Shown: in pieces, positions 1-64,000 of the stretch
How positions within the stretch are numbered: the stretch's first letter is position 1
Layout: the number at the start of each line of letters is the position of its first letter
NCBI RefSeq assembly: GCF_900100695.1
Contig: NZ_FNCF01000001.1
Span: 186,001-250,000, forward strand
DNA from: Klenkia brasiliensis
Lineage (GTDB): Bacteria; Actinomycetota; Actinomycetes; Mycobacteriales; Geodermatophilaceae
Reading direction: 5' to 3'
DNA: 64,000 nt
Notes under the pieces: generated by a model
The model's input: the letters and a program-made list of their open reading frames with translations, nothing else
What the model was told of the DNA's origin: nothing
Database searches by the model: none
Translations under genes and position numbers: made by a program

Positions 1-620
1 TCCACGCCGTGCCCGAACCGGGGCCGCGGGCGCGGCAGCGGGTACCCGGCGGCGGCGAGCACCGGCAGCAGCGCCGACCAGCCGAACCCGCCCAGCACGA
101 CCGCCACCCGCAGCGCCGGCAGCAGCGCGAGCTCCCGGGCCAGCCACGGCGAGCAGGTGTCCCGCTCGGCCGGGGTGGGCGCGTTGTCCGGCGGGGCGCA
201 GCGCACCGCGGACACCACCCGGCACCCGGTGAGCTCCAGGCCGTCGTCGGCGGCCACCGAGGTCGGCTGGTTGGCCAGCCCCGCCCGCCACAGCGCCGCG
301 AAGATCCAGTCACCGGACCGGTCACCGGTGAAGATGCGGCCGGTCCGGTTCCCGCCGTGCGCGGCCGGCGCCAGCCCGACGACGGCGATCCGGGCGTCCG
401 CCGGGCCCAGCCCGGGGATCGGCCGGCCCCAGTAGACCTGGTCGCGGAAGGCGGCCCGCTTGGTGACGGCGACCTCCTCGCGCCAGCGCACCAGCCGGGG
501 GCACGCCCGGCAGCCGCAGACCCGCTCGTCGACCGCGGCGAGGTCGGGCGCCGACCGCGCCGACCGGAGGACGCCGGCAGGGGTGCGGGTGACGGGGTAG
601 CCGTCGGCGTCGCGTGCCAC
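1..620 (-). CDS. udgB: Family 5 uracil-DNA glycosylase (UdgB-like), C-terminus outside window
   Basis: Base-excision-repair glycosylase that removes uracil (and, in characterised relatives, other deaminated bases) from DNA. About 206 residues are visible from a GTG at 620; the C-terminus runs off the left edge. Cysteines near residues 37/40 and at about 133, 141 and 156 fit the 4Fe-4S cluster of this family. The active-site-like motif GLAPAAHGGNRTGR lies at residues 82-95, and GGFGW appears near the visible end. No other ATG/GTG/TTG in frame lies close upstream, so the GTG is the likely start. It is divergent from the DUF4235 gene, 40 bp away. The family call is strong; the exact substrate range is family knowledge only. 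Confidence 0.85.
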   Translation of the reverse strand, partial: MARDADGYPVTRTPAGVLRSARSAPDLAAVDERVCGCRACPRLVRWREEVAVTKRAAFRDQVYWGRPIPGLGPADARIAVVGLAPAAHGGNRTGRIFTGDRSGDWIFAALWRAGLANQPTSVAADDGLELTGCRVVSAVRCAPPDNAPTPAERDTCSPWLARELALLPALRVAVVLGGFGWSALLPVLAAAGYPLPRPRPRFGHGV

Positions 621-660
621 CCACCCAGCAGAGCACAGGCGGCCGGGTGATGATCCCCCG

Positions 661-966
661 GTGGCGAAGAAGCAGAAGGTGAAGACCCCGGCGCTGTACA
701 AGCTGCTGGGCCCGGCGATGGCCATCCCGACCGGCATCGTGGTCAAGAAGGTCGCCGACCAGGCCTGGATCGCCGTCAAGGGGACCCCGCCCCCCAAGAA
801 CCCGGACGTCCCCGGGGTCAGCTGGGGCGACGCGATCGCCTGGGCCGCGGTCTCCGGCGTGCTCGTCGCGGTCGGCCGGCTGCTCGCCGCCCAGGGTGCG
901 GCGAAGACCTACACCGCGCTGACCGGCAAGTTCCCCACGAACGCGAACGCCGACAGCGCGGCCTGA
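661..966 (+). CDS. DUF4235 family small membrane protein
   Basis: A 101-residue protein starting at GTG, beginning MAKKQKVKTPALYKLLGPAM. It matches the general pattern of actinobacterial DUF4235 proteins: a lysine-rich N-terminus, a conserved LLGPAMAIPTGIVVKKV segment, a W/G-containing stretch, a hydrophobic helix near residues 58-72 and an Ala-rich end. The role of the family is unknown. Its stop is only one base from the stop of the convergent ppx gene, with no terminator between them, so the two transcripts probably overlap at their 3' ends. Confidence 0.8.
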   Translation: MAKKQKVKTPALYKLLGPAMAIPTGIVVKKVADQAWIAVKGTPPPKNPDVPGVSWGDAIAWAAVSGVLVAVGRLLAAQGAAKTYTALTGKFPTNANADSAA

Positions 967-967
967 C

Positions 968-1912
968 TCACCGCAGCGAGAGCGCGATCCCGTCCAGGAT
1001 GTCGTGCTCGCTGACGACCACCTCGTCGATGGCCAGGGCGTCCATCACCACCCGCAGCACCAGCGACCCCCCGCCGATGACGTCGACCCGACCGGGGTGC
1101 ATGACCGGGAGCGCGGCGCGGCGCGCCCGCGTGGCGGTCAGCAGACCGGCGGTGACCGACCGGACGGCGCCGACCGGGATGCGGGAGCCGTGGATGGCCG
1201 CGGCGTCGTAGGCGGGCAGGTCCATCGCCAGGGCGGCGACGGTGGTGACCGAGCCGGCGAGCCCGACCAGGGTGGCGGCCTCGTGCACCGGCACCTCGGC
1301 GACCACCTCGGCGAGCGCGGCGCGGATGTCGGACTCCGCGCGCTGGATCTCGTCGGCGGTCGGCGGGTCGCCGTGCAGGTGGCGCTCGGTCAGCCGGACG
1401 CAGCCGATGTCCACCGACCGGGCCGCGCGCACGCCGTCGGCGTCCCCGAGCACGAACTCGGTCGACCCACCGCCGATGTCGACGACCAGGTAGGGGGCCG
1501 CGGGCACGGGGATGCCGTGCGCGGCGGCGGCCGCGGCGAGCGAGCCGGTGGCCCCGGCGAAGGACAGCGCGGCCTCCTCCAGGCCGGGCACGACGTCGGG
1601 GAGCTGACCCAGCACCGCCTGGACCATGCCCTCGAAGTCGGCCCGGTTCGAGGCATCGCGGCTGGCGCTGGTGGCCACCATCCGGGTCCGCTCGACCCCG
1701 AGCTCGCGGGCCTGCGCGGCGTACTCGCCGAGCACGACCCGGGCCCGCTCGACCGCCTCGGGGGCCAGCCGGCCGGTGGCGTCCACGCCCTGCCCGAGGC
1801 GCACGACCTCCATCCGGCGCAGCACCTCGACCGGTCCGCCGGTCTCGCCGACGTCGGCGACGAGCAGGCGCAGCGAGTTGGTGCCGCAGTCGATGGCCGC
1901 CACCCGGGTCAC
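968..1912 (-). CDS. ppx: Ppx/GppA family phosphatase (exopolyphosphatase)
   Basis: A 314-residue protein of the ASKHA fold acting on polyphosphate and/or pppGpp. The first phosphate-binding motif DCGTNSLRLL is at residues 8-17, a TSASRDASN motif is near 81-89 and the second glycine-rich loop DIGGGSTEF is at 145-153. The length fits the short actinobacterial Ppx1/Ppx2 type, which lacks the C-terminal HD-like domain. The GTG start overlaps the stop of the DUF501 gene (GTGA), implying translational coupling. It ends the eno-ftsB-DUF501-ppx operon, as in mycobacteria. Which substrate is physiological cannot be told from sequence. Confidence 0.92.
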   Translation of the reverse strand: MTRVAAIDCGTNSLRLLVADVGETGGPVEVLRRMEVVRLGQGVDATGRLAPEAVERARVVLGEYAAQARELGVERTRMVATSASRDASNRADFEGMVQAVLGQLPDVVPGLEEAALSFAGATGSLAAAAAAHGIPVPAAPYLVVDIGGGSTEFVLGDADGVRAARSVDIGCVRLTERHLHGDPPTADEIQRAESDIRAALAEVVAEVPVHEAATLVGLAGSVTTVAALAMDLPAYDAAAIHGSRIPVGAVRSVTAGLLTATRARRAALPVMHPGRVDVIGGGSLVLRVVMDALAIDEVVVSEHDILDGIALSLR

Positions 1913-2418
1913 GGGGTGCCCTCCTGCTCGGTCGGCAGGGCGCAGGGGCCGCGGTCCCACCACTCCCCCATGCCGTCGAGCGCGCGGTCCCCGACGGGGT
2001 TCACGCCGCGGCCGGCGGCCAGCGAGTGCGCGGCCAGTGCGTGCAGGCACTTGACGCGGTCGGGCATCCCCCCGGCACTGGCGCGGGTGGGCAGCACGTC
2101 GACGGCGTCGCGGGTGGCCAGGAACGCCTCGTGCGCGCGGGTGTAGGCGGCGGCGAGCTCGGGGTCGGTGCCCAGGTCGGCCTGCCACTCCTTCATCGCT
2201 CCGGCGGACTCCAGCCGGCTGGCCGCGGCCGAGGCGCGCGGGCAGGTCAGGTAGTACAGCGTCGGGAACGGGGTGCCGTCCTCCAGCCGCGGTGCGGTCT
2301 GCACGACGTCGGGCTGGCCGCACGGGCACCGGTGGGCGACACCCACCAGGGCGCGCGGGGGTCGGCCGAGCTGGCGGGCCACGACCTCGCGGTCGTGCTC
2401 GCTGACGGGTTCGCTCAC
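1909..2418 (-). CDS. DUF501 domain-containing protein
   Basis: A 169-residue soluble protein of the actinobacterial DUF501 family. The typical features are the N-terminal QLGRPPR motif (residues 16-22), Cys 31 and 33 in RCPCGQPDVV, and LYYLTCPR near 54-61. The later Cys in RVKCLHAL and the end with NPVGD and WW are also family-like. The cysteines could bind metal, but no function is established. The GTG at 2418 is preferred because conservation begins just after it; upstream codons are low complexity. The gene lies between ftsB and ppx, an arrangement shared with mycobacteria. Confidence 0.88.
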   Translation of the reverse strand: MSEPVSEHDREVVARQLGRPPRALVGVAHRCPCGQPDVVQTAPRLEDGTPFPTLYYLTCPRASAAASRLESAGAMKEWQADLGTDPELAAAYTRAHEAFLATRDAVDVLPTRASAGGMPDRVKCLHALAAHSLAAGRGVNPVGDRALDGMGEWWDRGPCALPTEQEGTP

Positions 2419-2449
2419 CCGGCGGATTGTTCCAGCCGCGGTGCGCGGC

Positions 2450-3001
2450 TCAGCCGTCGGCGGTGTCGACGGACTCCAGCAGGCCCTCGTACCAGGGCGG
2501 CTGGTCGGTGTCCTGGGCGGCGTCGGGGGTCTGCGCCGGCTGCTCACCCTCGGTGACGGTGCCGTCGGCGACCACCACCACCCGGTCGCCGGGCAGCACG
2601 AAGTTCAGCCGCTCGCGGGCCTGCTGCACCACGTAGGCCGGGTCGGACTGCCGGTCGAGCTGGGCCTGCAGCTGCTGCTCGCGCAGGGAGAGCGCCTGGT
2701 TCTCCGCGGCCAGCTCGGCCAGGGCCTGCCGGCCGGCGACGAAGCTGCGCACCGGCCCGGCCAGGGTGAGCAGCAGCACCAGCACGAGGACACCGAGCAG
2801 CACCGCCCGCCCGGTGACCAGCGGGGTGCGCCCGGCCGTGGTGGCGCTGCGGGCCGGACGGCGGGTGCGCCGCCGGCCCTGCCGGGCGTCGGCGGCACCG
2901 CGGCCGCCCGCGGCGGCCGGGCGCGGGGCGCTGCGGCGCCGGCCCGGGGCGCGCCCGCCCCCGCCGGGGGACGTGCCCCGGCGGGGACGGGCGTCGGCCA
3001 C
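2450..3001 (-). CDS. ftsB: Septum formation initiator FtsB/DivIC-like protein
   Basis: A 183-residue bitopic divisome protein. The N-terminal 60 residues are basic and Gly/Pro/Arg-rich (cytoplasmic). One membrane helix lies at about 65-82, followed by a coiled coil at about 88-118 and the conserved region with DPAYVVQQARERLNFVLPGD. The acidic C-terminal tail is likely disordered. The long basic N-terminus is typical of actinobacterial members compared with the roughly 100-residue E. coli FtsB. It starts 14 bp after the enolase stop, so it is probably co-transcribed with eno. Confidence 0.88.
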   Translation of the reverse strand: MADARPRRGTSPGGGGRAPGRRRSAPRPAAAGGRGAADARQGRRRTRRPARSATTAGRTPLVTGRAVLLGVLVLVLLLTLAGPVRSFVAGRQALAELAAENQALSLREQQLQAQLDRQSDPAYVVQQARERLNFVLPGDRVVVVADGTVTEGEQPAQTPDAAQDTDQPPWYEGLLESVDTADG

Positions 3002-3015
3002 GGGTCGCGCCCCGC

Positions 3016-5292
<2,277 letters not shown>

Positions 5293-5302
<10 letters not shown>

Positions 5303-6174
5303 GGGGCGGCGTCCAGCTCGTCGGCGTAGCGGCGGACGGCGGTGCGCAGCGCGTCCTCGACGTCCCAGCCCCGCTCCGCCGCGGCCGCGACCACGCCCAG
5401 CAGCTGCTCGCCCAGGGCGGCCTGGTCGGCCGCGGCGAGCTCCGCGGGCGCCGGGGTGGGCAGCCCGGCCCGGCGGGCGCGGGACACCAGCGCGGCGCCC
5501 CACGCGGCGGCCGACTGCGAGGTCGAGACGCCCTCGGTCGGGGACCGGCGCTGCTTCTCCTTCTTCTTGATCTCCTCCCAGCCGGCCTCGACGCCGGCGA
5601 CATCCTTGGGGCCGGCGTCGCCGAACACGTGCGGGTGCCGGCGCACCAGCTTGTCCACCAGCTCCCCGGCCACGTCGTCGACGTCGAACCCGGTGGGCGA
5701 CTCGGCGGCCACCCGGGCGTGGAAGACCACCTGCAGCAGCACGTCGCCGAGCTCCTCCCGCATGGCCACCGGGTCCTCGTCGGTGATGGCGTCGTAGGCC
5801 TCGTGCGCCTCCTCCAGCAGGTAGCGGCGGAGGGAGGCGTGGGTCTGCTCGGCGTCCCAGGGGCAGCCGCCGGGTGAGCGCAGCCGGTCCATCACCGCCA
5901 CCACGTCCAGCAGCCGGGCGCCGGGCGGTTCGGGGGCGGCGGTGCGCACCGGGGCGTCGCCGGCCTCCTCGGCGGTCAGCAGCACGACGTCGTCCGGCCC
6001 GGCGGCAGCGGCGTCGGGGACGTCGGTGACCGCCACCCCGGCCTCCCGCAGCGCCGCCGCGGTGGCCGCCGCGCCGGGCAGGGCGAGGACGGCGGGCGCG
6101 GCGGTGACGGCCCGCCAGGCGGCGGGGCCGAGCAGGGCGGGGAGACGGGGGCTGACGGCGAGGAGGGTGGCCAC
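5293..6174 (-). CDS. mazG: Nucleoside triphosphate pyrophosphohydrolase MazG
   Basis: House-cleaning enzyme hydrolysing NTPs/dNTPs to NMP and pyrophosphate, 293 residues. The MazG domain runs from about residue 88 with LRSPGGCPWDAEQTHASLR, then the metal-binding LLEEAHEAYDAI and MREELGDVLLQVVFHAR helices. It continues to the basic WEEIKKKEKQRR segment. The first 85 residues are an Ala-rich, family-variable N-terminus, and the C-terminal 70 residues form a degenerate second MazG half, as in mycobacterial MazG. It follows the SurA-like lipoprotein gene by 5 bp. Confidence 0.95.
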
Positions 6175-6179
6175 CTGCG

Positions 6180-7157
6180 TCAGTCTCCCGCCGAGCCCCC
6201 GGACAGGATCCGCACGACCCCGCCGTCGCCCTCGACGACCTGGCCGTCCTGCAGCGATCCGTACCTCGGGTTGACCACGACGTCGAGCCCGGCGCGCAGC
6301 TCGTCGACCAGCGGCTGGGCGGCGTCGGAGGCGTCCTGCCGGGCCTGGTCGGCGAGGCCGGCCTCCAGGTCCTCGAACGGCGGGAAGCTGACCTGGCCCA
6401 CCACGACGCCGCCGGTCTCGGCGACCGGGAGGGTGAACACGCCCTCGGGCAGGGTCTCCTGCACCGGCTGCGCCAGCACCGACGGCAGCTGGTCCAGCGT
6501 GCGCTGCTGCGGGGCGGCCAGGGTGTAGGTGCCGGCGTACTGCGTGGCCAGCGCGCCGTAGCTGGACGGGTCGGCGCGCAGCTGGGCGGCCACGGCGTCG
6601 GCGGTGGCCTGGTCGGGCACGGTGATGTAGCCGAGCTCGAACTGCTGGCCGGCCTGCCGGGCGTCCTCGTAGGCCGACTGCAGCCCGGCGTCGGACAGGT
6701 CGGCCAGCCCCTGGGCCTGCGCCACCTGCTCGCGGACCAGCAGCTCCCGGATGATCTCCCGGGCGTCGTCCCGGGTCAGGCCCTGCTGCTGGGCGAGCTG
6801 GGTGAACAGGGTGCCCTCGTCCTCACCGGCCAGCAGGTCGCCGATGCGGTCGCTGACCTGGGCCTCGGTGACGTCGACGTCGTAGCGCTGCTCGACCGCG
6901 TCGTAGACCCGCTCCCCGATCATGAGGCTGAGCACCTGCCGGGTGAAGTCGCCGGCGTCGCGCCCGGCGGCGTAGGCGGCGACGTCGGGGTCGGCCAGCC
7001 GCTCGTCGACCGCGGACCGCAGCTGCCCCGTGGTGACCTGCCCGTCGCCGACGTAGGCCGCGACGTCGGGCGACGTCCGGCACCCGGCCAGGCCTCCCAC
7101 GGCGAGCCCGAGCACCAGCAGGGACACGATCGGACGTCGGCGCACGGGGTGCACCAT
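6180..7157 (-). CDS. SurA N-terminal-domain lipoprotein (peptidyl-prolyl isomerase/chaperone-like)
   Basis: A 325-residue secreted lipoprotein. A signal peptide with hydrophobic core SLLVLGLAVGG ends in lipobox LAGC, with lipidated Cys at residue 26. The next 140 residues are helical with VGDGQVTTGQLRSAV, as in SurA N-terminal domains. Residues of about 165-270 resemble a parvulin-like region (FELGYITVPDQATADAVAAQ, LPEGVFTLPVAETGGVVVGQV). The region is poorly conserved, so isomerase activity is doubtful. A role in folding exported proteins is inferred. Similar genes sit between mfd and mazG in other actinobacteria. Confidence 0.8.
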   Translation of the reverse strand: MVHPVRRRPIVSLLVLGLAVGGLAGCRTSPDVAAYVGDGQVTTGQLRSAVDERLADPDVAAYAAGRDAGDFTRQVLSLMIGERVYDAVEQRYDVDVTEAQVSDRIGDLLAGEDEGTLFTQLAQQQGLTRDDAREIIRELLVREQVAQAQGLADLSDAGLQSAYEDARQAGQQFELGYITVPDQATADAVAAQLRADPSSYGALATQYAGTYTLAAPQQRTLDQLPSVLAQPVQETLPEGVFTLPVAETGGVVVGQVSFPPFEDLEAGLADQARQDASDAAQPLVDELRAGLDVVVNPRYGSLQDGQVVEGDGGVVRILSGGSAGD

Positions 7158-7181
7158 CTCACGCCCGACGTGACCTGCGAC

Positions 7182-7978
7182 TCACCCCGGCGCCGGCACC
7201 CGGCCCCCGCGCAGCAGCGCCACGGCCGCACCGAGCGCCACCGCGCAGCCGACGACGGCCGCCACCGCCCACCCGGGCCGCACCTGCTCGTCGAGCAACC
7301 AGTGCCCGATCGCGGCCGGGACGACGGTGCTCACCACGTACATGACCGCCAGCACGGGGACGGCGGGGGCCCCGGCGAGGCCGCGGGTCAGGTGCAGCTG
7401 CCCCAGCAGCAGCCCGCCGACCGTGACCACCCCGGCCAGCCAGACGGTCCCGGGGAACGCCCAGAACGCCCACCACCGGTCGGGGAGCTCGGAGACCAGC
7501 ACGCGCGCGCCGACCGCACCGACCGAGAAGCCGACCCCGGCGAGGGCACCGGAGACCCAGGTACCGGCCGGCAGCAGCACGCCGACCACGGCGAGGACCA
7601 GGCCCGCGGCCAGCCAGCCGAGCACGGGCCCCTCGACGACGGCGGGCCCGGGGACGGTGGCCGCCGACAGCAGGGCCAGGCCCAGCACCGTGCCGAGGAC
7701 GGCGACCGCCTCCCCGCGGCGCAGCCGGCGCACACCGGTGACCTGCTGCAGCACGGCGGTCACCGCCAGCGCGGCCACGATCGCGGACTGCACGACCAGC
7801 AGCGGCAGGTCGTGCCGGGCGACCAGGGCCAGCAGGAAGGCGCCGGCCTGCAGCCCCGTGCCCGTCCACCAGGTGCGGGAGCGCAGCGGCGACCCGCCGG
7901 CCCGCGCGCCGGTGCTGAGCCGGTCACCGGCCACGCCGTAGCAGAGGACGGCGCCGGCCAGCGCCGCGACGGCGAGGA

Positions 7979-7982
<4 letters not shown>
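7182..7982 (-). CDS. Multi-pass membrane protein, DMT/EamA-like
   Basis: A 266-residue very hydrophobic protein with about 9-10 predicted helices and no large soluble domain. It starts at GTG 7982, whose first bases overlap the mfd stop (GTGA), so translation is coupled to mfd. Short internally repeated helix pairs (AVLGTVLGLALLSA, LAAGLVLAVVGVLLPAG) and the terminal VAAVVGCAVALGAAVALL suggest the drug/metabolite transporter superfamily, which is built from two similar five-helix halves. No substrate can be inferred. A generic integral membrane protein is the safe reading. Confidence 0.7.
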
Positions 7983-11551
<3,569 letters not shown>

Positions 11552-11601
11552 CGCTCACGCAGCCTGCGCAGGTCGCACGGGCGCGCGGGGGGCCGGTGCC
11601 C

Positions 11602-11607
11602 AGGTTA
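11602..11607 (-). promoter_or_regulatory. Possible -10 box for mfd
   Basis: TAACCT on the minus strand, just downstream of the hairpin at 11611-11628, would give a leader of about 45-60 nt before mfd. No convincing -35 was found; moderate guess. Confidence 0.3.
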
Positions 11608-11610
11608 GTC

Positions 11611-11628
11611 CGCACCCGGCGGGGTGCG
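11611..11628 (-). terminator. Hairpin terminator after the anchored companion gene
   Basis: Seven-base arms CGCACCC (11611-11617) and GGGTGCG (11622-11628) enclose a 4-nt loop, 8 bases beyond the stop of the gene ending at 11636. A weak U-tract is absent, as is usual in this GC range. It would isolate mfd from the envelope block upstream. Confidence 0.5.
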
Positions 11629-11635
11629 CCCGGGA

Positions 11636-12310
11636 TCAGCCGGCCGCACCCCGGAAGACCAGGAAGGGCTCGCCGGGGGCGGGCTGCACCCGCACCGTGA
11701 CGTCGCCGCGGGCGCCGTCGTCGACGCTGAACACGTACACGCCGGTCGCCGTCCCGCCCGCGGCCAGCCGGCCCTGCAGGGGGGCCACCGAGGGGTCGTC
11801 GACCGGTGACGCGGGGGCGAGGTCGGGCCCGGTGAGGAGCTCGACGTAGCTGCCGTCCAGCGACAGCTCGGGTCCGCCGCCGGTCAGCTCGACCGTGACC
11901 CGCAGGGCCGGGCCCGACACGTTGCCGACCCCGCTGCCGGTGGCCTGCACCGCCTCGACCGCGACCAGCCGACCCGACACCACGCCCGGCACCGTCGCCC
12001 CGGCGTCCAGGGGCACCGGGGACAGCTCGGCCGGCCGCTGGTCCGCCGCCCCGGCAGCGGTGGTCGTGGCAGCGGTGGTCGTGGCCGGGGTGGTCGGTCC
12101 CGCCGACGACGCGGCCGGTGCGCTGCTGGGCAGCACCGGACCCTGGGTGGCCGCGGTGGACGCCGCCGACGACCGCGTCGCACCCGCCGACGTGCCCGAC
12201 CCGGCCGCGGCGGTGCCCGGCCGGTCCTCCCGCCCGGTCAGCACGACGGCGAGCACCACCGCGACCAGCAGCGCGGCCCCGCCGAGGGCCAGGAGGAGGC
12301 GTTGGCTCAC
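11636..12310 (-). CDS. Membrane-anchored extracytoplasmic protein, possibly DUF4352-like
   Basis: A 224-residue protein with an N-terminal uncleaved anchor (RLLLALGGAALLVAVVLAVVL, residues 4-24). A Ser/Thr/Ala/Pro-rich linker of about 70 residues follows. A C-terminal beta-sandwich-like domain (VPGVVSGRLVAVEAVQATGSG to VTVRVQPAPGEPF) resembles immunoglobulin-like DUF4352 domains. Its GTG start overlaps the stop of the secreted beta-propeller gene (GTGA), so the two are translationally coupled and probably act together at the cell surface. Function unknown. Confidence 0.75.
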   Translation of the reverse strand: MSQRLLLALGGAALLVAVVLAVVLTGREDRPGTAAAGSGTSAGATRSSAASTAATQGPVLPSSAPAASSAGPTTPATTTAATTTAAGAADQRPAELSPVPLDAGATVPGVVSGRLVAVEAVQATGSGVGNVSGPALRVTVELTGGGPELSLDGSYVELLTGPDLAPASPVDDPSVAPLQGRLAAGGTATGVYVFSVDDGARGDVTVRVQPAPGEPFLVFRGAAG

Positions 12311-14643
12311 CCGGCGGCCGGGCGGGTGCCCACCGGTCCGGCCCACAGGTCGTCGACGAGCACCTGGGTGCCGGCCGTGGCCGACCCGGACAGGTAGGCG
12401 GCCACCCCGACGGCCCCGGCCCGCTGGAGCTCGGCCTGGGTGTCGGTCGCGGTCAGCTGGGGGGCGGCCGGCGCCGTACCGCCCCGCGGCCACGCGGTCA
12501 CCTGCAAGGACGTCGTCCCCGTGCCGCTGGCGTCCAGCCGGACGACCACCCCGCTCGTCGCGCCGGTCAGCGTCGTCCGGCCGAGCACGGTCTCGACCCC
12601 GGCGACCTGGCGGACCAGGGCGACCTCGACCGCGCCGGTCGTGGTGAACCGTGCACTGACCCGGTAGGCGGTGTTCCCCGACTGCCGGGCGGCCAGGTAC
12701 CCGTAGGTGCCGCCGCCGGTCGCGGCGGAGGACGTCGCGAAGGACGCCTGCACGGTCACGTCGGTCGCCTGCACGGCCGCCAGCGAGGCCGATGCCGAGC
12801 GCCCGGCGGCGGGCAGCGCGAGCACGCCCCGGCTGCCGTCCACCGACGTCGTGGCGGTGGAGCCGACGGTCCAGGCACCACCGGTGTCGGCGGAGCCCCA
12901 GCCGGCGGTCGAGGTGCGGGTGAAGGAGTCCTGCGCCAGCGCCGTCGTGGTCGGGGGCGGGGGCACGGTGGTGCCACCGGTGGTGGTGATGGTGACCGGG
13001 GCGGACGTGACCGTGTTGCCGAAGGGGTCGGTCGCGCTGACCCGGTAGGTGTGCTGTCCGTCGGCCAGACCGGTGTCGGTCCAGGACGTGGTCGGCCGGT
13101 TCCACCAGGTCGAGGCGACGGACACCTGGTACGCCGGGGTGCTGCTGCCGTCGCGGTGCACCCGGTAGACCAGCGTGCCGTTGTCCTGGTCGCTCGTCGC
13201 CTGCCAGCTCACCCGGGCCGCACCGCCGAGGGGCTGGCTGGCCGTCGGGGTGGGCTGGGCGGCCGGGCCCACCCGGTTGGGTGCCGCCGAGGGGACGGCG
13301 AACCGGACCAGGCCCTGCTGGGCGGTGCCGTTGACCCGGGGGAACTCCCCGCCGTAGACCACGTACTGCGCGTTGCCGGTCACGTTCCAGCCGGCCTGGT
13401 ACTGGCCGGTGACGGTGCCGCTGGCGAAGGTCGGGAACCAGGTCTGCAGCGCCGGGGCGGGCTGGCCGGTGAAGTTCCGGTTGCGCAGCGTCGCGGTGCC
13501 CACGGTGCCCACCGGCGCCTGCGAGAAGGCGAGGCCGAACTGGTTCACCCGGGGGTTCTGCTCCGGGTAGCCGCCGATGTTCCCGCAGTCGTGGGCGTGG
13601 GTGGCCACGTAGAGCGCCCCGCCCTGCGCGAAGGTGGAGTAGGTGTCGCCGTGGCAGTCGTCGACCCACACCACGCCGCCGCCGTCGGCCCGCGCGGCGA
13701 AGGCGCCCTCCAGGTTGCCCGGGCCGTAGTAGTCGTAGCCGCTGCCCCAGACCGTCGTCCCGTCGGTGGACAGGCTCCAGACCGCGGAGTTCACGCCCTG
13801 GTTGGTGATCAGCCGGTTCACCGCGAACGACCGGGTGGCGCCGGTGACCGGGTCGAGCGCGCCGACGCCGGTGGCCTTCGTGCCGTTCAGGCTGTCGAAC
13901 CGGCCGGCGGCGACGACCTGGCTGCCCCCGCCGGTGACCACCAGGGCCAGGACGGCGTTGCTGGTGACCGTGCTGCCGTCGCGGTTGCCGGCCGTGGACC
14001 CCACCCCGGGCTGCGGCGCCCACGGCAGCAGCGCGCCGGTGGCGGCGTCGAGGGCGGCGAGCCGGTTGCGGCCGACGCTGCCGACGCTGGAGACCGAGCC
14101 CCCCGCGTAGACCGTGCTGGCCGTCGCGGCGAGCGCCCGGACCTGGCCGTAGACCGCCGGGGCGAAACCGGTGACGAGGGCACCGGTGGCGGTGTCGTAG
14201 GCGGCGACCCGCAGCCGGCTCTGGCCGTTGGCCACGGTGAAGTCACCGCCGACGTAGAGGCGGCTGCCGTCCGGCGAGGCGGTGACGACGAGCGCCTGGG
14301 CGTTGAGGTCGGGTGCGAAGGAGGTGATCAGCTGGCCGGTGCGGATGTCGTAGGCCAGCAGGTTGTTGCGGACCGTCTCCTGGGTGCCGGCCGCCGCCCC
14401 CGCGGGCCGGGCCCGGGTGAACTTGCCGGCCACGTAGACGGTGGTGCCGACCACGACCTGCGACCAGGCGACGCCGTTGATCTGCACGGTCGGGAGCGGG
14501 TCGGCCGACACGGTGACCGGGGTGGCGGCGGTGGCTCCCCCGGCGGGTGCGCTGTCGGCCGAGGCGGGTGGGGCGGCCAGACCCAACAGGAGCAGGGCGA
14601 GCACCAGCGGTGCCACGGACCGGCGGACGGTCGACCACGTCAT
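12307..14643 (-). CDS. Secreted beta-propeller protein with Ig/FnIII-like and LamG-like C-terminal domains
   Basis: A 778-residue exported protein. A signal peptide (VAPLVLALLLLGLAAPPASA) ends near residue 29. Residues of about 45-455 form repeats of the type TVYVAGxF, AAYDTATGALVTGFAP and RLAALDAATGALLPWAP, typical of a delta-60/PQQ-like beta-propeller. An FnIII/Ig-like module follows (VSWQATSDQDNGTLVYRVHRDG to TYRVSATDPFGN). After a Pro/Thr linker comes a lectin/LamG-like sandwich beginning DSFTRTSTAGWGSADTGGAW. No catalytic residues were recognised; a carbohydrate- or surface-binding role is inferred. ATG 14643 is preceded by a GAGGAG ribosome site. Confidence 0.8.
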   Translation of the reverse strand: MTWSTVRRSVAPLVLALLLLGLAAPPASADSAPAGGATAATPVTVSADPLPTVQINGVAWSQVVVGTTVYVAGKFTRARPAGAAAGTQETVRNNLLAYDIRTGQLITSFAPDLNAQALVVTASPDGSRLYVGGDFTVANGQSRLRVAAYDTATGALVTGFAPAVYGQVRALAATASTVYAGGSVSSVGSVGRNRLAALDAATGALLPWAPQPGVGSTAGNRDGSTVTSNAVLALVVTGGGSQVVAAGRFDSLNGTKATGVGALDPVTGATRSFAVNRLITNQGVNSAVWSLSTDGTTVWGSGYDYYGPGNLEGAFAARADGGGVVWVDDCHGDTYSTFAQGGALYVATHAHDCGNIGGYPEQNPRVNQFGLAFSQAPVGTVGTATLRNRNFTGQPAPALQTWFPTFASGTVTGQYQAGWNVTGNAQYVVYGGEFPRVNGTAQQGLVRFAVPSAAPNRVGPAAQPTPTASQPLGGAARVSWQATSDQDNGTLVYRVHRDGSSTPAYQVSVASTWWNRPTTSWTDTGLADGQHTYRVSATDPFGNTVTSAPVTITTTGGTTVPPPPTTTALAQDSFTRTSTAGWGSADTGGAWTVGSTATTSVDGSRGVLALPAAGRSASASLAAVQATDVTVQASFATSSAATGGGTYGYLAARQSGNTAYRVSARFTTTGAVEVALVRQVAGVETVLGRTTLTGATSGVVVRLDASGTGTTSLQVTAWPRGGTAPAAPQLTATDTQAELQRAGAVGVAAYLSGSATAGTQVLVDDLWAGPVGTRPAAG

Positions 14644-14657
14644 CGGGCTGCTCCTCG

Positions 14658-14695
14658 CGTCGAGGGCCCCCCTCGGCCCTCGACGGCGGAGGCTA
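14658..14695 (-). promoter_or_regulatory. Promoter and 5' stem-loop of the beta-propeller gene
   Basis: On the minus strand TAGCCT (14695-14690) would start RNA near 14683. The RNA would then begin with a perfect 11-bp hairpin: arms 14658-14668 and 14675-14685 with a 6-nt loop. The GAGGAG ribosome site lies at 14651-14656. Such 5'-terminal hairpins often stabilise mRNA or mask the ribosome site. Confidence 0.5.
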
Positions 14696-14726
14696 GGCCT
14701 GCGCGGCAGCCGTGGGGAGGCCTCCG

Positions 14727-14759
14727 GTGACGCGGGCCACCGTCCGCGTCACGGACGGT
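14727..14759 (-). terminator. Overlapping alternative hairpins after the glycosylphosphotransferase gene
   Basis: GTGACGCGG (14727-14735) pairs with CCGCGTCAC (14744-14752). ACCGTCCG (14739-14746) pairs with CGGACGGT (14752-14759). The two stems share bases and cannot form together. The position, 40-70 bases past the stop at 14798, fits a terminator; mutual exclusion also allows attenuation. Confidence 0.45.
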
Positions 14760-14797
14760 CGTGTCGTGACCGAGAGGCGCTCCACCGCGACGGGCGG

Positions 14798-16519
14798 TCA
14801 GTAGGCCCCGGACCCCGCCACCACCGCCCGGGCGGTGCGGAACAGGATCGACAGGTCCCGGCCGACCGACCAGTTGTCCACGTAGCGGACGTCGAGCTCC
14901 ACGGTCTCGGCCCAGCTGAGGTCCGACCGGCCGCTGACCTGCCACAGCCCGGTGACCCCGGGCCGCACCAGGAGCCGGCGCTGCATGTCCGGCCCGTAGG
15001 TGGCCACCTCGACGGGCAGCGCAGGACGGGGCCCGACCAGCGACATCTCGCCCCGCAGCACGTTCACCAGCTGCGGCAGCTCGTCCAGCGACCAGCGGCG
15101 CAGCAGCTGACCGGTCCGGGTCACCCGCGGGTCGGTGCGCATCTTGAACAGCACCCCGTTGCCCTCGTCGACGGTCGCCAGCTCCTCGACGCGGGTGTCG
15201 GCCCCGACGGTCATGCTGCGGAACTTGAGCACGTCGAAGACCCGGCCGTGCCGGCCCACCCGCGCCTGCCGGTAGAGCACCGGGCCGCCGTCCTCCCGCT
15301 TGACCGCGACGGCGAGGGCCAGCAGCAGGGGCGAGAGCAGCGCGAGGCCGACGAACGCCGCGCCGCGGTCCAGGGCGGACTTGGCCAGCCGGCGCAGCCC
15401 CCGGTACGAGGGCTCCATGATCTGCACGACCGGGAAGCTGATGGTGGGCCGGACCTCGAGGCGGTCGACCGCCACCTCGACCAGACCCGGCGCCAGCAGC
15501 ACCTCGATGTTGGTGCCCTCCAGCCGCCAGGCCAGCTGGCGCAGGTAGGAGGCACCGCCCTCGCTGGCCGCGGCCACCATCACGGCGTCGGCGCGGGCCT
15601 GGTCGAGCACGGCCGGCACGTGGTCCAGACCGCCGAGCACGGGGACGTCGATGCGGGCCAGCCCGCCGGCGGCCCCGGGGTCGGGCACGCAGGCGCCGAC
15701 GACGGTCCACCCGGAGGTGGCGTCGCGGCGCAGCCGGTCGGCGATGTCGACCAGCGCACCCTCGCGGCCCACCAGGACCACGCGCTTGCCCATCAGCCCA
15801 CGCCGCCGCCGTCCGTGCATCCGGGCCCGGGCGACCCGACGGCCCAGGACGGTGAGCCCGGCGCCGACGACCACGGCGAGCACGACGTCCGTCGTCCCCC
15901 AGGACCACGGGCCGGTGAGCGACTCGGCCACCGCGAGCGCGGCGACCAGCCCGGTGGCGGCGACCAGCACCCGCCGGTACTCCTGCGTGCCGGCGCCGAA
16001 GTACGCCTCGCGGTAGGCACCGGCGAGCTGCAGCGCCACCGACCACCCCAGGGCCGAGACCAGCAGGGGCACCGGGCCCGGCTGCAGGTCGGCGGCCAGC
16101 AGGACGGCGACGACGAGGGCGAGGCCGTCCAGCAGCACCAGGCCGCCGAGGTAGGCCGACAGCCACTCCGGGGTCCGGCGGCGGCGCGCCGACAGCGGGT
16201 CGTACATCGGGAGGTCGGACAGCGTGCCGCGGGTGACGTCCCCCGCGCGCCGGCGGGGCAGCTCCCGGGCGCCGGCGGTGGGCACGCCCGACGGCGTGGC
16301 CGGCACCGCGGGTCGCCCGCGGACCGGGCGGACGGAGTCGACGCCGAGGGCCCCGTCGGCGAGCAGTCCCTGCGCGGCGGCCTCGGCGGCCTCGGCGGCG
16401 GCCTCGGCCAGCTCGGCGGCGTGCGCCTCGCGGGCGCGCCGCACCACGTCGTCGACGGGCCGGGCCGGCTGCGCGCTGCCGTCGGGCTGCTCGGGCCCCT
16501 GCAGCTCAGGTGCGGACAC
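14798..16519 (-). CDS. Exopolysaccharide polyprenyl glycosylphosphotransferase (initiating sugar transferase)
   Basis: A 573-residue WbaP/WcaJ-type enzyme that transfers a sugar-1-phosphate to undecaprenyl phosphate, the first step of an exopolysaccharide repeat unit. A long Ala/Glu-rich cytoplasmic N-terminus (about 115 residues) precedes four or so membrane helices (about 120-215). A Rossmann-like CoA-binding-type domain (KRVVLVGREGALVDIADRLRR) follows, then a fifth helix (AAFVGLALLSPLLLALAVAV). The catalytic bacterial-transferase domain has KREDGGPVLYRQ, FDVLKFRSM, WSLDELPQLVNVL, MSLVGPRPALP and RPGVTGLWQVSGRSDLSW. No other glycosyltransferases are nearby, so the polymer cluster lies elsewhere. 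Confidence 0.93.
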   Translation of the reverse strand: MSAPELQGPEQPDGSAQPARPVDDVVRRAREAHAAELAEAAAEAAEAAAQGLLADGALGVDSVRPVRGRPAVPATPSGVPTAGARELPRRRAGDVTRGTLSDLPMYDPLSARRRRTPEWLSAYLGGLVLLDGLALVVAVLLAADLQPGPVPLLVSALGWSVALQLAGAYREAYFGAGTQEYRRVLVAATGLVAALAVAESLTGPWSWGTTDVVLAVVVGAGLTVLGRRVARARMHGRRRRGLMGKRVVLVGREGALVDIADRLRRDATSGWTVVGACVPDPGAAGGLARIDVPVLGGLDHVPAVLDQARADAVMVAAASEGGASYLRQLAWRLEGTNIEVLLAPGLVEVAVDRLEVRPTISFPVVQIMEPSYRGLRRLAKSALDRGAAFVGLALLSPLLLALAVAVKREDGGPVLYRQARVGRHGRVFDVLKFRSMTVGADTRVEELATVDEGNGVLFKMRTDPRVTRTGQLLRRWSLDELPQLVNVLRGEMSLVGPRPALPVEVATYGPDMQRRLLVRPGVTGLWQVSGRSDLSWAETVELDVRYVDNWSVGRDLSILFRTARAVVAGSGAY

Positions 16520-16625
16520 GGTGCGTCCCGGGGCGGGGTCGGCAGCGGTTCACCTGTCGACCGTCGGCCGTTGCGCCGCCGGGGTCAACGCGGGACGGGC
16601 CCGCCTCACCCGGGAGGGGGACGCC

Positions 16626-17276
16626 TCAGGACCGCGGGTGGACGACGTTCTGCGCGGCCTCGAGGCCCTTCTCCAGCAGCAGCTCGGCGGCGTCGGCGGC
16701 CTCGCCCACGAGCAGGTCGAGGGTCTTGCGCTCGGTGGCCGAGAAGTCCTTGAGCACGAAGTCGGCGGGGTCCTGGCGGCCCGGCGGCCGACCGATGCCG
16801 ACGCGGACGCGGAGGTAGTCGCGGGTGCCGGTGGACCGGGAGATGGAGCGCAGACCGTTGTGCCCGCCCTCGCCACCGCCCCGCTTGAGCCGGACCACGT
16901 CGAAGTCCAGGTCGAGCTCGTCGTGCACGACGACCAGGCAGGTGGGGTCGATGGAGTGGTAGTCCAGCAGGCCCTTCACCGGGCCGCCGGACTCGTTCAT
17001 GTAGGTGCTCGGCTGGGCGAGGACCACCCGGCGCCCGGCCAGCCGGCCGTCGCCCGACGCCGACCGGGCCCGCGGGCCCTTGCCCGGGGAGAGCTTGACG
17101 CCGGCGCGGGCGGCCAGCTCGGCCAGCACCATCGCGCCGACGTTGTGCCGGTTGCCGGCGTAGCCGGGGCCGGGGTTGCCCAGCCCGACGACCAGGAAGG
17201 GCCCGGCGGGGGGCTCCGGGGACGCCGCAGGGGCGCCGGCGGTGCCGGCGCCCCTGCGGGTCGTGCTCTCGGTCAA
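16626..17276 (-). CDS. pth: Peptidyl-tRNA hydrolase
   Basis: Recycles tRNA by hydrolysing peptidyl-tRNA dropped from ribosomes, 216 residues. Hallmarks are FLVVGLGNPGPGYAGNRHNVG (catalytic His in the NRHN motif, about residue 44), QPSTYMNESGGPV, VVHDELDLDF and RGGGEGGHNGLRSI. The only in-frame start before the conserved core is TTG at 17276, giving an unusual 27-residue low-complexity extension. It lies 8 bp after rplY, the pairing found in many actinobacteria. Confidence 0.96.
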   Translation of the reverse strand: MTESTTRRGAGTAGAPAASPEPPAGPFLVVGLGNPGPGYAGNRHNVGAMVLAELAARAGVKLSPGKGPRARSASGDGRLAGRRVVLAQPSTYMNESGGPVKGLLDYHSIDPTCLVVVHDELDLDFDVVRLKRGGGEGGHNGLRSISRSTGTRDYLRVRVGIGRPPGRQDPADFVLKDFSATERKTLDLLVGEAADAAELLLEKGLEAAQNVVHPRS

Positions 17277-17284
17277 CGGACCGC

Positions 17285-17980
17285 TCAGTCGTCCGACGAG
17301 TTCTCGGCGGCGTCCATCGACTCGCCGCTGCCCTGGTCGGAGGGCTCGGGCACGACGTCGCCGTCCTCGTCGGACTCGTCGCGCTCGATGCCCGCAGCGG
17401 CCTCGGCCTCGGCCAGCTCGGCCTCGAGCGCCTCGGCGGTCGGGGCCGCGAGGAAGCCGATGACCTGGGCCTCGGGGTCGGTGAGCAGGCTGGCGCCCTC
17501 GGGCAGCTGCAGGTCGGCGGCGCTGATGCCCTCGCCGGCCGCGCGGCCCTCGACGTCGACCTCGATCGTCTCGGGGATCGAGGTGGCGGGCACCTCGATG
17601 GAGACGGTGTTGAGCTCGAAGTTGGTGATGGTCTCGGGGGCCACGTCGCCGGTGACGGTGACGGGGACGTCGACGGTGACCTTCTCGCCGCGGCGGACGA
17701 TGAGCAGGTCGACGTGCTCGTGGACCCGGGTCAGCGGGTCGCGCTGCACGGCCTTGGTCAGCGCGAGCTGCTCCTTGCCGTCCAGGACGACGGTCAGCAG
17801 CACGTTGGTGCCGCCGTTGCGCAGCGCCGCGGCGAACTCGCGGGCCGGCAGGGACAGGTGGACGACGTCCTGGCCGTGCCCGTAGAGGACGGCGGGGATC
17901 CGGCCGGCGCGCCGGGTGCGGCGGGCGCTGCCCTTGCCGAACTCGGTGCGGGTCTCGGCCTCGAGACGGAAATCAGCCAC
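17285..17980 (-). CDS. rplY: 50S ribosomal protein L25 (CTC family)
   Basis: A 231-residue 5S rRNA-binding protein of the long general-stress (CTC/TL5) type. The N-terminal L25 domain (ETRTEFGKGSARRTRRAGRIPAVLYGHG) spans about residues 8-95 and the C-terminal TL5 beta domain about 98-185. An acidic disordered tail ends the protein. The GTG at 17980 follows a GAGGAG site 9 nt upstream. A -10-like TAGGGT near 18105 suggests its own promoter with a leader of about 120 nt. Next gene is pth. Confidence 0.96.
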   Translation of the reverse strand: MADFRLEAETRTEFGKGSARRTRRAGRIPAVLYGHGQDVVHLSLPAREFAAALRNGGTNVLLTVVLDGKEQLALTKAVQRDPLTRVHEHVDLLIVRRGEKVTVDVPVTVTGDVAPETITNFELNTVSIEVPATSIPETIEVDVEGRAAGEGISAADLQLPEGASLLTDPEAQVIGFLAAPTAEALEAELAEAEAAAGIERDESDEDGDVVPEPSDQGSGESMDAAENSSDD

Positions 17981-18114
17981 GGTGGTGTGCTCCTCGCAGA
18001 TCAGCTGGTGGGTGCCGGCGCACGACGGGCGGCACACCTGCTGGAGGCACACGCACGTCGATCACGGAGCGGACGCTCCCTCGCCGGGCAACAGCCGCAC
18101 ACCCTACCCCAGCG

Positions 18115-19095
18115 TCAGGAGGCGCCGTCGAAGAGGCTGGTCACCGAACCGTCCTCGAAGACCTCCTTGATCGCCCGGGCGAGCAGCGGGGCGATGGAGA
18201 GCACGGTGAGCTTGTCGAACTGCCGCTCCGGGGGGACCGGCAGGGTGTTGGTGATCAGCACCTCGGCGGCCCGGCTGTTCTTCAGCCGGTCGACCGCCGG
18301 CCCGGACAGCACGCCGTGCGTGGCGGCGATGACGACGTCGGCGGCGCCCTCGTTGAAGAGGGTCTCGGCGGCCTTGGTGATCGTGCCGCCGGTGTCGATC
18401 ATGTCGTCGACCAGGATGCAGACCCGGCCCTTGACCTCGCCGACCACGCGGTTGGCGACGACCTCGTTGGGCCGGGTGACGTCGCGGGTCTTGTGGATGA
18501 AGGCCAGCGGGGTGCCGCCGAGCTTGTCCGACCAGCGCTCGGAGACCCGGACCCGGCCCGAGTCCGGCGAGACGACGGTCAGGTCGCGGTCACCCCACTT
18601 GCGCTTGACCTCCTCGATGAGCAGGTCCATCGCGAACAGGTGGTCGACCGGCCCGTCGAAGAAGCCCTGCACCTGCGCGGTGTGCAGGTCCACCGACATG
18701 AGCCGGTCGGCACCCGCGGTCTTGAACAGGTCGGCCACCAGCCGGGCGGAGATGGGCTCGCGGCCGCGGTGCTTCTTGTCCTGGCGGGCGTAGGGGAAGA
18801 ACGGGGCGACGACGGTGATCCGCTTGGCCGAGGCGCGCTTGGCGGCGTCGACCATGAGCAGCGACTCCATCAGCCAGGTGTTCACCGGCGAGGTGTGGCT
18901 CTGCACGATGAAGGCGTCCGAGCCGCGGACGGACTCCTCGAACCGTACGTAGAGCTCGCCGTTGGCGAACTCGTAGCTCGAGGTGGGCGTGGGTGCGACA
19001 CCGAGGTGACCGCCGATCTCGTCGGCGAGCTCCGGGAAGGCCCGGCCGCTGAACAGCATCAGGCTCTTGGTCGGCGTCTGCGTGATCGCGCTCAT
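18115..19095 (-). CDS. prs: Ribose-phosphate pyrophosphokinase (PRPP synthetase)
   Basis: Makes 5-phosphoribosyl-1-pyrophosphate from ribose 5-phosphate and ATP for purine, pyrimidine, His, Trp and NAD synthesis; 326 residues. Hallmarks are SGRAFPELADEI, FANGELYVRFEESVRG, FFPYARQDKKHRGREPISARLVA, the metal-binding VDLHTAQVQGFF, and the PRPP-binding loop CILVDDMIDTGGTI. ATG 19095 overlaps the glmU stop (ATGA), so expression is coupled to cell-wall precursor synthesis, an arrangement shared with mycobacteria. Confidence 0.98.
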   Translation of the reverse strand: MSAITQTPTKSLMLFSGRAFPELADEIGGHLGVAPTPTSSYEFANGELYVRFEESVRGSDAFIVQSHTSPVNTWLMESLLMVDAAKRASAKRITVVAPFFPYARQDKKHRGREPISARLVADLFKTAGADRLMSVDLHTAQVQGFFDGPVDHLFAMDLLIEEVKRKWGDRDLTVVSPDSGRVRVSERWSDKLGGTPLAFIHKTRDVTRPNEVVANRVVGEVKGRVCILVDDMIDTGGTITKAAETLFNEGAADVVIAATHGVLSGPAVDRLKNSRAAEVLITNTLPVPPERQFDKLTVLSIAPLLARAIKEVFEDGSVTSLFDGAS

Positions 19096-20555
19096 GACTC
19101 GGTCCCCTGGGCGTCGTCGGAGGTCCTGCGGGTGGCCGCCTCGGCTGCCGCGGCCGCCGCCGTCCCCGGCCGACGTCGGCCCACCCACCCTGCCACATTC
19201 CGCTGGGTGGCCCGGGCCACACCCATGGCCCCCGGGGGGACGTCGGAGGTGATCACCGACCCGGCCGCGGTGTAGGCGCCGTCCCCGACGGTGACCGGCG
19301 CGACGAACATGTTGTCGGCGCCGGTGCGGGCGTGCGAGCCGATCGTGGTGCGGTGCTTGGCGACGCCGTCGTAGTTGACGAAGACCGTGGCCGCCCCGAT
19401 GTTGGTGCCCTCGCCGATGGTGGCGTCGCCGACGTAGGACAGGTGCGGGATCTTCGACCCCTCCCCGACCTCGGCGTTCTTGGTCTCCACGAAGGTGCCG
19501 ACCTTGGCCCCGCGCGCCAGCCGGGTGCCCGGCCGCAGGTAGGCGAAGGGGCCGACGGACACCTCGGGGCCGACGACGGCGAGCTCGGCGTGCGTGCGCA
19601 CCACTCGCGCGCCCTCCCCCACCTCGGTGTCGGTCAGCGTGCTGTCCGGCCCGACCTCGGCGCCGGCGGCCACCACGGTGGCGCCCAGCAGCTGCACGCC
19701 CGGGTGCAGCACGGCATCCTGGCCGACCTCCACGGTGACGTCGACCCAGGTGGTCGCCGGGTCGACGACGGTCACGCCGGACCGCATGAGGTCGTCGAGC
19801 ACCCGGTCGTTGAGCGTGCGCCGCCGGGCGGCGAGCTCGCGACGGTCGTTGCAGCCCAGGGTGTCCTCGGCGTCGGCGGCCCGGTGCCCGCCGACCTGCG
19901 CGCCGTCGCCGACCAGCAGCCCGAGGACGTCGGTCAGGTACTGCTCGCCCTGGTCGTTGGCCGCGCCGACCCGGGCCAGCGCCGCCCGCACCGCGGCGGC
20001 GTCGCCGAGGTAGACCCCGGCGTTGACCTCGGTGATGGTCCGCTGCTCGGGGGTCGCGTCGCGCTCCTCGACGATGGCGGTGACCCGGCCCCCGCCGTCG
20101 CGGACGATGCGGCCCAGCCCGGTGGGGTCGGGCACGGCCGCGGTGAGCACCGTGAGCACGTCGCCGGCACCGAGGTGCGCGTCGACCAGCGCCTGGACGG
20201 TGCTGGCCCGCAGCAGCGGGGCGTCGCCGTTGACGATGAGCACCGGGCCGGCCAGGTCGGTGAGGGTGTCCAGGGCCAGCGCCGCGGCGTGGCCCGAGCC
20301 GTTCTGCTGCTCCTGCACCACCGTGCGGGCGTGCGGGGCGATGCCGGCCAGGTGCGCCTCGACCTGGTCGCGGCCGGAGCCGACGACCACCACGGTGGCC
20401 GCCGCACCCAGCGGCTGCGCCGCGGCCAGCACGTGGCCGAGCATGCTGCGCCCGCCCAGGGGGTGCAGCACCTTCGGCGTGCGGGACCGCATGCGCGTCC
20501 CCTGTCCGGCCGCCAGCACGACGACGGCGCTGACGGGCTGAGCGGGCTGTGCCAA
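19092..20555 (-). CDS. glmU: Bifunctional GlmU: N-acetylglucosamine-1-phosphate uridyltransferase / glucosamine-1-phosphate acetyltransferase
   Basis: A 487-residue enzyme making UDP-GlcNAc for peptidoglycan. The N-terminal uridyltransferase domain starts VVVLAAGQGTRMRSRTPKVLH (residues 10-30). The C-terminal left-handed beta-helix has PFAYLRPGTRLARGAKVGTFVE, KIPHLSYVGDATIG and NIGAATVFVNYDG. The likely start is TTG at 20555 with GGGGAG 6 nt upstream; no ATG/GTG is available in the right place. It overlaps prs. A tRNA-Gln lies just upstream on the same strand. Confidence 0.97.
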   Translation of the reverse strand: MAQPAQPVSAVVVLAAGQGTRMRSRTPKVLHPLGGRSMLGHVLAAAQPLGAAATVVVVGSGRDQVEAHLAGIAPHARTVVQEQQNGSGHAAALALDTLTDLAGPVLIVNGDAPLLRASTVQALVDAHLGAGDVLTVLTAAVPDPTGLGRIVRDGGGRVTAIVEERDATPEQRTITEVNAGVYLGDAAAVRAALARVGAANDQGEQYLTDVLGLLVGDGAQVGGHRAADAEDTLGCNDRRELAARRRTLNDRVLDDLMRSGVTVVDPATTWVDVTVEVGQDAVLHPGVQLLGATVVAAGAEVGPDSTLTDTEVGEGARVVRTHAELAVVGPEVSVGPFAYLRPGTRLARGAKVGTFVETKNAEVGEGSKIPHLSYVGDATIGEGTNIGAATVFVNYDGVAKHRTTIGSHARTGADNMFVAPVTVGDGAYTAAGSVITSDVPPGAMGVARATQRNVAGWVGRRRPGTAAAAAAEAATRRTSDDAQGTES

Positions 20556-20586
20556 CGGATCTCCCCTGGACGACTCGGCGGACCAG

Positions 20587-20659
20587 CTGGGGGACTCGGA
20601 CTCGAACCGAGACTGCACGGCTCCAAAGGCCGGCGGGCTGCCGATTACCCCATCCCCCA
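20587..20659 (-). tRNA. tRNA-Gln (anticodon TTG)
   Basis: A 73-nt cloverleaf. The 7-bp acceptor stem is TGGGGGA with TCCCCCA. The anticodon loop is CTTTGGA with anticodon TTG, closed by CGGC/GCCG-type pairs. The T arm is CTCGG-TTCGAGT-CCGAG, and the discriminator is G. The 3' CCA is not encoded. It lies between ispE and glmU on the same strand. Confidence 0.95.
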
Positions 20660-20662
20660 CGA

Positions 20663-20680
20663 CCCCGGGCACGCCCGGGG
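20663..20680 (-). terminator. Hairpin between ispE and tRNA-Gln
   Basis: CCCCGGGC and GCCCGGGG form an 8-bp stem with a 2-nt loop immediately before the tRNA 5' end. It could terminate the rpfB-ksgA-ispE transcript or be part of the tRNA precursor leader. Confidence 0.4.
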
Positions 20681-20688
20681 ACCGCCCG

Positions 20689-20694
20689 AGCCTA
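20689..20694 (-). promoter_or_regulatory. Possible -10 box for tRNA-Gln
   Basis: TAGGCT on the minus strand about 30 nt before the mature tRNA 5' end. Same sequence as the eno -10. No -35 recognised. Confidence 0.35.
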
Positions 20695-20742
20695 GGGCGC
20701 GGTGGGGTGCGGGGCGACCACGACCCGGGACCGCCCGGGGGG

Positions 20743-21696
20743 TCAGCCGGCCAGCCGGGCGCCCGGCACGGGGCCGTGGACGGCGTGCACCGCCCGGAAC
20801 GCCCCGCCGGCCGCGAGCGCCGCGGCCGCCGCCTGCGCGGCGTCGGCGTCGGGCAGCAGCCCGGCCACCGTCGGCCCGGACCCGCTGACCAGCACGCCCA
20901 GGCAGCCGGCGGCGGTCATCTCCCCCAGGGCCCGCCGCAGCTCCGGCCGCAGGTGCACCGCCGGGGCCTGCAGGTCGTTGGCCAGCACCCCCGCCAGCTC
21001 GGCCGCGTCCCCGCCGCGCAGCGCGGTGAGCACGTCGTCGGCCGGCCCGGCGACCGACGCCGGCGGCAGGTCCCCGGTGTCGCGGAGCCGGTCGAGCTCG
21101 CGGTAGACCGTCGGCGTCGCCAGGCCGTCACCGGCGATGCCCAGCACCCAGTCGGTGCGGTGCCGCGACAGCACCGGCGACAGCTGCTCCCCGCGGCCGG
21201 TGCCCAGCGCCGTCCCGCCGACCAGGCTGAACGGGACGTCGCTGCCCAGCCGCGCGGCCAGGCCGGCCAGGTCACCGCGGGTGCAGTGCGTGCCCCACAG
21301 CGCGTCGAGGGCCACCAGGGCGGCGGCGGCGTCGGCGGACCCGCCGGCGAGCCCGGCGGCGGCCGGGATCGACTTGTCGACGTGCAGTGCGGCGTCGGCG
21401 GGGACGCCCGCGTGCCGGGCCAGCAGCTCGGCGGCCTGCCAGACCAGGTTGCGGGAGTCGGTCGGCACCGACCCGTCGGCGCCCTCGCCGGTGACGGTGA
21501 CCGACAGGCCGTCGTCGGGCCAGACCGTGACGGAGTCCAGCAGCGACACCGCGAGGTAGACGGTGGTCAGCTCGTGGAAGCCGTCGGCGCGCAGCGGGCC
21601 GACCCCGAGGTGGACGTTGACCTTCGCGGGGGCGTGCGCGGTGACCGACCCGTCCCCGTGGATCCGCCCGGGGCCTCCGGCGGTCGAGTGCGGCAT
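20743..21696 (-). CDS. ispE: 4-diphosphocytidyl-2-C-methyl-D-erythritol kinase
   Basis: GHMP kinase of the non-mevalonate (MEP) isoprenoid pathway, 317 residues. Hallmarks are APAKVNVHLGVGPLRADGFHEL, the ATP-binding glycine-rich loop IPAAAGLAGGSADAAAAL, SDVPFSLVGGTALGTGRGE and the C-terminal VSGSGPTVAGLLPD. ATG 21696 lies 4 bp after the ksgA stop. The roughly 18-residue leader (MPHSTAGGPG...) before the core is not conserved. Operon rpfB-ksgA-ispE as in mycobacteria. Confidence 0.97.
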   Translation of the reverse strand: MPHSTAGGPGRIHGDGSVTAHAPAKVNVHLGVGPLRADGFHELTTVYLAVSLLDSVTVWPDDGLSVTVTGEGADGSVPTDSRNLVWQAAELLARHAGVPADAALHVDKSIPAAAGLAGGSADAAAALVALDALWGTHCTRGDLAGLAARLGSDVPFSLVGGTALGTGRGEQLSPVLSRHRTDWVLGIAGDGLATPTVYRELDRLRDTGDLPPASVAGPADDVLTALRGGDAAELAGVLANDLQAPAVHLRPELRRALGEMTAAGCLGVLVSGSGPTVAGLLPDADAAQAAAAALAAGGAFRAVHAVHGPVPGARLAG

Positions 21697-21700
21697 GGCC

Positions 21701-23959
<2,259 letters not shown>

Positions 23960-24802
23960 TCAGCCCGCCAACGCGGGGGCCGAGTGCCGGACCGGGCGCA
24001 GCCAGCTGACCAGGAACCAGGCCACCGCCAGCCCCGCCGTCACGGCCGAGAACCCCCCGGCGACGAGGGCGACCGGCAGCAGGTCCACCCCGTCGGTCAC
24101 CCGGTCGCCCAGGTCGACCCCGGCGACCAGCAGCAGCGCGCCCAGCGGCAGCAGCGCCACCGTGCTGGCGGCGGCGACCACGAGGTGCGCGGTCCAGGTG
24201 CGCAGGGCCTCGTCGACGGGGACGTCGGACCCCTCCGCGGCGAGCGGGCGCACCACCAGCCGGAGCAGTGCCGCCTCGGCCAGCACCCACGCCAGGGCCG
24301 GTGCCGCCAGCGCGGCCACGGCGACCCCGTCGCGCAGGGACCCGGCGTGCCACAGCGCACCGGCGGCCACCAGCTCGCCCACCACCGCCCCGCGCATCGT
24401 CCACAGCAGCACCGGCGAGATCTGCTCGCCCCGGCGCGGCCGCCGGCCACCCGCCGCCCACCGCGGTCGCGGCCGGGTCGCCTCGGCCAGCAGGACGCCG
24501 ATGAGCAGGCCGGTCACCAGCGCCGGCAGCCACAGGAACACGGAGGCCTCGGCGAAGAACGCCACGCTCACGCCGACGAGCACCAGGCCGAGCAGGAAGC
24601 CCAGCTGCCGCACCCGCCGGCCGTGCCGCGCCTGGCGGGCGAGCACCGCGGCCCCCGCCTCGGACGGCGGCACCAGCTCCACCGAGCCCCCGGCCACCAG
24701 CCGGCGGTCGGCCGCCCGCGACCACGCCCGGGCCAGCAGGCCCGAGGGCACCATCACGGCGATGAACAGCACGACGGCGATGAGGCGACCCACGGTGTTC
24801 AT
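23960..24802 (-). CDS. Multi-pass membrane protein of unknown function
   Basis: A 280-residue protein with about six or seven helices: LIAVVLFIAVMVPSGLLA near the start, FLLGLVLVGVSVAFF, FLWLPALVTGLLIGVLL, and pairs in the C-terminal half (VVAAASTVALLPLGALLLVAG, LLPVALVAGGFSAVTAGLAVAWFLVS). Cytoplasmic loops are Arg-rich. No family was recognised. The ATG at 24802 is preceded by a hairpin whose loop holds the ribosome site (24803-24821). It lies between tatD and rpfB on the same strand. Confidence 0.7.
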   Translation of the reverse strand: MNTVGRLIAVVLFIAVMVPSGLLARAWSRAADRRLVAGGSVELVPPSEAGAAVLARQARHGRRVRQLGFLLGLVLVGVSVAFFAEASVFLWLPALVTGLLIGVLLAEATRPRPRWAAGGRRPRRGEQISPVLLWTMRGAVVGELVAAGALWHAGSLRDGVAVAALAAPALAWVLAEAALLRLVVRPLAAEGSDVPVDEALRTWTAHLVVAAASTVALLPLGALLLVAGVDLGDRVTDGVDLLPVALVAGGFSAVTAGLAVAWFLVSWLRPVRHSAPALAG

Positions 24803-24821
24803 TGTGGTCCTTCCGACCACA
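24803..24821 (-). promoter_or_regulatory. Hairpin presenting the ribosome-binding site in its loop
   Basis: TGTGGTC and GACCACA pair over 7 bp around a 5-nt loop directly before the ATG at 24802. On the mRNA the purine run GGAAGGA spans the loop and stem, so folding would hold or expose the ribosome site. Confidence 0.45.
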
Positions 24822-24871
24822 CCGCGGCCACGTGCGGTTCCTGCGCCGGTCGGCGCCCCGCGGGCGGCGGC

Positions 24872-25747
24872 TCAGTCCTGCCAGGGGCCGAAGACGCGCT
24901 CGGCGGTCGCGGTCAGGGTGTCGCACAGCTGCGCGAGGTCGGTGCCGGTCACCTCGGCCAGCGCCCGGACCGTGTGCGGCACGAGCCTGGACGCGTTGGG
25001 CCGACCGCGGTGCGGGACGGGGGTCAGGAAGGGGCTGTCGGTCTCGACCAGCAGCTGGTCGACCGGGGCGATCGCCGCGGCCTCGCGCAGGTAGCCGGCG
25101 TTCCCGAAGGTCAGCGTGCCGGCGAAGGACAGCACCGCCCCCCGGTCCAGGCACTGCCTTGCGAACGCGGCGTCGCCGGAGAAGCAGTGGAACACCGTGT
25201 GCTCGGGCAGGCCCTCGTCGTCGAGCACCCGCAGGATCTCCGCGTGCGCGTCCCGGTCGTGGATGACCAGCGCGATGCCGTGCCGCTTGGCGATCCCGAT
25301 GTGCGCCCGGAAGGACTCCTCCTGGGCGTCCCAGCCCTCGGGGCCGGTGCGGAACCGGTCCAGGCCGGTCTCCCCCACCGCGCGGACCCGCGGCTGCGCC
25401 GCCAGCCGGTCGATCTCGGCCAACGCCTCGGGGGTGGCCGCGCCGGAGCCGGCCTCGTTGGGGTGCAGCGCGACCGCGGCCAGCACCGACGGGTGCCGCG
25501 CCGCCAGCTCGGCCGACCACCGCGAGCTGACGACGTCGACGCCCACCTGCACCAGCCGCGGGACGCCGACGGCGGCCGCCGCGGCGATCTCGGCATCCAC
25601 CTCGGCGTCGGTGGGCGTGCGGCCCTCCCCGCCGACGGCGATGTCGAAGTGGGTGTGGCTGTCCAGCGCCGGGGCGGGCAACGGCTCCGGCGACGGCGGC
25701 GGCGGCTCGCCCCGCTTGTTCGCCCGCGAGGACGCCGACCGGCTCAC
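24872..25747 (-). CDS. tatD: TatD family metal-dependent DNase
   Basis: A 291-residue TIM-barrel hydrolase; relatives are 3'-5' exonucleases in DNA quality control. The metal-ligand motifs of the family are seen: [35 protein letters not shown] and the final [11 protein letters not shown]. The first 26 residues are a low-complexity extension. The GTG start overlaps the metG stop (GTGA), so the two are coupled, as in mycobacteria. Confidence 0.95.
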
Positions 25748-27540
25748 GGCTGACCCTCGGTGAACCGGGTCAGCTCCTCCTCCACGATCGACTCGTCGAG
25801 CTTGGTGAAGACCGGCTTGGGGGCCTGCAGCGGCGTCCCGGGTGTGATCGGGACCGACGCCCAGACCGCCTGCCCGGTCCCGTAGTCGCCGGTGATCACG
25901 GGGTAGGGCCGGCCGTCGTCGAGGTCGGTGACCTCCTCGATGCGCGGTGCGACCGACCAGGTGCCCTCCCCGCCGAGCAGCTCGTGCACCTGCTGCGCGG
26001 CGTGCGGCAGGAACGGCGACAGCAGGCCGTTGCAGTCCTTGATCGCCTGCAGCGCGGTGAACAGCACCGAGTCCCGGCGTGCCGGGTCCTCCTTGAGCTT
26101 CCACGGCGCCTGGTCCGACAGGTACTTGTTCGCCTCGCCGACCACCCGCATGGCCTCGTTGACCGCGGCCTTCTGCCGGTTGCGGCCCAGCAGCTCCCCG
26201 ACCGTGCCGAACGCCCCGGACGTCGTCGCCAGCAGGTCGCGGTCGGCGTCGGTGAGGTCCCCGGGCTGCGGCACCGCACCCACGTTCTTGGCCGCCATCG
26301 AGATCGACCGGTTGACCAGGTTGCCCCAGCCGGCCACGAGCTCGTCGTTGTTGCGGCGGCGGAACTCCGACCAGGTGAAGTCGGTGTCCTGGTTCTCCGG
26401 CCCGGCCACGGCGATGAAGTAGCGCAGCGCGTCGGCGTCGTAGCGCTCCAGGAAGTCGCGCACGTAGATGACCACCCGGCGCGAGGAGGAGAACTTCTTG
26501 CCCTCCATGGTCAGGAACTCGCTGGAGACGACCTCGGTGGGCAGGTTGAGCGCGCCGTAGGAGCCGGGGGTGCCGCCCTTGTCGCCCGCGCCGTTGTAGC
26601 CCAGCAGCTGCGCGGGCCAGATCTCGGCGTGGAAGACGATGTTGTCCTTGCCCATGAAGTAGTAGGCGTCGGCGTCCGGGCTCTGCCACCACTGCCGCCA
26701 CGCCTCCGGGTCACCCGACCGGCGGGCCCACTCGATGGACGCCGACAGGTAGCCCACCACCGCGTCGAACCAGACGTAGATGCGCTTGTCGTCCCGGTCC
26801 TGCCAGTCGGGCAGCGGGATGCGGATGCCCCAGTCGATGTCGCGGGTGTAGCTGCGCGGCTTGAGGTCCTCGAGCAGGTTGACGCTGAAGTTCAGGACGT
26901 TGGGCCGCCAGCTCCGCCGCGTGCCCAGCCAGTCCCCCAGCGCCTTGGCGAAGGCGGGCAGGTCGAGGAACCAGTGCTCGCTCTCCACGAACTTCGGCGT
27001 CTCGCCGTTGATCTTGGAGACCGGGTTGACCAGGTCGACCGGGTCGAGCTGGTTGCCGCAGTTGTCGCACTGGTCGCCGCGGGCGCCGTCGTAGCCGCAG
27101 ATCGGGCAGGTGCCCTCGATGTAGCGGTCGGGCAGCGTGCGCCCGGTGGAGGGGCTGATGGCGCCGAGGGTGGTCTGCGGGAACACGTAGCCGTTCTTGA
27201 GCAGGCCCAGGAAGATCTCCTGGCTCACCGCGGCGTGGTTGGCCGTCGTCGTCCGGGTGAACAGGTCGTAGCTCAGACCCAGGCCGGTCAGGTCACCCAC
27301 GATGATGCGGTTGTTCCGGTCGGCGATCTCCTGCGGGGAGACGCCCTCGGCGTCGGCGGCCACGGTGATCGGGGTGCCGTGCTCGTCGGTGCCGCTGACC
27401 ATGAGCACCTTGTTGCCGGCCATCCGCTGGTACCGGCTGAAGACGTCGGAGGGCACCCCGAAGCCCGAGACGTGGCCGATGTGCCGGGGGCCGTTGGCGT
27501 AGGGCCAGGCGACCGCGGTCAGGATGTGCCGATCACTCAC
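25744..27540 (-). CDS. metG: Methionyl-tRNA synthetase
   Basis: Charges tRNA-Met (elongator and initiator); 598 residues. The class I HIGH motif (RHIGH, residues 19-23) is present. The zinc knuckle is [17 protein letters not shown], and the second signature is KKFSSSRR, a variant of KMSKS seen in actinobacteria. The anticodon-binding helical domain contains the WGNLVNR motif and APWKLK. There is no C-terminal tRNA-binding domain. The GTG at 27540 lies 6 nt after TAGTCT, so the mRNA is probably leaderless. Confidence 0.98.
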
Positions 27541-27546
27541 GGCACG

Positions 27547-27552
27547 AGACTA
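27547..27552 (-). promoter_or_regulatory. Leaderless promoter -10 box of metG
   Basis: TAGTCT on the minus strand, then 6 nt, then the GTG start. It overlaps the stop codon of the upstream membrane-protein gene. The following 15 nt are identical at the rsmI start. Confidence 0.5.
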
Positions 27553-28182
27553 GTGAGCGCTGTCGACCGCGTTCGTGGGTGCGGTGCCGGTCGGGGCCGG
27601 GTGGCCGGTCACCGCGACCGCGGTCAGCACGGCGGCGATGACGAGCAGCGTGGCGGCCCGGGCCCGGCGGTGGGTCACCGGCGGGCGCGGGGCGCGGACC
27701 GGGCGCCGGGTGGTCGCCGTCCAGGCACCGGCCGACGGCGTCGTGCCCAGCAGCAGCTTGCCCAGGGGGACGACGGCCGCGGTGACCGCCACGGCGGACA
27801 GCGCGACGACGTGGCCGGCGAGCTCCACCCGGTGCACCCCGCCGCTGGCCCCGCCCACGGCGAGCACGGCCAGCACGACGAGCTCCCCGACGGAGACGGC
27901 CACGAGCAGCCGGTGGCCGGCGCCGTCGACCAGGGTGGCCCCGCCGGCGGCCACCAGCACGACCCAGGCGGCCAGCCCCAGCAGGGTGCCGGCCACCAGC
28001 GCACCGGGCGGGCGCAGCCCGTCCCCCCACAGCGCGTCCAGCGAGGTCAGGCCGAGCGCGAGCAGGGCCAGTGCCTCGGCCACGCACAGCGCACCGGTGC
28101 CCAGCACGGCGGCCGGCGGGCGCACCCGCGCGGCGGTCGGGGTGCGCGGCACCCGGGGCAGCGCGACGACGGTGCTGGACAC
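27550..28182 (-). CDS. Small multi-pass membrane protein, unknown function
   Basis: A 210-residue protein with five predicted helices (about residues 27-47, 58-80, 88-108, 119-143 and 180-197) and an Arg/Pro-rich loop before the last. The GTG at 28182 has GGGAG upstream. No family was recognised. It ends where the metG promoter begins. It is separated from the APC permease upstream by a strong hairpin. Confidence 0.65.
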   Translation of the reverse strand: MSSTVVALPRVPRTPTAARVRPPAAVLGTGALCVAEALALLALGLTSLDALWGDGLRPPGALVAGTLLGLAAWVVLVAAGGATLVDGAGHRLLVAVSVGELVVLAVLAVGGASGGVHRVELAGHVVALSAVAVTAAVVPLGKLLLGTTPSAGAWTATTRRPVRAPRPPVTHRRARAATLLVIAAVLTAVAVTGHPAPTGTAPTNAVDSAH

Positions 28183-28253
28183 TGGGACTCCCTGGACGGC
28201 GACGGTCGGTCACCGATTGAGGTCGTCCCGCCGCGCGGGTGCCCGGAGACGAC

Positions 28254-28293
28254 GACGGGGCCGGCTCACCCGTCCGGGTGAACCGGCCCCGTC
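28254..28293 (-). terminator. Strong intrinsic terminator hairpin after the APC permease
   Basis: Nineteen-base arms (28254-28272 and 28275-28293) pair with a single mismatch around a tiny loop, 13 bases beyond the permease stop. Symmetry means it could also work on the plus strand. Confidence 0.75.
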
Positions 28294-28305
28294 GGCCGGG
28301 GTGTG

Positions 28306-29832
28306 TCAGCTGGTGCGGCGCCGGCCCGCCGTGCCGTCGCCGGTCTCCACGCTGTGGTCGTGGTCGCCGCCCTTGGCCAGCCGGCTGTGCTTGCGGCCGT
28401 AGGCGAAGTACACGATGACCCCCAGCAGCATCCAGATCGCGAACCGGATCCAGGTGTCGGTCGGCAGGTTGAGCATCAGGTAGAAGCTCGCCAGGGCGGC
28501 CACGACCGGCAGCACGGGCATCAGCGGCACCCGGAACGCCCGCGGCAGCTCGGGCCGGGTGCGCCGCAGCACGATGACGCCGACGCTGACCAGCACGAAG
28601 GCGAACAGCGTGCCGATGTTGACCAGCTCGGCCAGGGTGCCCAGCGGGATCAGCCCGGCCATCACCGCGACCACCACGCCGGTGATGAGGGTGATCCGGT
28701 ACGGGGTGCCGTAGGTGGGGTGCACCTTGGCCAGCCCCGGGGGCAGCAGGTGGTCCCGGCTCATCGCGAACAGCACGCGCGACTGGCCCAGCAGCAGGAT
28801 CATCACCACGCTGGTCAGACCGGCGAGCGCGCCCACCGAGATGATCCCGGAGAAGAACGGCAGGCCCACGCTGGAGAACGCCCCGGCCAGCGGTGCGGAC
28901 GCGTTGAGCTCGGTGTAGTTCTGCATGCCGACGACCACGAGGCTGACCAGCACGTAGAGGATCGTGCAGACCGCCAGCGAGCCGAAGATGCCGCGCGGCA
29001 GGTCCTTGGCCGGGTCCTTGGTCTCCTCGGCCGCCGTGGCGACGATGTCGAACCCGATGAAGGCGAAGAACACGATCGCCGCGCCCGCGATGACGCCCTC
29101 GACCCCGAAGCTGGCCGGGGCGAAGCCGGTGAGCAGCTGGATGAACGGCTGGGTCAGGCCCGAGCCGCCGTCCTCGGCGGGCTGGGTCGGCGGGATGAAC
29201 GGGCTGAAGTTCGCGGCCTTGACGTAGAAGACGCCGACCACGATGACCAGCAGGACGATGACGACCTTGATCGCCACGATGATCGAGGTGATCCGCGAGG
29301 ACAGCTTGATGCCGAGGATGAGGACGCCGGTCATCACCAGGGCGATGAACATCGCCGGGATGTTGAAGCGGGCCGTCTCCCCGGCGATCACCTCGGGGAG
29401 GCCGATGCCGATGTCGCTCAGCAGCTGGTTGAGGTAGCCCGACCAGCCCACGCTCACAGTGGCCGCGCCCAGGGCCAGCTCCAGCACGAGGTCCCAGCCG
29501 ATGATCCAGGCGATGAGCTCGCCGAAGGTCGCGTAGGAGAACGTGTAGGCCGACCCGGCCACCGGGACGGTGGAGGCGAACTCGGCGTAGCAGAGGGCGG
29601 CCAGCCCGCAGACGATGCCGGCGATGACGAAGGAGATGGCCACCGCCGGGCCGGCGGTGGTCTGCGCGACCTCGCCGGTGAGCACGAAGATGCCGGTCCC
29701 GATGATGACCCCGACGCCGAAGACGGTGAGGTCCAGGCCCGACAGGTTCTTCTTGAGCTGGTGCTCCGGCTCCTCGGTGTCGGCGATGGAGTCCTCGACG
29801 CTCTTGACGCGCCGGCCGTTCGCGACGGTCAT
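28306..29832 (-). CDS. APC family amino acid permease (cationic amino acid transporter-like)
   Basis: A 508-residue secondary transporter with about 12-14 helices. The N-terminal LKKNLSGLDLTVFGVGVIIGTGIFVL carries the substrate-binding GTGIF motif of the APC superfamily. PVAGSAYTFSYATFGELIAWIIGWDLVLE and FFAFIGFDIVATAAEETKDP are typical of the CAT/YfnA-like group. Transport of basic or branched amino acids by proton symport is inferred from family. ATG 29832 is preceded by AGGGGG. Divergent from corA across a 111-bp region with a palindrome. Confidence 0.92.
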   Translation of the reverse strand: MTVANGRRVKSVEDSIADTEEPEHQLKKNLSGLDLTVFGVGVIIGTGIFVLTGEVAQTTAGPAVAISFVIAGIVCGLAALCYAEFASTVPVAGSAYTFSYATFGELIAWIIGWDLVLELALGAATVSVGWSGYLNQLLSDIGIGLPEVIAGETARFNIPAMFIALVMTGVLILGIKLSSRITSIIVAIKVVIVLLVIVVGVFYVKAANFSPFIPPTQPAEDGGSGLTQPFIQLLTGFAPASFGVEGVIAGAAIVFFAFIGFDIVATAAEETKDPAKDLPRGIFGSLAVCTILYVLVSLVVVGMQNYTELNASAPLAGAFSSVGLPFFSGIISVGALAGLTSVVMILLLGQSRVLFAMSRDHLLPPGLAKVHPTYGTPYRITLITGVVVAVMAGLIPLGTLAELVNIGTLFAFVLVSVGVIVLRRTRPELPRAFRVPLMPVLPVVAALASFYLMLNLPTDTWIRFAIWMLLGVIVYFAYGRKHSRLAKGGDHDHSVETGDGTAGRRRTS

Positions 29833-29862
29833 CTGCGTACCCCCTGCCCGAAGGTTGTTGAT

Positions 29863-29875
29863 CACACCTGGTGTG
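29863..29875. promoter_or_regulatory. Palindrome between the divergent APC permease and corA
   Basis: A perfect CACACC-T-GGTGTG dyad, about 31 bp from the permease start and 69 bp from corA. Size and place fit a regulator operator, but no cognate regulator is adjacent. Confidence 0.35.
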
Positions 29876-29910
29876 CGGAGCGTGCCACCATCGGCAGCTG
29901 TCCGCATGCT

Positions 29911-29930
29911 TGCGGTCGCGCTCGACCGCA
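29911..29930 (+). promoter_or_regulatory. Leader hairpin next to the corA ribosome site
   Basis: TGCGGTCG and CGACCGCA form an 8-bp stem with a 4-nt loop ending 2 nt before GGAGGAG, the corA ribosome site. Confidence 0.35.
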
Positions 29931-29943
29931 GCGGAGGAGACAC

Positions 29944-31056
29944 ATGACCAGCACCGGACCCGACGCCCCCGCGCGCACGGGCGCGCCCGCCCCGCAGCCG
30001 CGCACCCGCCGGACCCCGGGGCCGGCCGGTTCCCCGCTGCACCCGGCCCCCCAGCGGCCCGAGGGTGCGCCCGTGGTCGGCTGCGGCGTGTACGTCGACG
30101 GCCACCGCGTCCCGGGCGTCGGACCCGACGACGCGCTGCGCACCGCCCGCGAGCGCGGCGGCTTCGTCTGGCTGGGGCTGCACGAGCCCACCGAGGAGGA
30201 GATCGAGGCCGTCGCCACCGAGTACGGCCTGCACCCCCTCGCCGTCGAGGACGCCGTCTACGCCCACCAGCGGCCCAAGCTCGACCGCTACGAGGACGGG
30301 GTGTTCGTCGTCCTCAAGACCGCGGCCTACGTCGAGCACGCCGAGCTGACCGCGACCAGCGACGTCGTCGACACCGGCGAGGTGATGGTCTTCCTCGGCG
30401 ACCACTTCGTGATCACCGTGCGGCACGGCTCCCACGGCGGGCTCGCCGAGCTGCGGCACCGCCTGGAGCAGCAGCCCGACCTGCTCTGCCTGGGCCCGTC
30501 GGCGGTGCTCTACGCCGTGGCCGACCTGGTGGTCGACCACTACGTGGAGGTCGCGCAGGCGATGGAGGAGGACGTCGACGAGCTCGAGGCCTCGGTGTTC
30601 TCCGCCGAGCGCACCGACGACTCGCAGCGGCTCTACCAGCTCAAGCGCGAGCTGATGCAGCTGCGCCGCGCGGTCACCCCGCTGGACCTGCCGATGCAGG
30701 CGCTCACCGACCGGCAGGCCGAGATCGTGCCCAAGGAGATGCGCTCCTACTTCCGCGACGTGCAGGACCACGTCTTCCGGGTGCGCGACCAGATCGCCGC
30801 CCTCGACGAGCTGCTCGGGTCGATCCTGCAGGCGTCGCTGGCCCGCACGTCGCTGTCGGACAACGAGGACATGCGCAAGATCTCCGCGTGGGCGGGCATC
30901 ATCGCCGTCCCCACCGCGATCGCGGGCATCTACGGGATGAACTTCCAGTACATGCCGGAGCTGAGCTGGCACTACGGCTACCCGCTGGTGCTGCTGGTGA
31001 TGGCGGTGGCCTGCGGCCTGCTCTGGCGCGCCTTCAAGCGCAGCGGCTGGCTGTAA
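29944..31056 (+). CDS. corA: Magnesium/cobalt transporter CorA
   Basis: A 370-residue pentameric Mg2+ channel. About 40 Pro/Ala-rich N-terminal residues precede the cytoplasmic funnel domain, with GFVWLGLHEPTEEEIEAVA and YGLHPLAVEDAVYAHQRPKLDRY. The long helix DDSQRLYQLKRELMQLRR leads to two C-terminal membrane helices. The selectivity motif YGMNF is at the end of the first, and a basic KRSGWL tail closes the protein. ATG 29944 follows GGAGGAG. Ni2+/Co2+ transport is possible as for other family members. Confidence 0.97.
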   Translation: MTSTGPDAPARTGAPAPQPRTRRTPGPAGSPLHPAPQRPEGAPVVGCGVYVDGHRVPGVGPDDALRTARERGGFVWLGLHEPTEEEIEAVATEYGLHPLAVEDAVYAHQRPKLDRYEDGVFVVLKTAAYVEHAELTATSDVVDTGEVMVFLGDHFVITVRHGSHGGLAELRHRLEQQPDLLCLGPSAVLYAVADLVVDHYVEVAQAMEEDVDELEASVFSAERTDDSQRLYQLKRELMQLRRAVTPLDLPMQALTDRQAEIVPKEMRSYFRDVQDHVFRVRDQIAALDELLGSILQASLARTSLSDNEDMRKISAWAGIIAVPTAIAGIYGMNFQYMPELSWHYGYPLVLLVMAVACGLLWRAFKRSGWL

Positions 31057-31097
31057 CCGGCCCCCCGCCGCGCGCGCCACACCTGTCCGCCCACCTG

Positions 31098-31159
31098 GGG
31101 TATCGGAAGCTCTACCCCGTCCCACGGCCGGATCGGCCTGGGTGGAGCTTCCGATACCC
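31098..31159. repeat. Inverted repeat IR-A upstream of the AbiEi/DUF559 gene
   Basis: The left arm GGGTATCGGAAGCTC (then TACCCC) begins at 31098. The right arm, its reverse complement GAGCTTCCGATACCC, ends at 31159, and the arm continues with one mismatch. The interior holds a smaller CCCA(c)GGCC/GGCCTGGG stem, so the whole 62 nt can fold as one hairpin. The same arm sequence recurs in IR-B at 32173-32226. Confidence 0.85.
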
Positions 31160-31239
31160 GCGGCCTGTGGACACCGACCGCTGTCCACAGATGTGCGCGG
31201 GACCCCCCACCAGCGCGCGCCGCACCCCACGCTGCGCGC

Positions 31240-32169
31240 GTGACCGACGAGGACTGGCCCGCCCGCATCGATCGCCTCCTGCGGCAGCAGCACGGCCTGG
31301 CCACCCGCCAGGAACTCCTGCGCGTGGCACCGGTGGGGGTCATCGACGGCTACGTCGCGAGTGGCCGTCTGCGCCGCGTGTTCCCGCACGTCTACACGGC
31401 GCGGGGGAACCCGGCCGTCGGTGACCGCCGGTTGCGGGCAGCTCTCGTGTGCGCCGGCGGCCTGGCCCTGCTGAGCCACACGACGGCGCTGGCCGTCCAC
31501 GGGGTCCGCGAGCACGCCGGGCCGGTGCACGTAACCATCGACGAGACCCGACGGCGGGCCGGCACCCGTGACCTCGTCGTCCACCGGCGGCTCGACCTCG
31601 CAGCCGCCGACCACGCTGCCGTGCGCGGCCTACCGGTGACCACCCTCGCGGACAGCCTGGTCGACGCCTGGCCGCTGCTCCCCCGCACCGGACGACGCCC
31701 GACCCTCATCGACGCGGTCCGTGACCACCGCCTGGACGCCGAGACGCTGCACCGGGCGACGACGCGGCGCCCGAACATCGGCGGGCACCGCGACCTGGTC
31801 CTCGCCGTCGACCTGGTCGCGGACGGGGTGCGCAGCGAGCTCGAGGCGCTCGGTGTCCTCCGCGTGTTCCGGCACCGGTCGCTCCCGAGGAGCAGGGGCC
31901 AGGTGCCCGTGCGGTGCCCGGACGGCATCACGCGCCACCTCGACCGGGCGTGGGAGGAGGCCATGCTCGCGGTGGAGCTGGACGGGGCGGCCTTCCACTC
32001 CTCCGCCCAGCAGCGGGCCGACGACCTCGCCCGCGATGCGCTCCTGGCGTCCATGGGCTGGTTGGTCCTCCGCTTCACCTACGCCGAGGTGCTGCGCGAC
32101 CCCGACGGTGTGCGAGCGAAGGTGCTGGCCGTGTACCGGATGCGCATGGCGCAGCTGCGGTCCGCCTGA
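31240..32169 (+). CDS. AbiEi-like wHTH protein with C-terminal DUF559 (PD-(D/E)XK nuclease-like) domain
   Basis: A 309-residue protein. The N-terminal 60 residues (IDRLLRQQHGLATRQELLRVAP, GRLRRVFPHVYTA) resemble the winged-helix domain of AbiEi-type antitoxins. A middle region LALLSHTTALAVHGV to GLPVTTLADSLVDAWP is typical of this actinobacterial group. The C-terminal DUF559 part has a conserved acidic/Arg pattern: HLDRAWEEAMLAVELDG, then H, RADDLARDALLASMGWLVLRFTYAEV. This is like Vsr-type PD-(D/E)XK folds. No toxin partner is adjacent. The role is unknown; it is bracketed by related hairpins IR-A and IR-B. Confidence 0.8.
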   Translation: MTDEDWPARIDRLLRQQHGLATRQELLRVAPVGVIDGYVASGRLRRVFPHVYTARGNPAVGDRRLRAALVCAGGLALLSHTTALAVHGVREHAGPVHVTIDETRRRAGTRDLVVHRRLDLAAADHAAVRGLPVTTLADSLVDAWPLLPRTGRRPTLIDAVRDHRLDAETLHRATTRRPNIGGHRDLVLAVDLVADGVRSELEALGVLRVFRHRSLPRSRGQVPVRCPDGITRHLDRAWEEAMLAVELDGAAFHSSAQQRADDLARDALLASMGWLVLRFTYAEVLRDPDGVRAKVLAVYRMRMAQLRSA

Positions 32170-32172
32170 GAC

Positions 32173-32226
32173 ATCGGAAGCTCTACCCACCCGCCGGGCC
32201 CACCGCGCTGGGGTAGAGCTTCCGAT
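32173..32226. repeat. Inverted repeat IR-B downstream of the AbiEi/DUF559 gene
   Basis: ATCGGAAGCTCTACCC (32173-32188) and its perfect complement GGGTAGAGCTTCCGAT (32211-32226) are separated by 22 nt. It lies 4 bp past the nuclease-like gene and 42 bp before the convergent rsmI stop, so it can serve both as a terminator. Its arms match IR-A in sequence and orientation. Confidence 0.88.
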
Positions 32227-32267
32227 ACCTGGTGCACGGGGGCGTCCGCGGCGGCGCGCCGGGGCGG

Positions 32268-33101
32268 TCAGGGGGTCTTGGCGGCGACGACGGCGTCGAA
32301 GACGACGCGCTTGGGCAGGCCGGTGCGGGCGACGACGGCCCGGATGGCGTCCTTGCGGGTCTCCCCCGCCGCCTCCTCGCGGGCCACCTCGGCGGCGATC
32401 TCCTCCTGCGTCAGGTCGGCCGGCCCGGCGGGGGCGCCGGCGACCACGAGGGTGATCTCGCCGCGCACGCCGTCCGCGGCCCAGGCGGCCAGCGACCCCA
32501 GCGTGCCGCGGACCACCTCCTCGTGCGTCTTGGTCAGCTCCCGGCAGACGACGGCGTCCCGGTCGTCGCCGAGGACGGCGGCGGCGTCGGCGAGGGCGTC
32601 GGCGAGCCGGTGCGGGGACTCGAAGAACACCATCGTGCGCGGCTCGGCGGCCAGGGCGGCGAATGCGGTGCGGCGGCCCTTGCGGGGCACGAACCCCTCG
32701 AAGCAGAACCGGTCGCAGGGCAGGCCCGACACGGCCAGCGCGGTGGTGACCGCCGAGGGCCCGGGCACCGACGTCACCTCGACACCGGCCTCGACGGCGG
32801 CGCGGACGAGGGTGTAGCCGGGGTCGGAGACCGAGGGCATGCCGGCGTCGGTGAGCAGCAGCACGGTCTGCCCGGCCTGCATCGCGGCCACCAGCCCGGG
32901 CAGCCGGGACACCTCCACCGTCTCGTGGAAGGTCACCACCCGGCCGGTGAAGGTGACCTCGAGGTCCTGGGCGAGCCGGTGCAGCCGACGGGTGTCCTCG
33001 CAGGCGAGCACGTCGGCGGACGCCATCGCCGCCCGCAGCCGGGGCCCGACGTCGCCGGGCTGCCCGAGGGGCGCGCCACCGAGCACCAGCCGTCCCGTCA
33101 C
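32268..33101 (-). CDS. rsmI: 16S rRNA (cytidine1402-2'-O)-methyltransferase
   Basis: A 277-residue SAM-dependent tetrapyrrole-methylase-fold enzyme modifying C1402 in the ribosomal P site. Motifs are LVLGGAPLGQPGDVGPRL, DVLACEDTRRLHRLAQ, LLLTDAGMPSVSDPGYTLVRAA, SVPGPSAVTTALAVSGLP, FVPRKGRRTAF, FFESPHRLADAL and CRELTKTHEEVVRG. The GTG at 33101 matches the usual family start; an ATG at 33128 is less likely. Divergent from pmt across 38 bp. Confidence 0.96.
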   Translation of the reverse strand: MTGRLVLGGAPLGQPGDVGPRLRAAMASADVLACEDTRRLHRLAQDLEVTFTGRVVTFHETVEVSRLPGLVAAMQAGQTVLLLTDAGMPSVSDPGYTLVRAAVEAGVEVTSVPGPSAVTTALAVSGLPCDRFCFEGFVPRKGRRTAFAALAAEPRTMVFFESPHRLADALADAAAVLGDDRDAVVCRELTKTHEEVVRGTLGSLAAWAADGVRGEITLVVAGAPAGPADLTQEEIAAEVAREEAAGETRKDAIRAVVARTGLPKRVVFDAVVAAKTP

Positions 33102-33127
33102 GGCACGAGACTGCCAGACCTTCCGCA

Positions 33128-33133
33128 TACCCT
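33128..33133 (+). promoter_or_regulatory. Leaderless promoter -10 box of pmt
   Basis: TACCCT followed by 6 nt and the GTG start at 33140. The 38-bp gap to rsmI leaves no room for a longer leader. Confidence 0.45.
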
Positions 33134-33139
33134 TCCGAC

Positions 33140-34666
33140 GTGGCGGTGCTGGCTCCGGAGCGGACGGACGACGAGGCCACGCCCGCGGTGCACCCCCGCC
33201 GCCGGCCCCGGCGCCCCGCCCGGCAGGTCACCCCGCCCCTGCCCACCGACCGGGTGCTGTCGTGGGTGCTCACCGCGGTGCTCGGCGCGGCCACGTTCCT
33301 CAGCCGGCTGTGGGACCTCAGCTACCCCGGCGACCTGCTCTTCGACGAGGCCTACTACCCGCCCGAGGCGAACGAGGTCCTCGAGTGGGGCTACGAGTAC
33401 AACCGCGGCTACACCTTCATCGTCCACCCGCCGCTGGGCAAGCTGCTCATCGCCGGCGGGATCAAGCTGTTCGGCTACGACAGCTTCGGGTGGCGCTTCC
33501 CGAGCCTGGTGGCGGGCACGGTCGCGGTCGTCGTCCTGGTCCGGCTGGCCCGGCGGCTGACCGGGTCGACGCTGCTGGGCCTGGTGGCCGGCCTGCTCAT
33601 GGCGCTGGACGGCTTCGCGTTCACCATCGGGCGGATCGGTCTGCTCGACGTGTTCCTGCAGGCCTTCGTGGTCAGCGCGGTGGCCTGCCTGGTCGTCGAC
33701 CGCGACCGGGTGCGCGCCCGGGTCCGGGCAGCCGGTGCCCTCACCGGCGGGTTCGCGCTCGGGCCGCGCGGGTGGCGGATCGCCGCGGGCATCCTGTTCG
33801 GCTGCGCGGCCGGGGTGAAGTGGTCCGGGGTCTACTTCCTGGCCTTCTTCGCCGTGCTGTCGCTGTTCTGGGACCGGGCCGCCTGGCGCGAGGCCGGGGT
33901 GGCCTCCCCCACCCGGACGACGCTGCGCCGCGGCCTGCCGGGGGCGGTGTGGGCGCTGGCGGTCCTGCCCGTGCTGACCTACCTGGCCACCTTCACCGGC
34001 TGGTTCCTCGGCGAGAACCCGCAGGGCCGGCACTGGGCCGACCAGAACCCCGACACCGCGTTCCCGTGGGTGCCCGGCGCCCTGCGGTCGCTGTGGCACA
34101 TGCACGGCGAGTGGCTGGCTTTCCACAACGGGCTGTCCACCCCGCACCCGTGGGAGTCCGGCCCCTGGTCGTGGCTGGTCGACGGCCGGCCGATCCTGCT
34201 GTGGAACCCGCAGGGCCTCACCGACGCCGACGGCGGCCAGGTCATCCGCTACATCCTGATGGTCGGCACGCCCACGCTCTGGCTGGTGTTCGCCCCGGCC
34301 ATGCTGTGGCTGCTCTGGCGCATCGCGGCCCGGCGCGACCCGGCGGCGATCACCGTGGCCGTGGCCATCGCGGCCGGCTGGCTGACCTGGTTCGTGAACC
34401 TCGACCGGACGATGTTCATCTTCTACATGGCGCCGGTGCTGCCCTTCTTCGTGCTGGCGGTGACCCTCGCCCTGCAGGACGTGCTGGGCCGACCCACCGC
34501 CGACGGCCCGGTCACCCCGTTCCGCCGCCAGCTCGGCCTGGGTGCGGTGAGCCTGTACCTGGCGGTGGTGGCGCTGACGTTCGCGTTCTTCTACCCGGTG
34601 CTCACGGGGCAGCCGCTGTCCTACGCCGAGTGGGTGCAGCGGATGTGGTTCCCCTCCTGGTTCTGA
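33140..34666 (+). CDS. pmt: Dolichyl-phosphate-mannose-type protein O-mannosyltransferase (Pmt)
   Basis: A 508-residue GT39 glycosyltransferase with about 11 helices. It moves mannose from polyprenyl phosphomannose to Ser/Thr of exported proteins. The first extracytoplasmic loop holds the catalytic acidic pair in LLFDEAYYPPEANE and the conserved FIVHPPLGKLLIAGG. Further family motifs are RFPSLVAGTV, MALDGFAFTIGRIGLLDVFL, GCAAGVKWSGVYFL, HPWESGPWSWLVDGRPI and FIFYMAPVLPFF. Substrates probably include the Ser/Thr-rich exported proteins of this genome (inference). Gene order rsmI/pmt divergent as in mycobacteria. Confidence 0.95.
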   Translation: MAVLAPERTDDEATPAVHPRRRPRRPARQVTPPLPTDRVLSWVLTAVLGAATFLSRLWDLSYPGDLLFDEAYYPPEANEVLEWGYEYNRGYTFIVHPPLGKLLIAGGIKLFGYDSFGWRFPSLVAGTVAVVVLVRLARRLTGSTLLGLVAGLLMALDGFAFTIGRIGLLDVFLQAFVVSAVACLVVDRDRVRARVRAAGALTGGFALGPRGWRIAAGILFGCAAGVKWSGVYFLAFFAVLSLFWDRAAWREAGVASPTRTTLRRGLPGAVWALAVLPVLTYLATFTGWFLGENPQGRHWADQNPDTAFPWVPGALRSLWHMHGEWLAFHNGLSTPHPWESGPWSWLVDGRPILLWNPQGLTDADGGQVIRYILMVGTPTLWLVFAPAMLWLLWRIAARRDPAAITVAVAIAAGWLTWFVNLDRTMFIFYMAPVLPFFVLAVTLALQDVLGRPTADGPVTPFRRQLGLGAVSLYLAVVALTFAFFYPVLTGQPLSYAEWVQRMWFPSWF

Positions 34667-34677
34667 GGCGGGCGCCA

Positions 34678-34709
34678 CGTTGTGGGATAGATAGTTGAGT
34701 AGTACAACG
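34678..34709. promoter_or_regulatory. Putative MarR operator and promoter
   Basis: Nested dyads precede the MarR gene: CGTTGT (34678-34683) with ACAACG (34704-34709), and GTTG-N7-CAAC at 34694-34708. A -10-like ATAGAT lies inside. The AT-rich composition is unusual for this window, as expected for a promoter/operator. Autoregulation of the MarR-MFS pair is inferred. Confidence 0.5.
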
Positions 34710-34714
34710 GACTG

Positions 34715-35140
34715 GTGGACGAACACCGGACCGAGCTGGCTGCGCGCCTGGACGACGTCGTCGTCGGCCTGCGCCAGCTGACCAGCACCCGCGCGGAGCT
34801 GAGCCTGACCGCCGCGGCCACCTTGTCGACGCTGCAGCGCTCGGGCCCCGCGCGGCTCACCGAGCTGGCCGCGGCCGAGGGCGTCAGCCAGCCCTCGATG
34901 ACCGCGCTCATCGCCCGGATGGCCGGGCAGGGCCTCGTGCAGCGGTCGGCCGACCCCAGCGACGGCCGGGCCGTCGTCCTCAGCCTGACCGACGCCGGCG
35001 CGGACCTGCTGGCCCGCCGCCGGTCCGAGCGGGCCGCCCGGCTGGCCGGTCCCCTCGGCGACCTCGACGAGGACGAGGTCGACCGGATCGCCGCCGCCCT
35101 GCCCGCGCTGGCCCGGCTGGCCGGCGTCCTGCAGCACTGA
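34715..35140 (+). CDS. MarR family transcriptional regulator
   Basis: A 141-residue winged-helix repressor. The DNA-binding region is LTELAAAEGVSQPSMTALIARMAGQGLVQRSADPSDGRAVVLSLTDAG (wing motif DPSDGRA, about residues 80-86). It lies 37 bp before an MFS efflux gene and downstream of a dyad-rich promoter, so it probably represses both and is relieved by a small aromatic ligand or drug. Start is GTG 34715. Confidence 0.92.
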   Translation: MDEHRTELAARLDDVVVGLRQLTSTRAELSLTAAATLSTLQRSGPARLTELAAAEGVSQPSMTALIARMAGQGLVQRSADPSDGRAVVLSLTDAGADLLARRRSERAARLAGPLGDLDEDEVDRIAAALPALARLAGVLQH

Positions 35141-35177
35141 CCCGAACCCTGCACGACCCCGACACGGAGGTGACCTG

Positions 35178-36488
35178 GTGAGCGCACACGGCGCGACCAG
35201 TGAGAAGACCAGCATGTTCGCCCAGCCGAAGGCCGTCTACGCGGTGGCCTTCGCCTGCGTCGTCAGCTTCATGGGCATCGGTCTGGTCGACCCGATCCTG
35301 CCCGCGCTGTCCAGCCAGCTCGACGCCTCGCCCAGCCAGGTGACGCTGCTGTTCACCAGCTACCTGGTGGTCACCGCGGTCGCGATGCTCGGCACCAACT
35401 GGGTGTCCAGCCGGATCGGGGCGAAGAAGACCCTGATCACCGGGCTGGCCATCATCGTGGTGTTCGCCGCCCTCGCCGGCCTGTCGGACTCCGTCGGCGG
35501 CATCGTCGGCTTCCGCGCCGGCTGGGGCCTGGGCAACGCCCTGTTCATCGCGACCTCGCTGGCGGTCATCGTGGCCAGCGCCTCGGGCGGGTTCGCCGGC
35601 GCGATCGTGCTCTACGAGGCCGCCCTGGGCCTGGGCATCGCGGCCGGCCCGCTGGTCGGCGGCCTGCTGGGCTCGGTCAGCTGGCGGGGCCCGTTCTTCG
35701 GCGTCTCCGCGCTGATGGCCATCGCCCTGGTCGCCACCGTCGTGCTGCTGGACCCGACCCCCACGCCGGCCCGCCCCACGCCGCTGTCCGCCCCGCTCAA
35801 GGCCCTGCGCCACCGCGGTCTGCTGACCATGGCGATCACCGCCCTGCTCTACAACTGGGGCTTCTTCACCATGCTGGGCTACGCGCCCTTCCCGATGGAG
35901 CTCTCGGCGATCCAGCTCGGCTTCGTGTTCTTCGGCTGGGGCCTGCTGGTGGCGCTGTTCTCCGTCGCCGGCGCCCCGCGCCTGCAGGCCCGCTTCGGCA
36001 CCGCCCGCAGCCTCTACGGCGCACTGACCTTCTTCGCCGTCCTGCTGCTGCTCATCGCGCTGTTCACCGACACCCGCTGGGTGCTCATCGCCAGCGTGGT
36101 GGCCGCCGGCATCCCGATCGGCATCAACAACACCCTGACCACGCAGGCGGTCATGCTGGTGAGCCCGGTCGAGCGGCCGGTCGCCTCCGCCGCCTACGGC
36201 TTCGTCCGCTTCCTCGGCGGCGGGCTCGCCCCGTTCGTGGCCGGCAAGCTGGTGGACGCCTTCGACATCCACGTGCCGTTCTTCGTCGGCGCCGCCACGG
36301 TGCTCGCCGCGGTCGCGGTGCTGTCCACCGGGCACCGGATGCTGGCCCGGGCCGACGCCGGCCTGGACGAGGACGGCCACCCGGTCGGTGCGGCCGACGA
36401 GGTCGCCGGCGAGGTGGCCGACGAGTTCGGCGGCGCCCCCGCCGCGATCGACGGCGAGGTCGAGGCGGAGCTGACGCACCGCCGCTGA
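35178..36488 (+). CDS. MFS transporter (drug efflux type)
   Basis: A 436-residue major facilitator with 12 predicted helices. Motif A-like SSRIGAKKTL follows helix 2, with GFRAGWGLGNALFIATSLAVI and a motif C-like GLGIAAGPLVGGLLGSVSWRGPFFG in the N-half. The acidic C-terminal tail of about 60 residues is cytoplasmic and low complexity. The strong site GGAGGTGA precedes the GTG start. Controlled by the adjacent MarR protein (inference); the efflux substrate is unknown. Confidence 0.92.
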   Translation: MSAHGATSEKTSMFAQPKAVYAVAFACVVSFMGIGLVDPILPALSSQLDASPSQVTLLFTSYLVVTAVAMLGTNWVSSRIGAKKTLITGLAIIVVFAALAGLSDSVGGIVGFRAGWGLGNALFIATSLAVIVASASGGFAGAIVLYEAALGLGIAAGPLVGGLLGSVSWRGPFFGVSALMAIALVATVVLLDPTPTPARPTPLSAPLKALRHRGLLTMAITALLYNWGFFTMLGYAPFPMELSAIQLGFVFFGWGLLVALFSVAGAPRLQARFGTARSLYGALTFFAVLLLLIALFTDTRWVLIASVVAAGIPIGINNTLTTQAVMLVSPVERPVASAAYGFVRFLGGGLAPFVAGKLVDAFDIHVPFFVGAATVLAAVAVLSTGHRMLARADAGLDEDGHPVGAADEVAGEVADEFGGAPAAIDGEVEAELTHRR

Positions 36489-36493
36489 CCCCG

Positions 36494-36534
36494 CCGACGA
36501 CGCCCGGGTCCCGGCACGGACCCGGGGCGTCGTC
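36494..36534 (+). terminator. Terminator hairpin after the MFS gene
   Basis: CGACGACGCCC-GGGTCC and its complement GGACCCGGGGCGTCGTCG (one bulge) form a 17-bp stem with a 5-nt loop, 6 bases past the stop. Confidence 0.75.
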
Positions 36535-36547
36535 GTGCCCGGGGTCC

Positions 36548-36553
36548 TACCGT
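36548..36553 (+). promoter_or_regulatory. Leaderless promoter -10 box of the enoyl-CoA hydratase gene
   Basis: TACCGT followed by 6 nt and the ATG at 36560, just beyond the preceding terminator. Confidence 0.4.
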
Positions 36554-36559
36554 GCGGGC

Positions 36560-37348
36560 ATGGACGCAGCGCAGCGACGCATCAGCACCGACGTGGACGG
36601 CGACGTCTGGCGGGTGGTCCTGGACCGCCCGGACGCCGGCAACGCCATCGACCTGGCCCTCGCCGACGCCCTGGTCGACGCCCTCGAGCAGCGGCCGGCG
36701 CGGACCCGCACGGTGCTGCTGCTGGGCAACGGGCCGCGGTTCTGCGTGGGCGGCGACGTGGCGGGCATGGCCGCGGCGCCGGACCGGGCGGCCTTCATCG
36801 GCGCCCTCGCGAACCGCTGGCACGACGCCGTCCGGGCCGTCATCACCTGCCCCGTCCCGGTGGTCGCCGGGGTGCAGGGCGCGGTGGCGGGCGCCGGCAT
36901 CGGGCTGGTCGGCGCCTGCGACCTGGTGGTCTGCGCCCGGTCGACGAAGATCCGGCCCGCCTACGGCGCCATCGGCCTGTCCCCGGACGGCGGGACCTCC
37001 TGGGCGCTGGCCCGCACCCTCGGCGCGCCGCGGGCGCTGGACCTCATGCTGACCAACGGCACGCTCAGCGCCGCCGACGCGCACGCCGCGGGCCTGGTGG
37101 CCCGGCTGGCCGACGACGACCGGCTCACCGACGAGGCCACCGCCCTGGCGCACCTCGTGGCGGCCGGACCGGTGCGGGCCATGGTGCGCACCCGCGGCCT
37201 GGTGCGCCGCGCGGCCACCACCACGCTGGACGCCCAGCTGGACGAGGAGGCCCGGCTGATCGTGGCGTCCGCGGCCGACGCGGAGTCCGCCGAGGGCATC
37301 GCCGCGTTCGCCGGCAAGCGGGCCGCCGACTTCGGCGGGACCCGGTAG
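36560..37348 (+). CDS. Enoyl-CoA hydratase/isomerase family protein
   Basis: A 262-residue crotonase-fold protein. The oxyanion-hole region is GPRFCVGGDVAGM (about residues 58-70), and VAGVQGAVAGAGIGLVGACDLVVC and YGAIGLSPDGGTSWALARTLG follow. The C-terminal half has LTNGTLSAADAHAAGLVARL. The position usually holding the second catalytic Glu of hydratases reads GLSPDGG (Asp instead), a pattern seen in isomerase or PaaG-like members. The exact reaction is therefore open. Monocistronic between two terminators. Confidence 0.9.
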   Translation: MDAAQRRISTDVDGDVWRVVLDRPDAGNAIDLALADALVDALEQRPARTRTVLLLGNGPRFCVGGDVAGMAAAPDRAAFIGALANRWHDAVRAVITCPVPVVAGVQGAVAGAGIGLVGACDLVVCARSTKIRPAYGAIGLSPDGGTSWALARTLGAPRALDLMLTNGTLSAADAHAAGLVARLADDDRLTDEATALAHLVAAGPVRAMVRTRGLVRRAATTTLDAQLDEEARLIVASAADAESAEGIAAFAGKRAADFGGTR

Positions 37349-37350
37349 AA

Positions 37351-37386
37351 CGCAGCAGGCCGGGCCCGAGGGCCCGGCCTGCTGCG
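37351..37386 (+). terminator. Intrinsic terminator after the enoyl-CoA hydratase gene
   Basis: A perfect 16-bp stem (37351-37366 with 37371-37386) around loop CGAG, 3 bases past the stop. It also lies just downstream of the convergent tRNA-Ala, so it may serve both directions. Confidence 0.85.
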
Positions 37387-37393
37387 TGCGGGG

Positions 37394-37466
37394 TGGAGCT
37401 GAGGGGATTCGAACCCCTGGCCTTCTCATTGCGAACGAGACGCGCTACCAACTGCGCCACAGCCCC
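37394..37466 (-). tRNA. tRNA-Ala (anticodon CGC)
   Basis: A 73-nt cloverleaf. The acceptor GGGGCTG/CAGCTCC includes the G3:U70 alanine identity pair. The D arm is GCGC-AGTTGGTA-GCGC, and the anticodon loop is TTCGCAA with anticodon CGC. The T arm is AGGGG-TTCGAAT-CCCCT, and the discriminator is A. CCA is not encoded. Confidence 0.96.
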
Positions 37467-37512
37467 TTGCGCACGACAGCCTACCGCGTGGTGCGGCGGC
37501 TGCCGCGCAGGG

Positions 37513-38214
37513 TCAGCCGGTGGCCGCCCGGGGGGCGTAGACGTCGATGTCGGCGAAGCCGATGTCCTCGTCGTCCAGCCCGACGACCGCGCTGTGCTGC
37601 CAGCCGGCCGTCGCCGGGGCGCCGGTCGAGGCCGCGACGACCCGGCCCGGGCGCAGCGGGTGCACCGGCGCCAGCGGCAGGCTCGGCACCGGCGCGGAGG
37701 CCGCGGCGACGACCCGGCGGGGGGCCGGGACGGCGGGCCGCTGCGCCGCCGGGCGCTGGGCCGGCCGGGGAGCCGGACGCGCGGTGCGGGCGGCGCGGGC
37801 CTGGCGGCGGGCGGCGGTCCGCCGCTCCCGCTGGGCGGCGGCCCGGGTCACCATCAGGTAGCCGACGACGGCGAGGTCGAGCAGCACCTGGGGGGCCCAC
37901 AGCCACGAGCGGTAGGTCAGCGCGCCGACCAGCGCCAGCACCGCCAGCGCGGCCAGGCCGGCCAGCGTGCGGCGGCGGACGGCGTGGACGTCGACGACCA
38001 GCTCACCGGTGCGGTAGAGCTGCTCCCGGTCGATCGCCACCCGTTCGGTGTCGGCGTGCACGACGGGGTCGACGACCCGTCGCCGGCGCAGCGTGCGCCC
38101 CGTGTCGACGGCGCCCGCCCGGGCCGGTGCCGCGTCGCCCCGGGTGACCACCATGGGCACCAGCACGACGAACCACAGCACGACCAGAGCGGCCAGCAGA
38201 ACACCCGATCCCAT
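37513..38214 (-). CDS. glpR: SepX/GlpR-like divisome membrane protein
   Basis: A 233-residue membrane protein. The N-terminal helix MGSGVLLAALVVLWFVVLVPMVV is followed by a cytoplasmic loop with RRRRVVDPVV. Two central helices (about residues 84-125: LAGLAALAVLALVGAL, WLWAPQVLLDLAVVGYLMV) precede a basic Arg/Ala/Pro-rich region and an acidic C-terminal end (LDDEDIGFADIDVYAP). This plan and the position beside rimJ and a MoeA-like gene match SepX of Streptomyces / GlpR of Corynebacterium. GlpR is the membrane receptor for gephyrin-like Glp at the septum. ATG 38214 is preferred over an upstream GTG at 38244. Confidence 0.75.
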   Translation of the reverse strand: MGSGVLLAALVVLWFVVLVPMVVTRGDAAPARAGAVDTGRTLRRRRVVDPVVHADTERVAIDREQLYRTGELVVDVHAVRRRTLAGLAALAVLALVGALTYRSWLWAPQVLLDLAVVGYLMVTRAAAQRERRTAARRQARAARTARPAPRPAQRPAAQRPAVPAPRRVVAAASAPVPSLPLAPVHPLRPGRVVAASTGAPATAGWQHSAVVGLDDEDIGFADIDVYAPRAATG

Positions 38215-38265
38215 CGCGAACCACCCCGCATCCGTCCTTGGCACCCGCGTGCGCGACGCCGATCC

Positions 38266-38301
38266 CTGGCGTCACACGAGTCACACGGGTCACTCGAGTC
38301 A
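38266..38301. repeat. Four tandem 9-bp repeats upstream of glpR/sepX
   Basis: Consecutive units ctggcgtca, cacgagtca, cacgggtca and ctcgagtca (minus-strand reading TGACNCGNG) lie in the 192-bp gap between glpR and rimJ, 52-87 bp before the glpR start. The 9-bp spacing is shorter than a helical turn. A cooperative regulator site is one possibility. Confidence 0.7.
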
Positions 38302-38406
38302 GCACGTTAGGGCGCGCCGTCCCCACTTCGGGGGAGGCGCACCGGGACACGTCCGTGTCGTGTCGCGACGGGACGGCGTGTCGCGCGCCCGGCGTGTCGG
38401 ACCGGG

Positions 38407-38973
38407 TCAGGACCGTCGGGTCCGGAGCAGGTGCGCGACGACCCCGCCGGGGTGGTCACCGGCGAGCAGCGCGTAGCCCCTGTGGTCGCGCCAGTCGCCG
38501 TCGATGTCGAGGTACGAGCGGAACAACCCCTCCTCCCGGAAACCCAGCCGCTCCACCAATCGGCAGCTTCGACCGTTCTCGGGACGTACGTCGGCCTGGA
38601 CCCGGTGCAGACCCGCCGGGCCGAAGGCGTGGTCGCACGCCAGGGCGACCGCGAGGGAGGCGATGCCCTGCCCGGAGGCGGCCCGGTCGATCCAGTAGCC
38701 GACGTGGGTGGAGCGCAGCGCGCCGCGCACCACGTTGTCCAGCGTCACCTGGCCGACCAGCCGGTCGCGGTGCCGCACGGCGAAGGGCAGCGACAGGCCG
38801 AGCTGGGCCCGGCGGTTCGCCGCCCGGCGCATGCCGCGGTAGACGGCCGGGGTGTGCCGCGCGGCCCAGGTCGCCGGCGCGGTCGGCTCCCACGGGGCCA
38901 GCCACGCCTCGTTCTCCAGCCGCAGCCGCGACCACTCCGCGGCGTCGGAGCGGCGCAGCGGGTGCAGCGACAC
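38407..38973 (-). CDS. rimJ: Ribosomal protein alanine N-acetyltransferase RimJ-like (GNAT)
   Basis: A GNAT acetyltransferase of the RimJ/RimI type that acetylates protein N-termini (S5 in E. coli). Motifs are LHPLRRSDAAEWSRLR, WLAPWEPTAP, LVGQVTLDNV, the acetyl-CoA loop ASGQGIASLAVALACDHAF and VRPENGRSCRLVERLGF. The GTG at 38973 gives 188 residues. Upstream in frame lies DPALHPGWPAQLAHGE, which looks family-like, so the true start may be the CTG at 39039, 2 bp from the end of the glp gene; no ATG/GTG/TTG exists there. It sits between glp and glpR, as in corynebacteria and mycobacteria. Confidence 0.9.
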   Translation of the reverse strand: MSLHPLRRSDAAEWSRLRLENEAWLAPWEPTAPATWAARHTPAVYRGMRRAANRRAQLGLSLPFAVRHRDRLVGQVTLDNVVRGALRSTHVGYWIDRAASGQGIASLAVALACDHAFGPAGLHRVQADVRPENGRSCRLVERLGFREEGLFRSYLDIDGDWRDHRGYALLAGDHPGGVVAHLLRTRRS

Positions 38974-39040
38974 CTCGCCGTGCGCCAGCTGCGCCGGCCA
39001 GCCCGGGTGCAGTGCCGGGTCGGTCCAGAAGGAGGTCAGC

Positions 39041-40534
39041 TCAGCCGCCGAGCAGCATGGGCATCACGGTGACCAGCCCGCCGGGGGCGACCTCCGTGAC
39101 GTCCTCGTCCACCACGACCAGGCAGTTGGAGCGCGCGGTGCGGGCCAGGGCCGCGTCGTGCCCGCTCTCCCCGCCGCCGACCGGCTCGACGACGTAGCCG
39201 CCGTCGGGGTGCCGCATGACCTGGCCGTGCAGGTACTGCCGGTAGCCCAGCGGGGACAGCAGCTGCTGGGCCGAGACCGCCTGCACGGTGCGGCGGAACA
39301 GCTGCCGCTTGCCCAGCATCAGCCGGATCGCCGGCCGGACGAACACCTCGAAGGCCACCAGCGCCGCCGCGGGCTCGCCGGGGATGCAGATGACGGGGAC
39401 GCCGTCGCGGCCCAGGCGGCCGAAGGCCTGCACCGGGCCGGGGTGCATGGCGACCTGGGCGAAGGTGACCTCGCCGAGCTGGGCCAGCGCCTCCTGCACC
39501 AGGTCGAAGCCGCCGCCGGCGAAGGTGCCCGAGATGAGCACGACGTCGCTGCGCAGCAGCTGGCTCTCCAGCAGCTCGACCAGCTTGCGCCGGTCGCGGG
39601 GCAGGATGCCGCCGCGGTAGGCCTCGGCACCCGCGTCGCGGGCCGCGGCGGCCAGCGCGTAGCTGTTGACGTCGACGACCTGGCCCGGGCCGGGCTGGGT
39701 GCCCACGTCGACCAGCTCGTTGCCGGCGCACAGGACGGTCACCCGCGGGCGGGGGTGCACCAGCACGCGGTCGCGGCCGACGGCGGCCAGCAGGCTGATC
39801 TGGGCCGGGCCGATCGGGGTGTTCGGGGAGACCGCGGTGTCGCCGACGGCGACGTCCTCGCCGGTGCGCCGGACGTAGGTGCCCGGGGCGAGCTCGGCGT
39901 GCACGCCGACGTGCGCGGCCCCGCCGTCGGTCCAGACGGTGGGGACGACGACGTCGGCGCCGGTGGGCAGCATCGCGCCCGCGGCGACCTTGTGCGCCAG
40001 GCCGGGGCCGATGGCCGACGGCTCGGCGGGGCCGGCCAGGCTCTCCCCCACCACGGCCAGGCCGACGGGCTCCTCGGGGGTCGCGCCGACGGTGTCCACC
40101 GAGCGGGCGGCGTACCCGTCGAGGGCGGCCTGCTCGAAGGCGGGCAGGTCGCGGCTGCTCACCACGTGCTCGGCGCAGAGCAGGCCCTGGGCGTCGAGGA
40201 CGGCGAGCTCGATGGGGTCGGGGGTGGGCGCGGCGGCCAGGATGAGGTCGAGGTGCTGCTCGACGGTGCGCACCACGGGCTCGGCGGGCTCGGCGGCGGC
40301 CCAGCTGTCGGTGCGGGGCTCGGCGGCGTCCAGGCCAGGGAGCTGGTCGCGGTCGACCTGCACGGTGGCGTGCGTGCCGGCGATGGCCTGGGTCGGCTGC
40401 GGTCCGGCGGCGGCCTTCGCGCCGGTCGGCTTCCCGGCCTTCGTGCCGGTCGCGAGGTCGAGCTGGGTGGTCTCCCGGGCACCCCGGAACCAGCCCCGCG
40501 TCCTGTCCTCGGTCAGCCCCGCCACCGTCACCAC
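39041..40534 (-). CDS. glp: Gephyrin-like Glp (MoeA-family molybdotransferase homologue)
   Basis: A 497-residue protein from GTG 40534 (alternatives 40531, 40525, 40570). The MoeA core begins near residue 85 with VEQHLDLILAA. It continues with DLPAFEQAALDGYAARSVD, GAMLPTGADVVVP, VLCAGNELVD, GQVVDVNSYALAAAARDAGAEAYRGG and VISGTFAGGGFD. Later motifs are CIPGEPAAALVAFEVFVRP and a C-terminal beta barrel. The typical MoeA acidic/Lys features are partly changed (ISGTFAGGG where catalytic MoeA has SGGVSVG). The 85-residue disordered N-terminus is unusual. Position beside rimJ and glpR supports the division-linked Glp rather than molybdenum-cofactor insertion. Confidence 0.85.
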   Translation of the reverse strand: MVTVAGLTEDRTRGWFRGARETTQLDLATGTKAGKPTGAKAAAGPQPTQAIAGTHATVQVDRDQLPGLDAAEPRTDSWAAAEPAEPVVRTVEQHLDLILAAAPTPDPIELAVLDAQGLLCAEHVVSSRDLPAFEQAALDGYAARSVDTVGATPEEPVGLAVVGESLAGPAEPSAIGPGLAHKVAAGAMLPTGADVVVPTVWTDGGAAHVGVHAELAPGTYVRRTGEDVAVGDTAVSPNTPIGPAQISLLAAVGRDRVLVHPRPRVTVLCAGNELVDVGTQPGPGQVVDVNSYALAAAARDAGAEAYRGGILPRDRRKLVELLESQLLRSDVVLISGTFAGGGFDLVQEALAQLGEVTFAQVAMHPGPVQAFGRLGRDGVPVICIPGEPAAALVAFEVFVRPAIRLMLGKRQLFRRTVQAVSAQQLLSPLGYRQYLHGQVMRHPDGGYVVEPVGGGESGHDAALARTARSNCLVVVDEDVTEVAPGGLVTVMPMLLGG

Positions 40535-40550
40535 CGCCGTCCCGGTCCTC

Positions 40551-40572
40551 GGGTGCCCTGGATCGGGCACCC
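40551..40572 (-). terminator. Hairpin between galU and glp
   Basis: GGGTGCCC and GGGCACCC (8-bp stem, 6-nt loop), with a third half-site GGTGCCC at about 40583, lie 33-54 bases after the galU stop. Confidence 0.5.
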
Positions 40573-40604
40573 GACCCGGAATGGTGCCCGCTCGGGGACG
40601 CAGG

Positions 40605-41543
40605 TCAGGCCTGCGACGCGCCCTCGGGGGGAAGGTCACCGACGAAACTGCGCAACCAGGGCCGCAGGGCGGGGCCCAGGTCGTCGCGCTCGACGGCCAG
40701 CCGGACGACGGCCTTGAGGTAGTCGAGCTTGTCGCCGGTGTCGTAGCGGCGGCCGGAGAAGACCACGCCGTGCACCGGGACGCCCTGCTCGAGCAGCGCC
40801 AGGATGGCGTCGGTCAGCTGGATCTCCCCACCGCGGCCGGGCGGGGTGCTGCGGATCGCGTCGAAGATCTCGGGGGCGAGCACGTAGCGGCCGATGATGG
40901 CCAGGCTGGACGGCGCCTCCTCCTTCTTCGGCTTCTCGACCATGCCGGTGATCGCCACGACCTGGTCGGCGTCGCCGGCCCCGGTCTGCGGGGCGTCGTC
41001 GACGGCCACGCAGCCGTACTTGTCGATGTTGTCCGCGCCCACGTCGAGCAGCGCGACCACGCAGCCGCCGTGCTCGGCCTGCACGGCCAGCATCTGCTCG
41101 AGCAGCAGGTCGCGGGCGTCGATGAGGTCGTCGCCCAGGAGCACGGCGAAGGGCTCGTCGCCGACGAAGGAGGCGGCCTGCAGCACCGCGTGGCCCAGGC
41201 CCTTGGCCTCGCCCTGCCGCACGAAGTGCACCTGGGCGACGTCGGTGGACTCCGCGACGGCGTCGATGCGGGCCTGGTCGCCCTTCTTCTCCAGCGCCGC
41301 CTCGAGCTCGGGCGTGCGGTCGAAGAAGTCCTCGATGGCGGCCTTGCCGCGGCCGGTGACCATGAGCACCTCGGCGAGCCCCGCGCGGGCGGACTCCTCG
41401 ACGATGTACTGCAGCGCCGGCCGGTCGACCACCGGCAGCAGCTCCTTGGGCACCGCCTTGGTGGCGGGCAGGAACCGGGTGCCCATCCCGGCCACGGGGA
41501 TGACGGCCTTGCGGGCGGGACGACGGTTCGTCGGGCTCGACAT
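40605..41543 (-). CDS. galU: UTP--glucose-1-phosphate uridylyltransferase
   Basis: Makes UDP-glucose for envelope polysaccharides and glycolipids; 312 residues. Nucleotidyltransferase motifs are AVIPVAGMGTRFLPATKAVPKELLPVVDRP (residues 13-42), GKAAIEDFFDR, FVRQGEAKGLGHAVLQAASFVGDEPFAVLLGDDLID, GMVEKPKKEEAPSSLAIIGRY and EIQLTDAI. ATG 41543 is 7 nt downstream of TAGGGT, indicating a leaderless mRNA. Divergent from 5-formyltetrahydrofolate cyclo-ligase, as in mycobacteria. Confidence 0.98.
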   Translation of the reverse strand: MSSPTNRRPARKAVIPVAGMGTRFLPATKAVPKELLPVVDRPALQYIVEESARAGLAEVLMVTGRGKAAIEDFFDRTPELEAALEKKGDQARIDAVAESTDVAQVHFVRQGEAKGLGHAVLQAASFVGDEPFAVLLGDDLIDARDLLLEQMLAVQAEHGGCVVALLDVGADNIDKYGCVAVDDAPQTGAGDADQVVAITGMVEKPKKEEAPSSLAIIGRYVLAPEIFDAIRSTPPGRGGEIQLTDAILALLEQGVPVHGVVFSGRRYDTGDKLDYLKAVVRLAVERDDLGPALRPWLRSFVGDLPPEGASQA

Positions 41544-41570
41544 GGCACGGACCCTAGCTAGCCTCCCCCC
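41544..41570. promoter_or_regulatory. Compact divergent leaderless promoter of galU and 5-FTHF cyclo-ligase
   Basis: In 27 bp, TAGGGT (minus, 41556-41551) and TAGCCT (plus, 41559-41564) flank a TAGCTA centre. Each -10 stands 6-7 nt from its start codon. The -35 region of each promoter would lie inside the opposite gene. Confidence 0.55.
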
Positions 41571-42137
41571 GTGGCCGACTCCCCCCTGGTGGTGAGCGCC
41601 AAGGTGACCCTGCGCACCTCTCTGCAGGCCGCCCGCGCCGCGCGCTCCCCCGCCGACCGCGCGACGGCCGCCCGGGCGGTGGCCGCGCACCTGCGGCCGC
41701 ACCTGCGCGGCGTGGTCGCCGGGTACGTGCCGACCGCGGAGGAACCCGGGCACGGCGCGCTGGTCGACGCCCTCGGCCCGGGCGCCCTGCTGCCGGTGGT
41801 GCCGCCGACGGGCCGGGTGCTGGCCTGGGCCCGGGCCGCCGAGCTCGCCGAGGGCCGGTTCGGGCTGCTGGAGCCGACCGGGCCGCGCCTGCCCCCGGAG
41901 GCACTCGCCGACGCCGGCACCGTGGTGGTCCCGGCGCTGGCGGTGGGGCTGGACGGCGCGCGGCTGGGCCGGGGCGCCGGCTTCTACGACCGGGCTCTCC
42001 GGTTCGCCGCACCCGACGCCGTCCTGGTGGGCGTGGTGTTCGACGAGGAGCTGCTGCCCGCGGTGCCCGTGGACGACCACGACGTGCGCCTGCACGCGGT
42101 GGTCACGCCGTCGGGCGGCTGGCGCGACCTGGCCTGA
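41571..42137 (+). CDS. 5-formyltetrahydrofolate cyclo-ligase
   Basis: A 188-residue enzyme (MTHFS) converting 5-formyl-THF to 5,10-methenyl-THF with ATP. Family features are the N-terminal Arg-rich helix region, GVVAGYVPTAEEPGHGALVDAL, LLEPTGPRLPPEALADAGTVVVPALAVGLDGARLGRGAGFYDRAL (substrate/ATP loop GRGAGFYDR) and VVFDEELLPAVPVDDHDVRLHAVVTP. GTG 41571 is leaderless. Its stop is one base from the convergent GntR stop. Confidence 0.96.
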   Translation: MADSPLVVSAKVTLRTSLQAARAARSPADRATAARAVAAHLRPHLRGVVAGYVPTAEEPGHGALVDALGPGALLPVVPPTGRVLAWARAAELAEGRFGLLEPTGPRLPPEALADAGTVVVPALAVGLDGARLGRGAGFYDRALRFAAPDAVLVGVVFDEELLPAVPVDDHDVRLHAVVTPSGGWRDLA

Positions 42138-42138
42138 C

Positions 42139-42831
42139 TCAGCCGCCGCCGAGGAGGGGGACGTCGGAGACCAGGTGGATGTGCGCGGCCATGGCGGCGG
42201 CCGCGGCGTCGGGGTCGCCGGCGCGGATGGCGTCGGCGATGGCCCGGTGCCCCTCCAGCGAGCGGTGCGGCCGGCCCTCCTGGGACAGCGACTCGATGCG
42301 GGAGTCGCGGATCCGGTCGGCGATCTCGGCCATGAACCGGGCCAGCAGCGGCGAGTGCCCGGCGGCGGTCACCGCGGCGTGGAACTGCTCGTCACCGGCC
42401 ACCCCCCGCCCGCCGGCGCCCACGTCGGCGGCCATGCCCGCGAGCGCGGCGTCGATGGCGGCCAGGTCCCCGTCGGTGCGCCGGCGGGCGGCCAGCCCGG
42501 CCAGCCGGACCTCCAGCGCCTCCCGCGCCTCGATGACCGCGCCGAGGTCCTCGCGGCGGGCGTCGAGGGCGGCCAGCACGGAGTCCGGCCGGGGCGCGGT
42601 GAGCAGCACGGTCCCGTCCCCGTGCCGGACGGCGACCACCCCGGTCACCTCCAGCGCCACGAGCGCCTGCGCGAGGGTGGCCCGGCTGACCCCGAGGGAG
42701 GCGGCCAGCTCGCGCTCGGCGGGCAGCCGGTCACCGGGGCCGAGCCCGGAGGACGCCGCCCAGGTGAGCACCTGGTGCACCACCTGCTCGTAGAGCCGGT
42801 TGCGGCGCAGCGGACCCGGACCCACCGGCAC
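42139..42831 (-). CDS. GntR/FadR-type (FCD) regulator of the dicarboxylate operon
   Basis: A 230-residue regulator. The N-terminal winged helix is LYEQVVHQVLTWA, GDRLPAERELAASLGVSRATLAQALVALEVTGVV. The all-helical FCD ligand domain (about residues 85-222) carries metal/ligand histidines in EQFHAAVTAAGHSPLL, EGHRAIADAI and AAHIHLV. It is divergent from the MatC-CoA-transferase-carboxyltransferase genes, with a 25-bp dyad between them, so it most likely controls that operon in response to its dicarboxylate or acyl-CoA. MatR of rhizobial malonate clusters is of the same broad type. Confidence 0.92.
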   Translation of the reverse strand: MPVGPGPLRRNRLYEQVVHQVLTWAASSGLGPGDRLPAERELAASLGVSRATLAQALVALEVTGVVAVRHGDGTVLLTAPRPDSVLAALDARREDLGAVIEAREALEVRLAGLAARRRTDGDLAAIDAALAGMAADVGAGGRGVAGDEQFHAAVTAAGHSPLLARFMAEIADRIRDSRIESLSQEGRPHRSLEGHRAIADAIRAGDPDAAAAAMAAHIHLVSDVPLLGGG

Positions 42832-42872
42832 CTCCTTGACAGGTACGTCGTGACGGGTGCCACACTAGCGCC

Positions 42873-42897
42873 GGCTCAGTGGCCAGTCCACTGAGCC
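42873..42897. promoter_or_regulatory. Operator palindrome for the GntR regulator
   Basis: Perfect 10-bp arms GGCTCAGTGG and CCACTGAGCC separated by CCAGT, lying between the divergent gntR and matC-like starts (42 and 90 bp away). The arm length and symmetry suit a dimeric FCD regulator. Confidence 0.7.
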
Positions 42898-42986
42898 ACC
42901 GGTACCGAGGTGCCGCCGCAGGACGGTGCGCGCACGATCCGAGCACAGCCGGTGCACAGCCGGCCCCCGACGACGTGGGAGAGACC

Positions 42987-44306
42987 GTGTCACCCGAGAT
43001 CATCTCGATCCTGGCGCTGGTGGCGATCTTCGCGATCGCCACCTTCCTGCCCATCAACATGGGCGCGCTGGCCTTCGTGGCCGCCTTCCTCGTCGGCACC
43101 CTCGCCGTCGGGATGACCACCGACGACATCCTCGCCGGCTTCCCGGGCGAGCTGGTGCTGACCCTGATCGGGGTCACCTACCTGTTCGCCATCGCGCAGA
43201 ACAACGGCACCGTCGACCTGCTGGTGCGCGGCGCGGTCAAGCTCGTCGCCGGCCGGGTGGCCCTGATCCCCTGGATCATGTTCGCCGTCACCGGTGTGCT
43301 CACCGCCATCGGCGCGCTGGGCCCGGCGGCGGTCGCGATCATCGCGCCGATCGCCCTGGGCTTCGCCGCGCGGTACCGGATCAGCCCGCTGCTGATGGGC
43401 ATGATGGTCATCCACGGCGCGCAGGCCGGCGGCTTCTCCCCCATCAGCGTCTACGGCGTCACGGTCAACAGCATCGTGGCCGCCAACGACCTGCCCGGCA
43501 GCCCGCTCGCGGTCTTCCTGGGCAGCCTGTTCTTCAACCTGGCCATCGGCGTCGTGCTGTTCCTGGTCCTCGGCGGGCGGCGGCTGGCCGGCCGCCGGGT
43601 CGGCGACGAGCCCGAGGTCGACCCGGCCGGCGGCGACACCGACGCCGAGGTCAGCGGCCACGGCACCGGCGCCGGCGCCGCCGTGGACGTCAAGGAGCGG
43701 ACCCGGGGGGTCACCGCCGAGCAGGTGCTGACGCTGGTCGGGCTCGCCGTCCTCGTCGTCCTGGCCCTGGTCTTCGACCTGGACATCGGCTTCGTCTCGA
43801 TCACCATCGCCACCGTGCTGGCGCTGTTCTCCGCCGCCCGGCACAAGGGCGCGGTCATGCAGATCAGCTGGTCCACCGTGCTGCTCATCGCCGGCGTGCT
43901 CAGCTACGTCTTCGTGCTGCAGGAGGCCGGCACCATCGACTACGTCGGCGAGGGCGTGACCGCGATCGGCATCCCGCTGGTGGTCGCGCTGCTGCTGGCC
44001 TACATCGGCGGCGTCGTCTCGGCCTTCGCCAGCTCCACCGCGATCATCGGCGTCGCCATCTCCCTGGCCGTGCCGTTCCTGCTCGCCGGCGAGATCGGGG
44101 CGGTGGGCGTCGTCGTCGCCCTGTCGGTCGCCTCGACCATCGTCGACGTCAGCCCGTTCTCCACCAACGGCGCCCTGGTGCTCGCCAACGCCCAGGACGT
44201 CGACCGCGACCGCTTCTACAAGCAGATCCTCGCCTACTCGGGCATCGTCGTCGCCGTCGGTCCGCTCCTGGCCTGGCTGGTCTTCGTCGTCCCCGGGTGG
44301 CTCTGA
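42987..44306 (+). CDS. MatC-type dicarboxylate (malonate) carrier
   Basis: A 439-residue transporter with about 12 helices. The N-terminal half matches the MatC_N pattern: ISILALVAIFAIATFLPINMGALAFVAAFLVGTLAVGM, AGFPGELVLTLIGVTYLFAIAQNNGTVDLLV and GALGPAAVAIIAPIALGFAARYRISPLLMGMMVIHGAQAGGFSPISVYG. A hydrophilic loop rich in Asp/Gly at about residues 205-240 precedes the second half (FASSTAIIGVAISLAVPFL, VDVSPFSTNGALVLANA). MatC imports malonate in Rhizobium; the substrate here could be malonate or a close analogue. GTG 42987 follows GGGAGAG. Confidence 0.88.
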   Translation: MSPEIISILALVAIFAIATFLPINMGALAFVAAFLVGTLAVGMTTDDILAGFPGELVLTLIGVTYLFAIAQNNGTVDLLVRGAVKLVAGRVALIPWIMFAVTGVLTAIGALGPAAVAIIAPIALGFAARYRISPLLMGMMVIHGAQAGGFSPISVYGVTVNSIVAANDLPGSPLAVFLGSLFFNLAIGVVLFLVLGGRRLAGRRVGDEPEVDPAGGDTDAEVSGHGTGAGAAVDVKERTRGVTAEQVLTLVGLAVLVVLALVFDLDIGFVSITIATVLALFSAARHKGAVMQISWSTVLLIAGVLSYVFVLQEAGTIDYVGEGVTAIGIPLVVALLLAYIGGVVSAFASSTAIIGVAISLAVPFLLAGEIGAVGVVVALSVASTIVDVSPFSTNGALVLANAQDVDRDRFYKQILAYSGIVVAVGPLLAWLVFVVPGWL

Positions 44307-44320
44307 TGACCGGAGGAACC

Positions 44321-45505
44321 GTGACCGCAGGACCCCTCGACGGCGTGCTCGTCGTCGACCTCACCCGGGCGCTGGCCGGCCCGCACGCCGGGATGATGCT
44401 CGGCGACCTCGGCGCCCGGGTGATCAAGGTGGAGAACCCCGGCGGCGGGGACGACACCCGCGGCTGGGGCCCGCCGTTCGTGCAGCCCGAGGAGGGCGAC
44501 CGGGAGTCCACGTACTTCCTGTCGACGAACAAGAACAAGGAGTCGATCACCCTCGACCTGAAGGACGCCGGGGACAAGGCGACGCTGACCGAGCTGCTGC
44601 GCCGGGCCGACGTCCTGCTGGAGAACTTCCGCCCCGGCACCCTGGCCCGCCTCGGCTTCGGCACCGACGTGCTCGCCGAGCTCAACCCGCGGCTGGTCAC
44701 CCTGGCCATCAGCGGGTTCGGCCACGACGGGCCCGAGGGCGGGCGCGCCGGCTACGACCAGATCGCGCAGGGCGAGGCCGGGCTGATGTCGCTCACCGGT
44801 TCCGGGCCCGACGACCCGCAGCGGGTCGGCGTCCCCATCGGCGACCTGCTGGCCGGCATGTACGGCGCCTACGGGGTGCTCGCCGCGCTGCTGGAGCGCG
44901 AGCGGACCGGCCGCGGGCAGGTCGTGCGGACGTCGCTGCTGGCCGCCGTGGTCGGCGTGCACGCCTTCCAGGGCACGGCGTGGACCGTCGGCGGGAAGGT
45001 GGGCCACGCGCAGGGCAACCACCACCCCTCGATCGCCCCCTACGGCCTGTTCCGCTGCGCCGACGGCGGCTCGGTGCAGCTGTCCTGCGGGTCGGAGTCG
45101 CTGTGGCGGCGGCTGTGCGCGGAGTTCGGCCTGGACCCCGAGGCCGACGGCCTGGCCACCAACGGCGAGCGGGTCGGCAACCGGGAGCGGGTCATCGGGC
45201 TCCTGGAGACCGCGTTCGCCCGGATCGACGCCGAGACCCTGCTGGCCCGGCTGTCGGCCGCCGGCGTGCCCGCGGGGAAGGTGCGCACCATCGACGAGGT
45301 CTACGCCTGGGACCAGACGCTGTCCCAGGGCCTGCTGGTCGACGTCGAGCACCGGACGCTCGGCACGGTGCAGCTGCCCGGCCCGCCGCTGCGGTTCTTC
45401 GCGCCGTCCGCCGACGGCGAGACCGAGACGACCCGCCGCGAGCACACCGCTCCCCCGGTGCTGGGCGCCGACGGCGACGCGATCCGCGCGTGGCTGCGCT
45501 CGTGA
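44321..45505 (+). CDS. CaiB/BaiF (class III) CoA-transferase
   Basis: A 394-residue transferase moving CoA between carboxylic acids through an aspartyl-CoA anhydride. Family motifs are LDGVLVVDLTRALAGPHAGMMLGDLGARVIKVENP, STNKNKESITLDLKD, LLRRADVLLENFRPGTLARLGFG, ISGFGHDGPEGGRAGYDQIAQGEAGLMSLTG (catalytic Asp in GYDQ), VGVPIGDLLAGMYGAYGVLAAL and GVPAGKVRTIDEV. GTG 44321 has GGAGG just upstream; ATG 44306, overlapping the carrier stop, is the alternative. Placed between a MatC carrier and a carboxyltransferase, it probably forms malonyl-CoA or a similar thioester (inference). Confidence 0.93.
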   Translation: MTAGPLDGVLVVDLTRALAGPHAGMMLGDLGARVIKVENPGGGDDTRGWGPPFVQPEEGDRESTYFLSTNKNKESITLDLKDAGDKATLTELLRRADVLLENFRPGTLARLGFGTDVLAELNPRLVTLAISGFGHDGPEGGRAGYDQIAQGEAGLMSLTGSGPDDPQRVGVPIGDLLAGMYGAYGVLAALLERERTGRGQVVRTSLLAAVVGVHAFQGTAWTVGGKVGHAQGNHHPSIAPYGLFRCADGGSVQLSCGSESLWRRLCAEFGLDPEADGLATNGERVGNRERVIGLLETAFARIDAETLLARLSAAGVPAGKVRTIDEVYAWDQTLSQGLLVDVEHRTLGTVQLPGPPLRFFAPSADGETETTRREHTAPPVLGADGDAIRAWLRS

Positions 45506-47028
45506 CCACCCGGATGGACGCCCGCACCCTGCGGGACCTGGTCCTCGACGCCGACTCGTGGGTCTCCTGGGACACCCCGGTCGGCACGCGGGACGTCTCG
45601 GCCGAGTACGCCGCGGAGCTGGTCGCCGCGCAGGAGAGGTCGCGGCAGGACGAGGCCATCGTCACCGGCGAGGGCCGGCTGCGCGGGCGCCGGGTGGCCG
45701 TCGTCGCGGGCGAGTTCGGGTTCCTGGCCGGCTCGATCGGCGTCGCCACCGCCGAGCGGCTGGTCCGGGCCATCGAGCGGGCCACCGACGAGGGCCTGCC
45801 GCTGCTGGCCGCGCCCGTCTCCGGCGGCACCCGGATGCAGGAGGGCACGGTCGCCTTCCTGCAGATGGTCGGCATCACCCAGGCCATCGCCCGGCACAAG
45901 GACGCCGGCCTGGCCTACCTGGTCTACCTGCGGCACCCCACCTTCGGCGGGGTGCTGGCCTCGTGGGGGTCGCTGGGCCACGTCACCATCGCCGAGCCCG
46001 GCGCCTCGATCGGCTTCCTGGGCCCGCGGGTCTACGAGGCCCTGTACGGGGAGAAGTTCCCCGAGGGCGTGCAGACGGCCGAGCACCTGCACGAGCGCGG
46101 TGTCATCGACGCCGTCGTGCCGCACGAGCAGGTCGCCGACGTCGCCGACCGGGCGCTGCGGGTGCTCGCGGCCCGGTCCACCTGGCACCGCGACGCCCAG
46201 GTCGCCGGGCCGGTCGAGGGCGACGGCACCGACGCCGACGACCCCGAGGACGGCCGGACGGCGTGGGACGTGGTCACCGCGTCCCGGCGCACCGACCGGC
46301 CCGGCGTGCGGCGGCTGCTGCGGGCCGCGGCCACCGACGTCGTCGCGCTGAACGGCACCGGCGCCGGTGAGGCCGACCCGGGTCTGCTGCTCGCGCTGGC
46401 CCGCTTCGGCGGCGCGCCCTGCGTGGTGCTCGGCCAGGACCGGCGCGGTCAGTCCCTCACCGCCCCGCTCGGCCCGGCCGCGCTGCGGGAAGCCCGGCGC
46501 GGCATGCGGCTGGCCGCGGAGCTGCGGCTGCCGCTGGTCACCCTCATCGACACCCCGGGGGCGGCGCTGTCCAAGGAGGCCGAGGAGGGCGGGCTGGCCG
46601 GGGAGATCGCCCGCTGCCTGGCCGACCTGGTCACGCTCAGGGCGCCGACCATCGCGGTGCTGCTGGGCCAGGGCACCGGCGGCGGCGCGCTCGCGCTGGT
46701 GCCGGCCGACCGGGTGCTGGCCGCGGCCAACGGCTGGCTGGGCCCGCTGCCCCCGGAGGGCGCGTCGGCGATCGTGCACCGCGACGTCGACCACGCCGAC
46801 GTGATGGCCGCCCAGCAGGGCGTGCGGGCCACCGACCTGTGGCGCGCGGGCATCGTCGACCGCGTCGTGCCCGAGCGCCCGGACGCCGCCGACGAGCCGC
46901 AGGAGTTCTGCCAGCGCCTGGGCCGGGTGCTGGCCGAGGAACTGGCCGGGCTGCTCGGGCGGGACGACGTGGAGCGGATGCGCAGCCGGGCCGCCCGCTG
47001 GCGCCACCTGGGCCGCCGCGCCCGCTGA
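45502..47028 (+). CDS. Fused acetyl-CoA carboxylase carboxyltransferase (AccD-AccA type)
   Basis: A 508-residue protein from GTG 45502, overlapping the CoA-transferase stop; ATG 45514 is also possible. Residues of about 55-235 are AccD-like: EFGFLAGSIGVATAERLVRAIE, APVSGGTRMQEGTVAFLQM, HPTFGGVLASWGSLGHVTIAEPGASIGFLGPRV. Residues of about 255-500 are AccA-like: GMRLAAELRLPLVTLIDTPGAALSKEAEEGG, LLGQGTGGGALALVPADRVLAAANGWLGPLPPEGASAIVHRD. The AccD zinc ribbon is absent. No biotin carboxylase or carrier gene is nearby, so decarboxylation of malonyl-CoA (or another acyl-CoA) is at least as likely as carboxylation. A similar fused plan is recalled for mycobacterial AccD3. Confidence 0.88.
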   Translation: MTTRMDARTLRDLVLDADSWVSWDTPVGTRDVSAEYAAELVAAQERSRQDEAIVTGEGRLRGRRVAVVAGEFGFLAGSIGVATAERLVRAIERATDEGLPLLAAPVSGGTRMQEGTVAFLQMVGITQAIARHKDAGLAYLVYLRHPTFGGVLASWGSLGHVTIAEPGASIGFLGPRVYEALYGEKFPEGVQTAEHLHERGVIDAVVPHEQVADVADRALRVLAARSTWHRDAQVAGPVEGDGTDADDPEDGRTAWDVVTASRRTDRPGVRRLLRAAATDVVALNGTGAGEADPGLLLALARFGGAPCVVLGQDRRGQSLTAPLGPAALREARRGMRLAAELRLPLVTLIDTPGAALSKEAEEGGLAGEIARCLADLVTLRAPTIAVLLGQGTGGGALALVPADRVLAAANGWLGPLPPEGASAIVHRDVDHADVMAAQQGVRATDLWRAGIVDRVVPERPDAADEPQEFCQRLGRVLAEELAGLLGRDDVERMRSRAARWRHLGRRAR

Positions 47029-47064
47029 CCCCCCGCCCGGCGGGGATCAGCCTGGCTGGTCCAC

Positions 47065-47104
47065 GTCCGTCCTGGCTCGCCGGTGCCGGCGAGCCAGGAC
47101 GGAC
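47065..47104. repeat. Perfect 18-bp hairpin element after the carboxyltransferase gene
   Basis: Arms 47065-47082 and 47087-47104 are perfect complements around a 4-nt loop. Their core is GAGCCAGGACGGAC. A further partial copy, CCGGTGAGCCAGGAT, follows at 47106-47120 and another, cagcctggctgg, precedes. It may be the operon terminator, but the extra half-sites suggest a repeat element or binding site; it ends 15 bp before the next start. Confidence 0.75.
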
Positions 47105-47118
47105 ACCGGTGAGCCAGG

Positions 47119-47856
47119 ATGCGGGCCATGGGCGAGCGACCGGGGGTGCGGCGCATCCGCGCGGACCCCGGCGCCGACCCGCCCCCGGCCGACGTCTGGC
47201 CGATGACCGTGCCCGCGGTGGCGCAGCTGTGGGCCGAGGGCCTGCAGCTGGCGCCGGGGGCGACCGTGCTGGTGGGCGAGAACGCCTCGGGCAAGTCGAC
47301 CGTGGTGGAGGTGCTGGCCGCCGCCCTGGGCCTCAACCCGCAGGGCGGGTCGAGCGGGTCGCGGATGGAGGTCCGCCGCACCGAGCCGGAGGCGCTCCCG
47401 CTGGTGGTCGAGCGCTCCCCGGGTGCGCCCCGCTGGTCCTACCTGCTGCGGGACGAGACCCTGCACGGCCTCTACTCCTACCTGGAGGACAACCGGGACC
47501 CCTTCGCGCCGCCGCGTGAGCCGTCGTTCCACGCCTTCAGCCACGGCGAGGCGTTCCTGTCGATCTTCGAGGACCGGTTGCGCGGGCCGGGGGTCTACCT
47601 GCTCGACGAGCCGGACGCCGCGCTCTCCTTCGGCGGCCAGCTGCGGCTGCTGGCCGGGCTGCTGCACCTGGCCGAGCAGGGCGCGCAGCTCGTCGTCGCC
47701 ACGCACTCACCGCTGGTCGCCGCCCTCCCCGGGGCCCGCATCCTCGAGGTCGGCCCGTGGGGCCTGCGCCCGGCGACCTGGGAGGAGCTGGAGCTGACCG
47801 CGAACTGGCGGCAGTTCCTCGACCGGCCCGAGGGCTTCCTCCGGCACCTGCGCTGA
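47119..47856 (+). CDS. AAA/ABC-type ATPase (COG3910-like)
   Basis: A 245-residue soluble ABC-like ATPase without membrane partner. Walker A is GENASGKST (about residues 54-62), the signature-like SHGEAFLSIF, Walker B YLLDEPDAALS, and the switch His in VVATHSPLVAALP. It resembles stand-alone predicted ATPases of the COG3910 type, whose role is unknown. ATG 47119 or ATG 47128 may be the start. Its stop is 5 bp from the convergent MarR gene. Confidence 0.88.
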   Translation: MRAMGERPGVRRIRADPGADPPPADVWPMTVPAVAQLWAEGLQLAPGATVLVGENASGKSTVVEVLAAALGLNPQGGSSGSRMEVRRTEPEALPLVVERSPGAPRWSYLLRDETLHGLYSYLEDNRDPFAPPREPSFHAFSHGEAFLSIFEDRLRGPGVYLLDEPDAALSFGGQLRLLAGLLHLAEQGAQLVVATHSPLVAALPGARILEVGPWGLRPATWEELELTANWRQFLDRPEGFLRHLR

Positions 47857-47861
47857 CCCGG

Positions 47862-48338
47862 TCAGCGCCCGAGGCGCTCGACCCGCTCAGGGTCCAGGCC
47901 CTCCAGGACGGCGGCCAGCGCGTCGTGCAGCGCGGCCGCCTGCTCGTCGGTGAGGACGTCGAACAACGCGCCCCGGACGGCGCCCACGTGCCCCGGCGCG
48001 ACCGTGCGGACGACGTCCCACCCGTCCTCGAGCAGCACGCAGACGTTGCCGCGGCCGTCCTCGGCGGCCCGTTCCCGCCGCACCCAGCCGCGCTCCTCGA
48101 GCCGGGCGACGGTGTGCGAGAGCCGGCTCTGCGACTGGTTGGCCATCCGGGCCAGCTCGCTCATCCGCAGCCGCCGCTCGGGGGCCTCGGACAGCATGGC
48201 GAGGACGACGTAGGCGGCGTGGGTGAGGCCTGCGTCGCGCTGCAGCTGGGCGTCCAGGGTGCGCGGCAGCAACTCGGCGACCGACAGCCACAGCCGCCAG
48301 GTCCGCTGCTGCTGGTCGGTGAGCCACGGCGATGCCAC
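47862..48338 (-). CDS. MarR family transcriptional regulator
   Basis: A 158-residue winged-helix regulator. The N-terminus is WLTDQQQRTWRLWLSVAELLPRTLD. The DNA-binding helices are RMSELARMANQSQSRLSHTVARLEERGWVRRERAAEDGRGNVCVLLEDG, with wing DGRGN. It starts at GTG 48338, 6 nt past TACCGT, and is probably leaderless. Targets are unknown; the divergent neighbour is fmdB-like. Confidence 0.92.
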   Translation of the reverse strand: MASPWLTDQQQRTWRLWLSVAELLPRTLDAQLQRDAGLTHAAYVVLAMLSEAPERRLRMSELARMANQSQSRLSHTVARLEERGWVRRERAAEDGRGNVCVLLEDGWDVVRTVAPGHVGAVRGALFDVLTDEQAAALHDALAAVLEGLDPERVERLGR

Positions 48339-48344
48339 GACCGG

Positions 48345-48350
48345 ACGGTA
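48345..48350 (-). promoter_or_regulatory. Leaderless promoter -10 box of the MarR gene
   Basis: TACCGT on the minus strand followed by 6 nt and the GTG start at 48338. The same hexamer serves the enoyl-CoA hydratase gene. Confidence 0.4.
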
Positions 48351-48449
48351 AGGGGTGTCTCGTGGACGGCGCACCGGAGGTGGCGCATGATTGGCAGTCG
48401 CCGGGTCCGAGTGCCAGCCCGGTTCGCACCGACGGAGGAGTCCAGCACC

Positions 48450-48791
48450 GTGCCCACGTACCAGTACGCCTGCACCAACCCCGAGACCAAGCACCAGTTC
48501 GAGGTGGTCCAGTCGTTCACCGACCCGGCGGTGGAGACCTGCCCGGAGTGCGGGGCGCCGGTGCGCAAGGTCTACGGCTCGGTCGGCGTGGTCTTCAAGG
48601 GCTCGGGCTTCTACCGCACCGACAGCCGTGACTCGGGGAAGAAGTCCTCCACGAGCTCGTCCCCGGCCAAGGAGTCCTCGAGCAGCAGCGGGTCCTCCGG
48701 CGGCGACAGCTCGTCGTCCTCCTCGTCCAGCAGCACCTCCGCCACCTCGAGCACCTCGTCCAGCTCGTCGAGCAGCGCGCCGTCCAGCTGA
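48450..48791 (+). CDS. FmdB family zinc-ribbon-like protein with Ser-rich tail
   Basis: A 113-residue protein. The N-terminal FmdB pattern is PTYQYACTNPETKHQFEVVQSFTD, then CPECGAPVRKVYGSVGVVFKGSGFYRTDSR. The family normally has two CxxC pairs. Here the second is intact (CPEC) but the first reads CTNPETKH, so one zinc ligand is missing or replaced by His. The last 45 residues are almost all Ser/Gly with a few Thr. Start GTG follows GGAGGAG. The mycobacterial homologue is a redox- and chaperone-linked protein; whether metal binds here is open. Confidence 0.9.
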   Translation: MPTYQYACTNPETKHQFEVVQSFTDPAVETCPECGAPVRKVYGSVGVVFKGSGFYRTDSRDSGKKSSTSSSPAKESSSSSGSSGGDSSSSSSSSSTSATSSTSSSSSSSAPSS

Positions 48792-48798
48792 CCTAGCA

Positions 48799-48827
48799 GA
48801 CGGCGGCCGGGTCCGCCGGCCGCCGTC
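48799..48827 (+). terminator. Terminator after the FmdB gene
   Basis: GACGGCGGCCGG and CCGGCCGCCGTC form a perfect 12-bp stem with a 5-nt loop, 8 bases past the stop. Confidence 0.75.
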
Positions 48828-48900
48828 CCCATCCGGGGTCCCCGTCCACAGCCGGTCGCCGGTCGGCCCCGCACGCCGCGGGCGGGGCGACGATCGGGCC

Positions 48901-49512
48901 GTGCACCTGCCCCCGCTGCGTCGCCCCCGCCACCCGGCGCACACCCTGCGCCGGGTCGCCGCCGGCCTGCTGGCCCTGCTCGCGCTGGCCCTCGCCCTCC
49001 GCCCGGCACCCGCAGCGCCCGGCGCCCCGGCCGTGGCGGGCGTCGTGGTGGCGGGGGCGGACCTGCCCGCCGGCCGGCCGTTGGGCGCCGACGACCTGGT
49101 GACCGCCGAGTGGCCGACCGGCCTGGTGCCCGACGGCGCCGCCCGCGACCCGGCCGAGCTCACCGGCGCCGTGCTCGCCGCCCCGGTCCGGCGGGGCGAA
49201 CCGGTGACCGACGCCCGGGTGGTGGGGCCCGGCCTCTGGGCCCGGGTACCGCAGGGGCAGGTCGCCGCGCCGGTGCGGCTGGCCGACCTCGCCGTCGCCG
49301 CGCTGCTGCGCGCCGGCGACCGGGTCGACGTGCTGGCCACGACCTCGGACGGCGACACGCGGGTCGTCGCCGCCGGTGCCCTCGTGCTGGCCGCACCACC
49401 CGAGGGGCCCGACCCCGGGCTGCTCGTCCTGGCCGTGGCGGAGACCACGGCGGCCGAGTTGGCGACGGCAACCACCCAGGCGACGCTCAGCGCTACCCTC
49501 GGCCCGCCCTGA
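48901..49512 (+). CDS. SAF-domain (CpaB/RcpC-like) exported protein
   Basis: A 203-residue protein. An N-terminal signal-anchor (RRVAAGLLALLALALALRPAPAAPG) precedes a SAF domain with VVVAGADLPAGRPLGADDLVTAEWP, LTGAVLAAPVRRGEPVTDARVV. An RcpC/CpaB-like beta part follows (RLADLAVAALLRAGDRVDVLATTSDGDTRVVAAGALVLA). Flp-pilus CpaB proteins share this plan, but no pilus genes are nearby. Position between fmdB and mscL is common in actinobacteria. Role unknown. GTG 48901 chosen. Confidence 0.82.
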   Translation: MHLPPLRRPRHPAHTLRRVAAGLLALLALALALRPAPAAPGAPAVAGVVVAGADLPAGRPLGADDLVTAEWPTGLVPDGAARDPAELTGAVLAAPVRRGEPVTDARVVGPGLWARVPQGQVAAPVRLADLAVAALLRAGDRVDVLATTSDGDTRVVAAGALVLAAPPEGPDPGLLVLAVAETTAAELATATTQATLSATLGPP

Positions 49513-49546
49513 CCCTGGGTGACCGTCGAGCAACCGGAGGACAGAC

Positions 49547-49984
49547 ATGATCAAGGGCTTCAAGGATTTCCTGTTCCGCGGCAACATCGTCGACCTGGCC
49601 GTCGCGGTGGTCATCGGCACCGCGTTCACCGCCCTGGTCACGCAGTTCACCGCGTCGTTCCTGACCCCGCTGATCGGCCTGGTGACCGGCGGCGGCACCA
49701 CGGGCGGCACCTTCACGGTGAACGGCCAGACCTTCACCTACGGCGAGTTCATCGGCGCCGTGATCACCTTCGTGCTGACCGCGGCGGTCGTCTACTTCGC
49801 CGTCGTGCTCCCGATGAAGACGATCCTGGAGCGGCGCAAGCGCGGGGAGGAGGCCGGCCCGGTCGCCCCGACGCAGGTCGAGCTGCTGGTCGAGATCCGC
49901 GACCTGCTGCGAGCGCAGGGGGGCAAGGCCCCGGCCGAGAACCCGATCGGTCCCGGCACCACCAGCCTGCCCGGGCAGCTCTAG
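49547..49984 (+). CDS. mscL: Large-conductance mechanosensitive channel MscL
   Basis: A 145-residue pentameric channel opening on membrane tension during osmotic downshock. The N-terminal amphipathic helix MIKGFKDFLFRGNIVDLAVAVVIG leads into TM1 with AFTALVTQFTASFLTPLIG. A short Gly/Thr-rich periplasmic loop, TM2 AVITFVLTAAVVYFAVVLPM and a charged C-terminal helix with QVELLVEIRDLL follow. GGAGG precedes ATG. Its stop overlaps the convergent small gene by 4 bp. Confidence 0.97.
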   Translation: MIKGFKDFLFRGNIVDLAVAVVIGTAFTALVTQFTASFLTPLIGLVTGGGTTGGTFTVNGQTFTYGEFIGAVITFVLTAAVVYFAVVLPMKTILERRKRGEEAGPVAPTQVELLVEIRDLLRAQGGKAPAENPIGPGTTSLPGQL

Positions 49985-50223
49985 TCGCTGCCCCAGTGCG
50001 GCGGCCGGTCGGCGAGGTAGCGGGCGTCCTCGTCGGCCGGCTGCCGGTCACCCCACCCGGCGTCGGCGTCGGGTGACGGCTCGACCGTCGGCTCCGCACC
50101 GGCCGCCGCCCCCGTGCCCGGTGACGTCGCCCGACGCCGCGGCCGCATCGACGGCGGCGCGGTCGGTTTCCGGTAGGACGTCGGGCCGGACGGGCCGGGC
50201 GCCGGGTCGGGGTCCCTGCTCAT
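49981..50223 (-). CDS. Small conserved actinobacterial protein ending RPPHWGSD
   Basis: An 80-residue, Pro/Arg-rich, probably disordered protein from ATG 50223. The C-terminal DEDARYLADRPPHWGSD resembles a short motif (YL..RPPHW) recalled from many small actinobacterial proteins of unknown role. No membrane segment. It is convergent with mscL. Confidence 0.65.
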   Translation of the reverse strand: MSRDPDPAPGPSGPTSYRKPTAPPSMRPRRRATSPGTGAAAGAEPTVEPSPDADAGWGDRQPADEDARYLADRPPHWGSD

Positions 50224-50246
50224 CCTCCCGACGGTAGCCCCGGCGC

Positions 50247-50792
50247 TCACCCGACCGGCAAGCCCAGGCCCTCCAGCACCTCCGCGCCCGGCAGCGCGGC
50301 CAGCACCGCGCCGGGCACCGCGAGCTTGCTGCCGCGGGTGCCGGAGCCGACCACGAGCAGCTCCCCCGCGGCCACGGCCGCGTCCACCAGCACCGGCCAG
50401 GACGCCGGCAGCCCGACCGGCGTGATCCCGCCGTAGGCCATGCCGCTCTCGGCAACCGCGACGTCCTGCGGGGCGAAGGACGCCTTGCGGGCGCCCAGGT
50501 GCCGGCGCACCAGGCCGTTGACGTCGGCGCGGGTGGTGGCCAGCACCAGGCAGGCGGCCAGCGTCGTCTCCCCGCCGCGGCGGGCGGCGACCACCACGCA
50601 GTTGGCCGAGGCGGATGCCGGGACCTGGTAGGCCTCGCCGAACGCGGCGGTGTCGGCCAGGTCGTCGTCGATCCCGGCCACCCACGCCGGTCCGGACAGG
50701 CCCGGCAGCGCGGCGGCCACCGGGGCGGCGAGCAGGTCGGGGCGGTCGGCGGCGGGGACCCAGGCGAGCGTGCCCAGCTGCGGTGCGGTCAT
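50247..50792 (-). CDS. YbaK/EbsC family aminoacyl-tRNA deacylase-like protein
   Basis: A 181-residue protein of the YbaK/ProX editing superfamily, whose members hydrolyse mischarged tRNAs in trans. Motifs are SASANCVVVAARRGGETTLAACLVLATTRADVN, the conserved Lys/Ala region LGARKASFAPQDVAVAESGMAYGGITPVGLP, and SGTRGSKLAVPGAVL. The GGITPVG segment matches the YbaK signature. Which amino acid is edited cannot be told. ATG/GTG start at 50792 is divergent from the VOC gene. Confidence 0.9.
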   Translation of the reverse strand: MTAPQLGTLAWVPAADRPDLLAAPVAAALPGLSGPAWVAGIDDDLADTAAFGEAYQVPASASANCVVVAARRGGETTLAACLVLATTRADVNGLVRRHLGARKASFAPQDVAVAESGMAYGGITPVGLPASWPVLVDAAVAAGELLVVGSGTRGSKLAVPGAVLAALPGAEVLEGLGLPVG

Positions 50793-50842
50793 CCCCCGAT
50801 CGTGCCCCAGCCGAACCGGCGCGACCCGGGCAGGATGACGGC

Positions 50843-51205
50843 GTGATCGGTCAGCTGCACTCCTACGTCATCGACGCCCCGGACGCCCACGCCCTGGCCT
50901 GCTTCTACGGCGAGCTGCTCGGGATGCAGGTGCAGGGCTCCCCCGGCGACGACTGGGTCGTCGTCACCGGCCAGGGCTATCGGCTGGCCTTCCAGCAGGC
51001 ACCGGACCTCCAGCCGCCGGACTGGCCCGACCCGGCGCGGCCGCAGCAGACCCACCTCGACGTCCGGGTCGCCGACATCGACACCGCCGAGCCCGCCGCG
51101 CTCGCCCTGGGCGCCCGCCGGCTGCCCGGCGGCGGCGGGGACTTCCGGGTCTACGCCGACCCGGTCGGCCACCCGTTCTGCCTCGTCTGGGACGCGCCGC
51201 TGTGA
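50843..51205 (+). CDS. VOC superfamily (glyoxalase/dioxygenase-like) protein
   Basis: A 120-residue single-domain VOC protein: LHSYVIDAPDAHALACFYGELLGM, YRLAFQQAPDLQPPDWPDPARPQQTHLDVRVADID, FRVYADPVGHPFCLVWD. Metal ligands may be His 6, His in QTHLDV and the C-terminal region. Substrate unknown. Its stop overlaps the GTG of the downstream thioesterase. Confidence 0.88.
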   Translation: MIGQLHSYVIDAPDAHALACFYGELLGMQVQGSPGDDWVVVTGQGYRLAFQQAPDLQPPDWPDPARPQQTHLDVRVADIDTAEPAALALGARRLPGGGGDFRVYADPVGHPFCLVWDAPL

Positions 51206-51609
51206 GCGCCCCCGACCTCGGCGCCCCCGCGAGCGCCTTCCTCGCCGCCAGCGGGTTCACCCCGGAGGAGATGACCGGCACCCGGGTCACCGGCACCCTG
51301 GAGCTGGGCCCCGACCAGCACACGCCCTGGGGCGTGGTGCACGGCGGCGTCTACTGCACCGCCATCGAGTCCGCGGCCAGCATCGGCGGCAGCGTCGCGG
51401 TCGCCGACCGCGGCCAGTTCGCCGTCGGGGTGAACAACTCCACCGACTTCCTGCGCCCCGTGACGTCGGGCCGGCTGCAGGTGCTGGCCGAGCCGGTGCA
51501 GCAGGGCCGCACCCTGCAGCTGTGGCTGGTCACGCTCACCCGGGCCGAGGACGGCAAGGTGGTCGCCCGCGGCCAGGTCCGGCTGCAGAACGTGCCCCTG
51601 CCCGGTTGA
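51202..51609 (+). CDS. PaaI-type hotdog-fold thioesterase
   Basis: A 135-residue hotdog protein. The active-site region GTLELGPDQHTPWGVVHGGVYCTAIESAASIGG contains the HGG motif of PaaI/YdiI thioesterases, followed by VGVNNSTDFLRPVTSGRLQVLAEPVQQGRTLQLWLVTLT. It hydrolyses acyl-CoA thioesters in characterised relatives. The GTG start overlaps the VOC stop (GTGA). Confidence 0.9.
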   Translation: MSAPDLGAPASAFLAASGFTPEEMTGTRVTGTLELGPDQHTPWGVVHGGVYCTAIESAASIGGSVAVADRGQFAVGVNNSTDFLRPVTSGRLQVLAEPVQQGRTLQLWLVTLTRAEDGKVVARGQVRLQNVPLPG

Positions 51610-51670
51610 CCTGCGAAGTGTCGGACCCCGGTGCCACCATCGCCGCACCCGACACCCACCGGAGGCAGCC

Positions 51671-52165
51671 GTGACCCTCGACCGTGAACGCGACGACCTG
51701 CTCGGCACCCTCGCCGAGCACCGGTTCTTCCTGCGCCGCACCGCCGACGGGCTGACCGACGAGCAGGCCCGGCTGCGCACCGGCGCCAGCGAGCTGACCG
51801 TCGGCGGCACCATCAAGCACTGCGTCGCCCAGGAGCGCATCTGGACCGACTTCCTGGTGCGCGGGGCCGCCGCGCACGACCTGCCGGACGGGGCGTTCGA
51901 GGCCCAGTTCATGCTCGGGCCCGACGAGACGCTGGCCGGTGTGCTCGCCGAGCTCGACGAGGTCGCCGCGGCCACCGAGCAGCTGGTGCGTTCCCTCGAC
52001 GACCTCGACACCGACATCGCGCTGCCCACCGCGCCCTGGTTCCCTCCCGGCGCCCGCTGGTCGCGGCGCAAGGTGCTGGTGCACCTCATCGCCGAGATCG
52101 CCCAGCACTCCGGGCACGCCGACGTGGTGCGGGAGGGCATCGACGGGGCCAAGACGATGGGGTGA
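51671..52165 (+). CDS. DinB/DUF664 family protein
   Basis: A 164-residue four-helix DinB-like protein. The three-His metal site is suggested by TIKHCVAQE, the HLIAEIAQHSGHADVVREGIDG motif near the C-terminus, and the N-terminal DDLLGTLAEHRFFLRRTADGLTDEQARLR. Members include thiol-dependent transferases such as mycothiol enzymes; the actual substrate is unknown. GGAGG precedes GTG 51671. Its stop is next to the convergent fusion gene. Confidence 0.9.
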   Translation: MTLDRERDDLLGTLAEHRFFLRRTADGLTDEQARLRTGASELTVGGTIKHCVAQERIWTDFLVRGAAAHDLPDGAFEAQFMLGPDETLAGVLAELDEVAAATEQLVRSLDDLDTDIALPTAPWFPPGARWSRRKVLVHLIAEIAQHSGHADVVREGIDGAKTMG

Positions 52166-52166
52166 C

Positions 52167-53057
52167 TCAGGCGGCGGGGTCCAGCACCACCCGGAACAGC
52201 GCGCGCGGGTCCTGCATCGTGGCCGGCGGGCGCACGGCCGAGCGCGGCACGACCCGCTCGAACCGGACCGGGCGGCGGTGCGGCAGCAGCTCCCGGCCGG
52301 CGTAGGCGTACTCGCCGGTGACCTCGCCCAGCAGCAGCCCGGAGCCCCCGCCGACCGGTACGGCCACCGGGTCGCCCGGGCGCACCTCGTCCAGGAAGGT
52401 GGCCAGCTGGCGCAGGTCCTTGGCCGGCCGCTTGCCGGTCAGCTCGTGCGCCAGCGCCCGAAGCGCCGGCAGCTCGAGCCCGGTGGCGTCGACGTCCACC
52501 CCGGACTGCGTGCCCAGCCCGACCACTCCGGTGGCCAGCGCGGCACCCAGCTCGGGGTGCGCGCGCGGCCGGACCACCCAGACCGGCACGCCCTCCGGCG
52601 CCGGGGTGGGCGGCACGTCGTCGGCGGGGGGCCACACGTAGTCCAGGTCGTCGGGGTCACCGGCGAACAGGGTGCGGTAGGTGGCCGGCTCCTTGGCCAG
52701 CAGCTTGGAGCGGTGCGACAGGTGCACCGCCTCGTCGCCCAGCCAGCTCGGCAGCTGCCCGGCGGCGCCCAGCTCGGCCTGGCTGCCCACCCCCGGCGCG
52801 AACTCCTCGATCTGCGCCGCGGTGGAGTCGGCGAACCCGCGGGCCACCCACTCCGCGGCCATGTCCAGGCCGTACCGCACCAGCGCCGGGGTGCGGCCAC
52901 GCCACATCACCACCGCCGGGTGCGTCGTCCAGCCGTAGTCGGGCAGCTCGAGCGCGCGCAGGATCTGCAGCGTCTCGACCCGCTGCTTGCCCAGGCGCGG
53001 GGCGTCCAGCAGGCGGGCGCTGCCGGCGAAGTCGGCGACGGGGAGGAAGGTCTGCAC
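52167..53057 (-). CDS. MSMEG_6728-like (pyrimidine-dimer glycosylase-related) domain fused to a PUA/EVE-like domain
   Basis: A 296-residue protein. Residues 1-150 match the MSMEG_6728 pattern: MQTFLPVADFAGSARLLD, RLGKQRVETLQILRAL, YGWTTHPAVVMWRG, ALVRYGLDMAAEW, LAKEPATYRTLF, YVWP. It is related to pyrimidine-dimer DNA glycosylases. Residues of about 155-296 look like a restriction-type PUA/EVE or Mrr-N reader module: VWVVRPRAHPELGAAL, VVGLGTQ, LATFLDEVRPGDPVAVPV, LLLGEVTGEYAYAG, HRRPVRFERVVPRSAV. The combination suggests recognition of damaged or modified DNA bases. It is followed by a small gene and a sirtuin on the same strand. Confidence 0.75.
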   Translation of the reverse strand: MQTFLPVADFAGSARLLDAPRLGKQRVETLQILRALELPDYGWTTHPAVVMWRGRTPALVRYGLDMAAEWVARGFADSTAAQIEEFAPGVGSQAELGAAGQLPSWLGDEAVHLSHRSKLLAKEPATYRTLFAGDPDDLDYVWPPADDVPPTPAPEGVPVWVVRPRAHPELGAALATGVVGLGTQSGVDVDATGLELPALRALAHELTGKRPAKDLRQLATFLDEVRPGDPVAVPVGGGSGLLLGEVTGEYAYAGRELLPHRRPVRFERVVPRSAVRPPATMQDPRALFRVVLDPAA

Positions 53058-53072
53058 CGGGTCCAGTCTGGG

Positions 53073-53381
53073 TCAGGCGAGGTCGTCCAGCGCGGTGAGC
53101 GCGGACTCCCAGCGGTCCCGGCGCTCGTCGGCGGACTGCTCCCACCACGCCGTGCCGCGCTCGCCCAGGCCGGTCTTGGCCAGCTGCACCCGGGCGCGGG
53201 CCGCCGCCACGGCGTCGTCGTCGCCCTTCGCCGCGCGGACCCCGCTGCGGCCGACGCCGAGGTGGTGCAGCAGCCGCGCCCGCACGTCGTCGGGCAGCTG
53301 CGGGTCCTGCGCCCGCCAGCGGCGGCCGTCGACCACGATCCACCGCCCGTCGTCGGTGCGCTCCACCTCCCGGCGGGTCAC
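53073..53381 (-). CDS. Small conserved actinobacterial protein of unknown function
   Basis: A 102-residue basic protein: RTDDGRWIVVDGRRWRAQDPQLPDDVRARLLHHLGVGRSGV, then AARARVQLAKTGLGERGTAWWEQSADERRDRWESAL. Proteins of this pattern are widespread in actinobacteria, sometimes labelled Tol biopolymer transporter without support. The GTG start overlaps the sirtuin stop, so the pair is coupled. Confidence 0.75.
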   Translation of the reverse strand: MTRREVERTDDGRWIVVDGRRWRAQDPQLPDDVRARLLHHLGVGRSGVRAAKGDDDAVAAARARVQLAKTGLGERGTAWWEQSADERRDRWESALTALDDLA

Positions 53382-54238
53382 CGCACCAGCCGGTCGACCA
53401 GCGGCGGCAGCACGGCACCGAGCGGGGCGTCCACCCGGACGTCGGCCTTCTCGTCGCCGCGGGTCGGCCCGCAGTTGACGATGGCCACCGGGATGCCCTC
53501 CTTCTCCGCGCGCAGCACGAACCGGTAGCCGCTCATCACGGTCAACGAGGACCCGAGCACGACCAGCGAGCGGGCCGAGCAGACGGTGGCGTAGGCCGCC
53601 GCGACCCGCTCCGGCGGCACGGTCTCCCCGAAGAAGACGACGTCGGGCTTGAGCGGGCCGCCGCCGCAGGCCAGGCAGTCGACCATCACGAAGCCGTCCA
53701 GCGCCTCCTCGGGCAGCTCGACGTCGCCGTCGGGGTTGACCTCGTCGTCCACCGGCTCGGGCCGGAAGCCGGGGTTCACCTCGCGCAGCCGCAGGTCCAG
53801 CTCCGACCGCGGCGCGACGTCCCCGCACTGCAGGCACACGGTGCGGTCCAGCCCGCCGTGCAGCTCCAGCACGTCGGTGGCCCCGCCGGCCTGGTGCAGC
53901 CCGTCGACGTTCTGGGTGATGATCCCGCCGACCAGCCCGGCGTCCTGCAGGGCGGCGACGGCGCGGTGCCCGGCGTTGGGCCGGGCGCCGGCGATCTGCC
54001 GCCAGCCGACGAAGCTGCGTGCCCAGTACCGGTGCCGCCCGCGGGGGTCGCGGGTGAAGGTCTGCCAGGTCATCGGGGTGTGCCGGCGCAGCGACCCGGT
54101 CGCCCCGCGGTAGTCGGGGATGCCGGAGTCGGTGGACAGCCCGGCGCCGGACAGGACGACGGCGTTGCCGTTGCCGACCAGCCGGGCGAGGTCCTCCAGC
54201 TCGGGGACGACGGTGAGCGGTGCGGTCACCCCACCCAT
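53378..54238 (-). CDS. NAD-dependent protein deacylase (Sir2 family)
   Basis: A 286-residue sirtuin removing acyl groups from lysines with NAD+. Motifs are VVLSGAGLSTDSGIPDYRG, ITQNVDGLHQAGG, the catalytic ELHGG, the zinc knuckle CLQCGD ... CLACGG, LKPDVVFFGETVP and VVLGSSLTVMSGYRF with the late AIVNCGPTRGD. The GAGLSTDSGIPDYRG loop (rather than GISAESGIPTFR of CobB) places it with class II-like sirtuins. Upstream of the small unknown gene. Confidence 0.95.
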   Translation of the reverse strand: MGGVTAPLTVVPELEDLARLVGNGNAVVLSGAGLSTDSGIPDYRGATGSLRRHTPMTWQTFTRDPRGRHRYWARSFVGWRQIAGARPNAGHRAVAALQDAGLVGGIITQNVDGLHQAGGATDVLELHGGLDRTVCLQCGDVAPRSELDLRLREVNPGFRPEPVDDEVNPDGDVELPEEALDGFVMVDCLACGGGPLKPDVVFFGETVPPERVAAAYATVCSARSLVVLGSSLTVMSGYRFVLRAEKEGIPVAIVNCGPTRGDEKADVRVDAPLGAVLPPLVDRLVR

Positions 54239-54248
54239 GGTCCCCGTT

Positions 54249-54686
54249 TCAGCGCAGCTCTGCGTCCAGCCGCTCGAGCATGCCCGTGTAGGTGCGCGCC
54301 AGGCCCTTCGGGGCGAAGGTGCGCTCGAAGAACCCGCCGATGCCCGAGGCGCCGTCCCAGGTGGTCCGCACCCGCACGGTGGAGGCGCCGGCGTCGGCCG
54401 GGTGCACCGTCCAGGTGGTCACCATCGAGGAGTTCTGGTCGCGCTCGACCAGGCCGTCGGGCCCGTCGGCGACCGCGACCAGCTGGTCGCGGACCCGCTT
54501 CTGGGTGGCGGCGAACCGCCAGTGCACCCGGGTGCCCCCGCCCTGGCCGCCGGCCTCGACGCGGTAGTCGCTGAACTGCGGGCCGGCGATCCGCTGCCGG
54601 GTGCCGGCGTAGTCGGCGAGGGCTGCCCGCACCCGGTCGGCGGGGGCTGCGACGACGTGCTCTGCGGTGGCGACGACCTGGCTCAT
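54249..54686 (-). CDS. SRPBCC (START/polyketide-cyclase-like) family protein
   Basis: A 145-residue helix-grip protein: VVATAEHVVAAPADRVRAALADY, GGTRVHWRFAATQKRVRDQLVAV, TWTVHPADAGASTVRVRTTWDG, ending with a long helix FERTFAPKGLARTYTGMLERLDAEL. Such proteins bind hydrophobic ligands; the ligand is unknown. ATG 54686 begins the conserved part. It ends 10 bp before the sirtuin start, so may be co-transcribed with it. Confidence 0.9.
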   Translation of the reverse strand: MSQVVATAEHVVAAPADRVRAALADYAGTRQRIAGPQFSDYRVEAGGQGGGTRVHWRFAATQKRVRDQLVAVADGPDGLVERDQNSSMVTTWTVHPADAGASTVRVRTTWDGASGIGGFFERTFAPKGLARTYTGMLERLDAELR

Positions 54687-54887
54687 GGCCCCAGTCTGCC
54701 TCCTCCGGGACAACCGGTCGCACACCCGTCCGACGACGGATTCCCCGCGGTCGAACCGGCCGCACGACGGAAACCGGCCCGTTGCCAGGTCCTTGACAGG
54801 TCGGCGTGACCGGCGCGAAACCTCGCCGCACCACGCTGCTCGGCGAACGCACCCCGGGCCCCGGGGGCCGAGCGAGCCGAGGCAGCC
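54687..54887. promoter_or_regulatory. Intergenic region with divergent promoters (SRPBCC gene / APC permease)
   Basis: A 201-bp non-coding stretch. TTGACA at 54793-54798 is a consensus -35, but no clear TANNNT follows at 16-18 bp. CCCCGGG-type GC runs precede the permease start. Nothing else was recognised. Confidence 0.3.
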
Positions 54888-56429
54888 ATGGCCATCAGCG
54901 ACGCGCCACCGACCACCGCCGGCCGCGACGCCGCGGTCGAGAAGTCCAAGCTGCAGCAGCACTTCGGCCGGGCCGACGTCTTCTTCTTCCTGGTCTGCAC
55001 CCTCGTCGGGATCGACGGGCTGGGCACGCTGGCCACCGAGGGCGGGCAGGGGTTCACCTGGCTGGTGGTGTGCACGCTGCTGTTCGCGGTGCCCTCGGCG
55101 ATGCTGCTGGCCGAGCTCGGCGCGGCCCACACCGACGAGGGCGGGCCCTACGTCTGGGTGCGGATGGCCTTCGGCCACCTCGCGGGGGCGGTGAACAACT
55201 TCTTCTACTGGGTGACCAACCCGGTGTGGATGGGCGGGACGCTGGTCGGGACCGCGCTGGGCGGGCTGATCGTCTTCCTGCACGGCGGGGAGGAGTACTC
55301 GCGCCCGGTCACCTACGCCTTCGCCCTGGTGTTCATCTGGGCCGGCGTGCTGTTCGCCGTCCTGTCGTTCCGGGTGGGCAAGTGGGTGGCCACGGTCGGC
55401 GCGGTCGCCCGGTTCCTGCTGCTGGGGCTGTTCAGCGTGCTGGTGCTGCTCTACGGCGTGGAGAACGGCTTCCACGGGCCCAGCGTCGGCGACTACGCGC
55501 CGACCTTCGCCGGGTTCGTGGCGCTGGTGCCGCTGGTGCTGTTCAGCCTGGTCGGGTTCGAGCTGCCCAGCTCGGCCGGCGAGGAGATGACCGACGCCGC
55601 CCGCGACGTCCCGGCCGGGATCGCCAAGTCGGTGGTCGCCACCGGGCTGCTCTACGCCGTCCCGGTGCTCGGGATCCTGCTCGTGCTGCCGAGCGACCAG
55701 GCCAGCGGCCTGGCCGGCTTCCCCGAGGCGGTGCGCCAGTCCCTCACCGTGCTGGGCGGTGAGGTGACGACGGCGGCCGACGGCACCGTGACGGCGACCC
55801 TCACCCCGTTCTCCACCGCGGTGGGCTGGGTGCTGGGCGCCCTGGTCGCGCTGGTCGCCTTCACCAGCGGCCTCACCTGGATCATGGGGTCGGACCGCAC
55901 GCTGGCGGTGTCCTGCTACGACGGCGCCGGGCCGCGCTGGCTGGGCCGGTTCTCCGCCCGGTTCGGGACCCCGACCAGGGTCAACCTGCTGTCGGGCGTC
56001 ATCAGCACCGCGGTGTTCGTGGCGGTCACCGAGATCACCGACGGCGACATCGCCAAGTTCTTCGGCGTCGCCCTGTCGCTGGCCATCTCGACGACGCTCA
56101 TCTCCTACCTGGGCATCTTCCCGGCCGCCTGGCGGCTGCGCCGGAAGCTCCCCGACCACCCGCTCCCCTACCGCGCCCCGGCGCTGGGCCTGCTGACCGT
56201 GGTGTCGACCGCGTGGATCGCGTTCTGCACCGTGCAGCTGCTGTTCCCGGGCCTGGGCATCGACTGGTTCGGCGACGACTACCGGGCCGACGGGTGGGCC
56301 GCGTCGGAGCGGTGGGTCTACCTGCTCACCGAGCTGGTGCCGCTGGCCCTCTTCGTCGCGGTCGCCGTCGGGTTCTGGGCCGCGGGCCGCCGCCAGGTCG
56401 ACCGGGCCGACCGACCTGGCGGCCGCTGA
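54888..56429 (+). CDS. APC family permease
   Basis: A 513-residue secondary transporter with about 12-14 helices. It resembles glutamate:GABA antiporter-like/basic APC members: FFLVCTLVGIDGLGTLATEGGQGFTWLV, LLAELGAAHTDEGGPYVWVRMAFG, FFYWVTNPVWMGGTLVGTALGGLI, SLVGFELPSSAGEEMTDAARDVP, SGLTWIMGSDRTLAVSCYDGAGPRWLG and LISYLGIFPAAWRLRRKLPDHPLPYRAP. Substrate not predictable beyond amino acid or amine. Its stop is one base from the convergent VOC gene. Confidence 0.92.
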   Translation: MAISDAPPTTAGRDAAVEKSKLQQHFGRADVFFFLVCTLVGIDGLGTLATEGGQGFTWLVVCTLLFAVPSAMLLAELGAAHTDEGGPYVWVRMAFGHLAGAVNNFFYWVTNPVWMGGTLVGTALGGLIVFLHGGEEYSRPVTYAFALVFIWAGVLFAVLSFRVGKWVATVGAVARFLLLGLFSVLVLLYGVENGFHGPSVGDYAPTFAGFVALVPLVLFSLVGFELPSSAGEEMTDAARDVPAGIAKSVVATGLLYAVPVLGILLVLPSDQASGLAGFPEAVRQSLTVLGGEVTTAADGTVTATLTPFSTAVGWVLGALVALVAFTSGLTWIMGSDRTLAVSCYDGAGPRWLGRFSARFGTPTRVNLLSGVISTAVFVAVTEITDGDIAKFFGVALSLAISTTLISYLGIFPAAWRLRRKLPDHPLPYRAPALGLLTVVSTAWIAFCTVQLLFPGLGIDWFGDDYRADGWAASERWVYLLTELVPLALFVAVAVGFWAAGRRQVDRADRPGGR

Positions 56430-56430
56430 C

Positions 56431-56877
56431 CTACTGCAGGTCCTGCACCGTCATCGCCGCCGGGTCGAAGTCGCGGTGCTCGACCAGCACCATCCAGTTG
56501 CCGGAGTTGTCCCGCATCAGCGCCTCGACGCCGTAGGGCCGCTCGGCGGGGGGCTGGATGAACGTGACGCCCTTGGCGGTCAGCTCCTCGTAGGTGGCCC
56601 GGCAGTCGTCGACGGCCAGCCCGATGCCCGGCAGCCCGCCCTCGGCCTGGGCGCGCTGCATCGCCGCGACCAGGTCGTCGGACAGCGGCTTGCCCGGCGT
56701 GGTCAGGTGCACCGACAGCTCGGGCTGGCGCGGGTGCCGCACGGTGCACCAGCGGAAGTCCTCGGCCAGCTGGATGTCCTCCTGCTCCTCGAAGCCCAGG
56801 ACGTCGGTGTAGAACGCCTTGGCCTCGGAGATGTCGGTCACCCACACGCTGACCAGCGAGATGTTCGAGATCGTCAT
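56431..56877 (-). CDS. VOC superfamily protein
   Basis: A 148-residue glyoxalase/bleomycin-resistance-like protein: ISLVSVWVTDISEAKAFYTDVLGFEEQEDI, WCTVRHPRQPELSVHL, GIGLAVDDCRATYEELTAKGVTFIQPPAERPYGVEALMRDNSGNWMVLVEH. The final Glu-His is a family metal ligand. It lies 10 bp downstream of the AraC-type regulator gene and is probably regulated by or with it. Confidence 0.9.
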   Translation of the reverse strand: MTISNISLVSVWVTDISEAKAFYTDVLGFEEQEDIQLAEDFRWCTVRHPRQPELSVHLTTPGKPLSDDLVAAMQRAQAEGGLPGIGLAVDDCRATYEELTAKGVTFIQPPAERPYGVEALMRDNSGNWMVLVEHRDFDPAAMTVQDLQ

Positions 56878-56887
56878 GCCGACGACG

Positions 56888-57315
56888 CTAGGGCCCGGTG
56901 TCCCCCGCCTGCTTCTCCCCGCTTGCGGTCATCCCGCGCATGAACACCCAGCAGCCGGGGATCCGCGGCGCGCCGTTCGCCGCCCACCGCCGCTGGTAGG
57001 CACTCGGGGTCTCCCCCACCAGCTCCCGGAACCGGCTGGAGAACGACCCGAGGGAGGAGAAGCCGACCAGGTGGCAGACCTCGGTGACCGTCAGGTTCGT
57101 CGTCCGCAGCAGGTCCTGGGCGCGTTCGACCCGGCGCCGGGACAGGTGGGCGGCCGGCGAGACGCCGTAGGTGGCGGTGAACAGCCGCTGGAAGTGCCAC
57201 GGGCTCAGCGCCGCGACCGCCGCGAGCTGGGCCAGGGTGAGCGGTTGGTCGTAGTGCCGGTCGGCGTGGTCACGCGCCCGGCGCAGGTGGGCCAGCACGT
57301 CGTCGTGCGCCCGGG

Positions 57316-57319
<4 letters not shown>
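56888..57319 (-). CDS. AraC family transcriptional regulator (DNA-binding domain only)
   Basis: A 143-residue protein consisting mainly of the double helix-turn-helix AraC domain: LTLAQLAAVAALSPWHFQRLFTATYGVSPAAHLSRRRVERAQDLLRTTNLTVTEVCHLVGFSSLGSFSSRFRELVGETPSAYQRRW. No sensor domain is present. A short tail includes a single Cys. ATG 57319 overlaps the ackA stop (ATGA), linking it to the pta-ackA transcript. The VOC gene follows. Confidence 0.92.
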
Positions 57320-58475
<1,156 letters not shown>

Positions 58476-58479
<4 letters not shown>

Positions 58480-60569
58480 CGGCCGGCCGCCTGCACCGCG
58501 GTGATGGCGATGGTGTTGACGATGTCGCGCACGGTGGCTCCCCGGGACAGGTCGTTGACCGGCTTGTTCAGCCCCTGCAGCACCGGGCCGATGGCCACCG
58601 CGCCGGCCGAGCGCTGCACCGCCTTGTAGGTGTTGTTGCCGGTGTTCAGGTCGGGGAAGACGAACACCGTGGCCCGCCCGGCCACCGCCGACCCGGGCAT
58701 CTTCGCCGCGCCCACCTCGGGGTCGGCGGCGGCGTCGTACTGCATCGGGCCGTCGACGACGAGCTCCGGCGCGCGCTCGCGCACCAGCCGGGTCGCCTCG
58801 CGCACCTTGTCCACGTCGGCGCCCGAGCCCGACGTCCCGGTGGAGTAGGACAGCATGGCCACCCGCGGCTCGATGCCGAACTCCGCGGCGGTGGCCGCCG
58901 AGGAGATCGCGATGTCGGCCAGCTGCGCCGCGTCGGGCAGCGGGTTGACCGCGCAGTCGCCGTAGACCAGCACCCGGTCGGCCAGCGCCATGAGGAACAC
59001 GCTGGAGACCACCGAGACCCCCGGCCGGGTGCGGATGACCTCGAAGGCCGGCCGGATGGTGTGCGCGGTGGTGTGCGCGGCGCCGGAGACCATGCCGCCG
59101 ACCAGACCCAGGTGGACCATCAGCGTGCCGAAGTAGGACACGTCGGGGACCACGTCGTAGGCCGCCTCCGCGGTCATCCCGCGGTGGGCCCGCAGGGCGG
59201 CGTACTCCTGCGCGAAACGGGTGCGCAGCTGCTCGTCGAAGGGGTCCACGACCTCGGCCGCGGCGATGTCCAGGCCCAGCTCGGAGGCCCGGCCCCGGAC
59301 CTTGGCCTCGTCGCCGAGGATGGTCAGCCGGGCGATCCGCCGGGCGAGCACGGTCGACGCCGCGCGCAGCACCCGGTCGTCGTCCCCCTCGGGCAGCACG
59401 ACGTGCTGGTCGGCCGCCCGCGCCCGCTCGGTGAGCAGGTGCTCGAACATCAGCGGGGTGACCACGGTCGAGGGGCCGACGTCCAGCCCGTCGAGCAGCT
59501 GGCGGGTGTCGACCGCCTCGTCGAACAGCGCGATCGACCGCTCGGCCTTGCGCGGTGAGTCCGAGGCGATGAGGCCGCGGGTGTGGATCACCCGGGCGGT
59601 GGTGTCGAAGGTGCCCAGCGGCGTGCGCACGATCGGCAGCGAGCTGCCCAGGCCCGCGATGAGCTGCAGCACGGGGTCGGGCAGGTCGATGCCGCCGTTG
59701 AGCAGGATGCCCGTCGGCGAGGGGTAGGTGCCGGCCGCGTGCGCGGTCATCACCGCCAGGACGACGTCCGGCCGGTCACCGGGGACGACGACCACCGAGC
59801 CCTCCAGCAGCCGGGGCAGCACGTTGACCATCGACATCGCCGCCACGACGACACCCATCGCCTCGCGGTCCATCAGCGACGGGTCGCCGGCCACCAGCTC
59901 GCCCTCGACGGCCGCGGCGACCGTCGCGAAGGTGGGCGCGATGAGCACCGGCTCCTCCGGGATGGCCCACACCGGCCGGTCGGTGACCGCCTGCACGGCG
60001 GCGACGCCCTCGGTCAGCCGGTCGGGGTCGGCGCGGTTGAGCACCACGGCGACGACGGCGGCGTGCTCGGCGGCCAGCTCCCGCAGGGCGGGCTCGGCGA
60101 CCGCGGCCAGCGTCCCCGGGCTGCGCGCCGGGGCCTGGCCCAGCTGCTCGGCGCCGGCCGGGTCACGCCCGCCCAGCACCAGGACGACAGGGGTGCCCAG
60201 GTTGGCCGCGATGCGGGCGTTGAAGGACAGCTCGGTGGGCGAGGAGACGTCGGTGAAGTCCGAGCCGACGACGACCACGGCGTCGCAGCGGGCCTCGACG
60301 GCCTTGTAGCGCTCGACGATGCGGGCCAGCGCGGCGTCGCCGTCGGCGTGCACGTCGTCGTAGGTGACGCCGACGGCCTCGGCGAACCCGACCTCGGCGG
60401 TGGCGCGGGCGAGCAGGGTGTCCAGCACCGGGTCGGTGGCGCCGCGGGCGATCGGGCGGAAGACGCCCACCCGGCCGACCTCGCGGGTCAGCGTGTGCAG
60501 CAGGCCCAGGGCGACGATCGACTTGCCGGAGTGGCCCTCGACGGAGGCGACGTACACGCTGCGGGCCAC
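58476..60569 (-). CDS. pta: Phosphate acetyltransferase
   Basis: Converts acetyl-CoA and phosphate to acetyl phosphate and CoA; 697 residues, the long bacterial type. The N-terminal P-loop DRTGG-like cobyrinic/AAA domain (SVYVASVEGHSGKSIVALGLLHTL) is followed by a DRTGG domain (RLLEGSVVVVPGDRPDVVLAVMTAHA). The C-terminal catalytic PTA_PTB domain has VLPEGDDDRVLRAASTVL, VHLGLVGGMVSGAAHTTAHTIRPAFEVIRT, RVAMLSYSTGTSGSG and FPDLNTGNNTYKAVQRSAGAVAIGPVLQGLNKPVNDLSRG. Start is GTG 60569. The pta-ackA order is the usual actinobacterial one. Confidence 0.97.
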
Positions 60570-60812
60570 GGGGATCCTGTTTGGCTGGGCTCGTGGCAGG
60601 CGGCGCCGTCGAGCTGCGGGTCGCTGTCGTCGGCGAACGTAACCGGTGCACCGGCCTCCGGCAGCGCGACGTCCGCCGCCGGGTGGTCACGCTCGGTGAG
60701 GGCGCACCAGGACGGCCGTCCCGCCGTGCGCCGGGACGGCCCGCACCGGCGCCCGGCGGGCCACGGTGGCGCGGGCTCCGCTCCGGGTCGCCCGACGAAC
60801 GGGGGTCCGACG
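60570..60812. promoter_or_regulatory. Divergent intergenic region (pta / Gly-Pro-rich protein) with hairpin
   Basis: A 243-bp non-coding stretch. GGCCGTCCCG (60714-60723) and CGGGACGGCC (60732-60741) form a perfect 10-bp stem with an 8-nt loop. No clear -10/-35 pair was recognised for either gene. Confidence 0.35.
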
Positions 60813-61796
60813 GTGGTGGACGACGCACGGCGCCCTGCCGTGGTGGGCTTCGAGCAGCTGGTCGGGGAGTTCCCCGTCCTCGCACCGCCACCGGTGCCCG
60901 ACCCGCGACCGCCCCGCCCGCCGGTGCGCCGCAAGCGCGCTCGGGGCTCCCGTGCCGCGGGGGCGGCAGGCATCGCCGGCGCCGTCCTGCTGCTCGCGGG
61001 CGCGACCGGCGCGGGCCCGGCCGCGACGCCGGGCTCCGCCGCCGAGGCGGTGGTCCCGGCCCCTGCACCGGACGCCGGCGAGGTGGGCACCGCGCAGCCC
61101 GCGCCCGCCGCCGCGCCGCCGCTGTCCCCGGCCGCGGACGTCGTGGCCACGGGGGTCCTCGCCCCGGAGGCCGCCACCGGGGAGGTCCGCGCCACCCGGG
61201 CCGCCGCGGTGGCTCCGTCCGGTGCACCGCGCACCGTCGTCCCCGGGGTCGTGACCGCCCTGGCTGACCCCGTGGTCGGGGTGGGCGCGGCCGGCCCGTC
61301 CTCGAGCGGCACCGGCACGGTCGGGTCCGGCACGGTCGGGTCCGGCCCGGTCGGCTCCGGCGGCGGGGCGCAGGCCCCTGGCGGCCCGGGCGCCGGCAGC
61401 GGCGCCGGGCAGGGCACCCCGGGCAGGCCTGGTGGCGGTCCCGCTGCCGGGCCAGCGGAGCCCGGGCCGGGGAACGGCGGCCCGTCCACCGGCGGCGCGT
61501 CGACCGGCGGCCCGTCCACCGGTCGCCCGGCGGGCGGTGGACCGGCGAACGGCGGCCCGGCCGGCGGCGGACCGGCGAACGGCGGCCCGGGCGAGCGGGC
61601 GGACGGCGGTGGCCCGGCAGGCGGCGGCCCGGCCACCGGCGGACCGGCGAACGGCGGGAACGGCGGGCCGGGCGGCCGGGCACCCGGCGGGCCAGGGTCC
61701 GACGGGGCCGGCCACGGCGGCCCGGGCGGACCCGGTCCCGGTGCTGGCGCCGGCCCGGGCGGCAACGGCCACGGTCCGGGCGGGCCGCACCGCTGA
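60813..61796 (+). CDS. Membrane-anchored Gly/Pro/Asn-rich repeat surface protein
   Basis: A 327-residue protein of unknown function. A short cytoplasmic part (VVGFEQLVGEFPVLAPPPVPDP, then basic RRKRARG) precedes one membrane helix (AAGIAGAVLLLAGATGAG, about residues 53-70). About 110 Ala/Val/Pro-rich exported residues follow. The last 130 or so residues are low-complexity repeats of the types GGPANGGPAGGGP, GPGGPG and STGG. Composition suggests an extended cell-wall-spanning or surface-exposed segment. GTG 60813 or 60816 is the start. It stops 11 bp before the convergent response-regulator gene. Confidence 0.65.
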   Translation: MVDDARRPAVVGFEQLVGEFPVLAPPPVPDPRPPRPPVRRKRARGSRAAGAAGIAGAVLLLAGATGAGPAATPGSAAEAVVPAPAPDAGEVGTAQPAPAAAPPLSPAADVVATGVLAPEAATGEVRATRAAAVAPSGAPRTVVPGVVTALADPVVGVGAAGPSSSGTGTVGSGTVGSGPVGSGGGAQAPGGPGAGSGAGQGTPGRPGGGPAAGPAEPGPGNGGPSTGGASTGGPSTGRPAGGGPANGGPAGGGPANGGPGERADGGGPAGGGPATGGPANGGNGGPGGRAPGGPGSDGAGHGGPGGPGPGAGAGPGGNGHGPGGPHR

Positions 61797-61806
61797 CCGG
61801 GGCCGG

Positions 61807-62466
61807 TCAGCCGCCCTCGGGGCGCACGAGACCGGTCTCGTAGGCCAGCACCGCGGCCTGGGTGCGGTCGCGCAGGCCCGTCTTGCCCAGGATCCGGCCG
61901 ACGTGGGTCTTCACGGTGAGCTCCGAGAGCACCAGCTCGGCGGCCACCTCCGCGTTGGACCAGCCGCGGGCCACCAGGGCCAGCACCTCGCGCTCCCGGT
62001 CGGTGAGCGGGTCCAGCCGGGCGTCCCGCGCGGTCGGGTCGGGCAGCCGGCCGGCGAAGGTCTCCAGCAGCCGGCGGGTGACCCGCGGGGAGACCACGGC
62101 GTCGCCGGCCGCGACCGTGCGGATGGCGGCGAGCAGGTCGGCCGGCTGCGTGTTCTTCAGCAGGAAGCCGCTGGCCCCGGCGCGCAGCGCGGCGAAGGCG
62201 TGCTCGTCGAGGTCGAACGTGGTCAGCACCAGCACCCGGCTGGGCAGACCCGCGGCGACGATCTGCGCGGTGGCCGCGACGCCGTCCAGCACGGGCATCC
62301 GCACATCCATCACCACCACGTCGGGCCGCAGCTCCCGCGCCAGCGCGACCGCCGCGGCGCCGTCCCCGGCCTGGCCGACCACCTCCAGGTCGGGCTGGCT
62401 GTCCAGCACCATGCCGAAGCCGACCCGCACCAGCGGCTCGTCGTCCACCAGCAGCACCGTGGTCAT
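61807..62466 (-). CDS. NarL/FixJ-type response regulator (LuxR HTH)
   Basis: A 219-residue two-component regulator. The receiver domain has VLLVDDEPLVRVGFGMVLD, phosphoacceptor Asp in DVVVMDVRMPVLDGVAA (about residue 53), VLVLTTFDLDEHAFAALRAGASGFLLKNTQP. The LuxR-type helix-turn-helix has LDPLTDREREVLALVARGWSNAEVAAELVLSELTVKTHVGRILGKTGLRDRTQAAVLAYE. ATG 62466 overlaps the histidine kinase stop (ATGA). Confidence 0.96.
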   Translation of the reverse strand: MTTVLLVDDEPLVRVGFGMVLDSQPDLEVVGQAGDGAAAVALARELRPDVVVMDVRMPVLDGVAATAQIVAAGLPSRVLVLTTFDLDEHAFAALRAGASGFLLKNTQPADLLAAIRTVAAGDAVVSPRVTRRLLETFAGRLPDPTARDARLDPLTDREREVLALVARGWSNAEVAAELVLSELTVKTHVGRILGKTGLRDRTQAAVLAYETGLVRPEGG

Positions 62467-63638
62467 GCGGGCACCTTGCTCGTGCCGGGCACCGGGGCCA
62501 GCGGCAGCACCCCGCGCACGCGCCAGCCGCCGTCCGCCGGACCGGTCTCCACCGTGCCGCCCCACGCGCCGAACCGCTCCCGCATGCCGACCAGGCCGTG
62601 CCCGGGCGGGCGGTCGGGGTCGCGCGGGCGGGTGCCGCGGCCGTCGTCGGTGACCTCCACCTGCAGCCGGTCGGCGGTCCACTCCAGCGCGACCCGGGCG
62701 CCGCGGGCGCCGTCGGCGTGGGTGAGCGTGTTGGTCAGCGCCTCCTGCACCAGGCGGTGCACGGCCAGCTGCGCGGTGGCCGGCAGCGGGGACGGCGTGC
62801 CCCCGACGGTGAGCACCACGGGCAGGCCCGCCGCGCGGACCTGCTCCACCAGGGCGTCGAGCTGGGCCAGCCCCGGCGCGGGCGCCGGCGCGCCGTCCTC
62901 GTCGTCGCCGCGCAGCACCCCGAGCAGCCGGTGCATCTCGGTGATCGCCTCCCGGCCGGTGGCCGCGACCTGGGCCACCGCGGCGCGGGCCCGCTCCGGC
63001 GCGGTGTCGATGGCGTAGCCGGCACCGTCGGCCAGCGCGGTCATCACCGAGATGTTGTGCGCCACGACGTCGTGCACCTCGCGGGCGATCCGGGTGCGCT
63101 CCTCGGCGATGGCGGCGCGGGCCCCGGCGTCCCGCTCCCGCTCGGCGCGCAGCGCGCGGTCCTCCAACGCCTGCACCAGCGAGCGGCGGGTGCGCCGGTT
63201 GCGGCCGACGACCACCGCCACCACGGTCGCCGCGCTGAGCGGGACGACGGCCTCCCCGCCGGGCCGGCCGAGCAGGCCCAGCACCGCCAGGGTCAGCGGC
63301 ACCAGGGCGACCACGGCGGTCGCGACGACCACCTCGCGCACCGGCCGGCGGTCGGCGACCCAGGCGAGCAGCCAGAACGCGACCGCCCCGGCGGGCAGCA
63401 ACCGCTGGGGCTCCAGGTCGTGCCCGGCCCACCACGCCCCCAGCAGGGCGACGGCGACGACGAGGGCCGGGAACGGGGCGCGGTGGCGGGCCAGCGCGGT
63501 GCTCCAGAGCAGGGCCGAGACCACGACCGCGCCGGCGGTGAGCCCGCCGAGCCGCACGACCGGCCCCAGCGAGAGCACCGCCAGCACGGCCACCGGCGCG
63601 ACCAGGCGCACCCGGGCCGACGTCGTCATGCCGGTCAT
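62463..63638 (-). CDS. Two-component sensor histidine kinase (HisKA_3 type)
   Basis: A 391-residue kinase. About four to six N-terminal helices without a large sensor domain (residues 10-150) are followed by a dimerisation segment with ERTRIAREVHDVVAHNISVMTALADG. The phospho-acceptor His is in EVHDVV, about residue 197. The ATPase domain has HRLVQEALTNTLTHADGA (N box), VEVTDDGRGTRP and GHGLVGMRERFGAWGGTVETGP (G boxes). ATG 63638 or 63629. With the response regulator and the upstream ABC-2 permease it forms the common kinase-regulator-ABC transporter set of actinobacteria. Confidence 0.95.
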   Translation of the reverse strand: MTGMTTSARVRLVAPVAVLAVLSLGPVVRLGGLTAGAVVVSALLWSTALARHRAPFPALVVAVALLGAWWAGHDLEPQRLLPAGAVAFWLLAWVADRRPVREVVVATAVVALVPLTLAVLGLLGRPGGEAVVPLSAATVVAVVVGRNRRTRRSLVQALEDRALRAERERDAGARAAIAEERTRIAREVHDVVAHNISVMTALADGAGYAIDTAPERARAAVAQVAATGREAITEMHRLLGVLRGDDEDGAPAPAPGLAQLDALVEQVRAAGLPVVLTVGGTPSPLPATAQLAVHRLVQEALTNTLTHADGARGARVALEWTADRLQVEVTDDGRGTRPRDPDRPPGHGLVGMRERFGAWGGTVETGPADGGWRVRGVLPLAPVPGTSKVPA

Positions 63639-63647
63639 CGTCCCCGC

Positions 63648-64000
63648 TCAGGCGTCGCGGGTGCGCAGCCGCCACACCGCGGCGGCCAGCCCGACCGCGA
63701 CGTAGGCCAGCAGGACGGCGAACCCGGTCCAGGGCGCGAACTGGTCGGCGGTGGTGGTCAGCCGCAGCAGGCTGCCGCCCGCCGAGCTGGGCAGCCAGCG
63801 CACCACGTCCGGGCCCCAGTCGCCGGGCAGCAGCCCGCCGAGGACGGGCAGCAGGAAGACCAGCCCGAACAGCGTGGCGACCGCGCCGGCCGTGGAGCGC
63901 AGCAGCCAGCCCAGCGCGGAGCCGAGCAGGGTGATCGCGGTGAGGTAGAGCGCCGTCCCGAGCACCACCCGCAGCACACCGTCCTCGCCGAGGCCGGGCA
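63648..64000 (-). CDS. ABC-2 type transporter permease, N-terminus outside window
   Basis: The C-terminal 117 or so residues of a membrane protein continue past the right edge. Helices VVLGTALYLTAITLLGSALGWLLRS, AVATLFGLVFLLPVLGGLLPG and FAVLLAYVAVGLAAAVWRLRTRDA, with the loop VVRWLPSSAGGSLLRLT, match ABC-2/ABC-2-like permease C-termini. The GTG at 63977 is internal. Its stop is 9 bp before the histidine kinase start, so it shares the transcript; the ATPase gene is expected beyond the edge. Confidence 0.85.
   Translation of the reverse strand, partial: PGLGEDGVLRVVLGTALYLTAITLLGSALGWLLRSTAGAVATLFGLVFLLPVLGGLLPGDWGPDVVRWLPSSAGGSLLRLTTTADQFAPWTGFAVLLAYVAVGLAAAVWRLRTRDA

Follow-up and report, generated by a model that had tools for sequence, protein, structure and literature searches.

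The window, by which we mean the whole stretch of 64,000 nucleotides analysed here, comes from a Klenkia-like (Geodermatophilaceae) genome of 4.45 Mb (G000) and contains, between corA and an rsmI-like gene, a nuclease gene framed by two palindromes. The features of the locus are as follows.

31099..31158, no strand: left palindrome, family A, 60 bp, made up of GGTATCGGAAGCTCTACCC, 22 nt and GGGTGGAGCTTCCGATACC; the corA stop lies about 42 bp before it.
31240..32169, plus strand: nuclease gene, 309 aa, GTG start, with an AbiEi-like winged-helix part and a Vsr/EDxHD-like (DUF559/MTES_1575) domain.
31252..31821, plus strand: AbiEi-like part, residues 5-194, the proposed reader of the palindrome (6y8q match, PADLOC AbiEi).
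31828..32151, plus strand: Vsr/EDxHD homing-endonuclease-like domain, residues 197-304 (3hrl, 3r3p and 1vsr matches).
32170..32229, no strand: right palindrome, family A, 60 bp, made up of GACATCGGAAGCTCTACCC, 22 nt and GGGTAGAGCTTCCGATACC.
32268..33128, minus strand: rsmI-like gene, the convergent neighbour, which together with corA (ending at 31056) defines a conserved docking site.

The earlier note on this DNA had described a 16-mer that occurs four times as two inverted-repeat pairs flanking the gene, and these positions are confirmed. With up to three mismatches allowed, ATCGGAAGCTCTACCC is found exactly four times in the window, at 31102 (plus), 31140 (minus, with one mismatch), 32173 (plus) and 32211 (minus); shuffled sequence is expected to hold 0.19 copies, and none of 100 shuffles held four. 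The copies form the outer arms of two 60-nt palindromes, their arm starts 38 bp apart around a 22-nt centre, and the right palindrome begins one base past the TGA stop of the nuclease gene (32167-32169). Both rank at the top among the palindromes of about 60 nt in all 64 kb, and both are much more stably folded than their shuffles (z values of -6.7 and -6.9). An Rfam scan of the window returns two tRNAs and nothing else. Chance hairpins are ruled out by the shuffle counts, the window-wide ranking and the left-right matching of arms at 80 loci described below, and simple intrinsic terminators by a search for T-tract terminators that gave 0 terminator-like sites in 30900-32400.

The ORF at 31240-32169 matches MTES_1575 and DUF559 in Pfam, and PADLOC AbiEi profiles match the N-terminal part of its product (E 1.7e-14). 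All structural matches rest on a predicted AlphaFold2 model (pLDDT 93.5), in which residues 5-194 are best matched by the AbiEi antitoxin 6y8q (Z 10.7 and rmsd 5.6 over 183 aligned residues), and residues 197-304 match NGO0050 (3hrl, Z 10.4), the homing endonuclease I-Bth0305I (3r3p, Z 9.8, rmsd 2.7 over 95 residues) and Vsr (1vsr, Z 7.3). This fits the earlier proposal of an AbiEi-like winged helix joined to a DUF559 nuclease: what is predicted is a DNA-binding module of the AbiEi type to which a Vsr/EDxHD homing-endonuclease-like domain is fused, and not a RAYT. The nuclease domain is probably active, since E202, D235, E246, H253 and D262 are invariant across 41 relatives; E202, D235, H253 and D262 are candidate counterparts of the E-D-x-H-D motif residues. 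The lack of a toxin partner, also noted earlier, holds: the neighbours are corA and rsmI, and no AbiEii toxin lies next to the nuclease gene here or in 24 further genomes. AbiEi itself is known to bind a pair of 23-bp inverted repeats separated by 3 bp, and comparable inverted-repeat pairs are bound by Rv2827c (PMC7319586).

Palindromes and nucleases are paired, and they diverge together. In 24 other genomes the interval between corA and rsmI contains an orthologue of the gene, framed by palindromes. Orthologues at this place come from eight further members of the Klenkia group as well as from Blastococcus, Geodermatophilus, Modestobacter and Trujillonella; all orthologues tested have this location, with the exception of L148. 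The two palindromes of these orthologues are alike within a genome and different between species, with arms that read GGTATCGGAAGCTC, GGCAAAGGAACCTC, GGCATGGGAGCCC, GCGGGAGGGGTACCCC, GGCATAGGAAGC and others according to the genome. At other loci, more divergent DUF559 genes (30-44% identical) are accompanied by very different pairs specific to them (e.g., GAGCGTGTGCGCTGACGCC, GCACTGTGCGCTGACTGCC and CGATGTCGGGGACATCGGGG), and Klenkia paralogues at about 30% identity are likewise framed by pairs of their own. At most loci the upstream palindrome lies about 80-160 bp ahead of the gene start. The presence of a palindrome is by itself a weak test in GC-rich DNA, where 32 of 140 background windows reach arm pairs of 12/16, and for this reason the matching of left with right arms was used. 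Among 80 DUF559 loci drawn from 84,980 species genomes, 50 have clear palindromes on both sides under a strict rule, and at these the similarity of left and right arms is 13.7/16 for a locus's own pair compared with 8.9 for swapped pairs (permutation p<=0.0005). Loci with more distant proteins also have more distant arms, with a Mantel r of 0.86 for 67 loci and of 0.41 when the corA-rsmI clade is taken alone; this correlation is confounded with shared ancestry, which contributes to both distances. Framing palindromes are likewise present around homologues from three other families of the order, and one further homologue is unframed. GTAG/CGTC ends are absent from family A, family B (see below) and the other palindrome families read, in which the palindromes measure 59-61 nt. 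At site III of K. taihuensis (L349, L153) the two framing palindromes match almost completely, centre included, which points to a recent duplication or to conversion between the two sides.

Palindromes of the same kind are dispersed beyond the nuclease loci. In the genome that the window comes from, roughly ten more sites carry the family A arm, nearly always as a 60-nt palindrome and mostly at gene 3' ends, and a second dispersed family, family B (GGCAGGGGAAGCCCTGCACCC, 61 nt), is present in seven copies. Family B loci with well-conserved arms include L207-L209 and L211-L213 in G000, L221-L226 in G079 and L274 in G083, and no cognate DUF559 gene for this family was found in these three genomes. 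Two of the copies in G000 (C13:92472 and C3:867770) are near-identical including the centre, which suggests recent copying. Among 28 dispersed palindromes from four Klenkia genomes, 14 lie in convergent, 11 in co-directional and 3 in divergent gaps, and 25 adjoin a stop codon, the median gap being 8 bp and most gaps staying below about 20 bp; the gene calls come from a simple codon-usage script, and single distances are approximate. Copy number depends on whether the gene is present. A scan of 115 Geodermatophilaceae genomes with a degenerate pattern that covers one palindrome family, the GGYANNGGARSC type, and allows spans of 49-79 nt finds 0-49 copies per genome, and the reversed control pattern gives at most one match in any of the 115; despite the range allowed, the span is 59-61 nt in nearly all matches listed. 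The median is 14.5 copies among the 32 genomes that have an orthologue, compared with 0 among the 83 that lack one (Mann-Whitney p 2.8e-14). At least four copies are present in 28/32 of the former and 12/83 of the latter (Fisher p 2.5e-13), an association that holds with the window's own genus removed (Fisher p 1.3e-10). These 12 orthologue-less genomes keep 5-19 copies, which we tentatively read as recent gene loss, the alternative being another maintaining force. In G078 and G084, dispersed GGCAAAGGAACC and GGCATGGGAGCCC palindromes are both present in each species, one type fitting the species' own corA-rsmI nuclease and the other fitting the nuclease of the other species.

Comparison of orthologous sites, by flank searches and by reading regions from relatives, reveals turnover of the palindromes. 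For example, site S6 carries family B in G000, family A in G083 and G081, and a B-like palindrome in G078; site S1 varies by species between A (twice), B, a B-like form and a plain hairpin resembling a terminator; and sites S2 and S3 have a palindrome in some species and are empty in others. Where orthologous sites share a palindrome family, the outer 28 positions are 94% identical and the centre 65%, so the arms are kept through selection or copying. No clear target-site duplication and no clean 60-bp insertion was found at the orthologous sites compared, and the single clean gain, at S2, measures about 120 bp, not 60 bp. The nuclease cassettes themselves share gene-end docking sites (I, II, III, IV, VI and VII), at which orthologous positions may be empty or may contain either a cassette or a lone palindrome, whether from the same family or from a different one. 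Site VI is illustrative: a cassette is present in G084, and G000 has a solo palindrome belonging to that cassette's family; G081 has a solo family A palindrome (judged from match position and flank); cassettes with different palindromes occur in G079 and G080; and the site is empty in G083 and G078. Of 22 family genomes that lack the orthologue, 18 hold a divergent DUF559 gene at corA-rsmI, in either orientation and in many cases with its own palindrome pair; the corA-rsmI site of G028 has one palindrome and no gene. At site I in G080 and G079 (L327, L328), about 0.7 kb separates the flanking genes and no DUF559 domain was detected in it. Docking sites II and VII without a nuclease (L335, L337, L368, L369) often show another palindrome, longer and nested, in which GATCAGG...CCTGATC encloses a GTCCGTCCTCC...GGAGGACGG hairpin; it reaches 98 nt in L369 and is possibly a further repeat family.

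The nuclease gene is inherited faithfully at its sites, with few replacements. A tree of 124 nucleases requires 11 changes of site, near the minimum of 8 and far from the shuffled mean of 59.5, and this rules out recent IS-like transposition of the whole gene. The corA-rsmI site is occupied by two distant nuclease lineages, as is site IV, and in Blastococcus TF02A-26 one corA-type nuclease gene sits at another location. Searches of mobile DNA found homologues on 0 of 72,556 plasmids and in 0 of 50,697 phages. The pattern resembles that of RAYT genes, which act more like housekeeping genes than transposases (PMC8266576). Some copies have an in-frame stop or match only in part (G079:C1:3512609-3513502, G079:C1:2199188-2200060 and L154 of Modestobacter sp. 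Leaf380), and cassette decay may be under way in these.

We consider it somewhat probable that the window locus belongs to a family of nuclease-palindrome pairs working like REP/RAYT, with an unrelated enzyme and a separate origin. In the mechanism that we propose, two protein molecules would read two inverted half-sites as double-stranded DNA, as AbiEi does at its 23-bp inverted repeats; the AbiEi-like part would read the palindrome, and the nuclease part would then cut at or near it. Repair or copying after the cut would spread palindromes to gene ends and keep the copies alike, occasionally the whole palindrome-gene-palindrome cassette would be moved into a gene-end docking site, and loss of the gene would leave a solo palindrome. 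A 60-bp palindrome of fixed length with two near-contiguous half-sites fits an AbiEi-type reader by analogy, and because this length is constant, it argues for double-stranded recognition in a fixed helical phase over recognition of a hairpin. Observations that point against the proposal are the lack of a clear target duplication, the gain of about 120 bp at S2, the conservation of family B arms where no cognate nuclease was found, and the 12 orthologue-less genomes with copies. As to the earlier suggestion of a REP/RAYT-like unit with an unrelated fold, its anatomy is strongly supported by the cognate pairs, the dispersed copies, the co-divergence and the AbiEi and Vsr/EDxHD parts, and the activities just outlined stay conditional. 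It should be noted that the earlier note had named two findings as speaking against such a reading, the repeat at many gene ends and flanks that differ between orthologues. Both are observed, and the reading nevertheless stands because the two flanks change in step, and the dispersed copies and the gene change along with them.

Much of the same evidence can be arranged differently, and the self-regulated defence gene put forward in the earlier note stays a rival reading. The palindromes could be operators of an AbiEi-derived regulator, with the upstream copy serving autoregulation, the dispersed copies a regulon or decoys, and the nuclease a solitary defence or stress enzyme, nothing in the system being mobile. 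AbiEi and Rv2827c do autoregulate by binding inverted repeats (PMC7319586), and the usual place of the upstream palindrome, the far greater conservation of arms than of centres and the similar nuclease domains contained in antiphage ProA/Hhe models also speak for this reading. A second palindrome usually follows the nuclease stop, however, the dispersed copies adjoin stop codons (25/28) and lie half of the time between convergent genes, which are poor positions for operators, and palindrome families are replaced at orthologous sites; we therefore regard this scenario as unlikely. We rate slightly lower still a homing cassette, in which palindrome, gene and palindrome move as one and solo palindromes are scars of recombination between the two copies, like solo LTRs. 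Such scars would account for the solo palindrome at site VI, of the same family as a relative's cassette, and for the lone palindrome at the gene-less site of G028; the predicted Vsr/EDxHD domain is that of a known homing endonuclease, and the matching copies at site III of K. taihuensis also fit. But solo copies (up to 49) far exceed cassettes, relatives have no cassette at the solo sites compared with S1, S2, S3 and S6 among them, and the 11 site changes against 59.5 expected mark the gene as very site-faithful.

That the palindromes are ordinary bidirectional transcription terminators, spreading or converging, which frame the nuclease by chance, is very unlikely. They are strong hairpins at gene ends and are swapped with plain terminator-like hairpins at orthologous sites, yet those of the window have no T-tract, the arm sequence is conserved beyond what pairing alone would ask, palindrome families follow nuclease subfamilies over the 80 loci and three further families, copy number depends on the gene, and at DUF559 genes the left and right palindromes resemble each other far more than swapped pairs do. 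The earlier option of simple paired terminators is accordingly abandoned, as it fails to explain why the palindrome sequence matches the nuclease; a terminator-like side role of the gene-end palindromes is possible.

The proposed family of nuclease-palindrome pairs has its closest known counterpart in REP/RAYT (REPtron, REPIN; TnpA-REP), in which a nuclease gene is framed by dispersed palindromes and the repeats co-vary with the enzyme (PMC3116915, PMC3733652, PMC8266576). Both systems have a dedicated nuclease gene flanked by palindromes from an extragenically dispersed family, and in both the gene is mostly single-copy per locus and vertically inherited, with repeats that co-vary with the enzyme between species. 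In contrast to REP/RAYT, the enzyme here is AbiEi plus Vsr/EDxHD and not an HUH Y1 tyrosine transposase; the palindromes are about 60 bp, of fixed length, single and untagged, instead of 20-40 bp with a GTAG/CGTC tag; several palindrome families occur per genome; and cassettes occupy common gene-end docking sites. Because the defining enzyme and tag are absent, the DUF559 system is not a member of REP/RAYT, and as far as sequence can tell it works like one. TIRYT/TIRtron elements also have an enzyme gene framed by repeats that form dispersed families (PMC3733652), but the enzyme is a tyrosine transposase and the repeats are TIRs, where here a complete palindrome stands on each side. With EDxHD/Vsr homing endonucleases such as I-Bth0305I, the system shares the predicted fold of residues 197-304 (Z 9.8) and occupied and empty alleles of the same site; unlike I-Bth0305I, it lies outside any intron or intein, has an AbiEi-type reader and has its own palindromes, flanking and dispersed. 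The AbiE type IV toxin-antitoxin system (6y8q, Rv2827c) shares the AbiEi fold predicted for residues 5-194 (Z 10.7) and differs in that here the toxin partner is absent, a nuclease is fused, and sites lie on both sides of the gene and genome-wide.

A broader reading is that such nuclease-palindrome pairs make up a new class of element, selfish or domesticated, in which an antitoxin-derived DNA reader was combined with a Vsr/EDxHD-like nuclease and a REP/RAYT lifestyle evolved independently. Every enzyme would then both spread and keep up a 60-bp double-stranded palindrome of its own at the ends of genes, and specificity would re-evolve so quickly that palindromes come to differ by species and by docking site. 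We put this forward tentatively, at a little under an even chance. No description of such a system was found in the literature covered, which lies mostly outside subscription papers. REP/RAYT has so far been the main example of bacterial palindromes linked to a dedicated nuclease, and a second, unrelated enzyme in the same layout would show convergent evolution and give an independent test system for probing how and why nuclease-palindrome pairs persist. The 67 usable loci offer protein-site pairs from which one could learn the code by which an AbiEi-type reader, when joined to a nuclease, recognises DNA. The proposal would also explain many strong gene-end hairpins of Geodermatophilaceae that would otherwise be filed as terminators, and would provide a candidate function for the widespread DUF559/MTES_1575 domain. 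The same MTES_1575 domain occurs in open frames of about 1800-2000 aa (L227 at G000:C7:665543 and L228 at G078:C10:61335); these multidomain proteins of about 2000 aa have no flanking palindromes and serve as an internal control. The domain also matches the antiphage ProA/Hhe models.
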